Assembly (NCBI RefSeq): GCF_002159535.1
Contig: NZ_NFIU01000012.1
Coordinates: 1-54,813, forward strand
Length of the DNA stretch: 54,813 bases
Reading direction: 5' to 3'
DNA from: Olsenella sp. An290
Lineage (GTDB): Bacteria > Actinomycetota > Coriobacteriia > Coriobacteriales > Atopobiaceae
Below, piece by piece: positions 1 to 54,813 of the stretch (the first letter of the stretch is position 1; each line of letters starts with the position of its first letter). Position numbers and translations under genes: made by a program. The notes below the pieces were generated by a model. That model made no database searches, was not told where the DNA came from, and saw only the letters and a list, made by a program, of their open reading frames with translations.

Positions 1-184
1 CGGGCGCGCCGGGCACGGGTGCGGGGGCCGCGGCCTGGGAGGAGGCGCCGGCCGAAGGCTCAGAGGGGGTCCTCACGTCGGTCGTGGGGGCATCGTCCAG
101 CGACGCGTCGGGGGCGGGGGCGCCCGCGGGGGTCTCCTCCCTCGGGTCCTTAGGTGACTGCGCGTCAAATGGATACTCGCTCAT
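1..184 (-). CDS. Partial CDS, disordered N-terminus of an unknown protein
   Basis: Only the first 61 codons are in the window; the rest lies beyond position 1. The start is the ATG at 184, preceded on the minus strand by GGAAGGAAGG at good spacing. The visible peptide begins MSEYPFDAQSPKDPREE and then becomes almost entirely Ala, Pro, Asp, Ser and Thr, so it should be an unstructured cytoplasmic tail ahead of a domain that cannot be seen. Actinobacterial membrane proteases and envelope proteins often start this way, but nothing here identifies a family. It lies downstream of the GlnR-like gene in the same direction, separated from it by a strong terminator, so it probably has its own promoter between 185 and 460. 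Confidence 0.7.
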   Translation of the reverse strand, partial: MSEYPFDAQSPKDPREETPAGAPAPDASLDDAPTTDVRTPSEPSAGASSQAAAPAPVPGAP

Positions 185-462
185 GGCTGCCTTCCTTCCG
201 GCATGCGCCCAGCGGGCGCCTGACTTCCCGATGACGTAAAGGAATGTACCCCTTGGCGCGCGGCGTAGAGGCTTCGATGCGCAACACCACCCAGCTGGCA
301 CGAGCCTTTCCGTTTCCTGAAAACACACGGGGGCCAAGGTTCTTCTCGCCCGCGGCCGGGCCCGCGCGCAGGCCACGAATAGCATGCAAATGTTTGCGCA
401 GAACCGCCGATTTTCGCGGCATCGGGCCAACTTTGTATGCTATTTCGACCCGCCGCCCGCCC

Positions 463-510
463 CTGAAAAAGAACCCCGCCGCTCCCGTCATCATGGCGGG
501 AGCGGCGGGG
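463..510 (-). terminator. Intrinsic terminator of the GlnR-like gene
   Basis: Perfect 14-nt arms at 474-487 and 497-510 with a 9-nt loop are followed on the minus strand by a T-rich tract (A-rich at 463-473 on the plus strand). It lies 28 nt past the stop of the regulator gene. The rest of 185-460 holds no gene. It carries one copy of the dispersed TTCTTCTCGCC motif (338-350) and presumably the promoter of the gene starting at 184. Confidence 0.85.
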
Positions 511-537
511 CGAAGCGTCGCGATGTCCGGGCCGGGG

Positions 538-1212
538 CTAGATGCGGAAGAGGTACCCCACGCCGCGGATGGTCACGATGTGGCTGGCCACCTGCGGGCC
601 CACCTTGGAGCGGACGCGACGGATGTGCACGTCCACCGTGCGCGTGCCGCCGCAGTACTCGAAGCCCCAGACGCGGTGGAGCAGCGTCTCGCGCGAGTAG
701 GCGCGGCTGGGGTGCGTGGCCAGAAAGCTCAGCAGCGAGTACTCCATGAGCGTGAGGTCCACGGGCTTCTCGTCGATGTAGACCTGATAGGTGGCCAGGT
801 TGATGGTCATGTTGTCCACGGTCACGATGTCTGCCGGAGCGGACTCCTCGCCGGGCCACAGCAGAAGCGAGCAGCGCACCTCGAACTCGGCCACGGCGGC
901 CGTGGAGAGGATGAAGTCGTTCTTGCCCTGCATGGGCATGCGCAGCGTGGAGAGCTTGTCCGGGTCCTGGACCAGGAGCATGGGGATGAAGCCGTTCTCC
1001 GCGACGAAGGAGTCGACGGCGTTCAGGATGTCCTGGCCCATCCCCTCGCCGTCCAGAATCACGAGGTCGAACTCGTGACCTGACGAGACGGCCTGCGAGA
1101 AGGTCTCCTCGCTCGCAAGGGCAATGGAGACGTCGATCGCATGGGAGAGCTCGCGCATGCGATCGTGCAGCCGTGTGGTGGCGGATATGAGCAGGATGTT
1201 CTTGTGATGCAT
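538..1212 (-). CDS. glnR: GlnR-like orphan OmpR-family transcriptional regulator
   Basis: A 224-residue protein with a receiver-like N-terminal domain (about 1-115) and an OmpR/PhoB winged helix (about 130-224). The DNA-binding part carries RVWGFEYCGGTRTVDVHIRR and ends in GVGYLFRI, very close to actinobacterial GlnR as I remember it. The receiver keeps an Asp in VILDG (about D54), but the usual acidic pair after beta-1 is absent: the strand reads NILLISATT. That is the GlnR signature, a response-regulator fold acting without a kinase, and no kinase gene adjoins. The start ATG at 1212 has GGGGAGG upstream; an in-frame extension to 1272 has no ribosome site. The neighbouring amino-acid ABC operon and glnA agree with global nitrogen control. 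The symbol rests on motif and context, not an alignment. Confidence 0.75.
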   Translation of the reverse strand: MHHKNILLISATTRLHDRMRELSHAIDVSIALASEETFSQAVSSGHEFDLVILDGEGMGQDILNAVDSFVAENGFIPMLLVQDPDKLSTLRMPMQGKNDFILSTAAVAEFEVRCSLLLWPGEESAPADIVTVDNMTINLATYQVYIDEKPVDLTLMEYSLLSFLATHPSRAYSRETLLHRVWGFEYCGGTRTVDVHIRRVRSKVGPQVASHIVTIRGVGYLFRI

Positions 1213-1257
1213 CCTTCGGCCTCCCCGATTCTCTGCACAAGTTTGAAACAGATTAGC

Positions 1258-1288
1258 ACAACGTCCCCGCACTCTGCGAGGACGTTGT
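1258..1288. promoter_or_regulatory. Inverted repeat upstream of the GlnR-like gene
   Basis: Perfect 9-nt arms ACAACGTCC (1258-1266) and GGACGTTGT (1280-1288) lie about 50 nt upstream of the regulator start, between it and the end of the ABC operon. There is no clean T-run on either side, so it could be an operator, a weak terminator for the ABC operon, or both. Confidence 0.4.
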
Positions 1289-1337
1289 CAGCTCAAGGTA
1301 AACAAACGCCAGCTGAGAACCGCTTCCAGACACCCGG

Positions 1338-1362
1338 TTTACACGTCGGAAACGTAACGTTT
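1338..1362. promoter_or_regulatory. Candidate GlnR-type box or palindrome
   Basis: TTTAC-n6-GAAAC (1338-1353) resembles the GlnR consensus GTnAC-n6-GAAAC, one base off. It overlaps a perfect palindrome AAACGT-A-ACGTTT (1350-1362). It is about 125 nt upstream of the GlnR-like gene, so autoregulation is possible. The palindrome sits 13 nt from a copy of the dispersed GGCGAGAAGAACC motif (1376-1388), so it may instead belong to the repeat elements seen elsewhere in the window. Confidence 0.3.
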
Positions 1363-1472
1363 GACCACGTGGCGCGGCGAGAAGAACCGCGGCTCGCCAG
1401 CCGGCGAGAGGGGCCGGCGGCCGAGCGCAGGCCCCGCGGCGCGGTGGCCGGGGCCCGCGGGGCCGGGGCGCG

Positions 1473-2336
1473 CTACTTGATCGAACCGAGGAACTCCGCC
1501 GTGCGCGCGTTCTCGGGATGGTCGAAGACCTTCTCGGGCCGCCCCTGCTCCACCACGACGCCCTCCTCCATGAAGACCACGCGGTCGGCCACGTCACGGG
1601 CGAAGCCCATCTCGTGGGTCACCACGATCATGGTCATGCCGGAGTTCTCCGCGAGGTCGCGCATGACGTCGAGGACGCCGCGCACGAGCTCGGGGTCGAG
1701 GGCCGAGGTGGGCTCGTCGAAGAGCAGCACGTTGGGGTGCATGGCCACGGCGCGCGCGATGGCGACGCGCTGCTGCTGGCCGCCGGAGAGCTGGGCGGGC
1801 TTGAAGTCGGCTCGGTCGGCCAGCCCCACCGCGGCGAGCTGCTTGAGCGCCTCGGCCTCGGCCTCCTCCCGGGAGCGCCTGAGCACCTTGGTCTGGCCGA
1901 TCATGACGTTCTCCTTGGCCGTGAGGTGCGGGAAGAGGTTGAACTGCTGGAAGACCATGCCCACGTCGCGGCGCAGGCGGTTGACCTCCGCCGTGCTCTT
2001 GTTGGTGATCTCCTCGTCCTCGATGAGGATGTGGCCGGCGCTCGGGCGCTCGAGGAGGTTGATGCAGCGCAGCATCGTGGACTTGCCCGAGCCCGAGGGC
2101 CCGAGCACCACCACGACCTCGCCGGGCCAGACGTTGAGGTTCACGTCCTTCAGGACCAGCGTCTCGTCGAAGCTCTTGTTGAGGTGCTCGATGCGCACGA
2201 TGGGATGCTCGCCCGGCGTGAAGGCGTGGCTCGTGAGGCCCTGGTCGGCCTCGTAGGCGATCCGCGCGGCCTCGTCGGCGGGCAGCGCGGGAGGGACCTC
2301 GATCGCGGGGGCGCGGTGGCGGAGCTTAGCAGACAT
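1473..2336 (-). CDS. Polar amino-acid ABC transporter ATPase (GlnQ type)
   Basis: A 287-residue ABC ATPase of the polar amino acid uptake family that powers import of glutamine, glutamate or similar solutes. Walker [10 protein letters not shown] is at about 79-87; the signature SGGQQQR and Walker [14 protein letters not shown] follow, then the switch His in VVTHEMGFA. About 45 residues precede the ABC core, longer than the usual 240-250 aa of the family. The start ATG at 2336 overlaps the end of the permease gene by 11 nt, which suggests translational coupling. It is the last gene of the SBP-SBP-permease-ATPase set. A copy of the GAGAAGAACC motif lies downstream at 1376. Confidence 0.92.
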
Positions 2337-3726
2337 CGGTGGCGACCTCCTTGGCGGAAGCGGGCGCGAGGGACGCGGTGGGGGCGGCGACGGCGGAGAC
2401 CTCCGCGGCGACGCCGTCCTTCTTGGCGGCCTGACCCACGAGCTCGTCCGCGTTGTCGGCAATCTGGGCACGGCGCTTGGGACGCGGGCCGGCGCCGCGC
2501 TCGGAGCGGGCGATGTTCTCCTCGATGACGCTCACGACCTTGATGAGCGGCAGCGTCACGATGAGGTAGAAGATGCCGGCCGCCACGTAGGGGGTGATGT
2601 TGCCCGTGACGGTGGTGAGGTTCTTGGAGAACATCATGAGCTCCATGACGCCCACCGAGGAGAGCAGCGACGTGTCCTTGAACGCGGTGATGAAGTCGCT
2701 CGTCACCGTGGGGATCACGCGGCGGACGGTCTGCGGCAGGATGACGGTGAGCATGGTCTGCACGTAGTTCATGCCGAGCGAGCTGGCCGCCTCGTACTGG
2801 CCCTGCGGGATGGACTGGATGCCCGCGCGGAAGATCTCGGCGAGGTAGGCCGAGGAGTTGATGGCCACCACGATGATGCCGAGGAGGTTGTTGTCGATGT
2901 TGATGTTGAGCATCGGCAGGCCGAAGAACATGATGTAGATCTGGAGGAAGAGCGGCGTGCCGCGCAGGACGTTGATGTAGGTCACCGCCACGGCGCGGAC
3001 GACCCGCCACCGGGAGATCTTGAGCATCGCGAAGACCAGGCCGATCGCGATGGCAAACGGATAGGCCGCAACGACGATGCCCAGGCACAGCAGCCAGCCG
3101 GGCGCGAGGGACGCAAACGAGGTGAGCAGCAGCTGGGGCTTCAGGAACATGCCGAGGAACTGGTTGGAGTTCCAGGCCTCCACCCATGGCTGCTCGTCGA
3201 GCCAGTTGACCATCGACTGCAGCGGCGTGTTCGCGATCGTGGAGATGGGGTCGGACGGCGCGAGCTCGTGCGTGGCGCCCGCGGCCTCGTAGGTTCCCGT
3301 GACGGTGCACTCCCCGCCCGCAGAGGGGAACTGCATGTTGGTGATCTCCAGGCGCAGGAGCGAGCCCTCGGGGATCGCCTGGTCAAAGCTCACCGTGATG
3401 GAGGAGCCCGAGGGGACGGCCTCGCCGGTGACGTCCATGCGCTTGAGCCCCTCGAGGGCGGTGATGCGCGTGGTGGAGCCCTCGAAGGTCGACCCCTCGG
3501 GAAGCGTCAGCGTGACCGAGGTGACCTCCTCGCCAGGCTCGACCGTGCCCTCCCAGGTCAGACGCGTGTCCATCCCGCCGATGACGCCATCGCCGCCGTC
3601 CTCGTTGGGGCGCGCGGTGGCCTTCTCGGTGGTGAGCGCCTGCGCGGGCTGCGGTACCACGGTCGCAAAGACGCCCGAGAGCGCCAGCGCGAGCGCGACG
3701 AGCAGAGCCCCCCGTCTGTGCTGCAT
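2326..3726 (-). CDS. Amino-acid ABC permease fused to a secreted N-terminal domain
   Basis: A 466-residue protein. Residues 1-31 form a signal peptide ([16 protein letters not shown] to PAQA). Residues 32 to about 175 are a polar, beta-rich segment with no membrane spans, containing GECTVTG. From about 200 a HisM/GlnP-type permease begins, with the EAA loop near residues 300-325 ([20 protein letters not shown]). The C-terminus is a charged, Ala-rich cytoplasmic tail of about 60 residues. Standard permeases are 220-250 aa, so the extracytoplasmic domain is an addition; it could be a fixed docking or substrate-handling module. The start ATG at 3726 has GGAGG; the open frame upstream only reads through the hairpin repeat. 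It works with the ATPase it overlaps and the two binding proteins upstream. Confidence 0.88.
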
Positions 3727-3743
3727 GCTTCCTCCGTTTCGTG

Positions 3744-3819
3744 CCGTGCAAAGGGGACAGTCACTTTTGCACGGTGTCGCTGCGGCGACCGTGCAAAAGT
3801 GACTGTCCCCTTTGCACGG
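3744..3819. repeat. Long REP-like hairpin with a GGGGACAGTC core
   Basis: Two exactly complementary 31-nt arms, 3744-3774 and 3789-3819, flank a 14-nt loop. Each arm is itself an imperfect palindrome (GTGCAAA ... TTTGCAC) enclosing GGGGACAGTC. It lies between the binding-protein and permease genes inside the transport operon. A T-run is lacking, so it looks more like a repetitive extragenic palindrome than a terminator, though it could still tune expression within the operon. A copy of the TTCTTCTCGCC motif is adjacent (about 3835-3846). Confidence 0.85.
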
Positions 3820-3846
3820 CCGCCGCAACCTGCGTGTTCTTCTCGC

Positions 3847-4686
3847 CTAGATGTCGGTGGTGCCAAACCACTTCTGCTTGAGCTCGTCCATCGTGCCATC
3901 GGCCTCGACGGCCGCGAGCGCCTCGTTGAGGGCGTCCTTGAGACCCGGGTTGTCGTAGGAGACGGCGATGCCGTACTGCTCGCCGGTCGGGATCTCCTCG
4001 AGGATGGTGAGGTCGGAGAAGGACTGCGCGAGCATGTTCTGGGCAACGGGCAGGTCGATGACCATGGCCTGATAGGAGCCCGTGGAGACGCCCATCATGC
4101 CGGCCGTGACGTCGGCGAGCGGCACGCGCGTGGCGTTGGGCAGGTTCTCCTGGATCCAGGCGTCGCCGGTGGTGCCGGTCTGGCAGGCAATCTGAACGTC
4201 CGCGGCGTCAAGGTCGTCGGTGGCGTAGCCGGAGCTCGCAGCGACGATGAGGGCCTGGTTGGAGTTGAGGTAGGGGTCGGTGAAATCGACGTCCTCGAGG
4301 CGCTCGTCGGTGATGGTGACACCGGCGATGGAGATGTCGGCCTTGCCCCCCTGCTTGATGGTGGGGACGAGCGTGTCGAAGGCCTGGTTGGGCAGCCACT
4401 CGCAGGTGAGGCCCATCTTCTCGGCAAGGGCGTTGGAGAGGTCCACGTCAAAGCCCACGGTGTTGCCCTCGTCGTCGATGTACTCGAAGGGCGAGAAGCC
4501 GAGCTCGGCCACGTTGGTGAGCACGCCCTCCTTCACGAGGGTGTAGTCGGCCTCCCCGGTGGCGTCGTCGGACTGGGTGTCGTCGGCGGGCTCCTGCGTG
4601 CCGTTGCCGGAGCAGCCGGCCAGAAGGGCCGCGGCACCGGCGGCGCCGGCGACCTTGACGAAGCTACGCCTGTTCATGCTGGACAT
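3847..4686 (-). CDS. Amino-acid ABC substrate-binding protein, Tat lipoprotein
   Basis: A 279-residue family-3 solute-binding protein. The N-terminus has a twin-arginine motif (NRRSFVK) and a lipobox (LLAGC), so it is probably exported folded through Tat and anchored by lipid outside the membrane. The body has typical family-3 landmarks: FSPFEYIDDEGNTVGFDVDL, KADISIAGVTIT, DFTDPY, and a C-terminal ELKQKWFG. The start ATG at 4686 has GGGAGG seven bases upstream; the ATG three codons later is an alternative. It is a paralogue of the next upstream gene and presumably feeds the same permease with a related amino acid. The exact ligand cannot be read from sequence. Confidence 0.9.
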   Translation of the reverse strand: MSSMNRRSFVKVAGAAGAAALLAGCSGNGTQEPADDTQSDDATGEADYTLVKEGVLTNVAELGFSPFEYIDDEGNTVGFDVDLSNALAEKMGLTCEWLPNQAFDTLVPTIKQGGKADISIAGVTITDERLEDVDFTDPYLNSNQALIVAASSGYATDDLDAADVQIACQTGTTGDAWIQENLPNATRVPLADVTAGMMGVSTGSYQAMVIDLPVAQNMLAQSFSDLTILEEIPTGEQYGIAVSYDNPGLKDALNEALAAVEADGTMDELKQKWFGTTDI

Positions 4687-4709
4687 TTCATTTCCTCCCT
4701 TGGTTGCGT

Positions 4710-4738
4710 CGTGCAAAAGTGACTGTCCCCTTTGCACG
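4710..4738. repeat. Single REP-like unit
   Basis: One 29-nt unit closely matching the arm of the 3744-3819 hairpin, including GTGCAAAAGTGACTG and CCCCTTTGCAC. It lies between the two binding-protein genes. It is a solitary half-element, so units can exist singly as well as paired. Confidence 0.8.
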
Positions 4739-4745
4739 CTGACTG

Positions 4746-5576
4746 CTAGAGCTCGGCGCCGAACCACTTCTGCTCGAGCTCGGCGATGGTGCCGTCTGCC
4801 TCGAGCTCGTCGATCGCGCCGTCGATGGCCTTGGTGAGGCCGGGGTTGTCCTTGCTCACGGCGATGCCGTACTGCTCGCCGGTGGGAATCTCAATGGCCA
4901 CCTGGCAGTCGGTGAACGAGTTGGAGCAGAGGTACTGCATCACGGGCAGGTCGGCCACGGCGGCCGCGTAGAGCCCGGTCTGGACGCCCGTCACGGCCAC
5001 CACGGGGTCGTCAAGCGCCACGACCTCGGCGTTGGGCAGGTTCTCCTCGACCCAGGACGCACCGGTCGTGCCCGCCTGGACGGCGATCTTGGTGCCCTCG
5101 GCGTTAAGCGCCTCCTCGGTCGTGGCCGCGGCGTCCGCGCGCGTCACGAGGCCCTGGTTGGAGTCGAGGTAGGGCTCGGTGAAGTCCACCTGCTCGGCAC
5201 GGGCGTCGGTGATGGTGATGTTGGAGACGCCCACGTCCGCCTTGCCGCCCTGCTCGATGAGCGGGACGATCGTGTCGAACTTCATGGCAGGCAGGTACTC
5301 GCACTCAAGGCCGAGCCTGTCGGCGACGGCGTAGATGAGGTCGACCTCAAAGCCCTGGGGCTCGCCCGTAGTCTCGTCGACAAAGTCGAGCGGGGCGTTG
5401 GCAAGGTCGGAGGCCACGGTGATCTGGCCGTCCTCGACGAGCGTGTAGGCCGCCTCGCCGGCGGGCTCCGTCGCGGCGGGGACGTCCCCCTGCCCTCCCC
5501 CGCCGCACCCGGAAATCGTCACGGCTAGCGCGCAGGCAACCGCAAGGCTGCCCGCAACCCGGCAGGAGAGCTTCAT
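4746..5576 (-). CDS. Amino-acid ABC substrate-binding lipoprotein
   Basis: A 276-residue family-3 binding protein with a Sec lipoprotein signal (CALAVTISGC lipobox, mature Cys near 24, then GGGG). Landmarks are PLDFVDETTGEPQGFEVDL, KADVGVSNITIT, DFTEPYLDSNQG, PTGEQYGIAV and the C-terminal ELEQKWFGAEL. It is clearly a duplicate of the downstream binding protein but uses a different export route (Sec rather than Tat). The start ATG at 5576 has GGGGAAGGA. It is the first gene of the transport operon. The roughly 180 nt upstream contain AT-richer stretches suited to a promoter, but I found no well-spaced GlnR box there. Confidence 0.9.
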   Translation of the reverse strand: MKLSCRVAGSLAVACALAVTISGCGGGGQGDVPAATEPAGEAAYTLVEDGQITVASDLANAPLDFVDETTGEPQGFEVDLIYAVADRLGLECEYLPAMKFDTIVPLIEQGGKADVGVSNITITDARAEQVDFTEPYLDSNQGLVTRADAAATTEEALNAEGTKIAVQAGTTGASWVEENLPNAEVVALDDPVVAVTGVQTGLYAAAVADLPVMQYLCSNSFTDCQVAIEIPTGEQYGIAVSKDNPGLTKAIDGAIDELEADGTIAELEQKWFGAEL

Positions 5577-5756
5577 GGTGGGTCCTTCCCCCAGTGCTTT
5601 GGCGCGTGGTCACGCCCTTTCCCGACAGAGGGCACGGGGTCTTCCCCGTGTCGAGGCCGCCGCCTCGCCTGTCGCCGAATTTCAAGTTTCGTCCAAGCCG
5701 CGGGGCAATGTCACCCACGACCCGTTTCTTAACAGGATTGACACGTTGTGAAAGAG

Positions 5757-5803
5757 CCGCCCGGCGAGAAGGACCTCGGCGCGCGGTCCTTCTCGCCGGG
5801 CGG
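5757..5803 (-). terminator. glnA terminator built from an inverted pair of the GGCGAGAAGGACC motif
   Basis: Arms of 19 nt at 5757-5775 and 5785-5803 are perfectly complementary with a 9-nt loop, about 20 nt after the glnA stop. On the minus strand CTCTTTC follows, a modest T-tract. The arms are head-to-head copies of the short motif that recurs through the window. This arrangement recalls uptake-signal sequences used as terminator stems in other bacteria. Confidence 0.7.
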
Positions 5804-5822
5804 GCGCAAGGCGGGACGGGGG

Positions 5823-7163
5823 TTAGAAGCCGCCGTAGTAGTGCTCGCGCTCCCAGTCCGTGACGGCGGTGCAGTACTCGTACCACTCCGCGCGCTTCTC
5901 GCGCACGAGGTAGTCGAAGATGTGATCGCCCAGGACGTCGCGCATGAGCTCGGAGGACTCGAAGCGGTCCACGGCCTCGCCGAGCGTGCGCGGCAGGCGG
6001 GAGACGCCGCGCGCCGCGAGCTCGCGGTCGGAGAGGGCAAGGGTCTCGCTCGTTGCCTCCTCGGGAAGGGGCAGCCCCTCCTCGATGCCCTTGAGGCCCG
6101 CGGCGATGGTGACCGCGAGCGCCAGGTAGGGGTTGGCCGTGGGGTCGGGGCTGCGCAGCTCGACGCGGGTGGCGATGTGCTTGCCCGGCTTGTGCGCGGG
6201 GATGCGCACGAGCGCGGCGCGGTTCCTGCGGCCCCAGGTGGCGTGCGTGGGGACCTCGCCTGTGGAGATGAAGCGCTTGTAGGAGTTCACGGTGGGGTTG
6301 GTGACAAGCGTGAACTCGGGGGCGTACTTGAGGATGCCGGCCACGTAGTGCTGGCCGAGCTCGGAGAGGTGCGCCTTGTGGAAGTCCTTGGGCGCCCAGA
6401 AGAGGTTCTCGCCGTCGTGGTCGAGGATCGACTGGTAGAGGAACATGGCCGAGCCGGGAACCCCCGTGATGGGCTTGGGCATGAACGAGGCGTACATGCC
6501 CTGCTCGGCAGCCTCCTGCTTGATGACAAGGCGCGCCGTCATGATGTTGTCCGCGCAGCTCACGGCCTCGGTGAAGCGCAGCTCCACGCCGTTTTGGGAG
6601 GGGCCTGCCGCGTGATAGGAGTACTGCACCGGAATGGACATCTTCTCCAGCGTGAGCGTGGTCTGGCGACGCAGGTCGTTGGCCGTGTCCATGGGCGTGA
6701 GGTCAAAGTAGCCCGCGTTGTCGAGCGGCACGGGGTCGAGGTCGTTGTCAAAGTAGAAGTACTCCATCTTGGGGCCCACGTTGGGCACGTAGCCCTGCTC
6801 CTCGGCGCGGGCGAAGACGTCCTTGAGGCAGCGGCGCGGGTCGCCGTTGAAGGGCTCGCGCGCGGGGGTCTGGATGTCGCAGAACACGCGCGCGACCGCG
6901 GACTCCGACGGGCGCCACGGCAGGAGCGTGAACGTGTCGGGGTCCGGGAAGGCGAGCATGTCGGACTCCTCGAGCTGGGCAAAGCCGTCAACGGCCGAGC
7001 CGTCAAAGCCGATGCCCTCCTCAAAGGCCTCCTCGAGCTCCTCCGGGGAGATCGCAAACGACTTGAGGTTGCCGAGCACGTCGGTGAACCACAGCCGCAC
7101 GAAGCGGATGTCGCGCTTCTCGACGGTACGCAGGACGAAGTCGATGTCCTTCTCGCTACTCAT
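5823..7163 (-). CDS. glnA: Glutamine synthetase, type I
   Basis: A 446-residue glutamine synthetase that condenses glutamate and ammonia with ATP in the cytoplasm. The N-terminal beta-grasp (FDGSAVDGF) is followed by the catalytic barrel with MEYFYF, NGVELRF, ASFMPKPITGVPGSAMF and the substrate-binding RNRAALVRIPAH, then ELRSPDPTANPYLALA. The length, and the absence of the inserted segment and of an adenylylation-type Tyr motif (NLYDLP), point to the GSI-alpha class, usually controlled by transcription and feedback. The start ATG at 7163 has GGGGAGG upstream. A well-spaced GlnR-type box 51-77 nt before the start fits control by the GlnR-like protein encoded about 4.6 kb away. Confidence 0.97.
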   Translation of the reverse strand: MSSEKDIDFVLRTVEKRDIRFVRLWFTDVLGNLKSFAISPEELEEAFEEGIGFDGSAVDGFAQLEESDMLAFPDPDTFTLLPWRPSESAVARVFCDIQTPAREPFNGDPRRCLKDVFARAEEQGYVPNVGPKMEYFYFDNDLDPVPLDNAGYFDLTPMDTANDLRRQTTLTLEKMSIPVQYSYHAAGPSQNGVELRFTEAVSCADNIMTARLVIKQEAAEQGMYASFMPKPITGVPGSAMFLYQSILDHDGENLFWAPKDFHKAHLSELGQHYVAGILKYAPEFTLVTNPTVNSYKRFISTGEVPTHATWGRRNRAALVRIPAHKPGKHIATRVELRSPDPTANPYLALAVTIAAGLKGIEEGLPLPEEATSETLALSDRELAARGVSRLPRTLGEAVDRFESSELMRDVLGDHIFDYLVREKRAEWYEYCTAVTDWEREHYYGGF

Positions 7164-7213
7164 GGGACGAGCCTCCCCGTGGTACGCGGGCTTTCAGTAT
7201 TCAGGGACAGGTT

Positions 7214-7240
7214 CTCACATGTGTGTTACACGCCTGTTTC
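7214..7240 (-). promoter_or_regulatory. Candidate GlnR box upstream of glnA
   Basis: Read on the minus strand the site is GAAAC (7240-7236), six bases, GTAAC (7229-7225), six bases, GTGAG (7218-7214). Alternating GAAAC and GTnAC pentamers six bases apart are the published layout of actinobacterial GlnR operators. The first two pentamers match exactly and the third loosely. The position before glnA is appropriate. Confidence 0.6.
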
Positions 7241-7313
7241 TGCTTGCGCCATGCCACGGGCGACGCACGGGGCGGGCGAGAAGAACCTCGGGCGGGCCGT
7301 CGAGATGCGGGGC

Positions 7314-7523
7314 CTACCCGCGGGGCCGCTCGCCGAGGGCTCGCTCGGCGCGGCGGAGCATGTCTTCGGCGGCGGAGCAGGTGCCGCCGGCGGCGCGTGC
7401 GGAGCAGCCCTCCCTGCTCCCGCAGCTCGAGCAGCCGTCCCTGCCGGACCTGACGAGGTGGCGGACGCAAAGCGCCACGAGCACCGCCACGAGCGCGAGG
7501 ATGCCTATGTCCACGGGACCCAT
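7314..7523 (-). CDS. Small FeoB-associated-type Cys-rich membrane protein
   Basis: A 69-residue protein: a single membrane helix (about residues 3-22, VDIGILALVAVLVALCV), then CSSCGSREGC and further Cys, and an Arg-rich tail. This is the architecture of FeoB-associated Cys-rich membrane proteins, and it resembles the N-terminal part of the HMA-domain protein at 17225. I place the start at 7523 because GGGAGG lies seven bases upstream; an ATG six codons earlier has no site. It sits away from feoB, divergent from gpmA. Its role is unknown; metal binding by the Cys cluster is an inference. A GAGAAGAACC motif copy follows its stop (about 7275). Confidence 0.6.
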   Translation of the reverse strand: MGPVDIGILALVAVLVALCVRHLVRSGRDGCSSCGSREGCSARAAGGTCSAAEDMLRRAERALGERPRG

Positions 7524-7647
7524 ACGGACCTCCCTGTTCAAAAAGACTTCAGTGTTAACCTATGGCAACTATACCCAACTGCGGCATACTATAGGACGAT
7601 GGGCGGCACCTGCCGCAAACCATGCATCGAGAAGGGACGTGTCTCCA

Positions 7648-8409
7648 ATGAACGACGATCAGACCATGCAGCTTGTCATCGTCCGCCACGGCGAGTCCGA
7701 GTGGAACAAGCTCAACCTCTTCACCGGCTGGACCGACGTCGACCTCACCGACACCGGCCGCGAGGAGGCCCACGCGGGCGGCAAGGCCCTCAAGGAGGCC
7801 GGCTTTGACTTCGACGTCTGCTACACGTCGCTCCTCAAGCGTGCCATCCACACGCTCAACTGCGTGCTCGACGAGCTTGACCGCAACTGGCTGCCCGTCC
7901 ACAAGGCCTGGCAGCTCAACGAGCGCCACTACGGCGCCCTCCAGGGCCTGAACAAGGCCGACGCCGCCGCCGAGCACGGTGAGGACCAGGTCAAGATCTG
8001 GCGCCGCTCCTTCGACGTCCAGCCGCCCGCCCTCGAGCCCGGCGACGAGCGCGACCCCCACGTCCAGGAGATGTTCCGCGACGTGCCCAAGGAGGACCTC
8101 CCCTACACCGAGTGCCTCAAGGACACCATCGCCCGCGCCTGGCCGTACTTTGAGCAGGAGATCAAGCCGCAGATGGAGGCCGGCAAGCGCGTGCTGATCG
8201 CCGCCCACGGCAACTCCCTGCGCGCCCTCGTCATGCAGTTCGAGAAGCTGACCCCCGAGGAGATCCTCGAGGTCAACATCCCGACCGGCGTGCCGTGCGC
8301 CTACACCTTCGACAAGGACTGGAACGTCGTCGAGAAGCACTACATCGGCGACCCGGCCACCATCGAGGCCAAGATCAACGCCGTCGCCAACCAGGGCAAG
8401 GCCAAGTAG
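7648..8409 (+). CDS. gpmA: 2,3-bisphosphoglycerate-dependent phosphoglycerate mutase
   Basis: A 253-residue cofactor-dependent phosphoglycerate mutase interconverting 3- and 2-phosphoglycerate in glycolysis and gluconeogenesis. The phosphohistidine motif VRHGESEWN is at about 12-20 (H14), followed by FTGWTDVDLT, the conserved ERHYGALQGLNK, and the second catalytic His in AAHGNSLRA. The length matches the family. The start ATG at 7648 has a moderate GAAGGG upstream; a later ATG (7666) has none. It is monocistronic, followed by a long terminator hairpin. Confidence 0.97.
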   Translation: MNDDQTMQLVIVRHGESEWNKLNLFTGWTDVDLTDTGREEAHAGGKALKEAGFDFDVCYTSLLKRAIHTLNCVLDELDRNWLPVHKAWQLNERHYGALQGLNKADAAAEHGEDQVKIWRRSFDVQPPALEPGDERDPHVQEMFRDVPKEDLPYTECLKDTIARAWPYFEQEIKPQMEAGKRVLIAAHGNSLRALVMQFEKLTPEEILEVNIPTGVPCAYTFDKDWNVVEKHYIGDPATIEAKINAVANQGKAK

Positions 8410-8429
8410 TTCCTCGCTGAACGCAGGGC

Positions 8430-8496
8430 AGGCCCCGGGTTTTCCACGAGAAGTGCGCCACGCGGAACTTCTCTCCGGAAACCCGGGGCCTTCTGT
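8430..8496 (+). terminator. gpmA terminator, long composite hairpin
   Basis: GGCCCCGGGTTTTCC (from 8431) pairs with GGAAACCCGGGGCC (to 8490). A second stem (GAGAAGT with ACTTCTC) extends it inward, and TTCTGTG follows. It begins 20 nt past the gpmA stop. Confidence 0.85.
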
Positions 8497-8620
8497 GTAG
8501 CGGCGACCGACCGCGTCGGAGGCCCCCACCACCCCCGAATCGTCAAATGTTGTATCAACAAATCCGCTCGTATCGCCCGGACAATGAGGGGAGCAATTGT
8601 TCCCGTGAGAAGGGGCGGCT

Positions 8621-9247
8621 ATGAAGCGGCAAAAGCGTAGCCGCCTCTACGACGCATGCTTCTTTCACGCACGCCTCACGGTCTATGCGGTGGTGCTCGC
8701 AACGGGGCTCGCGGCGCTGCTCGCCCCCGTTGACTACGAGTGCAACCTGCCGGGACGGGCGTGCCCGGCCTGCGGGCTGAGAACGGCGGTCACCCTGACG
8801 CTGAAAGGAGACCTTCCAGAGGCCCTGGAGGCAAGTGCCCTCGCAGCCCCTCTCATGGCGTGCGCCAGCCTTGCCGTCGCCGATGTGACGGCCGGCATGG
8901 TCTTGAGGACACGTCTGCCAAGAGCACGCCCCTACCCCGCCACACCCTCGATCGCGACGAAGGTCGTGCCGCCGGCGAGGATGAGCTCGTCACCGGGGCG
9001 CAGGGGCGCCGGGACGCCCGCCTCCAGCGCGGCGCCCTCGTGCGTGGCACCGCTCACGAGGGCCGTTCCGTTCTTGGAGCCCAGGTCCTCCACGAGCCAG
9101 CCGCCCGACTCGTCGCGTCGGACGAGCGCATGGCGGCCGGAGACGCCGGAGCCCACGTCGGTGATGTCCTGGGCGCCCATGGCCAGTGAGCCAATGGTGA
9201 CGCCATCGGGAGAATCGGAGAGCCAGTGCGGATCGCCCGCCACATAG
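8621..9247 (+). CDS. DUF2752-like membrane protein with a run-through tail
   Basis: The first about 105 residues look genuine: two hydrophobic helices (about 18-37 and 70-95) around CNLPGRACPACGLRTAV, the ACPxCGL signature of DUF2752-type membrane proteins, then GDLPEAL. RBS GGGG precedes ATG 8621. Beyond about position 8935 the frame continues without a stop to 9247, running antisense to the 3' end of the FHA gene. That tail is Ser/Pro/Arg-rich and looks like antisense noise. Family members usually end near 110-140 aa, so the native stop has probably been lost. The function of DUF2752 is unknown. An imperfect palindrome around GAGCAATTGTTC at about 8593-8606 could be an operator. Confidence 0.55.
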   Translation: MKRQKRSRLYDACFFHARLTVYAVVLATGLAALLAPVDYECNLPGRACPACGLRTAVTLTLKGDLPEALEASALAAPLMACASLAVADVTAGMVLRTRLPRARPYPATPSIATKVVPPARMSSSPGRRGAGTPASSAAPSCVAPLTRAVPFLEPRSSTSQPPDSSRRTSAWRPETPEPTSVMSWAPMASEPMVTPSGESESQCGSPAT

Positions 9248-9882
9248 CCGCCCTCCACGCGGATGAGGCCGAAGCGCGTCGCCGGCTCGGGCCGTACCTC
9301 GCGCGGACCTGCGTCGGTCGTCGCGACGGCGCCCACCGTCGGCGTCTCCGCCCGCCGGCCCAGCGCCGTGCGGACGTAGTCCATAGCGTAAGCAACCGAG
9401 GCGCGCACGTCAGCCGTGCAGCCTGCGGCCACAAAGAGCACCAGCGCCGCCTCCGCGCGCTCGCCGGGTGCCAGTCCGGCGCCGCCGGCCAGGCGCCCGA
9501 GCGCGTTGCGATAGAGCCGCGCGTCCTCGTGACAGCGCTCCAGCGCGGCGTCCATCGCATGCCCCGGCCCGCCCACCAGCACCGCAGTGATCTCCTCCGC
9601 AGCCATCGCGCGCCCGCGCCGGGACCGCAGGCGGCTCATCACGCGCACCGCCGCGCTGCCGTAGTCGCGGAAGAAGCGCTGCTGCAGCGTGCCCGCCGGG
9701 GCGTGCACCACGTTGTGCGAGAGCCAGGAGCGGTCGCGGGCCAGGTCGCGCGGGGTGCGGCCGTTGGGCAGGGGCCGCTCGGAGAGGATGAGGTCCGCGA
9801 GCTCGCGGTGCGAGATGCCCCCATGCGTCTTGAGCAGCGAGAACAGCACCCCGCAGGGCGTTTGGTCATGGCCGTTCAGCAT
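8932..9882 (-). CDS. FHA-domain protein
   Basis: A 316-residue protein with a C-terminal forkhead-associated domain (about 225-312). SGRHALVRR, then WLVEDLGSKNGT and LRPGDELILAGG, are the phosphothreonine-reading loops. The N-terminal about 200 residues are Ala/Arg-rich and match nothing I recognise. The start ATG at 9882 has GGAGG at long spacing. FHA domains bind phosphothreonine made by Ser/Thr kinases, and a kinase gene lies 1 kb away on the other strand, so the two may form a signalling pair. Partner and output are unknown. Its 3' end overlaps the tail of the DUF2752-like frame on the opposite strand. Confidence 0.8.
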   Translation of the reverse strand: MLNGHDQTPCGVLFSLLKTHGGISHRELADLILSERPLPNGRTPRDLARDRSWLSHNVVHAPAGTLQQRFFRDYGSAAVRVMSRLRSRRGRAMAAEEITAVLVGGPGHAMDAALERCHEDARLYRNALGRLAGGAGLAPGERAEAALVLFVAAGCTADVRASVAYAMDYVRTALGRRAETPTVGAVATTDAGPREVRPEPATRFGLIRVEGGYVAGDPHWLSDSPDGVTIGSLAMGAQDITDVGSGVSGRHALVRRDESGGWLVEDLGSKNGTALVSGATHEGAALEAGVPAPLRPGDELILAGGTTFVAIEGVAG

Positions 9883-10027
9883 CCCCTGGAACCCCTCCGC
9901 GCTCAGCGCCCGCCGTCATTGCCCCGCCATTTTACGACAGACGCGCACCACGGCCCCCGGGACGCCGCCCAGCGGGCCCCGAAACGGGCGCGCTATCATG
10001 TGAGAGACGTCCGACGTAGGAGAACCC

Positions 10028-10957
10028 ATGCCAGATGAACCGACCGGCGGCCCCGCGCCCGCCCGCAGACGCCGCGGCCTTCCCCCCAGGGAGAGCGCCC
10101 TCGTCGCGATCGCGTTCACGCTGCTCGTGGTCAGCGGCGTGGTCTACGTGCAGTCGATTCCGAGCCTGCTGGCCGCGGATGACCAGGGCGCGTCGACGGC
10201 CGAGAAGGGCGAGGACCCCGCAGAGGCGGACCAAAGCCAGTCGGGTGCCGCCGGGGACGCGGCCGCACCAGGGTCGCAGGCCGCCCCGGCCACCGAGAAG
10301 GATGCGAGCGCCGAGAAGAGCCCGCAGCCCGAGAAGGTCAAGCTGCCGGACGTCAGCCTCGAGGGCGCACACGTGGAGGAGAAACCCAGCTCTCCTGACA
10401 CCGAGGACCCCAAGCCGGACGCGCCTGCTGCGGACAGGCCCAAACCGCCCACCGATGACGCGCCGGCCGGGGACACGGACGACGACACGCCCGACGATGA
10501 CGCCGGCGACGACGTCTTCACCTCCACCCCCTCCGCCGAGGAGGAGGCCGCGTTCCACGCGTTTCTCGCCGGGAAGGCCTCCGCGATCCCGGGCTACGTG
10601 AGCCAGGCCAACGCGTGCACGAGCACGTTCGAGAACGCCTGCCAGAGCGCGAGCCTCTCCGCCCGCCGCGCCAACCGGGACTCCTGCGCCGCCCTCACGC
10701 AGCAGCTCTTCTCGGAATACATCGCCGTGCGCGACTACGTGCGCTCCAACAGCTCCCAGTACTGCGACGAGCAGGAGCGGCTGATCGGCGCCTATCGCTG
10801 CCTGATGAGCTACGTGGACTGCTATCTCGACGCCTGGACCGTCAACGTGGGCTACGAGGACCCCACCGGCCACGTGGGCGAGTTCACCGCACCTCTCGCC
10901 GCCTGTGACGGCTACCTGGCGGAGTTCCACTCGTACTACGACGGGCTCGCGCTATGA
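10028..10957 (+). CDS. Membrane-anchored protein with a long disordered linker
   Basis: A 309-residue protein: an Arg-rich cytoplasmic start, one membrane helix (about 24-44, SALVAIAFTLLVVSGVVYV), then about 110 residues rich in Pro, Ala, Asp, Glu and Lys with no predicted structure. A C-terminal domain from about 170 to 309 is helical and contains about six Cys (TCTSTFENAC-like spacing, SSQYCDEQE, YRCLMSYVDCYL), which could form disulfides outside the cell. I recognise no family. RBS GTAGGAG precedes ATG 10028. Its stop overlaps the start of the kinase gene by 4 nt (ATGA), so the two are translationally coupled and it may be the kinase's substrate or sensor. Confidence 0.75.
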   Translation: MPDEPTGGPAPARRRRGLPPRESALVAIAFTLLVVSGVVYVQSIPSLLAADDQGASTAEKGEDPAEADQSQSGAAGDAAAPGSQAAPATEKDASAEKSPQPEKVKLPDVSLEGAHVEEKPSSPDTEDPKPDAPAADRPKPPTDDAPAGDTDDDTPDDDAGDDVFTSTPSAEEEAAFHAFLAGKASAIPGYVSQANACTSTFENACQSASLSARRANRDSCAALTQQLFSEYIAVRDYVRSNSSQYCDEQERLIGAYRCLMSYVDCYLDAWTVNVGYEDPTGHVGEFTAPLAACDGYLAEFHSYYDGLAL

Positions 10958-12684
10958 GCTGCCGAGAAGTGCGCCCCGTCGACGGCTCCGCGCTGAGCCC
11001 GGAGGCCGAGCCCGCGCGGCGCGTGATCACGCTGCGCGACGTGGAGGCCCCCTTCCCCCTTGCGGCGGAGGAGCGGGACGGCTATCTCCGCCGCGTCTCG
11101 ACGCTCTTCGTTGACGAGGGCCGAGGCAGGCGCGGAGGTCTAGGGCGGGTGTTCCCCGCGACCAACGCGCAGGGCGAGCAGTTCGCGGTCAAGCTGCTCA
11201 TCCTCCCGGACGATAAGGATGACAGAGCCGATGCTGGCGAGCAGGACGAGCCGTCGCTGCGCCGGGCTTTTCGCCGTGAGTACGAGTGTCAGCGAAGCCT
11301 TGCGCTGCTTCGCGGCTTCCCGCGCCTCTACGCATACGGGCTGATGGACGACGTCCCGGCCATCGTCATGGAGTGGGTCGAGGGCCTGACTCTCGCGGAG
11401 GCACGCCGCGAGCTCGCAGTGGACGATGAGGGGCGCCTCTCGCCGCTCACCGTGGCGCGGCTCGGGCGCGAGCTGTTCGAGCTGATCGCCCGCCTCTCCC
11501 TCGTGGGCAACGGACTCGTGCACCGCGACATCTCGCTGGCAAACGTCATGGTACGGACCGCGCATCGCCCTCTCGAGCAGCAGCGCGCGGAGGGCTCGTT
11601 CGACCTGTGCCTCATCGACTTCGGGTCTGCCGAGCCCGCCACCACGACGACCGACTCCTTCACGGCAGCCCATGGCGCGCTGCGCCACGCCACGGTCGCG
11701 TACGCGCCGCCCGAGATGCTGAGCGACGACGTGGCCGACGTCGAGCGACAGCGGCACTCGGCCGCTGTCGACGTGTACGCTGCCGGCAGCGTGCTATGTG
11801 AGCTGCTCGGTGGGCACGTGCCCTTCCCCGGGGCATCGCGGGCCGCCTCGCCCTACCGGTACAAGCTGGAGCACGAGCCGCTGCGTCCCGTCCCGGCGCA
11901 CGCGGACGCCGCCGACCTCGCCACGGTACTCGCGCGCGAGGGGGAGGTCGCGTCCGTGGTGGCGCCAATCGCCCTCGAACGGGAGCTCTCGCCACGAAGC
12001 GGCGAGCTTAGGCAGGCCCTCGCGCTTCCCGACGAGCAGATCACCGACGCTCTCATGTCCTGCCTCTCCACCGAGCAGCGGCGGCGCCCCCTACCGGAGC
12101 TGATGCGTGACGAGCTCGACGGGCTCGCCGAGCGCTACGCGGAGAACGTCAGGCGTGCGCTGGGCGGCTGCCCCCTCACGCCCTGCATGACAGGGGGCGC
12201 CTGGCTGGGGGTCGGCTCACCGTACTCGGGCTGGCGTCTGCTACGCACAGCGGGACGCGCAACCGGCCTGTTCGTGACCGGTGCCGTCACGGTCACGACC
12301 TCCTGGCTCGCCGGTGCGGGAGACCCAAACAGGACCGCAATCGTGGCGGCACTGCTATTTGCGCCCGGCTTTCTCGCCATACTCGCACGGGGGCGCGACG
12401 TCTCGGGCGTGGCCGGACTCGTGCGCGGGAGCGCCGCGCTGCTGTTTGCCTCGGTCGCGAGCGCTGCCCTCTTCTGGATGCGGATGGAGATGGGGGATGC
12501 CCTGTCAGGGGCGCTCGCAGCAGTGCTCACCTGTGCCAGCGGCGCATGGCTGCCGCTTGCACTCGACTATGCGTGCGCCCACGTACCCGGCATCGTCCGT
12601 GAGGCACGTCGGCAGCTCCCTCCCGCAGCTGCACGGCCCATGGGCCCCGGCTTTGGCGAGACAACGAGGCGCCGCCTGCCGTAG
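10954..12684 (+). CDS. Ser/Thr protein kinase with C-terminal membrane segments
   Basis: A 576-residue Hanks-type kinase. The glycine-rich loop GRGRRGGLGRVF is near 56-67, the ATP-binding Lys in FAVKLL (K80), the catalytic loop HRDISLANV (about 190-198), DFG at about 222-224 and the APPE motif near 251. After the kinase domain come about 130 residues of unknown helix-rich sequence, then hydrophobic segments between about 430 and 550 that give roughly four membrane spans, and a short basic tail. Extracellular PASTA repeats, common in actinobacterial PknB kinases, are absent. The start overlaps the upstream membrane protein gene (ATGA). The FHA protein encoded nearby is a plausible phospho-reader. 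Confidence 0.85.
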   Translation: MSCREVRPVDGSALSPEAEPARRVITLRDVEAPFPLAAEERDGYLRRVSTLFVDEGRGRRGGLGRVFPATNAQGEQFAVKLLILPDDKDDRADAGEQDEPSLRRAFRREYECQRSLALLRGFPRLYAYGLMDDVPAIVMEWVEGLTLAEARRELAVDDEGRLSPLTVARLGRELFELIARLSLVGNGLVHRDISLANVMVRTAHRPLEQQRAEGSFDLCLIDFGSAEPATTTTDSFTAAHGALRHATVAYAPPEMLSDDVADVERQRHSAAVDVYAAGSVLCELLGGHVPFPGASRAASPYRYKLEHEPLRPVPAHADAADLATVLAREGEVASVVAPIALERELSPRSGELRQALALPDEQITDALMSCLSTEQRRRPLPELMRDELDGLAERYAENVRRALGGCPLTPCMTGGAWLGVGSPYSGWRLLRTAGRATGLFVTGAVTVTTSWLAGAGDPNRTAIVAALLFAPGFLAILARGRDVSGVAGLVRGSAALLFASVASAALFWMRMEMGDALSGALAAVLTCASGAWLPLALDYACAHVPGIVREARRQLPPAAARPMGPGFGETTRRRLP

Positions 12685-12704
12685 AGGGGGTTGGCAGGCG
12701 GCGC
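12669..12704 (+). terminator. Hairpin at the end of the kinase gene
   Basis: GCGCCGCCTGCC (12669-12680) pairs with GGCAGGCGGCGC (12693-12704), spanning the stop codon. There is no T-run after it, so termination efficiency is uncertain. Confidence 0.5.
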
Positions 12705-12871
12705 TGGGATTCGCCATTCGCAACGGGGAGAGGGACCGTCGCGTCAGGCAGGGTTAAACGGTGCTCATCGGGTTGCCCGTGACAGGTACATCATAAGTTA
12801 ACTGTGGCTAATTTTCTGCGATGCCAGGAGGCTGCACGGGTTCTCCACAAGTTTACCAAGGTTTACTAGCA

Positions 12872-13681
12872 TCAGCCAAGTGCGACGTCCAGGACCATCA
12901 TGACCACGAACCCGGCAATGAAGCCCAGCGTGCCCACGTTGGAGTGCTCGCCGAGATGGGACTCGGGGATGAGCTCCTCCACCACCACGTACACCATCGC
13001 ACCGGCGGCAAAGGCCAAGAGCCACGGCATGTACGGGCTGATCCAGCCGCTGGCAAGCACCACGAGGACGCCAAAGATGGGCTCCACGATGCCCGAGAGG
13101 CTTCCCATGACAAAGGCGCGACGGCGGCTCATGCCCTCACGGGCGAGCGGAAGCGAGATGGCGGCGCCCTCGGGGAAGTTCTGCAGGCCAATGCCCACCG
13201 CAAGCGCCATGGCCATGCCGAGGTAGGCCTCCCCCGCCGCGCCCGCAGACTGCGCCGCCATCGCAAACAGCAGCCCCACCGACATTCCCTCGGGGATGTT
13301 GTGCAGCGTCACCGCGGATACCAGAAGCGTCGTGCGCTTCCAGCCGGAGGGCACGCCCTCGGGCTCGCTGGCCTCCGCGTGCAGGTGGGGCAGGAACGTG
13401 TCGAGCGCCATGAGGAAGGCAACGCCCAAAAGGAAGCCTCCCGCCGCGGGAAGCCAACCGGGGACCCCGAGGCCCTCGGCCTGCTCGATGGCGGGGTTGA
13501 GCAGCGACCACACGCTCGCCGCCACCATGACGCCCGCGGCAAAGCCAAGGAAGATGTGGTGCATGTGCTTGCGCTCGGACCGGAAGAAGAACACCACGGC
13601 AGAGCCGAGCGTGGTCATGAGCCAGGTGAAGCCGCACCCGAGCGCGGCCCACTCGAGCGCTTGGGGAATGTTGTCAATCAT
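12872..13681 (-). CDS. ZIP-family metal transporter (GufA/ZupT type)
   Basis: A 269-residue, roughly eight-helix importer for divalent metals such as zinc, iron or manganese. The two signature metal-binding helices are visible: HNIPEG at about 127-132 and QNFPEG at about 167-172. A His-bearing loop lies earlier (KHMHH near 39-43 and LPHLHAE near 98). GGAGG precedes ATG 13681. The gene stands alone between the kinase and the iron/metal cluster. A perfect inverted repeat 68-85 nt upstream (13749-13766) is a good candidate operator for a metal-responsive repressor. Substrate cannot be decided from sequence. Confidence 0.9.
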   Translation of the reverse strand: MIDNIPQALEWAALGCGFTWLMTTLGSAVVFFFRSERKHMHHIFLGFAAGVMVAASVWSLLNPAIEQAEGLGVPGWLPAAGGFLLGVAFLMALDTFLPHLHAEASEPEGVPSGWKRTTLLVSAVTLHNIPEGMSVGLLFAMAAQSAGAAGEAYLGMAMALAVGIGLQNFPEGAAISLPLAREGMSRRRAFVMGSLSGIVEPIFGVLVVLASGWISPYMPWLLAFAAGAMVYVVVEELIPESHLGEHSNVGTLGFIAGFVVMMVLDVALG

Positions 13682-13748
13682 GAAGCAACCTCCAGACCGC
13701 TGGTCCGGCCCGGAGCGACCCTTGCGGGCACTCGTGCGGGCCGCTGAA

Positions 13749-13766
13749 TTACTACCATGATAGTAA
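13749..13766 (-). promoter_or_regulatory. Inverted repeat TTACTA-n6-TAGTAA upstream of the ZIP gene
   Basis: Perfect 6-nt arms (13749-13754 and 13761-13766) stand out as AT-rich in a GC-rich context. TACTAT/TATCAT-like hexamers lie within it, so it may overlap the -10 element. Size and position suit a metal-dependent repressor site. It does not exactly match the DtxR, Zur or MntR consensus sequences I know. Confidence 0.5.
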
Positions 13767-13819
13767 CATTCTCCGCGCGAGGTTTAACGTGCGCGGCGAG
13801 CGCGGCGGCGGCTCCGCGG

Positions 13820-13896
13820 GGTCAAAAGGGGACGGGTCCGTTTTCGCTGTCAAAACGGACCCGTCCCCTTTTGACCGCCGTCCCCTTTTGACCGCC
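13820..13896. repeat. REP-like hairpin with an extra half unit
   Basis: Perfect 25-nt arms at 13820-13844 and 13852-13876 (GTCAAAAGGGGACGGGTCC and its complement) enclose a 7-nt loop. A third partial copy, GTCCCCTTTTGACCGCC, follows at 13880-13896. The core AAAAGGGGAC is shared with the hairpins at 3744 and 44175, but the flanking bases differ. It directly abuts the truncated end of the AraC remnant. Confidence 0.85.
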
Positions 13897-14275
13897 AGGC
13901 GCGCGGGTAGCCCACGGCGCTCGCAACCTCGGCCACGCTCACCGACGCCACCTCGAGCAGGTTTGCCGCCCGCTCCATGCGCGCGCGGCGCACGTAGGCG
14001 CCCAGGCCCTCGCCGGTCTCCGCCCGGAAGGCCGCGCACAGCCTCGAGCGGCTCGTGAGCAGGTCGCGCGCGATCCCGTCGAGGGTGAGGCTCTCCCCCA
14101 GGTGCTGCGCCACGTGATGGCGCGCCGCGCACACGAGCCGGCCCGCTCGAGCGTGCCGGCCGCCGCCTCGGCGCGCTCGCGCTCCTCGTGCCAGACGAGC
14201 GCCACCTCCGCCGCGCGCCTCATCTGCCGCATCACCTGACCCTCGTCCGCCAGGGGGAGGACTGGACGCTGTAGG
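13850..14275 (-). pseudogene. AraC-family regulator remnant
   Basis: Minus-strand fragments of an AraC regulator are split between two frames. From about 14275 to 14134 one frame reads VLPLADEGQVMRQMRRAAEV to LERAG. From 14134 a second frame reads CAARHHVAQHLGESLTLDGI, then RLCAAFRAETGEGLGAYVRR and VAEVASAVGYPRA, the first HTH and most of the second. The frame changes at a GGCTCGTG stretch. Right after the PRA of the second HTH the sequence runs into the REP-like hairpin and stops inside it, so the last recognition segment is missing. The N-terminal sensor domain is also absent. A GTG at 14134 could start a short HTH-only product, but I think the gene is dead. Confidence 0.65.
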
Positions 14276-14335
14276 CCGCGGCGGGCGCGCGGGGCGGGCG
14301 CCGGGCGCGCCCGCGCGCGGCCCGCCCGCGCCCCC

Positions 14336-16447
14336 CTACTCGCGCAGAAGCGGGCGCGCGTTGAGCGCCGTGATCGCGAGCGTCGAGGCGTTGTGCAAGT
14401 AGGCTGCGGTGGTAAGCGAGATCGCGCCGCCGAGCCCCAGGGCTATGAGCAGCGTGTTGAACCCCACGATGAGGCGGTAGTCGCGCCGGATGCGGGCCAT
14501 GAGGCGCTCGGAGAGGTCGCGCGCCGTCACGAGCGCCCCGAGCGAGGGCTCCGTCACGAGCACGTCGGCCACGGCGCGCGCCACGTCGCTCGCGTCGCCC
14601 ATCGCGACGGAGACGTCTGCCGCGGCGAGCGCAGGCGAGTCGTTGATGCCGTCGCCCACCATCATGACCGTGCGGCCCTCCCGGCGAAGCGCCTCGACGT
14701 GGGCGCTCTTGCCCTCCGGCAGCACCTGCGCGCGGTACGACGTGAGCCCGAGCTCCGAGGCCACCCGGCGCGCCGCGGGCTCGGCGTCGCCCGTGAGCAT
14801 CACGAGCTCGTCCATGCCGCGCCCGCGCAGCTCCCTCACGACCTCGCTCGCCTCCGCGCGCGGCGGGTCGCTCACGCAGATGGCCCCCACCAGGGCGCCG
14901 TCGCACGCCACGTAGATCACCGACGCGGCCGGAGCCTCGCGCTCCACGAGCTCGTCGAGCCCCGCGGGCCGCTCGACGAGCTCGTCCTCAAAGAGGAAGT
15001 GGGCGCTGCCGATGAGCACGTCCTTCTCGCCCACGCGCGTGGCGATGCCGTGCGCCACGATGTAGCGCACCTCCGCATGGAGCTCGCTTTCGTGGGAGAG
15101 CCCGCGACGCTCCGCCTCCGCCACGATCGCGCGCGCCATGCTGTGCGGGAAGTGCTCCTCTATGCAGGCGGCCAGGCGCAGGACCTCCTCCTCGCCGAGG
15201 TCCCCGAGGGAGATCACGCGCTCCACGGCGGGTGCGGCGTTGGTGAGCGTCCCCGTCTTGTCAAAGACCACCGTGTCCGCCGCAGCCATGGCCTCGAGGT
15301 ACCTGCCGCCGCGCACCACTATGCCGTGGCGGGCGGCCTCGTTCATGGCGCTCATGACCGCCACCGGCGTGGAGAGCTTGATCGCGCACGAGTAGTCCAC
15401 CATCAGGACCGACATCGCCGTGCGCAGGTTCCTCGTCACGGCCAGGATGCCGAGAAACGCGAGGAAGCTGTACGGCACGATGGCGTCCGCCAGGCGCTCC
15501 GCCCTGCCCTGGGCCGAGGCCTTGAGGTCGGAGGACTCCTCCACCATGCGGGCGATCCGGTCTATGCGCGCGGCGCCGGGGACGGCGGCCACGCGGACGA
15601 GCAGGTCGCCGTCGCGCAGCGCGGTGCCGGCGAAGACGGTGGACCCGGCCTCCTTGCGCACGAGCGCCGCCTCGCCGGTCATCGAGGACTCGTCGAGCTC
15701 GCCCACGCCGCCCACGACGGTGCCGTCCACGGGAAGGACACCGCCCTGCGCGAGGTGGAGCACCATGCCCTCCCGCACGTCCGCGGTGGCGATGCGCACG
15801 TCCCTGCCGTCGACCACCTGCCAGACGCTCTCCGCGCGCACGACGAGGCCGTCGCGCAGCGCGAGGCGCGCCCGGGCGTTGACGTGCTCCTCCATGAGGG
15901 AGGAGAGGCGCAGGAGAAACGCGATCGTCCCCGCCTCCGAGAAGGACCTCCGGGAGAGCGCCGCGGCGAGCGCGGCCGCGTCGAGCACCTCGACGGCCAT
16001 GCGGCCGGAGAGCAGGACCCGAAGGCCGCGCAGGATGTGACGTGCGGCGCGCACGCAGACGAGCGCGACGCGCGCCGGGGCGGGCACGAGCGCGCGGCGG
16101 GCGGCGCGCGCGAGCAGGAGGCGCACGACCCTCATCTGAAAGCGGTTGTTCTCGAGCGCCATCTCGAGCTCCGTCTCGCGCAGGCCGAGCCCGGGCTCCT
16201 CGACGGACGGCAGCGCGAGAACGTCAAGCGAGCGCACGGCATCGAGCGCCGCCGTGCGCGCGGCGGGGTCAGCCGGGTCCGTGCGCAGGAGTATGGAGCC
16301 GTTGGCGGCATGCGCCTCCGCGAAGAGGACGCCGGGCACGGCCATGAGCGAGTGGGAGACCCCGCGAGCCTCGGCCTCGGTCATGAGGTCGCGCCCGCAT
16401 CGCAGGCGCAGGCGCCCCGGAATCTCCGAGACGATCTCAAAGAGCAT
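14336..16447 (-). CDS. P1B-type heavy-metal cation ATPase
   Basis: A 703-residue P-type ATPase. Residues 1 to about 75 form an HMA-2-like domain without CxxC (EIVSEIPGRLRLRC). Then come membrane spans, the actuator domain with TGEA (about 257-260), the transmembrane motif DYSCAIKLSTP (about 351-361), phosphorylated Asp in DKTGTLT (D396), and VMMVGDGINDSPALAAADV. The usual CPC metal-site motif is replaced by SCAIK, so copper or classical zinc/cadmium specificity should not be assumed; iron, manganese or another metal is possible. The start ATG at 16447 lies 5 nt after the stop of the DUF6110-like gene. A much longer open frame upstream is antisense noise. It is part of the feo-linked metal operon. 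Confidence 0.88.
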   Translation of the reverse strand: MLFEIVSEIPGRLRLRCGRDLMTEAEARGVSHSLMAVPGVLFAEAHAANGSILLRTDPADPAARTAALDAVRSLDVLALPSVEEPGLGLRETELEMALENNRFQMRVVRLLLARAARRALVPAPARVALVCVRAARHILRGLRVLLSGRMAVEVLDAAALAAALSRRSFSEAGTIAFLLRLSSLMEEHVNARARLALRDGLVVRAESVWQVVDGRDVRIATADVREGMVLHLAQGGVLPVDGTVVGGVGELDESSMTGEAALVRKEAGSTVFAGTALRDGDLLVRVAAVPGAARIDRIARMVEESSDLKASAQGRAERLADAIVPYSFLAFLGILAVTRNLRTAMSVLMVDYSCAIKLSTPVAVMSAMNEAARHGIVVRGGRYLEAMAAADTVVFDKTGTLTNAAPAVERVISLGDLGEEEVLRLAACIEEHFPHSMARAIVAEAERRGLSHESELHAEVRYIVAHGIATRVGEKDVLIGSAHFLFEDELVERPAGLDELVEREAPAASVIYVACDGALVGAICVSDPPRAEASEVVRELRGRGMDELVMLTGDAEPAARRVASELGLTSYRAQVLPEGKSAHVEALRREGRTVMMVGDGINDSPALAAADVSVAMGDASDVARAVADVLVTEPSLGALVTARDLSERLMARIRRDYRLIVGFNTLLIALGLGGAISLTTAAYLHNASTLAITALNARPLLRE

Positions 16448-16452
16448 GGGCC

Positions 16453-16764
16453 TTACGCCTCTGCGGCGGCGCTCTCGGCGTCGACCTGCGCGGTGACCTC
16501 TGCCCGGACCTTGCCCTCGAGAGTGGCGAGGCGCTCTGCGACCGCCGCGTCGATCTTGGCCTGGCGGCGCGCCTCGGCGCAGGCGTCGTTGGCGTCGTCC
16601 ACGACGGACTGGGCCTCGGCGCTCACGGCGTCGGAGACGCGCATCGCCGCGGTGGTGGCGGCAACGGCCGCCCTGTGCAGGGTGCCCTTGGCGGCGAGGC
16701 CCGCGGTCACACCGGCGAGCGCGGCGCCGCCCAGGGCAAAGAGAACGTGATGGTGAAGGGACAT
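16453..16764 (-). CDS. Small Ala-rich DUF6110-like protein
   Basis: A 103-residue protein with an N-terminal hydrophobic, Gly/Ala-rich segment (about 8-30, VLFALGGAALAGVTAGLAAKG) and a charged helical remainder rich in Ala, Glu and Asp. This matches the DUF6110 type that often lies beside HMA-2/P-type ATPase genes, though I base that on memory of the architecture. RBS AAGGAGGAG precedes ATG 16764. It is tightly linked upstream of the ATPase and may be an accessory membrane peptide. Function unknown. Confidence 0.65.
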   Translation of the reverse strand: MSLHHHVLFALGGAALAGVTAGLAAKGTLHRAAVAATTAAMRVSDAVSAEAQSVVDDANDACAEARRQAKIDAAVAERLATLEGKVRAEVTAQVDAESAAAEA

Positions 16765-16855
16765 GGCTCCTCCTTCGTCTGGCCGTCTTGTCCCCGACAG
16801 TATTGTTCCTCTCGGCGCGGAGGTCGACCCGTCGCTCCAAAAGGGCGTACCGTGT

Positions 16856-17215
16856 CTAACTTCTCGGAAGGCCGGCGCCCGCGCGCGGGCGGTAGCGCTC
16901 CCGGAACGCCGTCGGGCTCATGCGCAGGCAGCTGGCGAAGGCGCGGGCGAACTTGGACGCGTTGGCGTAGCCCAGGGCGCGCGCCACGTCCGCCACCGGC
17001 AGGTCGGTCCGCGCGAGCAGGCGCGCCGCGGCGATCATGCGGCGGCGGCGCGCCCACTGGTAGACGGGCATGCCAAACTCCTCGCGGAAGGCCTCCTTGA
17101 GGACGGTGGGCGACGTGCCGCACGCCCGGGCGAGCTCGGGGATCGTGGGGTGGCGGGAGAGGTCGGCGAGAAGGACCTCGCGCGCCCTGCGGGCGACCTC
17201 CTCTCGGCCGGGCAT
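16856..17215 (-). CDS. HTH-only AraC-family regulator
   Basis: A 119-residue protein that is essentially just the double helix-turn-helix of AraC regulators: helix set one at about 18-65 (TIPELARACGTSPTVLKEAF) and set two at about 70-110 (LPVADVARALGYANASKFAR). No ligand domain is present. ATG 17215 has AGGGG upstream and begins 8 nt after the stop of the HMA protein gene. It is inside the metal operon, so it probably controls it, but the inducer is unknown. The nearby AraC remnant at 13850 shows that a second regulator of this family once existed at the other end of the operon. Confidence 0.8.
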   Translation of the reverse strand: MPGREEVARRAREVLLADLSRHPTIPELARACGTSPTVLKEAFREEFGMPVYQWARRRRMIAAARLLARTDLPVADVARALGYANASKFARAFASCLRMSPTAFRERYRPRAGAGLPRS

Positions 17216-17224
17216 CGCGCGCCC

Positions 17225-17590
17225 CTAGCCGGCCACGTGGTAGCCCGCGGCCTCAACGGCTGCGGAGAGCGCCGCCCGGTCGACGGGGTCCTTCGAGAGG
17301 ACGCGCACGCGGTCGGGCAGGCTCGCGCGGGCCCACACGCCGCCGATCGCGTCGAGCGTGGACTCGACCGAGGCCAGGCAGTGCTCGCAGTGCATCCCCT
17401 CGACGGTGAGGTCGACCGCGTAGGGGTAGTGGGCCTCGTCGGTGTCGGCCACCGTCGGGCGCGCGACGTGTGCCTCGTCCCCGCCCGAGCAGCCGCAGCC
17501 GCAGCCGCCGCGGCGCAGCGTGCGCACGTAGCACCCGGCGACCACGATCACCGCCATCACCACCACGACGAAGATGATTGCATCTGCCAT
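17225..17590 (-). CDS. Cys-rich membrane segment fused to an HMA domain
   Basis: A 121-residue protein. Residues 1-20 form a membrane helix (ADAIIFVVVVMAVIVVAGC), followed by RGGCGCGCSGG, the pattern of FeoB-associated Cys-rich membrane proteins. From about 55 to 121 there is a heavy-metal-associated domain with the metal site GMHCEHC. It seems to combine an Feo accessory peptide with a soluble metal-binding domain. RBS GGGAGGAG precedes ATG 17590. It lies downstream of feoB and upstream of the AraC and P-type ATPase genes. It might pass a metal between FeoB and the ATPase; that is inference. Confidence 0.8.
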   Translation of the reverse strand: MADAIIFVVVVMAVIVVAGCYVRTLRRGGCGCGCSGGDEAHVARPTVADTDEAHYPYAVDLTVEGMHCEHCLASVESTLDAIGGVWARASLPDRVRVLSKDPVDRAALSAAVEAAGYHVAG

Positions 17591-17704
17591 TGCCGTCTCC
17601 TCCCTCTTGCGAGAAGGGCGCGCCGCCAGCAGGGGTTGCCGACGACGCGCCCGGATGGTACGAAGGGTGCCTGCCCCTTTGTGGGACCCTTTGTTGGTCG
17701 GTGG

Positions 17705-17759
17705 CCCAAAAGTGACCTGTCCCTTTTTTGCTGCGAAAACGGACCCGTCCCCTTTTGGG
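17705..17759. repeat. REP-like element downstream of feoB
   Basis: CCCAAAAG (17705-17712) pairs with CTTTTGGG (17752-17759). Inside are two related but non-identical cores, GTGACCTGTCCC and ACGGACCCGTCCCC, plus a run of six T. Just upstream (17661-17680) GGTGCCTGCCCCTTT is another relative. The element touches the feoB stop codon and may end its transcript; the two cores seem to derive from different sub-families. Confidence 0.65.
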
Positions 17760-20435
17760 TTACGCGAGCTGGGCGAGGACCTTCTCGTCCTTCTCGTCCT
17801 GCTTGGGCATCGGGCGCACGATTTGGAAGATCATGCCCGCGAGCAGCACGAACGCGACCACCGTCCACAGCCCGAAGTTCCCCAGCACGAAGAGCTCCCA
17901 GAGCTGGTTGATGATCAGGCCCACGCACCAGGCGAAGACGCACTGGTAGCCAATGGCGAACCAGAACCACTTGGGCGAGTCCATCTGCTTGCGGATGGTG
18001 CCGATGGCGGCGAAGCACGGCGCGTCGAGCATGTTGAAGGCCACGAAGGCGCACATCGCACCGACGTGCAGGATGCCGGAGGCGTCGGTGAACATGCCGG
18101 CGAAGCCGCTCCACATGGTCACGGAGTTCTCGGTGGCGTCGCCGATGCCGTAGATGATGCCGAAGGTGGAGACGAGGTTCTCCTTGGCGATCAGCGCGTT
18201 GATGGAGGCAGCGGCGGCCTGCCAGCTGTCCGCGCCGAGCGGCGCGAAGATCCAGGCGATGGCGTTGCCCACGATGGCGAGCAGCGAGTAGTCGGTGTAG
18301 TACTCGGGCACGCCGGGCATGAGCGACATGAAGCCGAAGGAGCCGTCGCCGCCCTCCCAGTTGGCAAAGCCAAACTCAAGCAGGAACCACACCACCACGG
18401 ACGCGGCGAAGATGATCGTCGTGGCCTTCTTGAGGTACGCGGAGATGCGCTCCCACACATGCAGCCACCAGCTCTTGATCGTGGGGAGGTGGTAGTTGGG
18501 CAGCTCCATCACAAACGGCGCGGGGTCGCCGGCGAACATCTTGGTCTTCTTGAGCATGAGCGCGGAGACAATGATGGCGGCAAGGCCCAGGAAGTAGAAC
18601 ATCGGGGCCACCCACCAGGCGTCGGAGCCGCCGATGAGCACGCCCATGACCAGGGCGATGATCGGGGTCTTGGCGCCGCACGGGATCATGGTGGTGAGCA
18701 TGGCCGTCATGCGACGGTCCTTCTCGTTCTCGATGGTCTTGGTGGCCATGACGCCGGGCACGCCGCAGCCGGACGAGATGAGCATGGGGATGAAGCTCTT
18801 GCCGGAGAGGCCGAAGCGGCGGAACACGCGGTCCATGACGAAGGCCACGCGGCTCATGTAGCCGCAGTCCTCGAGGAACGCGAGCATCATGAACAGCACG
18901 AGCATCTGCGGGATGAAGCCGAGCACCGCGCCGACGCCGGCGACGATGCCGTCGAGCACGAGCGCCTGGACGAAGTCGGAGGCGCCGGCGGCCACGAGCG
19001 CCCCCTCGATGAGCGAGGGGATCGACGGCACGAAGCTGCCGTAGTCCTCCATCGCGGGCGCGCTGTCCTGCGCGGCAACGGCATCCTCGAAGTCGGCCGC
19101 CGTCACCGTGTCGATGACGGAGAGCTGCTGGCCGTCGTCCAGGACGGGGTTGCCGTCGGCGTCGATGCGCGTGGCGATGCCCTCCTCGCCGGCCTCGTCG
19201 ACGGTGATGAAGTTGCCGTCGCCGTCGTGGGTGGGCACGTCGGTCGCCGTGACGCCCGCCGCCTCGGCGGAGGCCACGAAGTCGGAGACGGTGGCCTGCG
19301 CGTCGGCGTCCTCCGGGTCCTCGGCGAGCGCCGCCACGGCGTCGGCCACGCCGTCGGTGGAGACGCCGTCGGCCTCGGCGGCGGCCAGGAAGCCGTCGAT
19401 CTTGTCGCCGTAGAAGCCGGCGTCATACTCCTCGGTGGCCGTCTCGTAGGCCGCCTGGTCCGCGGGGTTCCACAGCCAGCCGTCGCCGAAGACGCCGTCG
19501 TTGGCCCAGTCGGTGCCCCAGGTTCCCACCGTGGAGACCGCGATGTAGTACACGACGAACATCACCACGACGAAGATGGGCAGGCCGAGGATGCGGTTGG
19601 TCACGACCTTGTCGATCTTCTCGGAGACGCTGAGCTTCTTGGGAGCCTTCTTCACGCAGGCGGCCATGACGCCCGCGATCCAGTCGTAGCGGTCGGAGGT
19701 GACGATGGACTCCGCGTCGTCGTCGCGGCTCGTCTCGACGGCCTTGATGACCTTCTCGGCCTGGTTGAGCTGGGCGGAGGAGAGGTGCAGCTGCTTTACC
19801 GCCTCGGCGTCGCGCTCAAAGACCTTGACCGAGTACCAGCGCGCGAGGTTGGCGTCGCAGCTGCCGGAGATGATGCCCGCGATCTGCGTGAGCGCATCCT
19901 CCACCTCGGGCGAGAAGCACTTGGCGCCCGGCTGGACCTTTCCCGCCTGACCGGCGGACACGGCCCTTCTCACCAGCTCGTCGAGGTTGGTGCTGCGCAG
20001 CGCCGAGACCTCCACCACCGGCACGCCCAGCGCCGCGGAGAGCTTCTTGGCGTCGATGACGTCACCGCGCTCCTTGAGCAGGTCGCACATGTTGAGGCCG
20101 ATGACCACGGGGCGCCCTGCCTCGAGCAGCTGCGTGGTGAGGTAGAGGTTGCGCTCGAGGTTGGTCACGTCCACGAGGTTGATGATCGCGTCCGGGCGCT
20201 CGCCGACGATGTAGTCGCGCGAGACGACCTCCTCGGGCGTGTAGGGTGAGAGCGAGTAGATGCCCGGCAGGTCGATGAAGGTGACCGACTTGTCGGCGCG
20301 CCAGCTCGCCTGCTTCTTCTCGACGGTGACGCCGGGCCAGTTGCCGACGTAGCCGTTCGAGCCCGTGAGCTCGTTGAACAGCGTGGTCTTGCCGCAGTTT
20401 GGGTTTCCTGCGAGACCGATGGTTGTCTCTGCCAT
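17760..20435 (-). CDS. feoB: Ferrous iron transporter FeoB with an enlarged loop
   Basis: An 891-residue FeoB, the membrane GTPase that imports Fe(II). The N-terminal G domain has G1 GNPNCGKTT (10-18), G3 DLPG and G4 NMCD (near 115), then the dissociation-inhibitor helical region and the membrane domain with paired gate regions (GCGVPGVMATK, PCGAKTPI). Family members are usually 650-780 aa. The excess is a polar acidic stretch between the first membrane helix and the next conserved helix, about residues 305-470, rich in Asp, Ala, Glu and Thr. It should face outside the cell. The start at 20435 follows the feoA genes after a 176-nt gap with a candidate iron operator. The REP-like element at 17705 adjoins its 3' end. 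Confidence 0.96.
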   Translation of the reverse strand: MAETTIGLAGNPNCGKTTLFNELTGSNGYVGNWPGVTVEKKQASWRADKSVTFIDLPGIYSLSPYTPEEVVSRDYIVGERPDAIINLVDVTNLERNLYLTTQLLEAGRPVVIGLNMCDLLKERGDVIDAKKLSAALGVPVVEVSALRSTNLDELVRRAVSAGQAGKVQPGAKCFSPEVEDALTQIAGIISGSCDANLARWYSVKVFERDAEAVKQLHLSSAQLNQAEKVIKAVETSRDDDAESIVTSDRYDWIAGVMAACVKKAPKKLSVSEKIDKVVTNRILGLPIFVVVMFVVYYIAVSTVGTWGTDWANDGVFGDGWLWNPADQAAYETATEEYDAGFYGDKIDGFLAAAEADGVSTDGVADAVAALAEDPEDADAQATVSDFVASAEAAGVTATDVPTHDGDGNFITVDEAGEEGIATRIDADGNPVLDDGQQLSVIDTVTAADFEDAVAAQDSAPAMEDYGSFVPSIPSLIEGALVAAGASDFVQALVLDGIVAGVGAVLGFIPQMLVLFMMLAFLEDCGYMSRVAFVMDRVFRRFGLSGKSFIPMLISSGCGVPGVMATKTIENEKDRRMTAMLTTMIPCGAKTPIIALVMGVLIGGSDAWWVAPMFYFLGLAAIIVSALMLKKTKMFAGDPAPFVMELPNYHLPTIKSWWLHVWERISAYLKKATTIIFAASVVVWFLLEFGFANWEGGDGSFGFMSLMPGVPEYYTDYSLLAIVGNAIAWIFAPLGADSWQAAAASINALIAKENLVSTFGIIYGIGDATENSVTMWSGFAGMFTDASGILHVGAMCAFVAFNMLDAPCFAAIGTIRKQMDSPKWFWFAIGYQCVFAWCVGLIINQLWELFVLGNFGLWTVVAFVLLAGMIFQIVRPMPKQDEKDEKVLAQLA

Positions 20436-20497
20436 ACCGTGCCTTTCTTGTGCGTGCCTCTGTGTGCCGTGCGCGCTTCTCGCGTGCGCGCTCCTTC

Positions 20498-20549
20498 GAG
20501 TTAGCCAATTGCTACTTGCGTGGTGTTATTTGTTAGAGTTGGCTAACTT
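20498..20549 (-). promoter_or_regulatory. Paired iron-box-like sites upstream of feoB
   Basis: GTTAGCCAA (20500-20508) and TTGGCTAAC (20539-20547) form a perfect 9-nt inverted repeat 30 nt apart, in an AT-richer stretch. Each half resembles the core of DtxR/IdeR iron boxes (GTTAGCCTAAC); the right half with flanks matches about 13 of 19 consensus bases by eye. Upstream of the first feoA, a related GAGTTAGTCC occurs on the minus strand (about 21315-21324), suggesting shared control. DtxR-type iron repression is the simplest reading. Confidence 0.5.
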
Positions 20550-20611
20550 GTTCGGCGAGAAAAACGGCCGCTCCCGGCCGTGCCTGCGACCCGCGGGGAG
20601 TCCCGCCGCCG

Positions 20612-20851
20612 CTACTCGCCCTGCCTGACGTCGGTGACCTCGACGTACGCTGCCTCGTCCTTGCGGATGGAGAGCTCGTAGCCGCGCACCGTGATCTCGA
20701 TGGGGTCGCCGAGCGGGGCCACCTTGCGCACGTACACGCCCGTGCCCTTGGTGAGACCCATGTCCATGATGCGGCGCTTGAGCGCTCCGGTGCCCGTGAG
20801 CTTGGACACCGTGCAGCTCTCCCCCACCCTCACGTCCTTGAGTGTTGCCAT
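20612..20851 (-). CDS. feoA: FeoA-family protein
   Basis: A 79-residue SH3-like FeoA protein, an accessory of FeoB that probably modulates its GTPase or assembly at the cytoplasmic face. KRRIMDMGLTKGTGVYVRKV, GDPIEITVRGYELSIRKDEA are typical. ATG 20851 has GGGAAGG. It is the second of two feoA genes in tandem ahead of feoB. The dispersed motif variant GGCGAGAAAAAC follows its stop (about 20553). Confidence 0.92.
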   Translation of the reverse strand: MATLKDVRVGESCTVSKLTGTGALKRRIMDMGLTKGTGVYVRKVAPLGDPIEITVRGYELSIRKDEAAYVEVTDVRQGE

Positions 20852-20900
20852 GTACCTTCCCTTCTTCCGCGACGCCGGGGGATCGGTCCCCTCGCGTCAG

Positions 20901-21134
20901 TTAAAGCATCACGGTGATGTGGTTTGCCATCGTGCGGTTGAGCGCAAGGCGCGCGCCCTTCACGCTCACGATGACGTCACCAGCAGCACGCGAGATGACC
21001 TTGACCTCCGAGCCCTCAACGAAGCCGAGCTCGGCGAGATGCTGGCGCAGGTCGGCGTCGCCGCGAACCCGCGTCACGCGCGCCACCTCGTCGGGGCCGA
21101 CCATCGCCAGCGGGAGCTGTGCAGATGCAGCCAT
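20901..21134 (-). CDS. feoA: FeoA-family protein, first copy
   Basis: A 77-residue FeoA-like protein (RQHLAELGFVEGSEVKVISR, GDVIVSVKGARLALNRTMAN). It differs clearly from the second copy, so the pair is not a recent duplication. Double feoA genes are common with large FeoB proteins. RBS GAGGAGG precedes ATG 21134. It opens the operon feoA-feoA-feoB and the metal genes that follow. Confidence 0.92.
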   Translation of the reverse strand: MAASAQLPLAMVGPDEVARVTRVRGDADLRQHLAELGFVEGSEVKVISRAAGDVIVSVKGARLALNRTMANHITVML

Positions 21135-21570
21135 AGAGCCTCCTCAGACCTCTGCGGGTCCTTCTCGTACCCCTTCGGGCGCTCCCGGGACGCGCTCGGC
21201 CGCGTCTGGACGGGCGTTTGCCGCGCTCGACGCGCTTTGTCGCCCCGCGCCGCCGCCTGCCGCGCTTGGCCGCCCCGGAAGTTACCCTTCACCAACTGAA
21301 CACAAGTAATATAGGACTAACTCATGGAAACGCAAGGGCCGCTCGCCGATTTTGTAACATTGGGCGAACTTTTGGGACGCGCAGGCGGCGGCAACAAGCC
21401 GTCTGGCCACATCCGGGGCGTCTGACGCCGCGCCGACCACCTGCGTTACGCTTTTGCCGGTCATGGCACAAAATCTCTCGCGAGCGTTTCGAAATCTTGA
21501 GTCATGTCACTGTCCCCTCAAGGAGACGAGCGTCCGTTGCGGCCCCCGCACGCCCCTTTTCAGTGCCGCG

Positions 21571-21770
21571 GCCCATAATTCGCAACATTCCGGCCGACCT
21601 AAGCCTCCGGAGGGGGCCGGACAAGTCTCCCCCCCTCCTGCCATGAGCCCGATTTTCGCAACGTCCTTCTCGCCCTTGGTGACATGAGCCCAAAACTCGC
21701 AACGCCCTCCCCCGCATCCGCCGCGTCAGCCTCACGTGGGAGTGACACAACCCCAAAACTCGCAACGCTC
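21571..21770. repeat. Cluster of degenerate direct repeats in the feoA-ppk2 gap
   Basis: Within the divergent gap 21135-21883 (no gene seen), a unit like ATGAGCCCAAAACTCGCAAC recurs in one orientation: about 21571-21590 (diverged), 21642-21663, 21683-21703 and 21744-21767. The third and fourth share CCAAAACTCGCAACGC exactly. A copy of the dispersed motif (TCCTTCTCGCCC, 21664-21675) sits between the second and third. Units are irregularly spaced (about 71, 41 and 62 nt), so this is not a CRISPR. It could be a protein-binding array or residue of repetitive elements. Confidence 0.6.
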
Positions 21771-21883
21771 GCCATAAAAGAGAGCGCTCGGGCCAGGCGC
21801 CGGCCCAGCCCCCCGTCGACCGCGCGGCGTCACGCTGGGCAAGAAAACGGGAACAAGGTAGAAAACGCAAGCAGGGAGGCAGC

Positions 21884-22774
21884 ATGGACATCCGAGACTT
21901 CACCGTGACGGGCGAGAAGAACCTCAAGCTGGAGCGCTTTCCCACCTCGCTCAAGATCGACTCCGCGCGGCGACCCGAATACGAGCGGACCCTCGCCGAC
22001 AACAAGGCGCGCATCGAGGCGCTGCAGGACCGCCTCTACGCCGAGGCGCGCGAAAGCGTCATCATAATCCTGCAGGCCATGGACGCCGCGGGCAAGGACT
22101 CCATGATCCGCCACGTGCTGGGCGGCATCAACCCCACGGGCATCGACGTGCGCAGCTTCAAGCAGCCCACCAGCGTGGACCGCGAGCACGGGTTTCTCTG
22201 GCGCAGCTTCGGCGCGCTGCCGCCGCGCGGCAAGATCGCGGTGTTCAACCGCTCCTACTACGAGGAGTGCCTGGTCGTGCGCGTCCACGGGCTCTGGCGC
22301 GACTACCGTCTGCCAGACCGCTGCCTCAATTTGGACGAGGGGGACTACTTCAGGGAGCGCTTCGAGGACATCCGCGGCTTCGAGCGCTACCTCTGGCGCA
22401 CCGGCAACCGCATCGTCAAGATCTTCCTCAACGTGAGCGCGGACAAGCAGCGCGAGCGCTTCCTCGAGCGTATCGACGACCCCGCCAAGAACTGGAAGTT
22501 CTCCGAGAGCGACCTCAAGGAGCGCCTGGAGTGGGACCAGTACCAGCGCGCCTACGAGGAGATGATCGCCGGGACCGCCACCGAGCGGGCGCCCTGGCAC
22601 GTGATTCCCGCAGACCAGAAGTGGGTCGCGCGCGCGTTGGTCTCGGAGGTGCTGCTTGGCGTGCTCGAGGACATCGACCCTCACTACCCCGGGCTCCCCC
22701 GCAGGGCGCGCGAACGGCTCGCCGACTGCCGGCGCGCCCTCACGGACGGCCCCGCCGCGGACGTGGACCGCTAG
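21884..22774 (+). CDS. ppk2: Polyphosphate kinase 2 family protein
   Basis: A 296-residue PPK2-type kinase that transfers phosphate between polyphosphate and nucleotides (ADP or AMP) in the cytoplasm. The P-loop is QAMDAAGKDS (about 64-73), with GIDVRSFKQPT next, then the Walker B-like FNRSYYEE (about 125-132) and the lid arginines in WRTGNRIVKIF and ERFLERIDDP. The length fits single-domain PPK2. GGGAGG precedes ATG 21884. It is alone between large non-coding gaps. Codons 9-14 (GEKNLK) coincide with a copy of the dispersed GGCGAGAAGAACC motif. Substrate class cannot be fixed by eye. Confidence 0.9.
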   Translation: MDIRDFTVTGEKNLKLERFPTSLKIDSARRPEYERTLADNKARIEALQDRLYAEARESVIIILQAMDAAGKDSMIRHVLGGINPTGIDVRSFKQPTSVDREHGFLWRSFGALPPRGKIAVFNRSYYEECLVVRVHGLWRDYRLPDRCLNLDEGDYFRERFEDIRGFERYLWRTGNRIVKIFLNVSADKQRERFLERIDDPAKNWKFSESDLKERLEWDQYQRAYEEMIAGTATERAPWHVIPADQKWVARALVSEVLLGVLEDIDPHYPGLPRRARERLADCRRALTDGPAADVDR

Positions 22775-23222
22775 AGGGCGAGAAGAACGCGGCTTTTGGA
22801 GCGGTGCCCGCACGCTCATGACTTCGGACGTTGCTTCCATCGCGTGTCCCCTCCCCCAGTGCCGCGTCTCTATCCCTTGCCCGGAGCATAGCAGCGTGAC
22901 CGGACATAAATAGAACATATGTTTCTGCTGAGACACGTCCCTTGCCGCGCGTCAGGCGGCCGGGGGAACATTGCCCACGGGTCTACTATTCGTTTATTTT
23001 CTTGTGCTGGGCAAGGCCGACAAACGTGGGCCTGGTGCTAAATCTCATGTATACGTCAATAACGAGATGGGAGGGGCTTTGATAAAATATAAACGCGAAA
23101 CAGTTTGTTCTTCTCGCCTATTCGCATTTTGTACACATACATAAAAATAAAATATTAGACCCCGGGCCCTAATTGGCGCCCTGTGGAAAATACCCAACTG
23201 ACGGCATGCCAAGAGCACGAAA
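22775..23222. other. Non-coding, unusually AT-rich stretch
   Basis: No gene is visible between ppk2 and the ppc terminator. The part from about 22900 to 23165 is markedly AT-rich for this genome (for example GATAAAATATAAACGC and AAAAATAAAATATTAG). It contains two dispersed-motif copies (about 22778 and 23109) in opposite orientations and near-palindromes such as GAACATATGTTT. It could be a remnant of a transferred element or a regulatory region. Confidence 0.5.
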
Positions 23223-23261
23223 GCGGCGCCGGCAGCGGAACTCCCCCGCTGCCGGCGCCGC
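23223..23261 (-). terminator. ppc terminator hairpin
   Basis: Perfect 16-nt arms GCGGCGCCGGCAGCGG (23223-23238) and its complement (23246-23261) enclose a 7-nt loop, about 85 nt past the ppc stop. The T-tract on the minus strand is weak (TTCGTGCTCTT). Confidence 0.65.
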
Positions 23262-23344
23262 ATGACAGAGCAGGATGGCCCGGCGCCACGGCCCCACAGG
23301 CAACTTGGCACAGGGCCCGGCGCCATCGCCCGGCGCCGCCCGCC

Positions 23345-26116
23345 TCACCCCGTGTTCTGCAGGCCCGCAGCCACACCGGAGACGGTGCAGAGGATGAGGT
23401 AGAGGAAGCGCTCGCGCTCCTCGGGCGTGAGGGTCTCCCCCTCCGTGCGGAGCTTGCGCAGGGCGAGCGCCTGGGTGACGGAGAGCACGTTCACAAAGGG
23501 CAGGCGCATGCGGATGACGGGGCCGAGCACGCGACGGTGCTCGAGCGGCCACTCGTCGCCCACGATGGCGAGCACCCAGCGGCGCGTGAGCGCCATCTCG
23601 TCGAGGACCTTCTGCGCAAGGTCGTCGCGGTCGCCGAGGGCGAGGTAGAGCCGGGCGATTCGGTCGTCCGTCTTGGAGAGCGACATCTCGATGTTGTCGA
23701 CGAACGTGGTGAAGAGCGGCCACTCGGCATAGGCCTCGCGCAGGCGGTCGAGGTCGCCCAGGCGCTCGCAGGCCGTGCCCAGGCCGTACCACGCGGCCAG
23801 GTTGATGCGCGCCTGGCTCCAGGAGAAGATCCAGGGAATCGTGCGCAGGTCGTCGAGGGACTTGGCGCCCAGGCCGCGCTTGGCGGGACGCGAGCCGATG
23901 GGCATGAGGCCCACCTCGGTGAGCGGGGTCACCGTGGAGAACCACTCGGCGAAGCCCTCCGTGTGGAGGAGCTCGAGGTAGTGCTCGCGCGAGGCGGAGT
24001 CAAGGGCGCTCGCGAGCTCGGCGTACTTGGCCGTGGACTCGGTGTTGACCCACTCGATCGAGGGCGCGGACTGCAGGAGCGTGGCGCCCGCGACCGACTC
24101 CACGTGACGGCGGGCCAGCGTGGGGTCGCCGTAGCGCGCAAAGATGACCTCGCCCTGCTCGGTGAGCTTGAAGCGGCAGTTGACCGAGCCCTTGGGCTGC
24201 GAGAGCACGGCGCGGTTGGCCGGTCCGCCGCCGCGGCCGACGGCGCCGCCGCGGCCGTGCATGAGCACGAGGTCGATGTTGTTCTCCTCCGCCCACTGGG
24301 CGATCGCGGCCTGCGCCGCGTGCAGGACGAGCGTGGCCGAGGTGGGGCCGGCGTCCTTGGAGGAGTCAGAGTAGCCGAGCATGACCTCGAGCCGGCGGCC
24401 GGACTCGGAGAGGCGCCGCTGGACCTCCGGCAGGCGAATCATGGCGTCGAGCGTGGTCACGGCGTTCTCGAGGTCCTCGATCTGCTCGAAGAGCGGGATG
24501 ACGTCGAGCGTGGGGACGTCGGCCTCGTGCGCAAAGGCCAGGTGGGCGAGCTCGTAGACGTCCGCGACGTTCTGCGCCGACTTGGTGAAGGAGATGATGT
24601 AGCGCCGGGCGGCGTCCACGCCGTTTTTGCGCTGGATCTGGCCGATGGCGCGGAAGGTGTCCAGGACCTCGCGCGTCATGGGCTGGAGCTCGCCGTTCTC
24701 CCCCCAGCGGCCGTGCTCGCGAATGTCCTCGAGGGCGCGCGTGTGCACGACCGAGTGCTGGCGGAACTCCATCTCCACCAGGTGGAAGCCAAAGGTCTCG
24801 GCCTGCCAGATGAGCTTCTGCAGGGGGCCGTAGGCCGTGCGCACCGCACCAGACTTGGCAAGGGACAGCTGCACCACACGCAGGTCTGCGATGTAGTCCT
24901 CGGCGCTCCGGTACATGATGTCGGCGGTGCGGCGGACCGTGGCCTCAAGGCGCTCCGCGATGACGAGCATGCACGCGCGGTGCAGCTCGCTCTGGGAGAT
25001 GCCCATGGCGCGCAGCGTGATGGCCTCACTCATCTCGCGCTGGTGGTTCCAGAGGTTGACGAGCTGGTCGGAGGGCGGCGTGGAGGTGGCGTCGAGCGTG
25101 AGGTTGCGCCCCGTGACGCGCGTGGCCTCGGCGAGCGCCTCGAGCACGTGGCTGCGGAACTTCTCCGCCACCTGGCGGCTCACGCGCGCGGTCACGTTGG
25201 GGTTGCCGTCACGGTCCGAGCCGATCCAGCTGCCGGGGTGGAAGAACGCCGGGCAGACGGGCGGCACGGTGCCGGCCTTGTCGCCGAGCTCCCAGTCGTC
25301 GAAGCGGCGGTACACCTCCGGCACCATCTCAAAGAGCGTGTTGTCGAAGATGTCGATGATGGTGTCGGCCTCCTCGACGGGCGTCGGCTTCTTGTGCGCG
25401 ATCGGCGAGGTGCGGAAGAGCGCGTCGATCTCCTGGAGGAGCTTGCGCTCGTTCTCCGCAAGGGCGATGCCGCCGAGCTGGTCGCGCTCCTCGAGGAGCC
25501 CCGCGATGCGGCGGATCTTGCCCTCGACGGCCTTGCGGCGAGCCTCGGTGGGGTGCGCGGTGAAGACCGGGCGGAACTCGAGGCGGCGCAGGAGCGCGAT
25601 GGCCTTGCCGCGGCCGCACTCGTCCACGAGCTGGCGATAGGCCACGGTGATGTCGTTGATCGGGTCCTCGTCCGCCGTGGTGGGGATGGCGCGCTCCCGA
25701 CTGCGCAGCGACCCGACGCGGTAGTTCTCCTCGCAGATGTTGGCAAGGTGGAAGTACGCCACGAAGGCGCGCATGAGGAGGGTGGCGCGCTCCTCGCTCA
25801 GGCCGTCGATGATGCGCTCGAGGTCCTGGAAGGCGGCGAGCTCGTCGCTCGTGTCGCGCTCGTCCGCGTTCGCGCGGATCGCGTCGGCGAGAAGGACGTC
25901 AAAGATGGAGCGCAGCTCCGGGTCGTACTCCTCGAGCACCTTGCGGACGAGTCTCAGGAAGAGCGCCATGTTGTCGCGGATGCTGCCCGGGACGTCGACG
26001 CCCGAGAGCGTCTGGCGCGCGGCGTCCGTGGCGTCTCGCACGGCGTCGGCGAGCGCGCGGTTCGCGCCGGGCATGATAGCGGACTGAGTCGCGGGAAGTT
26101 GGTTCTTCTCGGCCAA
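23345..26116 (-). CDS. ppc: Phosphoenolpyruvate carboxylase
   Basis: A 923-residue PEP carboxylase that fixes bicarbonate onto PEP to give oxaloacetate, replenishing C4 acids, often toward succinate in fermenters. Catalytic landmarks are FTAHPTEARR (His near 190), GSDRDGNPNVT, GYSDSSKDAG, LMHGRGGAVGRGGGP and the invariant C-terminal QNTG. The length is normal. The start is a TTG at 26116 with GGAGG four bases upstream; there is no closer ATG with a ribosome site. The first codons (AEKN) overlap a GCCGAGAAGAACC motif copy. A very long plus-strand frame opposite this gene is only antisense. Confidence 0.97.
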   Translation of the reverse strand: MAEKNQLPATQSAIMPGANRALADAVRDATDAARQTLSGVDVPGSIRDNMALFLRLVRKVLEEYDPELRSIFDVLLADAIRANADERDTSDELAAFQDLERIIDGLSEERATLLMRAFVAYFHLANICEENYRVGSLRSRERAIPTTADEDPINDITVAYRQLVDECGRGKAIALLRRLEFRPVFTAHPTEARRKAVEGKIRRIAGLLEERDQLGGIALAENERKLLQEIDALFRTSPIAHKKPTPVEEADTIIDIFDNTLFEMVPEVYRRFDDWELGDKAGTVPPVCPAFFHPGSWIGSDRDGNPNVTARVSRQVAEKFRSHVLEALAEATRVTGRNLTLDATSTPPSDQLVNLWNHQREMSEAITLRAMGISQSELHRACMLVIAERLEATVRRTADIMYRSAEDYIADLRVVQLSLAKSGAVRTAYGPLQKLIWQAETFGFHLVEMEFRQHSVVHTRALEDIREHGRWGENGELQPMTREVLDTFRAIGQIQRKNGVDAARRYIISFTKSAQNVADVYELAHLAFAHEADVPTLDVIPLFEQIEDLENAVTTLDAMIRLPEVQRRLSESGRRLEVMLGYSDSSKDAGPTSATLVLHAAQAAIAQWAEENNIDLVLMHGRGGAVGRGGGPANRAVLSQPKGSVNCRFKLTEQGEVIFARYGDPTLARRHVESVAGATLLQSAPSIEWVNTESTAKYAELASALDSASREHYLELLHTEGFAEWFSTVTPLTEVGLMPIGSRPAKRGLGAKSLDDLRTIPWIFSWSQARINLAAWYGLGTACERLGDLDRLREAYAEWPLFTTFVDNIEMSLSKTDDRIARLYLALGDRDDLAQKVLDEMALTRRWVLAIVGDEWPLEHRRVLGPVIRMRLPFVNVLSVTQALALRKLRTEGETLTPEERERFLYLILCTVSGVAAGLQNTG

Positions 26117-26377
26117 CGTGCCTCCTTTGTCGGACGTGTGGTCATGAGCTACCTTAGCGCGAGAAGGACGCCGCGGGTAGGACCTCGCAAGAAAGACTCA
26201 ACCGAGAAACCCATTGTTCACGTGGTCCGCCCCTCCGGCGGCAGGGGCTTCTGGCGGGGCCGAGGGAGGCCGGGGCCGAGAGGCGGCCCTGCCCCCACGC
26301 CACGTCGCCGACACTTCCGTCACGTCCCGCGGCTACAATCCTCCACAGGGAACCCCGACGGCGAGAGGACGCCACCC

Positions 26378-27829
26378 ATGGCAGCACACCCGCTCAGGCG
26401 CCTCCTTCGGCGCCGCGGCCCAAAGAACGACGTCACCGTGGTGCCGCGCACCCCGCGCTACGGGGTCGAGCGGCCCGCCGAGCCCGCGCGCGGGCGCGAG
26501 CGCCAGCCCGGCCCCCTCGCGCGCGTGGTCAACGGCTGGTGGAACCGCCTCATCGGCGCGGTCTTTGGCGGGCGCTTCTCAACCGAGACGGAGCAGTACC
26601 TTGCCCACCAGACCAAGCGCGACTACGTGTGCAACACCCTCGGCCAGGCGGCCTGGGGCATGCTCTTCCCGCTGCTGACCCTCATAGCCACCTGGTTCGT
26701 GGGTCCCGAGCAGGCCGGCCTGTTCTCCATGGCGTTCACGGTGGGAACCCTGCTTCTCTTCCTGGCCAACTACGGCGTGCGCACCTATCAGGTCTCGGAC
26801 CTCGACGAGACGCAGTCGTTTCTCGACTACCAGATCAACCGCGTCATGACCTGCGCGCTCATGCTCCTGGTGGGCTGGGTGTGGTGCCAGGTGCGCGGCT
26901 ACGACGCCCAGATGTTCTCCGTCTGCATGGGTGTGCTCGTCTTCCGCGCGGTCGACGGCCTCGCGGACGTCTACGAGGGGCGCCTCCAGCAGAAGGACAA
27001 GCTCTACCTTGCGGGCATCTCGCAGGCGGCGCGCTGCGTGCTCGCGGTGGTCGCCTTCTTCATGGCGCTGCTTCTTACGCGCAGCCTCGCGGTGGCGAGC
27101 TGGGCGCTCGCCGTGGGCGCGGTGGCGTCGCTCGTGGTGCTCTCCCTGCCGCTCGCCTACTTCGAGACCGACCGCTCGCTGCCCGCGAGCGTGCGCGGCG
27201 TGCGCGAGCTCTTTGTCCAGTGCTTCCCGCTGTTCCTTGCGCTCTTCCTCTACAACCTCATCGACTCCGTGCCCAAGTTCGCCATGGAGGGCGCCCTCTC
27301 CTACGACAACCAGCTCTACTACAACGCCATGTACTTCCCCGCCCACGCCATCCTCATGGCCGCGGGCTTCATCTACAAGCCGCAGCTCGTGCGCCTGGCG
27401 CGCATCTGGGACGACCCGGAGAAGCATCGGCGCTTCGATCTTCTCGTCCTTGCCATGATGGGGGTCATCGCGCTCATCACCGGGGCCACCGCGCTTGTCA
27501 TGGGCACGGTGGGCATTCCCGTCATGAGCTTCATGTACGGCCTCGACTTCGAGCGCTTCCGGAGCCTCTGCTACGTGATGGTCGCGACGGGCGGCGTCTG
27601 CGCCTGCATCGACTTCCTCTACCAGATCATCACGGTGCTGCGCGCGCAGGAGCAGGTCTCGCGGCTCTACCTCATCGCGATCGCGTTTGCCGTGCCCGTG
27701 GCGCTGCTGCTCGTCAACTTTGCGGGGCTCGCGGGCGCGGTGGTCGCGAGCCTGGTCTCCATGGCGATCCTGCTGGTGCTGCTGGTGACGGAGTACTTCG
27801 CGATCCGGAGGCGCCTGGGCCGCGGGTAG
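26378..27829 (+). CDS. Polysaccharide/lipid-linked glycan flippase (MATE-like)
   Basis: A 483-residue membrane protein. About 75 basic, Pro-rich cytoplasmic residues are followed by about 12 hydrophobic helices from near residue 85 (TLGQAAWGMLFPLLTLIATW) to the end. Helix order and features such as QAGLFSMAFTVGTLLLFLANYG and a central FETDRSLP loop resemble oligosaccharide flippases of the Wzx/RfbX superfamily, which move lipid-linked sugars across the membrane. I start at ATG 26378 (GAGAGGA upstream). A much longer in-frame extension upstream runs antisense through ppc and is not real. No glycosyltransferases adjoin it, so its glycan is unknown. Confidence 0.75.
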   Translation: MAAHPLRRLLRRRGPKNDVTVVPRTPRYGVERPAEPARGRERQPGPLARVVNGWWNRLIGAVFGGRFSTETEQYLAHQTKRDYVCNTLGQAAWGMLFPLLTLIATWFVGPEQAGLFSMAFTVGTLLLFLANYGVRTYQVSDLDETQSFLDYQINRVMTCALMLLVGWVWCQVRGYDAQMFSVCMGVLVFRAVDGLADVYEGRLQQKDKLYLAGISQAARCVLAVVAFFMALLLTRSLAVASWALAVGAVASLVVLSLPLAYFETDRSLPASVRGVRELFVQCFPLFLALFLYNLIDSVPKFAMEGALSYDNQLYYNAMYFPAHAILMAAGFIYKPQLVRLARIWDDPEKHRRFDLLVLAMMGVIALITGATALVMGTVGIPVMSFMYGLDFERFRSLCYVMVATGGVCACIDFLYQIITVLRAQEQVSRLYLIAIAFAVPVALLLVNFAGLAGAVVASLVSMAILLVLLVTEYFAIRRRLGRG

Positions 27830-27896
27830 CGCGGGGCGCGGGCGGGCGTGTGACCGGAGCGCGGGTGCGAGCAGCCGGGCGCGGGCGGGCCCTCCG

Positions 27897-27973
27897 ATTA
27901 ACGCACAAAAACTGTTTTCATTTCATATATCCCCAGATGACTTTTTCGGAAAAGTCAGATTATGTGCGTTAAT
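27897..27973. repeat. AT-rich nested palindrome, MITE-like
   Basis: ATTAACGCACA (27897-27907) and its exact complement TGTGCGTTAAT (27963-27973) bound a 77-bp AT-rich segment. Within it, TGACTTTT (27938-27945) pairs with AAAAGTCA (27950-27957) across TCGG. The surroundings are very GC-rich. It lies between the convergent flippase and flavin reductase genes. It could serve as a two-way terminator, or be a miniature element with 11-bp terminal repeats. No clear target duplication is visible. Confidence 0.6.
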
Positions 27974-28042
27974 TTTCGCGCCAGTCGGAGACGCAGCCAA
28001 GGGACGTGCCCGGCGCTCGGTGCACCACCCCGCCGCCCCGAG

Positions 28043-28633
28043 CTAGCGCCGCCCGCGCCCCCGTGGCGCGCGCTTGCGGACCGAGTACCCAAAGCTGCCA
28101 AGGCGCCGGCCAAGCTCGAAGTACTCCCCATGGCTGTAGGCCGTCAGGTTTGCGCGCGCAAGGTCAAGCCGGCCTCGGGCGTCGAGCAGGTCCTCCTCAA
28201 CCTGGACCGCGCGGACGTCGGCAATGAACAGGTGGTGGCTCCCCAGCTCCAGCACGTCGCGCACCGCGCACTCCAGGCTGACCGGAGACTCCGCGATGAT
28301 GGGCGCAAGCTCAAGGCTCGACGCGGGCGCGGGAGTGAGGCGGCACTCCTTCCACTTGTCGAAGTCGCGCCCCGAGCGGACGCCGCACCAGTCGCAGGCG
28401 CGCTGCAGCCGCGCCGTGACAAGGTTGACCACAAACTCCCCCGACTCGCGAATAATTCCGTAGCTATGGCGCTCCGGGCGAAGCGAGATCGAGAGCATCG
28501 GAGGGTTGGTGCAGACCGTGCCGGCCCACGCGACGGTCACGATGTTCTTCTCGCCCGCCGCGTTTGCGCAGCTCACCATCACTGCGGGGAGCGGGTAGAG
28601 CATGTTGCCGCCGCGCCAGACCTGCTTTGCCAT
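28043..28633 (-). CDS. Flavin reductase family protein
   Basis: A 196-residue FMN-binding split-barrel protein. MLYPLPAVMVSCANAAGEKN, TVAWAGTVCTNPPMLSISLR and ESGEFVVNL match flavin reductase-like or flavoredoxin domains, which bind FMN in the cytoplasm and transfer electrons or act as oxygen-sensing accessory proteins. GGGAGG precedes ATG 28633. The gene is 9 nt downstream of the fluoride channel gene, so they are likely co-transcribed. The physiological electron partner is unknown. The basic tail (RKRAPRGRGRR) is unusual but short. Confidence 0.85.
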   Translation of the reverse strand: MAKQVWRGGNMLYPLPAVMVSCANAAGEKNIVTVAWAGTVCTNPPMLSISLRPERHSYGIIRESGEFVVNLVTARLQRACDWCGVRSGRDFDKWKECRLTPAPASSLELAPIIAESPVSLECAVRDVLELGSHHLFIADVRAVQVEEDLLDARGRLDLARANLTAYSHGEYFELGRRLGSFGYSVRKRAPRGRGRR

Positions 28634-28642
28634 GTATCCTCC

Positions 28643-29020
28643 CTACGCCGAAGCCAGGGCGGCGCCCAGACGAGCTCCCGCCCACACCGCAACGAGGCAG
28701 GTTACCACGTTGAGCGCGACGTTCGCGGCCGCGGGCGCAAGGTGGCCCGCCTCGATCATCTGCAGCGTCTCGTTGGAGAAGGTCGAGAAGGTGGAGAGGC
28801 CGCCGCAGAGGCCAACCGTGAGCAGCAGGCGTGCGGGCTCGGGCAGCGGCGCGACCGCATGCGCGCCCGTGACCAGCCCGATGAGCAGGCCCGCGAGCAC
28901 GTTGGCAACGAAGGTCCCCGCTGGAAGTCCGGGTGCCAGCGTCGAGAGCGCCAGGCCCAGGCCCCAGCGCGCCACGCTACCCGTCGCGCCGCCCACGGCG
29001 ACGGCAACCAGCTCGATCAT
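28643..29020 (-). CDS. fluC: Fluoride ion channel FluC/CrcB
   Basis: A 125-residue, four-helix protein of the CrcB/Fluc family that lets fluoride leave the cell. Landmarks are GGATGSVARWG (7-17), FVANVLAGLLIG, and GLCGGLSTFSTFSNE, with the sodium- and fluoride-pathway residues of dual-topology channels. I start at ATG 29020, next to GGGGGCCGC; an upstream ATG at 29047 lacks a site. A single gene is expected to make a dual-topology homodimer. I looked for a fluoride riboswitch upstream and saw none. Confidence 0.9.
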   Translation of the reverse strand: MIELVAVAVGGATGSVARWGLGLALSTLAPGLPAGTFVANVLAGLLIGLVTGAHAVAPLPEPARLLLTVGLCGGLSTFSTFSNETLQMIEAGHLAPAAANVALNVVTCLVAVWAGARLGAALASA

Positions 29021-29130
29021 GCGGCCCCCGTTCTCCCCTCGTCCCATGCTGCGACCCGTTGTCGGGCTTGGAACAGTCTATCGCACGCATGGCTGGGCGG
29101 CGGGCGCGAGGCCCGGCCCCTCTCCCCAAG

Positions 29131-29277
29131 ATTGGGTAGCCTGTTTGATATGACTCGTCTTCAAACGCGAAAAAGCGCTCAGGCTCGGGCAAAACCTCGC
29201 AATAACGCGCAATTTCTCTCAGTTTTGGCGTCGTTTGCACCATCCGAGAAGAACCAATATCAAACTCACCACCCAAT
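29131..29277. repeat. Candidate miniature inverted-repeat element 1
   Basis: The left end ATTGGGTAGCCTGTTTGATAT-like (29131-29151) is matched in inverse by the right end ATATCAAACTCACCACCCAAT-like (29257-29277), roughly 21-bp imperfect terminal repeats about 147 bp apart. The inside has no gene; it contains CAAAACCTCGCAATAACGC (related to the 21571 repeats) and a GAGAAGAACC motif at 29246. It lies in the 329-bp gap between the fluoride channel and the ABC exporter. The same ends recur at 41975-42134. Confidence 0.6.
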
Positions 29278-29291
29278 AGCGGAGAGAGAGG

Positions 29292-29319
29292 GGCCCCGAA
29301 CCCCGCGGGCAACGGGGCC
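29292..29319 (-). terminator. Probable ABC exporter operon terminator
   Basis: GGCCCCG (29292-29298) pairs with CGGGGCC (29313-29319), about 30 nt after the exporter stop. On the minus strand CCTCTCTCTCC follows, a pyrimidine-rich but not T-rich tail. Confidence 0.45.
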
Positions 29320-29349
29320 GGGGTCGCCAGGCGTCCCGGTCCCGCGCCC

Positions 29350-31188
29350 CTAGTCCAGCTCCTTGGCGCCGGTCCAGAGCTGCCAGTACTCTCCGCGGCG
29401 GGCGAGAAGCTCGTCGTGCGTGCCGCGCTCGACGATCTGCCCGTGCTCGAGCACGATGATCGCGTCGGCGTTGCGCACGGTGGAGAGTCGGTGCGCGATC
29501 ACGAAGACCGTGCGTCCAGCCATGAGCCCGTCCATGCCGCGCTGGATGAGCGCCTCGGTGCGCGTGTCGATCGAGGACGTGGCCTCGTCGAGGATGAGCA
29601 CCGGCGGGTCCGCCACGGCCGCCCGCGCGATGGCCAGGAGCTGCCGCTGGCCCTGCGAGAGGTTGGCTCCGTCCGCCACCACCGGCGTTTCGTAGCCGCG
29701 CGGCAGACGGGAGATGAAGCCGTCCGCGTTGGCCACGCGCGCGGCCTCGCGGACCTCCTCGTCGGTGGCGTCGAGCTTGCCAAAGCGAATGTTGTCCGCG
29801 ATCGTTCCCGCAAAGAGGTGCGTGTCCTGCAGCACGATTCCCAGCGAGCGACGCAGCGAGGTCTTCTCGATGTCGCGCACGTCGATGCCGTCGTAGGTGA
29901 TCACGCCCGAGCGCACCTCGTAGAAGCGGTTGATGAGGTTGGTGATGGTGGTCTTGCCCGCGCCCGTTGACCCCACGAAGGCGATCTTCTGGCCAGGCTT
30001 GGCGTAGAGGGTGAGGTCATGCAGGACCGTCTGGCCCTCCTCGTAGCCAAAGTCCACGTTGTAGAAGCGGACGTCGCCCTGGAGCGGCACGTGCTCGCCG
30101 CAGATCTCCCACGCCCACCCCGCGGCGCCGGCCGCCACGCGAGCGGCCTCCACGTCGTCGGCGTGCTCGAGCCGCACCTCGCCCTCGTCCACCTCGGGCG
30201 CGAGCTCCATCACGGAGAAGATCCGCTCGGCGCCCGCGAGCGCCGTGAGCAGGAAGTTTCCCTGCTGCGTGAACTGGTTGAGCGGGGCCGTGGCCTGACG
30301 GACAAACACGAGGTAGCTCGCGAGCGACCCCACGTCCATCGAGCCGCCCAGGGCCAGAAGCGCGCCGACCACGGTCACGATCGCATAGTTGACGTAGCCC
30401 ATGCACACCGTGACCGGCACCATCGTGGACGCATAGGCCTGCGCGGAGGTGCCGGCCTCGCGAAGCCGCTCGTTGAGCTCACGGAACCGTGCCACGTTGG
30501 CCGTCTCGTGGTTGAAGACCTTCACGACCTTCTGCCCGGAAATCATCTCCTCCACGTAGCCGTCGAGCCCGCCGAGCTCGGCCTGCTGCCGCGCGAAGAA
30601 CCTCCGGCTCCTGCCGCCGGAGAACCGCACGTAGAGCGCAATCCCCGCGTCACAGGCCAGCGTGATGAGCGTCAGGCGCCAGTCGAGCACCAGGAGCAGC
30701 GTGAGCGTGCCCACGATCTGCACGGCCGCCTGTACGAGGCTCGCAAAGCTGTTGTTGAGCGCCTCCGAGACCGTGTCCACGTCATTGGTGAAGTAGCTCA
30801 TCACGTCGCCGTGGCGCGTGCGGTCAAAGAACGAGAGCGGCAGGCGCTCGATGTGCGCGAAGAGGTCGCGCCGGATGTCAAAGACGACCCTCTGTGCCGC
30901 GCGCACCATGGTCTGCGTGTAGCCCGCGGCAGACGCCACGCCAAGCGCGTAGATGACGGCGGTCAGCGCCACGCCGCGCACGAACGCGTCATAGTCCCCC
31001 GCGCCCACCGCGTTCACGATGGGCTTGATCATGTAGGTCCCCACGAGGTTGGCAAGCCCGGACACCGAGACGAGCACCGCCACCACGGCGAGCATCCAGC
31101 GCGCATGGCTCATGTACGAGAGCAGGCGGCGCAGCGTCCGAAGCACGTTCTGCGGCCGCGCGGGCGCAGCGGTCTGGCGGGCGGGCAT
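29350..31188 (-). CDS. ABC exporter half-transporter, canonical ATPase site
   Basis: A 612-residue exporter: a six-helix membrane domain (about 20-320), then a nucleotide-binding domain with Walker A GSTGAGKTT, signature LSQGQRQ, Walker B LILDEATSSID and switch His in IAHRLSTVRNAD. The catalytic Glu after Walker B is intact. A roughly 30-residue insertion (LEHADDVEAARVAAGAAGW) precedes the ATPase domain. Its ATG at 31188 abuts the TAG of the upstream half-transporter gene, so the two are coupled and likely form a heterodimer of the LmrCD/BmrCD kind exporting drugs or peptides. The substrate is unknown. Confidence 0.92.
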   Translation of the reverse strand: MPARQTAAPARPQNVLRTLRRLLSYMSHARWMLAVVAVLVSVSGLANLVGTYMIKPIVNAVGAGDYDAFVRGVALTAVIYALGVASAAGYTQTMVRAAQRVVFDIRRDLFAHIERLPLSFFDRTRHGDVMSYFTNDVDTVSEALNNSFASLVQAAVQIVGTLTLLLVLDWRLTLITLACDAGIALYVRFSGGRSRRFFARQQAELGGLDGYVEEMISGQKVVKVFNHETANVARFRELNERLREAGTSAQAYASTMVPVTVCMGYVNYAIVTVVGALLALGGSMDVGSLASYLVFVRQATAPLNQFTQQGNFLLTALAGAERIFSVMELAPEVDEGEVRLEHADDVEAARVAAGAAGWAWEICGEHVPLQGDVRFYNVDFGYEEGQTVLHDLTLYAKPGQKIAFVGSTGAGKTTITNLINRFYEVRSGVITYDGIDVRDIEKTSLRRSLGIVLQDTHLFAGTIADNIRFGKLDATDEEVREAARVANADGFISRLPRGYETPVVADGANLSQGQRQLLAIARAAVADPPVLILDEATSSIDTRTEALIQRGMDGLMAGRTVFVIAHRLSTVRNADAIIVLEHGQIVERGTHDELLARRGEYWQLWTGAKELD

Positions 31189-32928
31189 CTACGCCACCTC
31201 CCCACTGATCCCAGATCCTATCTGGGACTCGTAGATCTCCTGGTAGATGTGATCGGAAGCGAGAAGGACCTCGTGCGTGCCGCACGCGTGCACCCTCCCG
31301 TCGTCGAGCACCACGATCTGGTCCGCGTCCATGACCGAGGCCACGCGCTGGGCGATCACGATCTTGGTGACGTCGCCGAGCGTGGCCAGGTTCGCGCGGA
31401 TCCGGGCGTCCGTGGCCATGTCCACGGCGCTCGTGGAGTCGTCGAAGATCAGGACGCGCGGGCGCTTGAGCAGGGCGCGGGCAATGCAGAGGCGCTGGCG
31501 CTGCCCGCCGGAGGCGCCCGCCCCGTTCTGCCCGAGGTCGCCGTCCAGGCCGCCGATGCGGTCCAGGAACTCGTCGGCGCAGGCGAGGCGGCAGGCCTCG
31601 AGCATCTGCTCGTCGGTCGCGTCGGGGTTGCCCCACGCAAGGTTCTCGCGCACGGTCCCCGAGAAGAGCACGTTCTTCTGCAGCACCACGCCGACCGCGT
31701 CGCGCAGGGCGGCAAGGTCGTAGGCGCGCACGTCCCGGCCGCCCACGCGGACCTCCCCCGCGGTCGCGTCGTAGAGGCGGGCGACGAGCTGCACGAGCGT
31801 CGTCTTGCCCGAGCCCGTGCCGCCGAGAATGCCCACCGTGGACCCCGCGGGAAAGGCGAGGGTCACGTCCTCGAGCACGTTCTTCTCGGCATCGGCGGCG
31901 TACTTGAAGGAGACGTGCTCAAAGCTCACGGAGCCGTCGGCGATCTTGGTCACGGCCTGCTCGGGGGAGGCGATCGTGGGCACCTCGGAGAGGACCTCGC
32001 GCACGCGCTCGACGCTCGTGACGGCACGCGCGAGCAGGAGGAACACGTTAGAGATCATCATGAGCGAGTTCACGATCTGGAGCACGTAGCTCATGAAGCC
32101 GGTGAAGGTGCCTACCTGGAGCGTCCCCGCCATGATCATCTGGCCGCCAAACCAGAGGATGCCCACGCAGGTGACGTACATCGTCCCCTGGAAGATGGGG
32201 GTGTTGAGCACGGCCGTCCGGAAGGTGCGCGAGGCCGTCTCGGCAAGGCGCCCGTTCACGTCGGCGAAGCGCTCGGCGACGTGGCCCTCGCGCACGTAGG
32301 CCTTGATCACGCGAATGGCGGCAAGGTCCTCCTGAAGGGCGTCGTTCAGGTGGTCCATCACACTCTGGAGCACGCGGTAGAGCGGCCCCACGCGGCGCAC
32401 CACGAAGAACATGGCCAGGGCCAGGACCGGCATCACCGCAAAGAAGACGAGCGCGAGCTCGGGCGACATGACCCACGCAAAAAGCAGGCCCATCACCAAG
32501 ATCACGGGACCGCGGACGAGCGGGCGCGTTCCCGAGACCAGGGCGTTCTGGATCACCGTGACGTCGGTGGTGAGGCGCGTCACGAGCGAGGAGCTCTCGA
32601 AGTCGTCGAGGTTGGCGAAGGAGAACTCCTGCACGTGCGCGTACTCCGCCTCACGGAGACGCGCGCCGAGGCCCATGGCGGCTCGCGCCGAGAAGCGCGC
32701 GTAGAGGAAGCCGAGCCCCAGCGAGACGAGCGCAAAGAGCAGCATGAGGCCTCCGTTGGCGAGCACCGCGCCAAGGTCGCCCGCAAGGATGCCGTCGTCG
32801 ACGACCGCGGCCATGAGCATGGGGATCACAAGCTCGAGCGAGGTCTCCAGGGCAACGCAGACAACGGCGACGAGGAAGTCACGTCGATAGGGGCCCAGGT
32901 AGCGGGCGATGAGACGGACGCCGTCCAT
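31189..32928 (-). CDS. ABC exporter half-transporter, degenerate ATPase site
   Basis: A 579-residue membrane-plus-ATPase protein. Walker A is GGTGSGKTT, the signature is GASGGQRQR instead of LSGGQ, and Walker B ends VLIFDDSTSAVD, with Asp where catalytic Glu belongs. Such degeneracy is the hallmark of one half of heterodimeric exporters; its partner is the next gene. The start ATG 32928 (MDGVRL) has GGGGGGAGG upstream and lies one base past the MarR stop; the longer frame upstream is a shadow of MarR. It is the second gene of the MarR-exporter operon. Confidence 0.92.
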   Translation of the reverse strand: MDGVRLIARYLGPYRRDFLVAVVCVALETSLELVIPMLMAAVVDDGILAGDLGAVLANGGLMLLFALVSLGLGFLYARFSARAAMGLGARLREAEYAHVQEFSFANLDDFESSSLVTRLTTDVTVIQNALVSGTRPLVRGPVILVMGLLFAWVMSPELALVFFAVMPVLALAMFFVVRRVGPLYRVLQSVMDHLNDALQEDLAAIRVIKAYVREGHVAERFADVNGRLAETASRTFRTAVLNTPIFQGTMYVTCVGILWFGGQMIMAGTLQVGTFTGFMSYVLQIVNSLMMISNVFLLLARAVTSVERVREVLSEVPTIASPEQAVTKIADGSVSFEHVSFKYAADAEKNVLEDVTLAFPAGSTVGILGGTGSGKTTLVQLVARLYDATAGEVRVGGRDVRAYDLAALRDAVGVVLQKNVLFSGTVRENLAWGNPDATDEQMLEACRLACADEFLDRIGGLDGDLGQNGAGASGGQRQRLCIARALLKRPRVLIFDDSTSAVDMATDARIRANLATLGDVTKIVIAQRVASVMDADQIVVLDDGRVHACGTHEVLLASDHIYQEIYESQIGSGISGEVA

Positions 32929-32929
32929 G

Positions 32930-33391
32930 CTAGGCCTCCCCCCTCTCGGCCGCGGCGCGCAGGTTGGCGTGGGCGCGGGCGAGGTAGTCGGCAAAGGCGG
33001 TGCGCTCGTCGGGCGAGAAGCCGGCGAGCATGACCTCCTGCTCCGCAGCGCAGGTGACGTCCCAGGCGTCGGCCGCGGCAAGGCCGCGCTCGGTGAGGGT
33101 AAGGGCCTTGGTGCGCCGGTCCCGGCCGGGCGCCGAGCTCACAAAGCCCGCGCGTGCGAGGGAGTCGAACATGCGCGAGACGGCGCCCGGGTCGCACTCA
33201 AAGAAGTCCGCGACCTCGCGCTGGCTCGACGCGCCGTGAATGGCCAGGTAGACGAGGAGCTTGGCCTGGCCCGGACCAAGCCCGAGCTCGTCGACGCGCG
33301 GCTTGAGATAGGTTCGCTGGGCATGGAAGGCTCGCATGAGGCGCATGTGGAAGTCCGTGAGGGAGCTTCCGCGCCGAGGACGGTCTGGCAT
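32930..33391 (-). CDS. MarR-family transcriptional regulator
   Basis: A 153-residue winged-helix regulator: GPGQAKLLVYLAIHGASSQR, then the recognition region EVADFFECDPGAVSRMFDSL and the wing GRDRRTKALTLTERG. MarR proteins usually repress a neighbouring efflux system and are released by small molecules. It is the first gene of an operon with two ABC exporter halves, so it most likely autoregulates that operon. The start ATG 33391 has AAGGAGA. The promoter region carries a palindrome at the -10 box (see 33416). Confidence 0.92.
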   Translation of the reverse strand: MPDRPRRGSSLTDFHMRLMRAFHAQRTYLKPRVDELGLGPGQAKLLVYLAIHGASSQREVADFFECDPGAVSRMFDSLARAGFVSSAPGRDRRTKALTLTERGLAAADAWDVTCAAEQEVMLAGFSPDERTAFADYLARAHANLRAAAERGEA

Positions 33392-33415
33392 GGCGTCTCC
33401 TTGACGTGACAACTG

Positions 33416-33454
33416 TTGCTTACGCAATGATACGACAGACCGTTGCCGTGTCAA
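33416..33454 (-). promoter_or_regulatory. Promoter and operator of the MarR-exporter operon
   Basis: On the minus strand TTGACA (33454-33449), a 16-nt spacer and TATCAT (33432-33427) form a strong sigma-70-type promoter. The perfect palindrome TTGC-TTAC-GCAA (33416-33427, plus strand) touches the -10 hexamer, and CAACAGTTG lies next to it. The layout suits repression by the MarR protein. Confidence 0.75.
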
Positions 33455-33519
33455 GGATTCGAGCGGCACGGGCGCGCGGGCCAGGGCGGTCTCACGGCGC
33501 GCCGGCGGCGGCGCGCCAC

Positions 33520-33691
33520 TGCCGGCGGTTACGTACACTGCCGGCGGTTACGTACACGAAAAAAGGTTCTTCTCGCCAACGCGTTTTATATTTGCGCAGG
33601 TAGACGCCTCACGTTCCTGTGTACGTAACCGGAAAGAATGTACGTAACCGACGCTCGTGTACGTAACCGCCGGAAGCGTACGTACCCGGCG
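33520..33691. repeat. Six copies of a GTACGTAACCG tag around the dispersed motif
   Basis: TGCCGGCGGTTACGTACAC occurs twice in exact tandem (33520-33538, 33539-33557). The inverse tag GTACGTAACCG follows four times, near 33621, 33640, 33659 and, diverged, 33678. Between the two orientations is TTCTTCTCGCC (33568-33578), and a second core motif copy begins at 33690. The 172-bp block can fold in several ways. The whole gap 33392-33800 between marR and aspS holds no gene. Confidence 0.8.
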
Positions 33692-33726
33692 AGAAGGACC
33701 TCCGTCCGAAGCCGTCGCACGGCAGC

Positions 33727-33752
33727 AAAAAGCCCCGGGCGCGCGCCCGGGG
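33727..33752 (-). terminator. aspS intrinsic terminator
   Basis: GCCCCGGGCGCGCGCCCGGGGC is a 22-nt self-complementary stem (about 33732-33753), followed on the minus strand by TTTTT. It lies about 50 nt after the aspS stop. Confidence 0.9.
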
Positions 33753-33800
33753 CCGGAACTTGCAGCTTGTCATGCCGCCTTTGCCACGGCAGACGGATCG

Positions 33801-35570
33801 TCACAGCAGGCGGAGGCCAACCTCCTTGAGCTGCTTGCCGGAGACCTCGCTCGGCGCCTCGGACATGAGGTCGGAGCCGGAGCTTGTCTTGGGGAACGCC
33901 ATGACGTCGCGGATCGAGTCCTCGCCGGCGAGCAGCATGCACACGCGGTCAAGACCGAGCGCGAAGCCGCCCATCGGGGGCGCACCGTACTCGAGGGCGT
34001 CCATCAGGAAGCCAAACTGCTCGCGGGCGCGCTCCACCGTGAAGCCCATGAGCTCGAGCATGTCGAGCTGCATCTGGGAGTTGTGGATACGCATGCCGCC
34101 GCCGCCCGCCTCGCAGCCGTCCATGACGAAGTCGTACGTCGCCGATCCGATGGCCAGCGGGTCGGCCTTGATCTTCTCGACGTCGAGCTCGGTGGGCAGG
34201 GTGAAGGGCTGGTGCTCGGCCTCGTAGCGGCCGGCCTCGTCGTCCCAGTGGAAGAGCGGGAAGTTGACCACCCAGAGGAAGTCGTGACCCTCGCGCGGGA
34301 CGTTCAGCGCGTTTGCCATGTGCAGGCGCATGCCGCCCAGGATCTCGTCGGCCGTCTTGCGGTCGGCCACGGCGAACATCACGAGGTCGCCCAGCTCGAT
34401 GCCCATCTCGGCCTTGAGGGCCTCCATCTCCTCGTCGGAGAAGAACTTGACGATCGGGCTGTTCACGGAGCCGTCCTCGCGGAACGCGATCCACGCGAGG
34501 CCCTTGGCGCCGAACTCGGCGGCGACGTTCGCCAGCTTGTCGATCTGCGCGCGCGGCCAGGCGCCGGCGCCCTTGGCGTTGATCGCCTTGACGTACTGGC
34601 CGTCGGTGGCCGCCGCGCCCGCAAAGAGCTTGAACTTGGAGGCCTGGAAGATGCCCGTCACATCGTGGAGCTCCATGCCAAAGCGGGTGTCCGGCTTGTC
34701 GGAGCCGTAGGTGTCCATCGCGTCCCAGTAGTCCAGGCGGCGAAGCGGCGTCGACATCTCGACGCCCATCTTGGCGAAGGCGTCCGCCAGCACGTCCTCG
34801 AGCGCGCCCATGACGTCGTCCTGCTCGACGAAGCTCATCTCAATGTCCACCTGCGTGAACTCGGGCTGGCGGTCGGCGCGCAGGTCCTCGTCGCGGAAGC
34901 ACTTGGCAACCTGGTAGTAGCGCTCCACGCCACCCACCATGAGGAGCTGCTTCAGCAGCTGCGGGGACTGCGGCAGCGCGTAGAAGTGGCCGGGCTGGGT
35001 GCGGGACGGCACGAGGAAGTCGCGCGCGCCCTCGGGCGTGGACTTGAAGAGCGCCGGCGTCTCCACCTCCATGAACTCGCGGTCGTGCAGCGCCTGGCGC
35101 AGCGCGAAGGTGAAGTCGGAGCGCATCTTGAGGTTGGCCGTCATGCGCGGACGACGGAGGTCCAGGTAGCGGTAGCGCAGGCGGACGTCCTCGGAGGTGT
35201 CCACGTGGTCCTCGATCTGGAAGGGCGGCGTCTTGGAGGAGTTGAGGACCTCGATCTGGTCGATAAGAACCTCGACCTCGCCGGTCGCGAGCTTGGGGTT
35301 GTCCATGCCCTCGGGGCGCTCGCGCACGGTGCCCGTGACCTTGATCGGCCACTCGGAGCGGATGGTCTCCGCAGCGTGGAAGGCCTCGCCGCCGGAGTGC
35401 TCCGGGTCAAAGGAGACCTGCGTCACGCCGTCGCGGTCGCGCAGGTCAACAAAGATGAGGCCGCCGTGGTCGCGGCGGTGCCAGACCCAGCCGGTGAGGG
35501 TCACGGTCTGGCCGATGTGCTCGCGGCGCAGCTCGCCGCAGGTGTGGGTGTGCATGCTGTGGGAATCCAT
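33801..35570 (-). CDS. aspS: Aspartyl-tRNA synthetase
   Basis: A 589-residue bacterial-type AspRS charging tRNA with aspartate. An N-terminal OB anticodon-binding domain (about 1-110, GWVWHRRDHGGLIFVDLRDR) is followed by the class II core with motif 2 (RYYQVAKCFRDEDLRADRQP), the bacterial GAD insertion (about 280-420) and motif 3 (GGFALGLDRVCMLL). ATG 35570 has GAAAGG at good spacing; the longer frame upstream has no support. It is transcribed alone, ends in a strong terminator and has a REP-like hairpin in its upstream region shared with the divergent phosphatase gene. Whether it is discriminating or also charges tRNA-Asn depends on gatCAB elsewhere. Confidence 0.97.
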   Translation of the reverse strand: MDSHSMHTHTCGELRREHIGQTVTLTGWVWHRRDHGGLIFVDLRDRDGVTQVSFDPEHSGGEAFHAAETIRSEWPIKVTGTVRERPEGMDNPKLATGEVEVLIDQIEVLNSSKTPPFQIEDHVDTSEDVRLRYRYLDLRRPRMTANLKMRSDFTFALRQALHDREFMEVETPALFKSTPEGARDFLVPSRTQPGHFYALPQSPQLLKQLLMVGGVERYYQVAKCFRDEDLRADRQPEFTQVDIEMSFVEQDDVMGALEDVLADAFAKMGVEMSTPLRRLDYWDAMDTYGSDKPDTRFGMELHDVTGIFQASKFKLFAGAAATDGQYVKAINAKGAGAWPRAQIDKLANVAAEFGAKGLAWIAFREDGSVNSPIVKFFSDEEMEALKAEMGIELGDLVMFAVADRKTADEILGGMRLHMANALNVPREGHDFLWVVNFPLFHWDDEAGRYEAEHQPFTLPTELDVEKIKADPLAIGSATYDFVMDGCEAGGGGMRIHNSQMQLDMLELMGFTVERAREQFGFLMDALEYGAPPMGGFALGLDRVCMLLAGEDSIRDVMAFPKTSSGSDLMSEAPSEVSGKQLKEVGLRLL

Positions 35571-35699
35571 GGGTGCCTTTCTCGTCCTGCCGCCCCGTGC
35601 CGTACGGGCGGCGCCTTCTGGATGGTCGCGGCGTGCGTAGACGGCGCGCGCCGCAGCGGGGGTGATTGTACTACGGGCGCGTTCCGCAACGCTCCGCGG

Positions 35700-35775
35700 C
35701 GCTGACAAAGGGGGCAGGGTTAACGGTCATGAAACCCGGGTTACGTGACCGTTAACCCTGCACCCTTTGTCAGCG
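35700..35775. repeat. REP-like hairpin in a divergent promoter region
   Basis: Arms of 30 nt (35700-35729, 35746-35775) differ at a single base and enclose a 16-nt loop that itself contains AACCCGGGTT. The unit TGACAAAGGG...GTTAACGGTCA is built like the other hairpins (outer tag, AAAGGG block, inner tag) but has a different sequence. It sits between aspS (minus) and the HAD phosphatase (plus). Confidence 0.85.
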
Positions 35776-35824
35776 TCGTGGCTCCCACGTGCTACCCTAG
35801 GCGCGACCAACGTTAGGAGCGCCC

Positions 35825-36493
35825 ATGCACGCATGCACGACCGCCGTCTTCGACCTTGACGGAACCCTCCTCGACACCCTCGAGGACCTGCACCTCTCCA
35901 CCAACGCCGCGCTCGCCGCCCACGGCATGCCCGCGCGCACCAGAGACGAGGTGCGCCGCTTCGTGGGCAACGGGATCGCCCTGCTCATCCACCGCGCCGT
36001 TCCCGCCGGCACGCCCTTGGCCACGGAGGAGGCCGTGCTGGAGGACTTCCGCCGGCACTACGCCGAGCACTGCGACGACCACACCGCGCCCTACCCCGGC
36101 ATCGAGGTTCTTCTCGCCCACCTGCGCGCGGCGGGCACGAGGCTCGCCGTCGTCTCCAACAAGGCCGACTTTGCGGTCCAGGAGCTCGTGGCCCGGCAGT
36201 TCCCGGGAACCTTCGGGGCCGTCATCGGGGAGAACGAGGCGGCGGGCGTCCGCAAGAAGCCCGCCCCGGACATGGTGCGCGTCGCGCTCGAGCGGCTGGG
36301 CGCCGGTCCCGAGGGGCTCGTCTACATCGGCGACTCGGAGGTCGACGTCCAGACCGCGGCCTCCTGCGCCTGCCCCGCCGTCATCTGCTCCTGGGGCTTC
36401 CGCGACCGCGCCGCGCTCGTCTCCGCGGGCGCTCGAGTCATCGTGGACACGCCCGCCCAGCTGGAGCGGGTTCTTCTTGCCGGCGTGCGCTGA
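35825..36493 (+). CDS. HAD-superfamily phosphatase (phosphoglycolate phosphatase-like)
   Basis: A 222-residue HAD hydrolase, subfamily IA. Motif I FDLDGTLLDT (8-17) supplies the nucleophile and acid Asp, motif II is the VVSNK Ser/Asn, motif III the Lys in KKPAPDM, and motif IV GDSEVDV. The helical cap lies between about 18 and 85. The sequence resembles phosphoglycolate phosphatase Gph, but the true substrate cannot be assigned. TTAGGAG precedes ATG 35825. A dispersed-motif copy (GGTTCTTCTCGCC) falls inside the gene near 36104. Confidence 0.88.
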   Translation: MHACTTAVFDLDGTLLDTLEDLHLSTNAALAAHGMPARTRDEVRRFVGNGIALLIHRAVPAGTPLATEEAVLEDFRRHYAEHCDDHTAPYPGIEVLLAHLRAAGTRLAVVSNKADFAVQELVARQFPGTFGAVIGENEAAGVRKKPAPDMVRVALERLGAGPEGLVYIGDSEVDVQTAASCACPAVICSWGFRDRAALVSAGARVIVDTPAQLERVLLAGVR

Positions 36494-36605
36494 CCAACTT
36501 CCACCGAACGCTCACCTAACAATTTGGGAACGTACGCATAACATCCCGCACGGCGGGTTATAGTCTTCGTATCGTCCATCTGGTAGTCCGGAGAAAGGAT
36601 ACGCC

Positions 36606-36911
36606 ATGGGTAAGAAAGCTGCGGAGGCCCTCGACATCAACTACGACGAGCTGGCCGAGTACCTGCACTGCAACCACTCCGTGTATATGAAGCTCGGCTC
36701 GGCTATCTACTACCTGACCGACGTCAACTACGAGGCCTGGCGCGCCCAGGACACGAGCCGCCGCAACGAGAAGGACCACTTCGTGGACTGCTCCGAGCTC
36801 GTCCCCACCGTCGACGAGTTCCTCTCCCTCCCCTGGATCAACGGCGAGACCATCAAGGACGTCTTCGACCACGCCACCTTCTACGCCTCCATCAAGGGCG
36901 AGAAGGACTAG
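36606..36911 (+). CDS. Small conserved-looking acidic protein of unknown function
   Basis: A 101-residue soluble protein (MGKKAAEALDINYDELAEYL start), Asp/Glu-rich, with Cys in HCNHS and DCSEL and aromatic clusters (YYLTDVNYEAW). I recognise no family. GGAGAAAGGA precedes ATG 36606, and a strong intrinsic terminator follows, so it is a single-gene transcript that looks actively expressed. The last codons (KGEKD) coincide with GGCGAGAAGGAC. Nothing in the neighbourhood suggests a role. Confidence 0.75.
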   Translation: MGKKAAEALDINYDELAEYLHCNHSVYMKLGSAIYYLTDVNYEAWRAQDTSRRNEKDHFVDCSELVPTVDEFLSLPWINGETIKDVFDHATFYASIKGEKD

Positions 36912-36935
36912 CCCTCCAGGCGCCTGCGAATGCGG

Positions 36936-36970
36936 AAGGGGTCGGAACCGCCGGGTTCCGACCCCTTTTT
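36936..36970 (+). terminator. Intrinsic terminator
   Basis: AAGGGGTCGGAAC (36936-36948) pairs with GTTCCGACCCCTT and is followed by TTTTT to 36970. It ends the transcript of the 101-residue protein gene. Confidence 0.93.
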
Positions 36971-36972
36971 CA

Positions 36973-37027
36973 TGACGCCCGCCCCGTCGCCCCTGTCATG
37001 CCAGCAAAAGCGGCGGGGCGGGCGTCA
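36973..37027 (-). terminator. Long-range hairpin at the end of bceB
   Basis: TGACGCCCGCCCCG (36973-36986) is exactly complementary to CGGGGCGGGCGTCA (37014-37027), just past the bceB stop. No T-run follows on the minus strand, so it may protect the 3' end or work with the adjacent terminator between the two convergent genes. Confidence 0.45.
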
Positions 37028-37031
37028 GGCC

Positions 37032-39143
37032 CTAGGCGCGGGCGAGGATGCTGCGGGACGTGAGGTAGGTCACGAGGAAGTACCCGCCGTAGAGCACCAC
37101 GACAAAGCACACCGTCCCCACGAGCGCCGTGCCGATCTGAAAGCCCGTGAGCAGCGCCACGATGTCATTCACCACGCTGAGCGCCACCGCCGCGTGCGCC
37201 ACGGCAACAACCAGCGGGAACAGGAAGTACACGCCAACCTGGGCGAGAAGGGCATGGTCGACCATGCGCCGCTCGGCACCGAGCTCGGCGAGCACGCGAT
37301 AGCGGCCCACGTTGTCCGCCGCCTCGGAGAGCTGCTGCAGGGCGAGCACCGTCGCGCAGCACACGAGCAGGACCACGCCGATGTAGATGGCCAGGTAGGT
37401 GACCACGACGGTGGTGCCGGACGCCTGGTCGAGCAGGCCCTGGGCAGTCGTGAGGGTCCAGACCGGCCAGGCGTCGAGCGTGGAGCCCTGGCCCATGACG
37501 TCGCCGTAGGCCTCGTCGATCGCGGCGACGGCGGCCGGCTCCACCTCGGTGCGCTCGCCCGCGTACATGAGGTTCACCGCGGTGGCGCTGGGGCCGGCGC
37601 CCGCGGGCACCATGCCATCCGGGACCACGAGCGCGCCCGAGACCGTGCCGCCGGCAGCCGTGTCCGAGAAGAGCAGGTGCACGATCGGCTCCTCGGCAAA
37701 GCGCAGCGTCTTGCCGCCGACCTCGACCTCCGGGTTCTGCGCGGTCACCGCGTCCCAGAGCTCGTCGAGGGACGAGAGGTCGTTCCAGAGCAGACACTCC
37801 CCCGCCGCGAGCTCCACGGTCTTCTCGCCCGCCATCCGGGCCAGCGCGTTATACTCGGAGACGGGCACCACGGTGAGACGCTGATCGGTGTTGCCCTGCA
37901 TCATGGTCTGCATGGTCGCGTTGCCCGTGAAGTCCGTGTTGGCAAAGAGCTCCTCCACGGTGGTGTCCACGAGCAGGTTGCCGTCGGCGTCGTAGGTGTA
38001 CTGGTTGACCTGGACGGCGTCGCGGAAGAGCTCGTCGTAGTTGGGGATGTCCGCGCGCAGGCGGGCGATGGCGTCGTAGCCGTCTGCCGCGGCCGGCCCC
38101 TCCTCGGGGTCGGCGGAGACGAGCGCCGAGGCCATGCCCATCGGATAGCTCACGAGCGACATGTCGTAGACCGTGCCCACGCGCAGGCTCTCGTTCATGC
38201 CCGTTGCCACCGAGAAGCCCGTGCACACGCCGCAGATGGCGAGAAACAGCATCGCGCACACCATGGAGATGGAGAGCCACGCGGTGTTGATGCGGCTGTT
38301 GAGCTGGCGCATCACGAACATGTTGAGGCCGGAGAGATAGGCGCGCGGGCTCGCCTGGAGCGCACGCAGGGCAAAGCCGGAGATCGAGAAGAAGAAGAGC
38401 AGCGTGCCCACCGTGACGAGCCCCGTGGCCAGCGCAAAGTACGGCCCCTCCTCCATCATGCCGTGCTCGAGCAGGACCTTGTACGCCACGCCGATAAGAA
38501 CGAGCGACACGAGGAAGAGCACCACGGAGAGCGGCAGGCTGCGCAGACGGACCTTCTCGCTCACCTTGTCCGCGTTGATGAGGTCAATGAGCTTGTAGCG
38601 GGAGACCGTGGTCACGTTGAAGACGAGCGTCACGAGGAAGATGCCCGCGAAACACGCCACCGTGGAGAGCGCCGCGGCCGGCGAGAAGGCAAAGACGAAG
38701 CCCTTGATCGTGGCCTCGAAGAGCCCCGCCGTGATGTACATCATGACCTGCGAGAGCCCAACGCCCAGAAGTAGGCCGACCGCCAGCGCGACCACGCCCA
38801 CGGCGAGCGTCTCGATGACCACGATCCACGACACGTGCCGGATGTCCATGCCAAGGGTGAGGTAGATGCCAAACTCGCGCTTGCGCCGCCGGATGAGGAA
38901 GCGGTTGGCGTAGACGACGAGAAACCCGAGGATGATGACAACGAAAACGGAGAGGCCAGAGAGGATGTCCGTGAGCGCCTGCACCATGCGGCGCTGGTCC
39001 TCGCCCATCTGAATGACGGCCGCCTGGTCGGTGATGGAACCGAAGGCGTAGAACACGCAGACGCCAAAGGCGAGCGTGAGGAAGAAGACCGAGAAGTCCC
39101 GGAAGGACTTGCGGACGTTGCCGAGCGCGATCTTAGCGTACAT
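37032..39143 (-). CDS. BceB-type ABC permease (FtsX family)
   Basis: A 703-residue permease of the peptide-antibiotic resistance type: a first helix near the N-terminus (FSVFFLTLAFGVCVFYAFG), groups of helices to about residue 320, a large extracellular domain (about 345-555) typical of BceB-like sensors, and terminal helices. With the ATPase it senses and removes cell-wall-targeting peptides and signals flux to the kinase. ATG 39143 overlaps the ATPase gene by 11 nt and has GGGAGGG upstream. Family members are about 620-670 aa, so it is slightly large. The target drug is not predictable. Confidence 0.88.
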   Translation of the reverse strand: MYAKIALGNVRKSFRDFSVFFLTLAFGVCVFYAFGSITDQAAVIQMGEDQRRMVQALTDILSGLSVFVVIILGFLVVYANRFLIRRRKREFGIYLTLGMDIRHVSWIVVIETLAVGVVALAVGLLLGVGLSQVMMYITAGLFEATIKGFVFAFSPAAALSTVACFAGIFLVTLVFNVTTVSRYKLIDLINADKVSEKVRLRSLPLSVVLFLVSLVLIGVAYKVLLEHGMMEEGPYFALATGLVTVGTLLFFFSISGFALRALQASPRAYLSGLNMFVMRQLNSRINTAWLSISMVCAMLFLAICGVCTGFSVATGMNESLRVGTVYDMSLVSYPMGMASALVSADPEEGPAAADGYDAIARLRADIPNYDELFRDAVQVNQYTYDADGNLLVDTTVEELFANTDFTGNATMQTMMQGNTDQRLTVVPVSEYNALARMAGEKTVELAAGECLLWNDLSSLDELWDAVTAQNPEVEVGGKTLRFAEEPIVHLLFSDTAAGGTVSGALVVPDGMVPAGAGPSATAVNLMYAGERTEVEPAAVAAIDEAYGDVMGQGSTLDAWPVWTLTTAQGLLDQASGTTVVVTYLAIYIGVVLLVCCATVLALQQLSEAADNVGRYRVLAELGAERRMVDHALLAQVGVYFLFPLVVAVAHAAVALSVVNDIVALLTGFQIGTALVGTVCFVVVLYGGYFLVTYLTSRSILARA

Positions 39144-39921
39144 CGGCGCCCTCCCCTCCCAGGAAGGACACGACGTCCATGATCTCGCCGAAGAACTGCT
39201 TGCGCGTCTTGGAGCCGCGGACGATCTCGTTGAAGATGCGGCCGTCCTTGAGGAAGAGCGCACGGCGCGCGTAGCTCGCCGCGAAGGAGTCGTGCGTGAC
39301 CATGATGATCGTGGCGCCGTCCGCGTTGAGCGCCTCGAGGCTCTCCAGGAGGCGGCGGGAGTTCTTGGAGTCGAGGGCGCCCGTGGGCTCGTCGGCAAGG
39401 ACGAGGGACGGGTCGGTCACGATGGCGCGCGCCGCGGCGACGCGCTGGCGCTGGCCGCCGGACATCTGGTGCGGGAACTTGTCGAGGACGTCGCCAATCT
39501 CAAGGCGCTCGGCCACGCCCTCGACGCGCGCGACGACCTCCTTGGCCGGCACGTGGCTGATCGTGAGCGCAAGGGCGATGTTCTCGCGCGCGGTGAGGGT
39601 GTCGAGCAGGTTGGAGTCCTGGAAGACGAAGCCCAGGCGCTCGCGACGGAACTTCGAGAGCTGGCCCGAGCGCAGGGAGGTGATGTCCTGGCCGTCCACG
39701 AGAATGTGGCCCGAGGTGGGACGGTCGATCGTGGAGATGCAGTTGAGCAGCGTGGTCTTGCCCGATCCGGACGGGCCCATGATGGCGATGTACTCGCCGG
39801 ACGCCACGTCAAAGGAGACGCCGTCGAGGGCGCGGGTCACGTTGGAGCGGCTGCCGTAGAGCTTCTCCACGCTCTGGCAGGAGAGCACGGGATGGGTGGG
39901 ACGGGCGTGCGAAGGTGCCAT
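39133..39921 (-). CDS. BceA-type ABC transporter ATPase
   Basis: A 262-residue ATPase of the MacB/BceA class: Walker [10 protein letters not shown] (about 49-57), Q-loop FVFQDSNLL, signature MSGGQRQR, Walker [13 protein letters not shown] and switch His in [10 protein letters not shown]. It drives the partner permease, whose start it overlaps. ATG 39921 has GAGAGGAG; the longer frame has no site. It is separated from the upstream kinase gene by about 157 nt that could hold the target promoter of the response regulator. Confidence 0.92.
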
Positions 39922-39939
39922 GGGGCTCCTCTCGTCTGG

Positions 39940-40029
39940 GGTCTGGTACAAGACCATACTCGCCCGGCGGGAGGAGCGACGCCATCGAAGGGGCTTACCC
40001 CCGCCTTATGCTTTCGTAAGGTTGGCGGG
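39940..40029 (-). promoter_or_regulatory. Candidate response-regulator sites upstream of bceA
   Basis: Two inverted repeats occur in the 157-nt gap: GGTCT-n6-AGACC (39940-39955), close to the start codon, and CCTTA-n8-TAAGG (40004-40021) enclosed by CCCGCC and GGCGGG. BceR-like regulators bind inverted repeats at the bceAB promoter, so one may be the operator. Neither matches the Bacillus consensus. Confidence 0.35.
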
Positions 40030-40078
40030 CGCCTACATCGCGCGCCGTCGGCCCCGCACCGCGCAGGCCCGCCCCGCC

Positions 40079-41107
40079 TCACGCGCGATCAACCATGTCG
40101 GGGAAGCTGAGGTAGACGGTGGTGCCAACGCCCTCCTCGGACTCGAGCCAGGCGTCGACGCCCATCTTTGCGCAGAGCTTGCGGACGAGGTAGAGGCCCA
40201 TGCCGGTGGAGCGGGCGAAGCGACGGCCGTTCTCGCCGGTGAAGCCCTTGTCAAAGGCGCGCCCCACATCGGAGGCGGGCATGCCGACCCCGTCGTCGGC
40301 AATGGCGAGCCGCGTGACCCACGAGTCGAGGCCCGTCTCGTCGCGCTCCGCGAAGATGCGCACGTGGCCGCGCCCCTCCCCGTCCGCGCGGTACTTGGCG
40401 GCGTTCACGAGCACCTGGCCGATCACGAAGGAGAGCCACTTGGGGTCCGTGCGCACCGTGACGTCAAGGTCCACGAGCTCGGGCGTCACGCGCGCCCCGA
40501 TGAGCGTGCGGGCCTTGTGGCGCAGGGCGTCGCGCACCACCTCGGAGAGGGCGACCTCCCTGATCTGGAAGTCGCGGTCGAGCGACGTTCCGCGAGAGTA
40601 ATAGAGCGCCTGCTCGACGTAGCCCTCGATCTCTCCGACCTCGGCGTCCATCGCGTCGACCTCCGGCGAGGGGTTGTTGTGCGCCACGAGGTGCGCGGCG
40701 GCGATGGGGGTCTTGATCTCGTGGACCCAGGTCTCCACGTACTCGCGGTACTCCCGCTGCCGATGGCGCGCCGCGGCGAGGCGGTCGCGCATGGCCTTGG
40801 ACTCGCGGTCGAGCGCGTCAAAGAAGAGCTCGCCCTCGAGGAAGTGCGGGCGCTCCACGAGCTCGGTGGCGAGGTAGGTCTCGTCCAGGGAGTCGAGCGC
40901 GTCGGAGATCTGCTGGTAGAAGCCGCGACGGTGCAGCCAGTCCAGCACGAGCGCCACGAAGGCGGCGAGCACGAGCACGCCACAGACAAAGGCCACGACC
41001 GCGCCCTCGACGCCGTAGACGCTCATGACGAGCGCCACGAAGGCGAGCGCCACCGCCCGCACGAGCAGCGGGACCGCCCGGTCCGCAAGGTAGGACCAGA
41101 AGCTCAC
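40079..41107 (-). CDS. BceS-like intramembrane-sensing histidine kinase
   Basis: A 342-residue kinase. Two close membrane helices (about 10-30 and 36-56) with almost no extracellular loop mark the intramembrane-sensing type, which reads the state of its BceAB transporter rather than the drug itself. The H-box is ETWVHEIKTPIAA (His near 129), with N-box VLVNAAKY, DDGVGMP and GMGLYLVRKL. The start is GTG at 41107 with GGGGAG upstream; no good ATG is available. It is the second gene of the regulator-kinase pair. Confidence 0.9.
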   Translation of the reverse strand: MSFWSYLADRAVPLLVRAVALAFVALVMSVYGVEGAVVAFVCGVLVLAAFVALVLDWLHRRGFYQQISDALDSLDETYLATELVERPHFLEGELFFDALDRESKAMRDRLAAARHRQREYREYVETWVHEIKTPIAAAHLVAHNNPSPEVDAMDAEVGEIEGYVEQALYYSRGTSLDRDFQIREVALSEVVRDALRHKARTLIGARVTPELVDLDVTVRTDPKWLSFVIGQVLVNAAKYRADGEGRGHVRIFAERDETGLDSWVTRLAIADDGVGMPASDVGRAFDKGFTGENGRRFARSTGMGLYLVRKLCAKMGVDAWLESEEGVGTTVYLSFPDMVDRA

Positions 41108-41155
41108 GTTCTTCTCCCCTCTCGACGCCGGCGACGGGCGGCGGCAAGGCGCTGG

Positions 41156-41827
41156 CTACTCCACCAGATAGCCCATGCCGCGCCTGGTGCGCACGAAGTC
41201 CTCCACGCCAATCCGCGCGAGCGTCTGCCGCAGGTGGGAGACGTTCACGGTCAGCGTGTTGTCGTCGACGAACTCGTCGGAGGCCCAGAGCTCCTCCTGG
41301 ATGCGCTGGCGGCTCACGACGGCGCCCGCGTTGCGCATGAGGAGCGCTAGGATGCGCAGCTCGTTCTTGGTGAGCTCGGCCGAGCGGCCCTGAAAGCTCA
41401 CGCGACAGCGCGCGGTGTCCAGCGTGACGCCGCCATGGCTGATCTCCGCCGCGGTCGCGCCCTCGCCGTAGCTGCGCTTGAGGACCGTTGCCACGTGGGC
41501 AAGAAGGACCTGGTCGTTGTAGGGCTTGGGCACGAAGTCGTCGGCGCCGAGGGAGAGCGTGAGGAGCTCGTCCATGTCGTTGTCGCGCGAGGTGACCACG
41601 ATGATGGGGACGGAGCTCCTCCGACGCACCTCCCGGCAGACGTACTGCCCGTCCACCCCAGGCAGGTTGAGGTCAAGGAGCACGAGGTCGGGCGCCGCGG
41701 CGAGCACCTGACCGGCAGTGTCGGCAAAGTCCGTGATCGCCTGCGCCGCGTAGCCGTTGCGCTCCAGGAGCACGCAGAGCTCGTCGCGGATGCGCGCGTC
41801 ATCCTCCACCACGAGCAGCCGTCGCAT
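41156..41827 (-). CDS. BceR-like OmpR-family response regulator
   Basis: A 223-residue response regulator with a complete receiver (acidic pair in VVEDD, phospho-Asp in LVLLDLNLPG near D51, Lys in VPKPY) and a winged helix (RIQEELWASDEFVDDNTLTV, RTRRGMGYLV). It presumably activates bceAB when phosphorylated by the adjoining kinase. AGGAGG precedes ATG 41827; the longer frame upstream is not supported. In contrast to the GlnR-like protein at 538, its phosphorylation pocket is intact. Confidence 0.93.
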   Translation of the reverse strand: MRRLLVVEDDARIRDELCVLLERNGYAAQAITDFADTAGQVLAAAPDLVLLDLNLPGVDGQYVCREVRRRSSVPIIVVTSRDNDMDELLTLSLGADDFVPKPYNDQVLLAHVATVLKRSYGEGATAAEISHGGVTLDTARCRVSFQGRSAELTKNELRILALLMRNAGAVVSRQRIQEELWASDEFVDDNTLTVNVSHLRQTLARIGVEDFVRTRRGMGYLVE

Positions 41828-41974
41828 GGGCACCTCCTGAGTCCGTGGCCATTCCGTCGAGCATAGCACAGGCGCCCGCACGGGCCCGAGCCACGCGGGG
41901 CGGGTCGCGGGCGCGGGGCGGGCGGGCAAGCTCGGACGGCCCCTGGTACCGGGCCCGCGACATTCCCAGACGGT

Positions 41975-42134
41975 ATTGGGTGCTAGGTTTTATATGGCAG
42001 GGCGCCGTGCACGCTAGCCCTGCGCTCGCGAGAAGAACAACCCGCCCAAACCCTGCCAAACCCGCTTCGGGACATCGCACTCGACGTCAAAATCGTCCGT
42101 TCTTCTCGGCCAATATCAAACTAGCCACCCAAAA
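41975..42134. repeat. Candidate miniature inverted-repeat element 2
   Basis: The left end ATTGGGTGCTAGGTTTTATA (from 41975) mirrors the right end ATATCAAACTAGCCACCCAA (42114-42133), about 20-bp terminal repeats some 160 bp apart. Two dispersed-motif copies lie inside in opposite orientations (GAGAAGAAC near 42031 and GTTCTTCTCGG near 42099). A third end copy, GATATCAAACTGGCCACCCA, follows at 42225-42243. The gap 41828-42528 has no gene. Confidence 0.6.
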
Positions 42135-42257
42135 CCGCCGCGCTGGCCCCGGATTCGGCGAGTCGGACAGCGCGCAGCGCGTCCGGACCACTTTACGGGC
42201 CGAAAGCACCATCAAATGTTATTCGATATCAAACTGGCCACCCAAAACCGGAGCTTC

Positions 42258-42347
42258 GGGGCGCCGCGGACGGGCCCGGGCGACGGACCAAGGGGCGCCG
42301 CGGACGGGCCTGGGCGACGGACCAAGGGGCGCCGCGGACGGGCCCGG
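42258..42347. repeat. 34-bp GC-rich tandem repeat, about 2.6 copies
   Basis: The unit GGGGCGCCGCGGACGGGC..., continuing CGACGGACCAA, starts at 42258, 42292 and 42326. The first two full copies differ by one base (GGGCCC versus GGGCCT) and the third is cut short. There are no spacers, so it is not a CRISPR. It lies upstream of the CoA ligase gene, next to the repeat ends at 42225. Confidence 0.85.
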
Positions 42348-42528
42348 TCGGCAGCCCAAGAACCGAACGGCACCCAGGACCCGGGCGGCGGGCCGAGAGA
42401 CGGCGCGCTCGATGGGCCCGCCCCTCCGGGCCACGTCACGGGCGCGTTACCACTCGCCGGACGGGCGCTTCCGGGCGGGCGCCGCGCGCCTATCATGTAA
42501 CGACACGTCACTGAACTGGGAGAGACGC

Positions 42529-44166
42529 ATGACCATCGTCGACATGCTGCGCGCCAACGCCGAGAAATACCCCAACGAGGTCGCCCTCGTGGAGGTCAAC
42601 CCCGAACGCCGCGAGAACCGCCACATCACCTGGCGCGACTACGACCTCGTCGAGACCACCGACGACGAGCCCTTTCGCCGCGAGATGACCTGGTCGGTCT
42701 TTGACGAGAAGGCCAACCGCTTTGCCAACCTGCTGCTCTCCCGCGGCGTGCGCAAGGACGACAAGGTGGCGCTTCTGCTCTACAACTGCATCGAGTGGCT
42801 GCCGCTCTACTTTGGCATCCTCAAGTGCGGCGCCACCGTGGTGCCGCTCAACTTCCGCTACTCAGCCGACGAGATCGAGTACTGCGTCGACAAGGCCGAC
42901 GTCGACATCCTCGTCTTTGGCCCGGAGTTCATCGGGCGCGTGGAGGAGATCGCCGAGCGCATCCGGGCCGGGCGCCTCCTCTTCTACGTGGGCGACGACT
43001 GCCCCACCTGGGCGGAGAGCTACCGCGAGCTCGCGAGCCTGTGCTCCTCCGCGGACCCGCGCGTCCCCCTCTCCGAGGACGAGGACGCCGCCATCTACTT
43101 CTCCTCCGGCACCACGGGCTTCCCCAAGGCGATCTTGCACCACCACCGGAGCCTCACGCAGGCCGCCGAGATGGAGCAGCACCACCACGGCCAGACCCAC
43201 GACGACGTGTTCCTGTGCATCCCGCCGCTCTACCACACGGGCGCGTGCATGCACTGGCTGGGCAGCCTCATGGTGGGCGGGCGCGGCGTGCTTTTGCGCG
43301 GCGTCTCGCCCAAGACGGTGCTCGAGACCGTCTCGGCGGAGCGCTGCACCATCGTCTGGCTGCTCGTGCCCTGGGCGCAGGACATCCTCGTGGCCGTTGA
43401 GCAGGGCACGGTTCGCCTTGAGAACTACCACCTCGACCAGTGGCGCCTCATGCACATCGGCGCGCAGCCGGTTCCGGCAAGCCTGATCCGCCGCTGGCGC
43501 GCGCTCTTCCCGCACCATGCCTACGACACCAACTACGGGCTCTCCGAGTCCATGGGGCCGGGCTGCGTGCACCTGGGCGTGGAGAACATCGACCACGTGG
43601 GCGCCATCGGCGTGCCGGGCTATCGCTGGGAGTGCCGCGTCATCGACGAGGACGGGCGCGACTGCGCGACCGACGAGGTCGGCGAGCTCTGCGTCAAGGG
43701 CCCCGGCCTCATGGAGTGCTACTACAAGGACCCCGAGGCCACCGCGGAGACGCTCGTCGGCGGCTGGCTCCACACGGGCGACATGGCCCGCCGCGACGCC
43801 GACGGGTTCTACTGGCTCGTGGACCGAAAGAAGGACGTCATCATCACGGGTGGCGAGAACCTCTATCCGGTCCAGATCGAGGACTACCTCATGGGGCACC
43901 CCGCCATCCAGGACGTGGCCGTGATTGGCCTGCCGGACTGTCGCCTCGGCGAGATCGCGTGCGCCGTGGTGGAGCTCAAGCCCGACGCCGCCCCGCTCAC
44001 CGAGGCGGACCTCGAGCGGTTCTGCCTGGGGCTGCCGCGCTACAAGCGGCCCCGGAGATTCATCTTCGCGCCCGTGCCGAGAAACCCCACGGGCAAGATC
44101 GAGAAGCCGGCGCTGCGCGCCAAGTACGGGGCCGACGCCCTCGTCGCCCGCGAGATGCGCTGCTAG
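42529..44166 (+). CDS. AMP-forming acyl/aryl-CoA ligase
   Basis: A 545-residue ANL-superfamily ligase. P-loop-like YFSSGTTGFPK (about 190-200), A5 region YDTNYGLSESMGPG, the adenylate Asp in LHTGDMARRD, hinge DRKKDVIITGGENLYPVQIE and catalytic Lys in NPTGKIEKPALR. It activates a carboxylic acid with ATP and transfers it to CoA. Downstream are the two subunits of indolepyruvate oxidoreductase, whose product is an aryl-acetyl-CoA, so an arylacetate or aryl-acid substrate is a reasonable guess. GGGAGAGA precedes ATG 42529. Ten His lie in a short region (LHHHRSL, EQHHHGQTHDD), which is notable. Confidence 0.88.
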   Translation: MTIVDMLRANAEKYPNEVALVEVNPERRENRHITWRDYDLVETTDDEPFRREMTWSVFDEKANRFANLLLSRGVRKDDKVALLLYNCIEWLPLYFGILKCGATVVPLNFRYSADEIEYCVDKADVDILVFGPEFIGRVEEIAERIRAGRLLFYVGDDCPTWAESYRELASLCSSADPRVPLSEDEDAAIYFSSGTTGFPKAILHHHRSLTQAAEMEQHHHGQTHDDVFLCIPPLYHTGACMHWLGSLMVGGRGVLLRGVSPKTVLETVSAERCTIVWLLVPWAQDILVAVEQGTVRLENYHLDQWRLMHIGAQPVPASLIRRWRALFPHHAYDTNYGLSESMGPGCVHLGVENIDHVGAIGVPGYRWECRVIDEDGRDCATDEVGELCVKGPGLMECYYKDPEATAETLVGGWLHTGDMARRDADGFYWLVDRKKDVIITGGENLYPVQIEDYLMGHPAIQDVAVIGLPDCRLGEIACAVVELKPDAAPLTEADLERFCLGLPRYKRPRRFIFAPVPRNPTGKIEKPALRAKYGADALVAREMRC

Positions 44167-44174
44167 GAAACGGG

Positions 44175-44246
44175 GCGTGCAAAGGGGACAGTCGCTTTTG
44201 CACGCCGCCTCGTATGCGTGCAAAAGCGACTGTCCCCTTTGCACGC
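44175..44246. repeat. REP-like hairpin between ligase and iorA
   Basis: Exactly complementary 31-nt arms (44175-44205 and 44216-44246) enclose a 10-nt loop. The unit differs from that at 3744 at the inner tag (GTCGC for GTCAC) and the outermost bases, yet shares GCAAAGGGGACAGTC. Both arms carry the same substitution, so they have stayed complementary. It is intergenic in a co-directional pair and ends 14 nt before the iorA start. Confidence 0.88.
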
Positions 44247-44260
44247 GGGAAAGGAGAGAC

Positions 44261-46030
44261 ATGGACAAGCACCTCATGTCCGGCAACGAGGCCATCGCCC
44301 AGGGCGCCTGGGAGGCCGGAGCGGCCGTGGGCGTGGGCTATCCCGGCACGCCGTCCACCGAGACGCTCGAGGCCCTCGTGCGCCACGAGGACGTCTACTG
44401 CGAGTGGTCCCCCAACGAGAAGGTCGCCTTTGAGGTGGCCCTGGGCGCCGCCATCGCCGGCGTGCGCTCGCTCGTCACGATGAAGCACGTGGGCGTGAAC
44501 GTTGCCGCCGACCCCTTCATGGCCGCCGCCTCCACCGGCGTGAACGCCGGCCTCGTGCTCCTGGCCGCGGACGACCCCTCCTGCTACTCGTCTCAGAACG
44601 AGCAGGACTCGCGCTTCTACGCCGCCTTCGGCCGCATCCCCTGCCTCGACGTCGCCGACTCGCAGGAGTGCTACGAGATGACCCGCGCCGCCTTCGAGCT
44701 CTCCGAGCGCTTTGACACGCCGGTCATGCTGCACGAGACCATGCGCATCGCGCACACCCGCACGCTCGTCTCCCCCGCCGGCACCCGTGAGGCCGTGGCC
44801 CCGCGCGACTACGCGGACGACATCCCCAAGTACGTCATGATGCCCGCCAACGCGGTCAAGCGCCGCGCCGTGGTGGACGAGCGCCAGGCCGCGCTCGAGG
44901 CCTACGCCGAGACCTGCTCGTTCAACAAGGTCGAGCACCGTAGCGAGAAGATCGGCGTCATCTGCGCCGGCGCCGTCTACCAGCACGTCCGCGAGGCGCT
45001 GCCTGAGGCCTCCACGTTCAAGCTCGGCCTTGCCTGGCCGCTGCCCGCCCGCGCGCTCGCGGACTTCGCGGCCTCCGTGGACGCCTGCTACGTCGTGGAG
45101 GAGGCGAGCGACTACTTCTCCTCGCGCGTCCGCGCCCTCGGCATCGAGCTCGCCGAGCCGCCCGCCGGCGCCCTCCCCGTAGCCGGCGAGCTCAAGCCCG
45201 AGCTCATCCGCGCGGCCTTCGGCGAGGCGCTGCCCGCGCACCTCGCGCCCGCCACGGACCTGCCGCCGCGCCCGCCGGCGTTCTGCCCCGGCTGCCCGCA
45301 CCGCCTGGTCTTTACCGAGCTGCGCCGGCTCAAGGCCATCGTCACCGGCGACATCGGCTGCTACACGCTCGGCGCCGTCGCGCCCTACGGCGCGTGCCAC
45401 ACGGTCATCGACATGGGAGCCTCGCTCTCGATGGCGCACGGCATGGAGCTCGCCCGCGCGCAGGAGCGCACGGGTCGTCCCGTCGTGGGCGTCATCGGCG
45501 ACTCCACGTTCGCGCACTCCGGCATCACGAGCATGCTCGGCACCATCTACAACGGCGGCACCGGCACCCTCTGCATCCTGGACAACCGCACCACGGCCAT
45601 GACCGGCACGCAGGGCAACCCCGTGAACGGCGTCACCCTCACGGACAGCTCGCACAAGATCGGCCCGCTCGACAACCCCACCGGCAAGGCGCTCGACCTT
45701 CTCGCCCTGTGCCGCGCGATGGGCGTGGAGGACGTGGTCGAGGTGGACGCGCAGGACCTGGCTGCCGTTCGCTCGGCCCTCAAGGCCGCCACCGCCGCCA
45801 CCGACCGCCTCTCCGTCATCGTCTTCAAGGCGCCGTGCCGCCTCATCGACCGCAGCCGCGGCAAGGAGCCCACGATCCGCAACTGCCGTGCGTGCGGCGC
45901 GTGCGTGCGGATCGGCTGCCCCGCCCTCGGGCGCGCCAAGGACGGCACCGCCGTGATCGACCCCACGCAGTGCGTCGGGTGCGACCAGTGCGTCCAGTCC
46001 TGCCCGTTCGGCTGCATCACGAAGGAGTAA
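44261..46030 (+). CDS. iorA: Indolepyruvate ferredoxin oxidoreductase, alpha subunit
   Basis: A 589-residue thiamine-diphosphate enzyme subunit that oxidatively decarboxylates arylpyruvates (from Trp, Phe, Tyr) to aryl-acetyl-CoA, reducing ferredoxin. The N-terminal domain (GNEAIAQGAWEAGAAVGVGY), the TPP-binding GDIGCYTLG and GDSTFAHSG, and two C-terminal ferredoxin clusters (CRACGACVRIGC and CVGCDQCVQSC) are present. The first cluster has unusual spacing to its last Cys, as in other IorA proteins. AAGGAG precedes ATG 44261. It is followed 3 nt later by iorB. An anaerobic lifestyle is implied. Confidence 0.95.
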   Translation: MDKHLMSGNEAIAQGAWEAGAAVGVGYPGTPSTETLEALVRHEDVYCEWSPNEKVAFEVALGAAIAGVRSLVTMKHVGVNVAADPFMAAASTGVNAGLVLLAADDPSCYSSQNEQDSRFYAAFGRIPCLDVADSQECYEMTRAAFELSERFDTPVMLHETMRIAHTRTLVSPAGTREAVAPRDYADDIPKYVMMPANAVKRRAVVDERQAALEAYAETCSFNKVEHRSEKIGVICAGAVYQHVREALPEASTFKLGLAWPLPARALADFAASVDACYVVEEASDYFSSRVRALGIELAEPPAGALPVAGELKPELIRAAFGEALPAHLAPATDLPPRPPAFCPGCPHRLVFTELRRLKAIVTGDIGCYTLGAVAPYGACHTVIDMGASLSMAHGMELARAQERTGRPVVGVIGDSTFAHSGITSMLGTIYNGGTGTLCILDNRTTAMTGTQGNPVNGVTLTDSSHKIGPLDNPTGKALDLLALCRAMGVEDVVEVDAQDLAAVRSALKAATAATDRLSVIVFKAPCRLIDRSRGKEPTIRNCRACGACVRIGCPALGRAKDGTAVIDPTQCVGCDQCVQSCPFGCITKE

Positions 46031-46033
46031 GCA

Positions 46034-46633
46034 ATGGAGAAGTTCAGCGGCACCAAGACCATCCTCCTCGTGGGCGTGGGCGGCCAGGGCACGATCCTCG
46101 CGGGCAAGCTCCTCGCGACGGTGGCGGCCGGCGCGGGCCTTGACGTCAAGGTCTCCGAGATCCACGGCATGAGCCAGCGCGGCGGGTCCGTGAGCACGGT
46201 CATCCGCCTGGGCGAGCACGTCTCCACCATGGTCTGCGACGACGGCTGCGCCGACGTGGTTGTGGCCTTCGAGGCCGTGGAGGCCCTGCGCGCCCAGCAC
46301 TACCTCGCCGAGGGCGGCACCATGTTCGTCAACGACGAGGAGATCACGCCCGTCTCCGTGAACATCGGCAACTTCACGATGCCCGAGCGCGTGGACGAGC
46401 GCCTGCGCGAGATGGGCGCCCACCTGCTGGACGCCGGCGTGATCGCGCGCGGGCTGGGGACGCCCCGCTCCACCAACGTGGTGCTCGTGGGCGCGCTCTC
46501 CACGGCGCTGCCCTTCGACGCCGAGCTCTGGCGCGACGCCGTGCGCGCCTGCGTGCCCCCGACCACCGTGGATGCCAACCTCGCCGCCTTCGACGCCGGT
46601 CGCGACGCCGCCCTGCGCGGCGAGGCCCGCTAG
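46034..46633 (+). CDS. iorB: Indolepyruvate ferredoxin oxidoreductase, beta subunit
   Basis: A 199-residue gamma-type subunit of 2-oxoacid:ferredoxin oxidoreductases (LLVGVGGQGTILAGKLLATV, SEIHGMSQRGGSVST). It completes the IorAB enzyme. GAAGGAG precedes ATG 46034, which lies 3 nt after the iorA stop. The dispersed motif GGTTCTTCTCGCC follows the stop by about 15 nt, then a terminator. Confidence 0.95.
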   Translation: MEKFSGTKTILLVGVGGQGTILAGKLLATVAAGAGLDVKVSEIHGMSQRGGSVSTVIRLGEHVSTMVCDDGCADVVVAFEAVEALRAQHYLAEGGTMFVNDEEITPVSVNIGNFTMPERVDERLREMGAHLLDAGVIARGLGTPRSTNVVLVGALSTALPFDAELWRDAVRACVPPTTVDANLAAFDAGRDAALRGEAR

Positions 46634-46672
46634 ACGTCATAGCGAGAGGTTCTTCTCGCCCAGACACGACGA

Positions 46673-46705
46673 GACCCCGGCCGCCACGGCGACCGGGGTC
46701 CTTCG
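46673..46705 (+). terminator. ior operon terminator
   Basis: GACCCCGG (46673-46680) pairs with CCGGGGTC (46693-46700) and is followed by CTTCGC. The remaining 46706-46929 shows no gene and should hold the promoter of the next gene. Confidence 0.6.
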
Positions 46706-46929
46706 CGTCCTGGTGGGCCGGCGCGTCCCCCGACCACGCCGACCCGTCTTTTCGGGGGATGTACAGAGATACTACCCCATTTTTCCTGCTCGCAGTCTGA
46801 CGCGTGACCAAGCGTCCCTTCTCCCCGAGCAAAACCGACCGCCCGCGTAGTTGTTGCCTCGGTACGGGAGATGTCACGGTAGGGTAAGGAAATAATCTGT
46901 TCGCCGCGAGCTTATGGTGGTGGTTTCCC

Positions 46930-47301
46930 ATGGGACAGTACGTTGTTGTTGAGAACGAGGGTCGCTACTGCTTCAACCTCTGCGCCTCCAACGGTCATAT
47001 CCTCATGTCGTCGATCATCTTCCCGTCCAAGGACGAGTGCCTGCACGGCATCGAGTGCGTGCGCGCTTCCGCCGAGAACGCGGAGATCGAGGACAGCACG
47101 ATCGACGCCTTCGATCGCGAGTCCACGCCCAAGTTCCGCATCTACGAGGACTTCGACGGGCACTACTTCTTCCGCTTCATCACGCACGAGGCGGGCGACA
47201 TCGCGCGCTCGCACACCTACGAGCACAAGGAGAGCCTGCTCCGGCGCATCGAGCGTACGCGCGCGGAGTGCGACTCCTCCCTCGCGGCAGACGAGAACTA
47301 G
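46930..47301 (+). CDS. YegP/DUF1508-like small protein
   Basis: A 123-residue protein resembling the UPF0339/YegP fold: RYCFNLCASNGHILMSSIIF and the repeat-like FPSKDECLHGIECVRASA. Such small beta-alpha proteins are widespread and of unknown function. The start ATG 46930 has only a weak site (GGTGGTGG). The C-terminal half (FRIYEDFDGHYFFRF) seems to be a second, diverged repeat. The motif variant GGCGAGAAAAAC follows the stop. Confidence 0.65.
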   Translation: MGQYVVVENEGRYCFNLCASNGHILMSSIIFPSKDECLHGIECVRASAENAEIEDSTIDAFDRESTPKFRIYEDFDGHYFFRFITHEAGDIARSHTYEHKESLLRRIERTRAECDSSLAADEN

Positions 47302-47330
47302 CGACTGGCGAGAAAAACGACGACTCGGTA

Positions 47331-47366
47331 CGCCCCGGACGCCCCCGAACACGTCCGGGGCGCCCT
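47331..47366 (+). terminator. Hairpin between the YegP-like gene and selD
   Basis: CGCCCCGGAC (47331-47340) pairs with GTCCGGGGCG (47353-47362), followed by CCCTTGTG. It precedes the selD start by about 24 nt and may be a weak terminator or attenuator. Confidence 0.5.
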
Positions 47367-47385
47367 TGTGAAGACGGGAGAGACC

Positions 47386-48432
47386 ATGGACATGGCGGGC
47401 GTGAGGCTCACGGAACTCGTGGAGGCCGCAGGATGCGCGGCCAAGATCGCGCCGGGCGAGCTCGCGGGCGTGCTGGCCGGGCTGCCGCGCCTGGACGCGC
47501 CGGAGCTCGTGGTGGGCTTTGACGCCTCGGACGACGCGTGCGTGTGGGACCTCGGCGACGGCCGCGGTCTCATCGCCACCACGGACTTCTTCCCGCCCAT
47601 GGTGGACGACCCGTTCCTCTTTGGCCAGGTCGCAGCCACCAACGCGCTCTCGGACGTCTACGCGATGGGCGGCCGGCCCGCGCTGGCGCTCAACCTCCTG
47701 TGCTTCCCCAACTGCCTGGGCATCGAGGTCGCGGGGCAGATCCTTGCCGGCGGCGCCGAGACGTGCCGGCGCGCTGGCTGCGTGGTCGCGGGCGGCCACT
47801 CGATCAACGACCACGAGCCCAAGTACGGCCTCGCAGTGACGGGCTTTGTGCAGCTGGACGAGCGCCTGGAGAACGGCGGGGCGCAGGTCGGCGACGCCCT
47901 CGTGCTCACCAAGGCGCTCGGGACGGGAATCCTCACGACGGCGCACAAGGGAGGGCTGCTCGACGAGGCGGGCCTCGCCGTGGCCACGGAATCCATGACC
48001 ACCCTCAACGAGGCGCCGATTCGCCTCGCCCGCGAGCTGGGCGTCTGGCCGCACGCCGCTACCGACGTCACGGGCTTCTCCCTCCTGGGCCATGCCTGCG
48101 AGATGGCCGAGGCCTCGGGCGTGACGCTCGAGGTGGACGCCACCTCCGTGCCGCTCATGGCGCGCGCCCGCGAGATGGCGGCCATGGGGCTCATCCCCGC
48201 CGGGGCCTATCGCAACCGCGACTTCTTCGGCCCCCGCGTGGCGCTCGACGACGCCCTGCCACTCGACCTCGCCGACGTGCTCTTCGACCCGCAGACCTCC
48301 GGCGGCCTGCTTTTAGCGCTACCCGAGTTGGACGCGGAGCGCTTGGTTGATGCCCTACGCGACGAGGGCCTTCCCGCCGCCGTCATCGGCCGCGCCCTCC
48401 CCTGCGGCGAGAAGAGCGTGGTCGTGGAATGA
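47386..48432 (+). CDS. selD: Selenide, water dikinase
   Basis: A 348-residue SelD making selenophosphate from selenide and ATP, the donor for selenocysteine and selenouridine. The N-terminal active-site loop reads AAGCAAKIAPGEL: the essential Cys and Lys are kept, while the second Cys of GCGCK proteins is Ala. VVGFDASDDACVW, TTDFFPPMVDDP and ATDVTGFSLLGHA match the family. I choose ATG 47386 (GGGAG upstream) over the GTG at 47368. The gene implies selenium use, but no selA, selB or tRNA-Sec gene is in this window. It ends on a palindrome shared with the opposite gene. Confidence 0.93.
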   Translation: MDMAGVRLTELVEAAGCAAKIAPGELAGVLAGLPRLDAPELVVGFDASDDACVWDLGDGRGLIATTDFFPPMVDDPFLFGQVAATNALSDVYAMGGRPALALNLLCFPNCLGIEVAGQILAGGAETCRRAGCVVAGGHSINDHEPKYGLAVTGFVQLDERLENGGAQVGDALVLTKALGTGILTTAHKGGLLDEAGLAVATESMTTLNEAPIRLARELGVWPHAATDVTGFSLLGHACEMAEASGVTLEVDATSVPLMARAREMAAMGLIPAGAYRNRDFFGPRVALDDALPLDLADVLFDPQTSGGLLLALPELDAERLVDALRDEGLPAAVIGRALPCGEKSVVVE

Positions 48433-48460
48433 TACGAAGGGACAGTCCCTTCGTATCATT
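48428..48460. terminator. Palindrome spanning both stop codons of convergent genes
   Basis: Arms AATGATACGAAGGGA (48428-48442) and TCCCTTCGTATCATT (48446-48460) are perfect complements with a 3-nt loop. It contains the selD TGA (48430-48432) and the TGA of the opposite gene (48456-48458). The centre GGGACAGTCCC resembles the core of the REP-like hairpins. It probably acts as a bidirectional terminator. Confidence 0.8.
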
Positions 48461-48965
48461 TGCCAAGAAGGTCGGTGAGGTTGCGGGTGAAGCGCTCGCG
48501 GTCGTCGTCCGTGAACGCTGCCGGCCCGCGCGTGCGGCCACCGGCGCGACGCACCTTCTTCTCCTCGTGGCGAATGAAGAGGTCCATGTCGATCGTCGCC
48601 CTTGAGTACACGCGCCCGCGCACGCCAATCGCAGCCGCCCCACGTCCCAGCACCATGCTCGCAAGGCCGATGTCCTGCGTGACCACCACGTCATCTGGCT
48701 GCAGGCGCTCCACGATGGCAAAGTCCGCGCTGTCCGCCCCGACGGACACGTCGAGCACGTCGACCCAGAACCCGCCGTGCTTGGCATCGCGGCCGCGGGC
48801 CCGCTCGGGGCCGCGCGGGTCATCCCGTCGGACGTGCCGTTCAAGGTTCTGCGTGGTGTTTCCCACAATGACCACCGGCACCCGCGCCCGTCGCGCGCAG
48901 GCGAGGGCCTCGCGCGTGACCGGGCACGCGTCGGCGTCAATGTAGAGGGTACGACTGTGGACCAC
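48456..48965 (-). CDS. YaiI/YqxD family (UPF0178) protein
   Basis: A 169-residue protein of the YaiI/YqxD group, a PIN-like fold thought to be a nuclease: LYIDADACPVTREAL (acidic N-terminal motif), VVIVGNTTQNL, GADSADFAIVER and DDVVVTQDIGLASMVLGRGA. Acidic residues at both motifs could bind metal. The start is GTG 48965 with GAGGAGG. It converges on selD and shares its terminator palindrome. The cellular role is unknown. Confidence 0.88.
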   Translation of the reverse strand: MVHSRTLYIDADACPVTREALACARRARVPVVIVGNTTQNLERHVRRDDPRGPERARGRDAKHGGFWVDVLDVSVGADSADFAIVERLQPDDVVVTQDIGLASMVLGRGAAAIGVRGRVYSRATIDMDLFIRHEEKKVRRAGGRTRGPAAFTDDDRERFTRNLTDLLGK

Positions 48966-48977
48966 CCGCTCCTCCTC

Positions 48978-49440
48978 TTAGCGCGCCTCGCCCCCATACC
49001 AGCGGCGCAGCGTGGGCAGCACCGCGCCGAGCAGCGACGCCGCCTCGTCCGCCGTCCAGCCCATCGCCTTGGCCATGCGCGGGGCGCAGTCCTCGATCAT
49101 CTCGTCCATCGTGACGTCCTCGACGTAGGCGCCGTCATCGTAGCACCACCGGCAGAGGTCACCCACCTCGGAGCCGTCCGCCTCGTGGCCGTGCTGGCCG
49201 GGCGCGTCGAACATCATGCCGCAGCTCTGGCAGTAGTGCTCCGGCATGTCGAGGAGTGCCGTCACGGGGACGTCAAGCTCGCGGGCAATGAGCTTGATCA
49301 TGTCAATGCCGGGCTCAGTGGTACCCGGTCTCCCAGCGACTGACTGCCTGGCGGGTTATGTAGAGCCTTCGCGCCAGCTCCTCCTGCGTGAGCCCTCGCT
49401 CGCGCCGCAGGAGGGACAGCGCGTCCTTGAGCATGAGCAT
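48978..49440 (-). pseudogene. XRE helix-turn-helix plus zinc-ribbon gene with a frameshift
   Basis: The start ATG 49440 (GAGAGGAG upstream) opens MLMLKDALSLLRRERGLTQE and ITRQAVSRWETG, a Cro/CI HTH. The frame then hits a stop after YH. Skipping the T after GGG restores TTEPGIDMIKLIARELDVPV, then the zinc ribbon HYCQSCGMMFD and DLCRWCYDDG, and runs to 48978. The intact protein would have about 153 residues in an architecture I know from HTH-zinc-ribbon proteins. Everything else about the gene looks intact, so the extra base at about 49320-49330 is a recent mutation, a sequencing error or a +1 programmed shift. Confidence 0.75.
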
Positions 49441-49522
49441 GGGACGTCTCCTCTCATCCGGATTCTTCTCCCCCATTGTCCGGGGGGCGGCGCAAGAGCC
49501 AAGCAACAGATCGTTGCGCGGA

Positions 49523-49906
49523 CTACCCCCTGGCAAGCTCACGCTGCACGCGCTTGGGCAGTTTGGCAACAACGAGCCTGTAGCTCAGGTCGCAGATGCC
49601 GAGCACGAGCCCCTCAGGCAGGTCGGCGTCGAGGTCCACCGAGATCCACGTGCGCCCGTCGGAGTAGTAGCCGGGCAGGACCGCGTCCGGCCACTCGGCA
49701 CGCAGCTCCAGGATGCGGTCGGGATCGCACTTGAGCGAGAGCAGGTGACGCCCGGCATAGGGAGCCTTGGCGTCGGGCGCGACCGTGAGCTCGCAGGCAA
49801 ACTGCCGGCCACCCACCCAGTACACCATCCAGCCCCACTTCTCGTGAAGCGCCTTGGTGGCGCCGGCGAGCGAGAGCAAGCGCTTGTCGACATTCGCAAA
49901 GTCCAT
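49523..49906 (-). CDS. MmcQ/YjbR-like protein
   Basis: A 127-residue YjbR-fold protein (KWGWMVYWVGGRQFACELTV, LLSLKCDPDRILELRAEWPD, RTWISVDLDADLP and a C-terminal Tyr-rich segment). These small CyaY-like double-wing proteins may bind DNA, but their function is not settled. I start at ATG 49906 (GGGGG upstream) rather than the TTG at 49918. It stands alone between the HTH-zinc-ribbon gene and the PTS operon. Confidence 0.8.
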   Translation of the reverse strand: MDFANVDKRLLSLAGATKALHEKWGWMVYWVGGRQFACELTVAPDAKAPYAGRHLLSLKCDPDRILELRAEWPDAVLPGYYSDGRTWISVDLDADLPEGLVLGICDLSYRLVVAKLPKRVQRELARG

Positions 49907-49953
49907 GGCGGCCCCCAATCAGGGAAACGGATTGCCCTGCCAAAGGCTACCAG

Positions 49954-49993
49954 ACAGAAAGAGGCCGGGGCACCGTCTTCGGCGACCCCGGCC
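49954..49993 (-). terminator. PTS operon terminator
   Basis: GGCCGGGG (49963-49970) pairs with CCCCGGCC (49986-49993). On the minus strand TCTTTCTGTCTGG follows. It is about 25 nt after the IIA stop and ends the bgl-IIC-IIB-IIA transcript. Confidence 0.75.
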
Positions 49994-50015
49994 CGTCAGT
50001 CACGCCCCGCTGCGT

Positions 50016-50360
50016 CTAAGCGTTGAGCTTCTCCTTGAGGGAGAGCAGCTCGCGATAGGCGTCGGCGAAGTTCAGCGCCATGAGCTTGCAGGTCTCTGCG
50101 CTCGCCATCTGGTCCTCGGCGTGGAGGAGGAGCAGCGGCAGCGTCTCCTTCCTCTCACCGGACGCCTCGGCCTGGAGCAGCCTCATGTGCACCTCATGCC
50201 CGCCGTTGTACGCCTCGTCACCCTGCCTGACCAGCTCGTCAGCCGCGTCGAAGTCGCCTTCCTTTGCCTTGGCGATCGAGTTGACGTAGCAGGACTTGGC
50301 AGTGCCCACGTAGCTGATGATCTCGAAGCAGATTTGCTCGAGCTCGTCCATGTCTTCCAT
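50016..50360 (-). CDS. PTS lactose/cellobiose-type enzyme IIA
   Basis: A 114-residue IIA of the Lac/Chb family that receives phosphate from HPr and passes it to IIB. The phosphorylated His is in LLLLHAEDQMASAET (near 80). All-helical, length as usual. I start at ATG 50360 with GGAGG five bases upstream. It is the last gene of the operon, 18 nt after IIB. Confidence 0.92.
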   Translation of the reverse strand: MEDMDELEQICFEIISYVGTAKSCYVNSIAKAKEGDFDAADELVRQGDEAYNGGHEVHMRLLQAEASGERKETLPLLLLHAEDQMASAETCKLMALNFADAYRELLSLKEKLNA

Positions 50361-50377
50361 CACAGCCTCCTAGCTGA

Positions 50378-50680
50378 TTAGCCGAGCATCTTCTTGACGT
50401 CGTCGAGGATCTTGGGGGCGTTCATGCGGCCGTAGTCGACCATCGGGATGACTGCCACGGGGATGCGCCCGTCGACGGCCTTCTCGAAGTCGCCCTTGGC
50501 ATAGCCGATCTGAGGCCCGAGGAGAATGACGTCGGCCTCGTTGATGTGGTCCATGGCCTCGTTCATCGGGCGCGCCTCGATCTCGACGTCCTCGCCGCGG
50601 CTCGCGGCCTCCTTCTGCATCTTCTGCACGAGGAGGCTCGTGGACATTCCGGCATTGCAGCAAAGCATAATCTTCTTCAT
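50378..50680 (-). CDS. PTS lactose/cellobiose-type enzyme IIB
   Basis: A 100-residue IIB. The phosphoryl-accepting Cys is in the N-terminal P-loop-like MLCCNAGMSTSLL (near C8). LLGPQIGYAKG and IPMVDYGRMN are typical of cellobiose-type IIB. GGAAGGG precedes ATG 50680. A 240-nt gap with a perfect 18-nt palindrome separates it from the IIC gene upstream, an unusual distance within a PTS operon. Confidence 0.92.
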   Translation of the reverse strand: MKKIMLCCNAGMSTSLLVQKMQKEAASRGEDVEIEARPMNEAMDHINEADVILLGPQIGYAKGDFEKAVDGRIPVAVIPMVDYGRMNAPKILDDVKKMLG

Positions 50681-50694
50681 GGTGGTTCCCTTCC

Positions 50695-50712
50695 GGCCGC
50701 CCGCGGGCGGCC
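50695..50712. other. Perfect GC palindrome between IIC and IIB genes
   Basis: GGCCGCCCGCGGGCGGCC is fully self-complementary, 15 nt ahead of the IIB start codon. It may be an mRNA processing or partial termination point. The rest of 50713-50921 shows nothing I can name. Confidence 0.4.
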
Positions 50713-50921
50713 TTGCGCTCCGGACGCTCGGAGGTCCGGATGGGTTTCCAACGCCAGCAAGCACTGTTCGGCATGTGTGACGTCGGCGGTGGAACGGGGG
50801 CGTGCGCGGGGACGGGCGCTTCGGCGAGCAGCTCGCGTCCGACGGTCGCGTGGGGGGGCGAGTCCGGAAAAGGCTGCCGGGGGTTGCGGAGGCCCAAGAG
50901 CCCCGCGCACGCAAGGGGGGA

Positions 50922-52316
50922 CTAGTTCTCGGTGCTCTCGGAGGCCATCTCGAACTGCTTGCGCTGCGCGGACTCAGACGCCTTCATGAAGGGCAGGTAA
51001 ATCAGCGTGAAGATCACGAGCAGCACGATCTGGAGAATGGCGGCGCGGATGTCGCCGCCCGTGGACAGGATGCCCGAGACAATGATTGGCGTGGTCCAGG
51101 GCACCTGGATGCAGGTGGGGTTGACGAGGCCGATGACCGTGGCAAAGTAGCCGACGAGGATGCCGATGATGGTGCTGAGCACAAACGGAACCATGAGCGG
51201 GATGTTGAACACGATCGGGTAGCCGTAGATGACCGGCTCATTGATGTTGAAGAGGGCAGGTAGGATGCCGAGCTTGGCCACCTCGCGGGAGGGGCGCCAC
51301 TTGCCCCAGATGAACGTTGCGATGAGCAGCGCCAGCGTACAGCCCGAACCGCCCAAGAGCGCGTAGACGTTGATGGTGTTCATATTGAGCCACAGGTCCG
51401 GGCGGGCGATGACCGCGTCGATGCCACCGGAGCTATATACGCTCGTGGCCTCGACGAGCACGACCGTGAGGACGGGCTCGACGAGCACGCCGTTGATGGT
51501 GGACTGGTGGATGCCGAGGGTGAACAGGAACATACCGAGCGAGTAGATCACCACGAGGCCGATCGGGTTGGTGGTGAGGGCTCGCAGCGGGGTCTGGATG
51601 AAGGTGTTAATGAGAGCAGTGACGTCAGTCTGGAAGCCTGCGTAGAGAACCATCGAGAGCACGCCGAAGGCGCCCAGGGTAAGCAGCATCGGAATCAGGA
51701 CATTGAAGGACTTCTCGACCGCGGGCGGCACGCCTTCGGGCATCTTGATGCGCAGCTTCTCGACACCCGAGACCTTAATGAAGAGCGTGGGCGCAAACAG
51801 GCCGATGATGATGGCGGTGAACATGCCGTTGGTACCCGTGTAGTTGGTGATGAACGCGCTCGAGACCTGAGCGGTGGTCACCTCTTCGGCCACGTAGAGC
51901 GGCGATGACGTAGCAAGGTTGGCAGCCACCGTCTGCGGCATCATGATGAAGAAGACCGCGAGCGCCACCACTACGCATGAGACGGGATTGTCGAAGCGCT
52001 TGTTGTTCGCGAAGCTGTAGCCCACCATAGCGCATAGCAGGATGGCTGAGATGGAGAGCGCACCCTGCGTGAGCGAGTTGCCCCAGTACTGGGCCGTGGC
52101 GAGCACATCGGCGTTCGGGAAGAGCCCGGGGTTGCTCGGGTCCGCGCTCCACAGGAACGTAAAGACCACGTTGTTGAGCAATGCGGCGATGCCGGCAAGG
52201 ATGAAGATCGGCATGATGGTGGCGAAGCCATCGCGCAGGCTGCGCAAGTGCACCTGGTTGCCAATCTTGGCGGAAACTTCCGCGAATTTATCGAGGAAGC
52301 TTTGTCCATTAGCCAT
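50922..52316 (-). CDS. PTS cellobiose/lichenan-type enzyme IIC
   Basis: A 464-residue membrane permease that carries and phosphorylates a beta-glucoside. About ten hydrophobic helices are seen; conserved points include RDGFATIMPIFILAG near 28-42, the central LGIHQSTINGVLVEPV and FNINEPVIYGYPIVFNIPLM, the last being the substrate-region signature of this family. AGGAGGG precedes ATG 52316. With IIA, IIB and the phospho-beta-glucosidase upstream it forms a complete cellobiose-type utilisation unit. Confidence 0.94.
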   Translation of the reverse strand: MANGQSFLDKFAEVSAKIGNQVHLRSLRDGFATIMPIFILAGIAALLNNVVFTFLWSADPSNPGLFPNADVLATAQYWGNSLTQGALSISAILLCAMVGYSFANNKRFDNPVSCVVVALAVFFIMMPQTVAANLATSSPLYVAEEVTTAQVSSAFITNYTGTNGMFTAIIIGLFAPTLFIKVSGVEKLRIKMPEGVPPAVEKSFNVLIPMLLTLGAFGVLSMVLYAGFQTDVTALINTFIQTPLRALTTNPIGLVVIYSLGMFLFTLGIHQSTINGVLVEPVLTVVLVEATSVYSSGGIDAVIARPDLWLNMNTINVYALLGGSGCTLALLIATFIWGKWRPSREVAKLGILPALFNINEPVIYGYPIVFNIPLMVPFVLSTIIGILVGYFATVIGLVNPTCIQVPWTTPIIVSGILSTGGDIRAAILQIVLLVIFTLIYLPFMKASESAQRKQFEMASESTEN

Positions 52317-52442
52317 GTCTTTCCCTCCTAACTATTGGAAACATTAGCTGTACCTTCGCGCCCCTCTCTAGGGGACGTGTATCCGATGGCCGAACCGAGG
52401 GGAGGGAGCCCGGGACCGTTCCCCCCGGTCCGGCCCAAGGAC

Positions 52443-53843
52443 CTACTTCACCACGTGTGTCGCGACAACCTCCCTGAGCCACGCCGCGGACTTCTTGGGC
52501 CTGCGGTCGTAGTTCTCCATGAGGTCGACCTCAACGAAGCCATAGCGGTTCTTGAAGGCGTTCGCCCAGGACCAGTTGTCGATGAGGCCCCAGTAGTGGT
52601 AGCCCTTGCACTTGGCGCCGTCGTCGATCGCGCGGGCGATCCAGGCGAGGTGGTCGCGCACGAAGTCGACGCGGTAGTCGTCCTGGATCTGGCCGCTCTC
52701 GTCGCGGTTCTTGTACTCGCCCTCGATGCCGATGCCGTTCTCGGACACGAACCACTCGAGGTCGGGGTACTCGTCACGGCACTTCATGCCGAAGTCGTAG
52801 ATGCCCTTGGGGTAGATCTCCCAGCCGCGGCTCTCGTTCATGACGCGCTCGGGCCAGACGTAGGGCTCGGCAAAGAGCGGATTGCCCCACTCGTCATGAT
52901 CGCGGCTCGGCGCCTGCACGCGACAGGGCTGGTAGTAGTTGCAGCCGAGCCAGTCCACGACGCCCGAGCGCAGGACCTCCTCGTCACCGGGGCGAGCCGG
53001 GACCGGCGTCCCGAGGCGGGCAAGGGTCTCGAGCACGTCGGCGGGCAGGCTGCCCTTGGTCGCAAGGTCGAGCCACCAGCGTGTGGTGAGACCGTCGTTC
53101 ATGCGCAGCGCCTCGAGGTCGGCCTCGCTCGGGTCCTCCTTGGTGTAGGAGGGGCTGAAGTTGCACACGATGCCAATCCGCGCGTCCGGACGGAGCGCGC
53201 CCTCCTCGCGCGCCGCGCGGTAGCGGGCGACGCCGAGCGCGTGCGCGATCGAGATGTTGTACTGCGCCACCACGGCCTCGCGGAAGCTGTGGTGCTGCGG
53301 GTACCAGCCACCGTGCCAGTAGCGGTTCTCGGGCTCGACGCTCGGCTCGTTGAACGTGAACCAGTACCGGACCTCCTTGCCGAACTCGTGGAGCGCCTTC
53401 TCGACGTAGTTCGCGTACGCCTCGCAAGTCTCGCGGCTCTCCCAGCCGCCGCGGCGGAAGAGGAAGGTGGGAAGGTCAAAGTGGTAGAGGATCACAAAAG
53501 GCTCGAGCCCCTCCTCGCGCGCCGCACGGAAGAGCTCGTGGTACCAGGCCGCGCCCTCTGGGTTGATGTTGCCGTCGGCATCGAGCAGGCGGCTCCACTG
53601 AATCGACGTGCGGAAGCTGTCGAGCCCGAGGCCCTTGAGGATGGCAAGGTCCTCCTTGTAGTGGTGCATGAAGTCGTTGCCCACGTAGGAGCCCACGCGG
53701 TTGTAGAACGCCTCGATGTCCTCGTTGGACCAGGTGTCCCACACGTTCTCAAGCTTGCCGCCTACGTTCCAGCCCCCTTCCGTCTGCGGACCGGACATCG
53801 CCGCTCCGAAGAAGAAGTTCTCGGGCAGGGTCAGTTCTGCCAT
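52443..53843 (-). CDS. 6-phospho-beta-glucosidase, GH1 family
   Basis: A 466-residue GH1 enzyme that splits phosphorylated beta-glucosides from the PTS. The acid/base Glu is in WFTFNEPS and the nucleophile in FVSENGIG. Further landmarks are LGLDSFRTSIQWSRL and YHYWGLIDNWSW. The PTS context, rather than one residue, points to 6-phospho substrates. GGAGG precedes ATG 53843; the longer upstream frame lacks a site. It is the first gene of the minus-strand operon and lies divergent from the GntR regulator. Confidence 0.93.
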   Translation of the reverse strand: MAELTLPENFFFGAAMSGPQTEGGWNVGGKLENVWDTWSNEDIEAFYNRVGSYVGNDFMHHYKEDLAILKGLGLDSFRTSIQWSRLLDADGNINPEGAAWYHELFRAAREEGLEPFVILYHFDLPTFLFRRGGWESRETCEAYANYVEKALHEFGKEVRYWFTFNEPSVEPENRYWHGGWYPQHHSFREAVVAQYNISIAHALGVARYRAAREEGALRPDARIGIVCNFSPSYTKEDPSEADLEALRMNDGLTTRWWLDLATKGSLPADVLETLARLGTPVPARPGDEEVLRSGVVDWLGCNYYQPCRVQAPSRDHDEWGNPLFAEPYVWPERVMNESRGWEIYPKGIYDFGMKCRDEYPDLEWFVSENGIGIEGEYKNRDESGQIQDDYRVDFVRDHLAWIARAIDDGAKCKGYHYWGLIDNWSWANAFKNRYGFVEVDLMENYDRRPKKSAAWLREVVATHVVK

Positions 53844-53870
53844 GACGCCTCCGTTTCCTCGCTCGTCTTC

Positions 53871-53932
53871 GCGCGACCATTTGTCGCGCTTTGTTAGTTG
53901 AATTGTAGCGCTCTTATTTTCTCTATGTAGCG
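53871..53932 (-). promoter_or_regulatory. Candidate control sites in the bgl-gntR intergenic region
   Basis: GCGCGAC-n5-GTCGCGC (53871-53889) is a perfect 7-nt inverted repeat in the leader of the glucosidase gene. TTGTAGCG and ATGTAGCG recur 22 nt apart (53903-53910, 53925-53932) in an AT-rich stretch that probably contains the promoter. Two helical turns suit a dimeric GntR repressor encoded divergently. The rest of 53844-54152 shows no gene. Confidence 0.4.
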
Positions 53933-54152
53933 GATTTATTGCCGACAAAGACGGGAACAAAGGAAGATAATGGATTACGTCAGACGAGAACCACGTCGAT
54001 GAGCTGGGGTTTTACAGCCGACCAGCCCGACGGGGCGCAATGCGCACGAACCCGCGCCCTTTTGCCTGGCCGCAAAATCAAACCGCTCGCGGGCGAAACA
54101 AGACCGTTCGCGGAGCGCGTCGAGGACCGCAGGAAGCACGAGGGAGGCTGCC

Positions 54153-54813
54153 ATGCTCAAGTACGAGACGATTGCCCAGGATATACAGAACCGTATCGAG
54201 GACGGCGACCTTGCGCCCAATGACAAGCTTCCGACGGTCGTCGACCTCTGTGACCGCTACGGCGTGAGCAAGATCACCGTCAAGCGCGCCTTCGAGATCC
54301 TCACCGAGAAGGGCCTCATCGCGAGCAAGCGCGGGTCGGGCACCTACGTGAAGAACACCACGGAGCTCTTCGACACGGGGGGCGTCGACCCGCTGCTCGT
54401 GGGCAAGGACGGCACGCGGGAGGACACGTTCGGGTTCACCAGGCCCGACCAGCCGATCGGCTTCACCGCCTCGCACAGCGCGCGCGGGAGGAGCGTGAGC
54501 TCGGTGGTCTACGACTTCTCGGTCACGAACCCGCCCGAGAGCGTCGCGCGGCACCTGAGCATCTCCCCCGACGACTTCACCTACTACTTCTGCCGGGCGC
54601 GCCGCCTTGAGGACGACCCAATTACGATTGAGTACACCTACATGCCGATCGACGTAACGCCCGGCCTCAAGCGCGACCAGCTCTACCACTCCGTCTACTC
54701 GTTCGTCCAGGACACGCTCGGGCTCAAGATCTCGAGCTTCCACCGCATCATCCGCGCCGTGAGCGCGACCGAGGAGGAGGCCGGGCGCCTGCGGCTCGAC
54801 GCGGGCACCCCCC
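54153..54813 (+). CDS. GntR/UTRA-family regulator, 3' end beyond the window
   Basis: About 220 codons are visible. The N-terminal winged helix (YETIAQDIQNRIEDGDLAPN, DKLPTVVDLCDRYGVSKITV, KGLIASKRGSGTYV) is of the GntR type, and a UTRA effector domain follows from about 85 onward (VARHLSISPDDFTYYFCRAR, ITIEYTYMPIDV). UTRA-GntR proteins sense sugar phosphates or amines. Lying divergent from the PTS/glucosidase operon, it most likely represses that operon and is released by a phosphorylated beta-glucoside. GAGGGAGG precedes ATG 54153. No stop is reached before the window ends. Confidence 0.9.
   Translation, partial: MLKYETIAQDIQNRIEDGDLAPNDKLPTVVDLCDRYGVSKITVKRAFEILTEKGLIASKRGSGTYVKNTTELFDTGGVDPLLVGKDGTREDTFGFTRPDQPIGFTASHSARGRSVSSVVYDFSVTNPPESVARHLSISPDDFTYYFCRARRLEDDPITIEYTYMPIDVTPGLKRDQLYHSVYSFVQDTLGLKISSFHRIIRAVSATEEEAGRLRLDAGTP

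Follow-up and report, generated by a model that had tools for sequence, protein, structure and literature searches.

A facing-tag element between a MarR-type gene and aspS

The window, i.e. the whole stretch of 54,813 nucleotides analysed here, comes from a gut actinobacterium and forms a single contig of its draft genome, 2.15 Mb in total. Lying between aspS and a gene of the MarR type, an element at 33526–33688 is made of six copies of the tag GTACGTAACCG, five of them exact and the outermost right one mismatched once, compared with a mean of 0.37 and a maximum of 2 copies in 100 shuffles. The initial annotation had described six tags at 33520–33691, two facing four, with a dispersed motif between them, and this layout is correct: two copies lie on the minus strand and four on the plus strand. 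The left arm (33526–33555, minus strand) consists of two exact tags at 33526–33536 and 33545–33555, 19 bp apart, and the right arm (33621–33688, plus strand) of four tags starting at 33621, 33640, 33659, and 33678, also 19 bp apart, the last being the mismatched copy. From the inner left tag to the inner right tag runs a centre unit of 87 bp (33545–33631, plus strand), which holds the dispersed motif GTTCTTCTCG at 33566–33575 (plus strand) and the core GCAGGTA at 33596–33602 (plus strand), which is offset by 51 bp from where the inner left tag starts. Relatives of the aspS gene group the genome with Thermophilibacter and former Olsenella in the Atopobiaceae. An aspS RNA motif (RF02930) matches at 35575–35655 on the minus strand, within the called aspS frame and very near its start.

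Family A elements share one plan across the genome

The genome contains 68 exact copies of GTACGTAACCG and none of the reversed control word, and all 68 fall within 18 elements of a single plan, which we call family A, with no solitary exact tag. Each element has a minus-strand left arm, a centre of exactly 87 bp including both inner tags (18 of 18 elements), and a plus-strand right arm; the arms vary in length, and their tags recur with a period of 19 bp. Among 108 spacings between successive tag starts within 130 bp, 106 measure 19 (86 cases), 38 (2), 76 (15), or 95 bp (3), and the remaining two (118 and 126 bp) separate neighbouring elements. A search of the genome with a sequence model returned the same 18 elements and two weaker places, one bearing the related tag GGGTATGTACAC (C1:248108) and one matching the centre only (C1:68069). 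The tags had been proposed to be locus-specific. Since GTACGTAACCG is the tag of all 18 copies, which are spread over many contigs, and the third tag of the window also recurs at other places, they are instead family tags that change between species.

All 18 elements are intergenic according to our own gene caller. Their 16 intergenic regions, two of which hold two elements each, are convergent (6), divergent (4), or tandem (6); the scanned neighbour genes have no function in common, and no gene lies between family A tags in the draft assembly. None of the 18 elements is found on contigs C12, C23, and C34 (632 kb). A role as macrodomain marker was considered and rejected: five of the loci could be placed on the sampled parts of G006, a genome in one contig, near 0.23, 0.66, 1.11, 1.32, and 1.54 of its 2.18 Mb, and with so wide a placement no single chromosomal region is seen. 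In this genome (G000) there are three close pairs of family A elements (C1:239.5–239.9 kb, C9:4.3–5.9 kb, and C42:50.4–50.9 kb), and the two centres are oppositely oriented in each.

The shared core is off-centre and distinct from the dispersed word

Among the 18 elements, mean pairwise identity is 0.925 in the tag columns and 0.43 in the spacers between tags, and within the centre it is 0.73 in the stretch that ends in the core and 0.47 in the rest. The core keeps its offset of 51 bp from the inner tag throughout family A, and its GGTA is invariant (18/18); its best form is CATWTnnGCAGGTAGA and a wider form is TTTnnSCAGnT. As a control, 108 flanking 116-mers were scanned for the T-run plus core pattern; three contain it, none of them at offset 51, so the core is not equally common in gaps generally. 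Variants in the family A arms are uncompensated in the opposite arm, which argues that the tags are conserved as double-stranded sites, and pairing of the inner arms does not rise above shuffles. A hairpin at the core itself (CAGGT n5 ACTTG) was tried and rejected, as its left half is constant, its right half loose, and no good two-sided change was present.

The initial annotation took GTTCTTCTCG for the shared core, and this assignment does not hold. Even with the GTCCTTCTCG form included, the centre slot is filled by the word, in the form GTYCTTCTCG, in only 10 of the 18 elements, and the word is a separate one dispersed over genes and gaps. The window alone has 61 matches to GTTCTTCTCG at ≤1 mismatch against 3.5 expected, and the word is frequent in gaps generally as well as in genes. 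In our sample of 455 kb (stretches L197–L236), GTYCTTCTCG, i.e. CGAGAAGAAC and CGAGAAGGAC, is the most over-represented 10-mer, with 108 and 119 copies against 1.1 and 2.8 expected, on both strands; 63 and 99 of these are inside genes and 45 and 20 in gaps. It is also frequent in G006, G013, and G021, and it looks like a DNA-uptake-type word, a kind known from other phyla.

Other repeats in the window

A different tag, TATCAAAC..CCACCCAA, builds two further elements in minus-then-plus order, which we call family 2. The first is a facing pair at 29132–29276, with its minus copy at 29132–29150 and its plus copy at 29258–29276; the second, at 41976–42245, has a minus copy at 41976–41994 (three mismatches) and plus copies at 42114–42132 and 42227–42245. 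The five window matches at ≤3 mismatches compare with none in 100 shuffles, bearing out the third tag noted earlier at 29131–29277 and 41975–42251, and neither element has a clear core. Three direct 34-bp GC-rich repeats (42258–42359) adjoin the second element.

The repeat at 21571–21770, which had been placed with the others, is not a facing-tag element. It consists of two exact and two degenerate copies of CAAAACTCGCAACG in one orientation and is set apart as a direct 16-nt repeat (GCCCAAAACTCGCAAC and variants) with four copies at 21571–21767 on the plus strand. AAAACTCGCAACG at ≤2 mismatches has two matches in the window, a number reached by 14 of 100 shuffles, and a looser form of the CAAAACTCGCAACG repeat occurs at six places in the genome, three of which are the copies at 21571–21770, against two for the control. 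Long GGGGACAG hairpins (e.g. GTGCAAAGGGGACAGTCACTTTTGCAC) lie at 3743–3820, 13820–13893, and 44175–44246, and hairpins of this type were also seen at L249 and L250, the same class as around both RAYT-type genes of this genome.

The same plan carries other tags in related species

Adjacent family A tags are present in 5 of 120 genomes of the order. This genome has 86 such places; G013, G021, G028, and G029 have one or two apiece, and in their family A elements a distance of 95 bp, likewise a multiple of 19, separates the inner tags. Two other tags have their own distributions. Tag B (GACTTTTGCACGAGC) occurs in 10 of the 120 genomes, with 87 copies in G001, 80 in G010, 50 in G027, and none here (control 0), and tag C (GCCGAGTGTACGA) also in 10, with its maxima in G004 (18) and G006 (17) and one copy here (reversed control, 2 over all genomes). 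Further facing tags, around centres that often contain GCWGGTM, were found at aspS loci of other species, within this genome at L201, L212, and L075, and in the parts of G006 that were sampled. A count of inverted-repeat places in 455 kb of this genome gave 40, against 6 in a mirror control that was counted unmerged, the 40 being a mixture of facing-tag elements, GGGGACAG-type hairpins, and some matches within genes.

The spacing is rigid within each family. In 60 fetched stretches, some of which overlap, copies of tag B face each other at 101 bp in 63 cases and at 100 bp in three, with none at 98, 99, or 102–104 bp. Removal of duplicates leaves 54 family B elements, 51 of 116 bp and three of 115 bp, and the best match to GCAGGTA lies at offset 51 in 45 of 46 non-redundant 116-bp elements (21 of the matches exact), the orientation having been picked by fit at that offset. 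Exact facing pairs of tag C (n = 15) are spaced at 91 (three pairs), 101 (two), 102 (six), 112 (three), and 113 bp (one), i.e. in steps of roughly one helical turn, while two tag C pairs in other genera face outward. The TTTnnSCAGnT core was recognised in seven of 11 family C elements, at offset 61 in six and 60 in one, and was not found in the other four. A further 14 elements of other families, selected for holding a core, have it at offsets of 50–52 (three elements), 60–63 (eight), 65 (one), or 74–76 (two), counted from where the arm starts. The earlier proposal of one modular intergenic element is thus upheld as to a single plan with different tags and a shared core across species of the order, and fails as to locus specificity and GTTCTTCTCG as the core; its extension to all the named loci loses 21571–21770 and includes, at 29132 and 41976, elements with no clear core. 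The literature on intergenic repeats and uptake sequences in Olsenella, Coriobacteriia, Atopobiaceae, and Collinsella yielded no description of such elements, in a search that left subscription journals mostly uncovered and therefore says little on novelty.

Tags and spacing are constrained at orthologous loci

Orthologous loci were chosen by flank and not by tag, by matching stretches G010:C8 and G001:C7 at the DNA level to five genomes each; their seven elements gave 12 two-flank matches. Within the close trio G001, G010, and G027, the element is present in all nine matches, at six loci, with neither its orientation nor its length altered. In these nine comparisons the tags have changed at 8/270 positions (3%) and the centres at 166/774 (21%), and 20 internal gaps are found in the adjoining 60-bp flanks and none in the centres. 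Tags and spacing are therefore under constraint in place, and the difference between tags and centres, with no change in centre length, fits poorly with decaying mobile DNA or a paired hairpin. The more distant genomes G003, G012, and G015 keep the element in none of three orthologous matches. At the orthologous site of G012 we observed a facing pair of another tag, resembling family 2 of the window.

A second ortholog set was chosen by tag, which biases tag conservation within it. Its orientation is the same in 16 of 16 pairs. Ten of these pairs were closely aligned; in two, flanks near 90% go with centres of 0.38 and 0.47 and no gap, and two elements that are one base shorter in the centre touch three of the ten pairs.

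Copying, insertion, and inversion

The genome G006 has the gene pair that flanks one family A element here, about 30 bp apart and with the element absent, and in the draft assembly of G027 two copies separated by 2.2 kb are identical over 116 bp and share just 16 further bases, all on one side. The elements are thus gained and lost between species, are copied on occasion, and remain under constraint for as long as they stay. In G021:C6, a family A element with short bits of flank occurs twice, at 92471 and 98481 (L080 and L083), 6 kb apart and in opposite orientation, and the repeated copy unit exceeds the element in size.

The G006 and G027 cases would be expected of non-autonomous MITE-like elements, whose tags would be ends for a transposase acting in trans and whose copies would spread and then decay in place. 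MITEs such as the Correia elements of Neisseria are small, non-coding, and intergenic, with terminal inverted repeats and an internal protein site, and the elements described here share all of these traits, the protein site being putative. Their species-restricted high copy numbers, the several families per genome, and the lack of a common gene context also agree with this reading, which we nevertheless consider unlikely. A target duplication of 4–9 bp did not exceed shuffles in 46 family B elements, and comparison of G013 with G028 gave no usable insertion boundary. Viral contigs, plasmids, and phages had no match to family A, and no autonomous relative with family A ends was seen in the draft genome or in the viral, plasmid, and phage records. 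Decay does not predict the constraint on tags and geometry, and a further difference from MITEs is that the tags change while the core stays.

Two other kinds of element are alike in part. Lambda-type attP has arm-type sites on both sides of a core site in a complex of about 200 bp; arm-type sites also flank a core here, but in many chromosomal copies and with no linked integrase. The integrase at C2:3060–4319, the only one near an element, was rejected as a partner, being 97% identical in the tag-less G004 and without a match in the tag-bearing G013 and G021. At L060 (G000:C2) and L254 (G004:C10) an integrase gene whose protein is 97% identical between the two species adjoins in each case what looks like the 3′ end of a tRNA; in L060 a complete tRNA was not detected by ARAGORN. 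BOX and BIME repeats are modular and intergenic with a variable number of units, as are the present elements, which differ in their strict spacing, a core in phase with the tags, and tag turnover.

A distinctly unlikely reading is that the elements are REPINs, inverted doublets moved as single-stranded hairpins by a RAYT (REP-associated tyrosine transposase). As set out in PMC3116915, a REPIN consists of a short conserved word and its inverted copy, set at a fixed distance with a less conserved spacer between them; REPINs lie between genes and form several families whose words differ between species. The elements here are alike in all these respects, and RAYT genes are at hand, with two in this genome and some in 22 of 31 relatives searched. 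They differ from REPINs in an unpaired spacer, a core at a fixed offset, the tandem family A arms of 19-bp period, and the absence of a RAYT beside the tags. The facing centre columns of family B pair less than shuffles (0.276 vs 0.374). The 12 RAYT loci examined, two of which represent one gene, include one of G001's two RAYT genes; they carry no family A tag and a single degenerate family B tag (L194), and RAYT was rejected as the partner of the tags; both RAYT genes of this genome are flanked by GGGGACAG-type hairpins, another class.

Conserved double-stranded words at fixed spacing near genes could also be operator arrays of a transcription factor regulon. We regard this as very unlikely, given that six of the 16 intergenic regions are convergent and would not be expected to hold a promoter, that the scanned neighbours have no common function, and that exact tags are never solitary. 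Invertible switches, in which a recombinase would flip the centre between facing tags, are supported by one orthologous locus, G013/G028 vs G021, at which the plus strand gives the match for the flank (92%) and the minus strand that for the centre (87%). As a general property, inversion was rejected, since this case stands against 25 colinear comparisons (9/9 flank-chosen and 16/16 tag-chosen), and screens of 80 aspS loci found no centre inversion: the minus-strand candidates there numbered 51, of which 48 are of about 300 bp and all involve L164, L167, or L170, and three are short and are palindromes or terminator arms. Such switches are highly improbable. RNA hairpins, e.g. terminators or small RNAs, can hardly be credited either: single-sequence folding of ten elements beats shuffles (z from −2.0 to −11), as expected of any inverted repeat, but two-sided changes occur in 0 of 22 predicted pairs, tag variants go uncompensated, the centre halves do not pair, and an Rfam search of the window and 14 loci at the gathering threshold returned two tRNAs and the aspS motif only, with no family over the 18 elements.

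A looped protein–DNA site as a model

The elements have one plan with rigid spacing, a core common to several tag families, tags that turn over between species, and constraint in place. This combination points to an undescribed family of protein-bound DNA sites, and from it we infer proteins that bind the tags and the core, and looping of the DNA between them. The likeliest reading, to which we give an even chance, is that a sequence-specific DNA-binding protein docks at each element and that the resulting complex closes over a short loop of DNA, with selection keeping the sites in place. The same protein would bind the two facing tags, or the two facing tandem arms in family A, and the off-centre core TTTnnSCAGnT would be bound by a second protein or a second domain. 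The sites would lie on one face of the helix, as suggested by the fixed lengths and the whole-turn steps (91, 101–102, and 112–113 bp from tag to tag; about 51 or 61 bp from tag to core), and the bound proteins would join over a loop of roughly 60–110 bp into one complex. Each tag family would have its own co-evolving protein; the fact that tags change jointly from one species to the next suggests co-evolution of a protein and its sites, as proposed for RAYTs and REPs (PMC3116915). As a first guess, a resident recombinase- or transposase-like protein may keep the elements and occasionally copy them, a REPIN-like life without the REPIN hairpin.

Some observations sit uneasily with this docking model. 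The 19 bp at which family A tags recur do not make up a whole number of helical turns, and the core is missing or unrecognised in four of 11 family C elements and in both family 2 elements of the window (29132 and 41976). The outward-facing tag C pairs, the centres shortened by one base, the absence of the element from all three orthologous sites in the more distant genomes, and the choice of orientation by fit in the family B offset analysis also count against it. For a host function, turnover of tags from species to species is odd.

It is possible, if on balance doubtful, that the elements represent a novel kind of chromosomal element in bacteria, namely looped nucleoprotein sites: plan and core would be retained throughout the order, while from one species to another all the recognition tags of a genome would switch jointly, as though the protein or guide RNA that recognises them were pressed to change its target. 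If true, bacteria would have here their own counterpart of the rapidly changing PRDM9 sites of mammals. For the Coriobacteriales, the elements define a class of intergenic DNA that geometric rules and not sequence serve to recognise, with dozens of sites per genome at which selection on spacing and tags can be measured, and they raise the questions of which protein reads tags that vary between species and why the sites are kept at convergent, divergent, and tandem gene borders alike.
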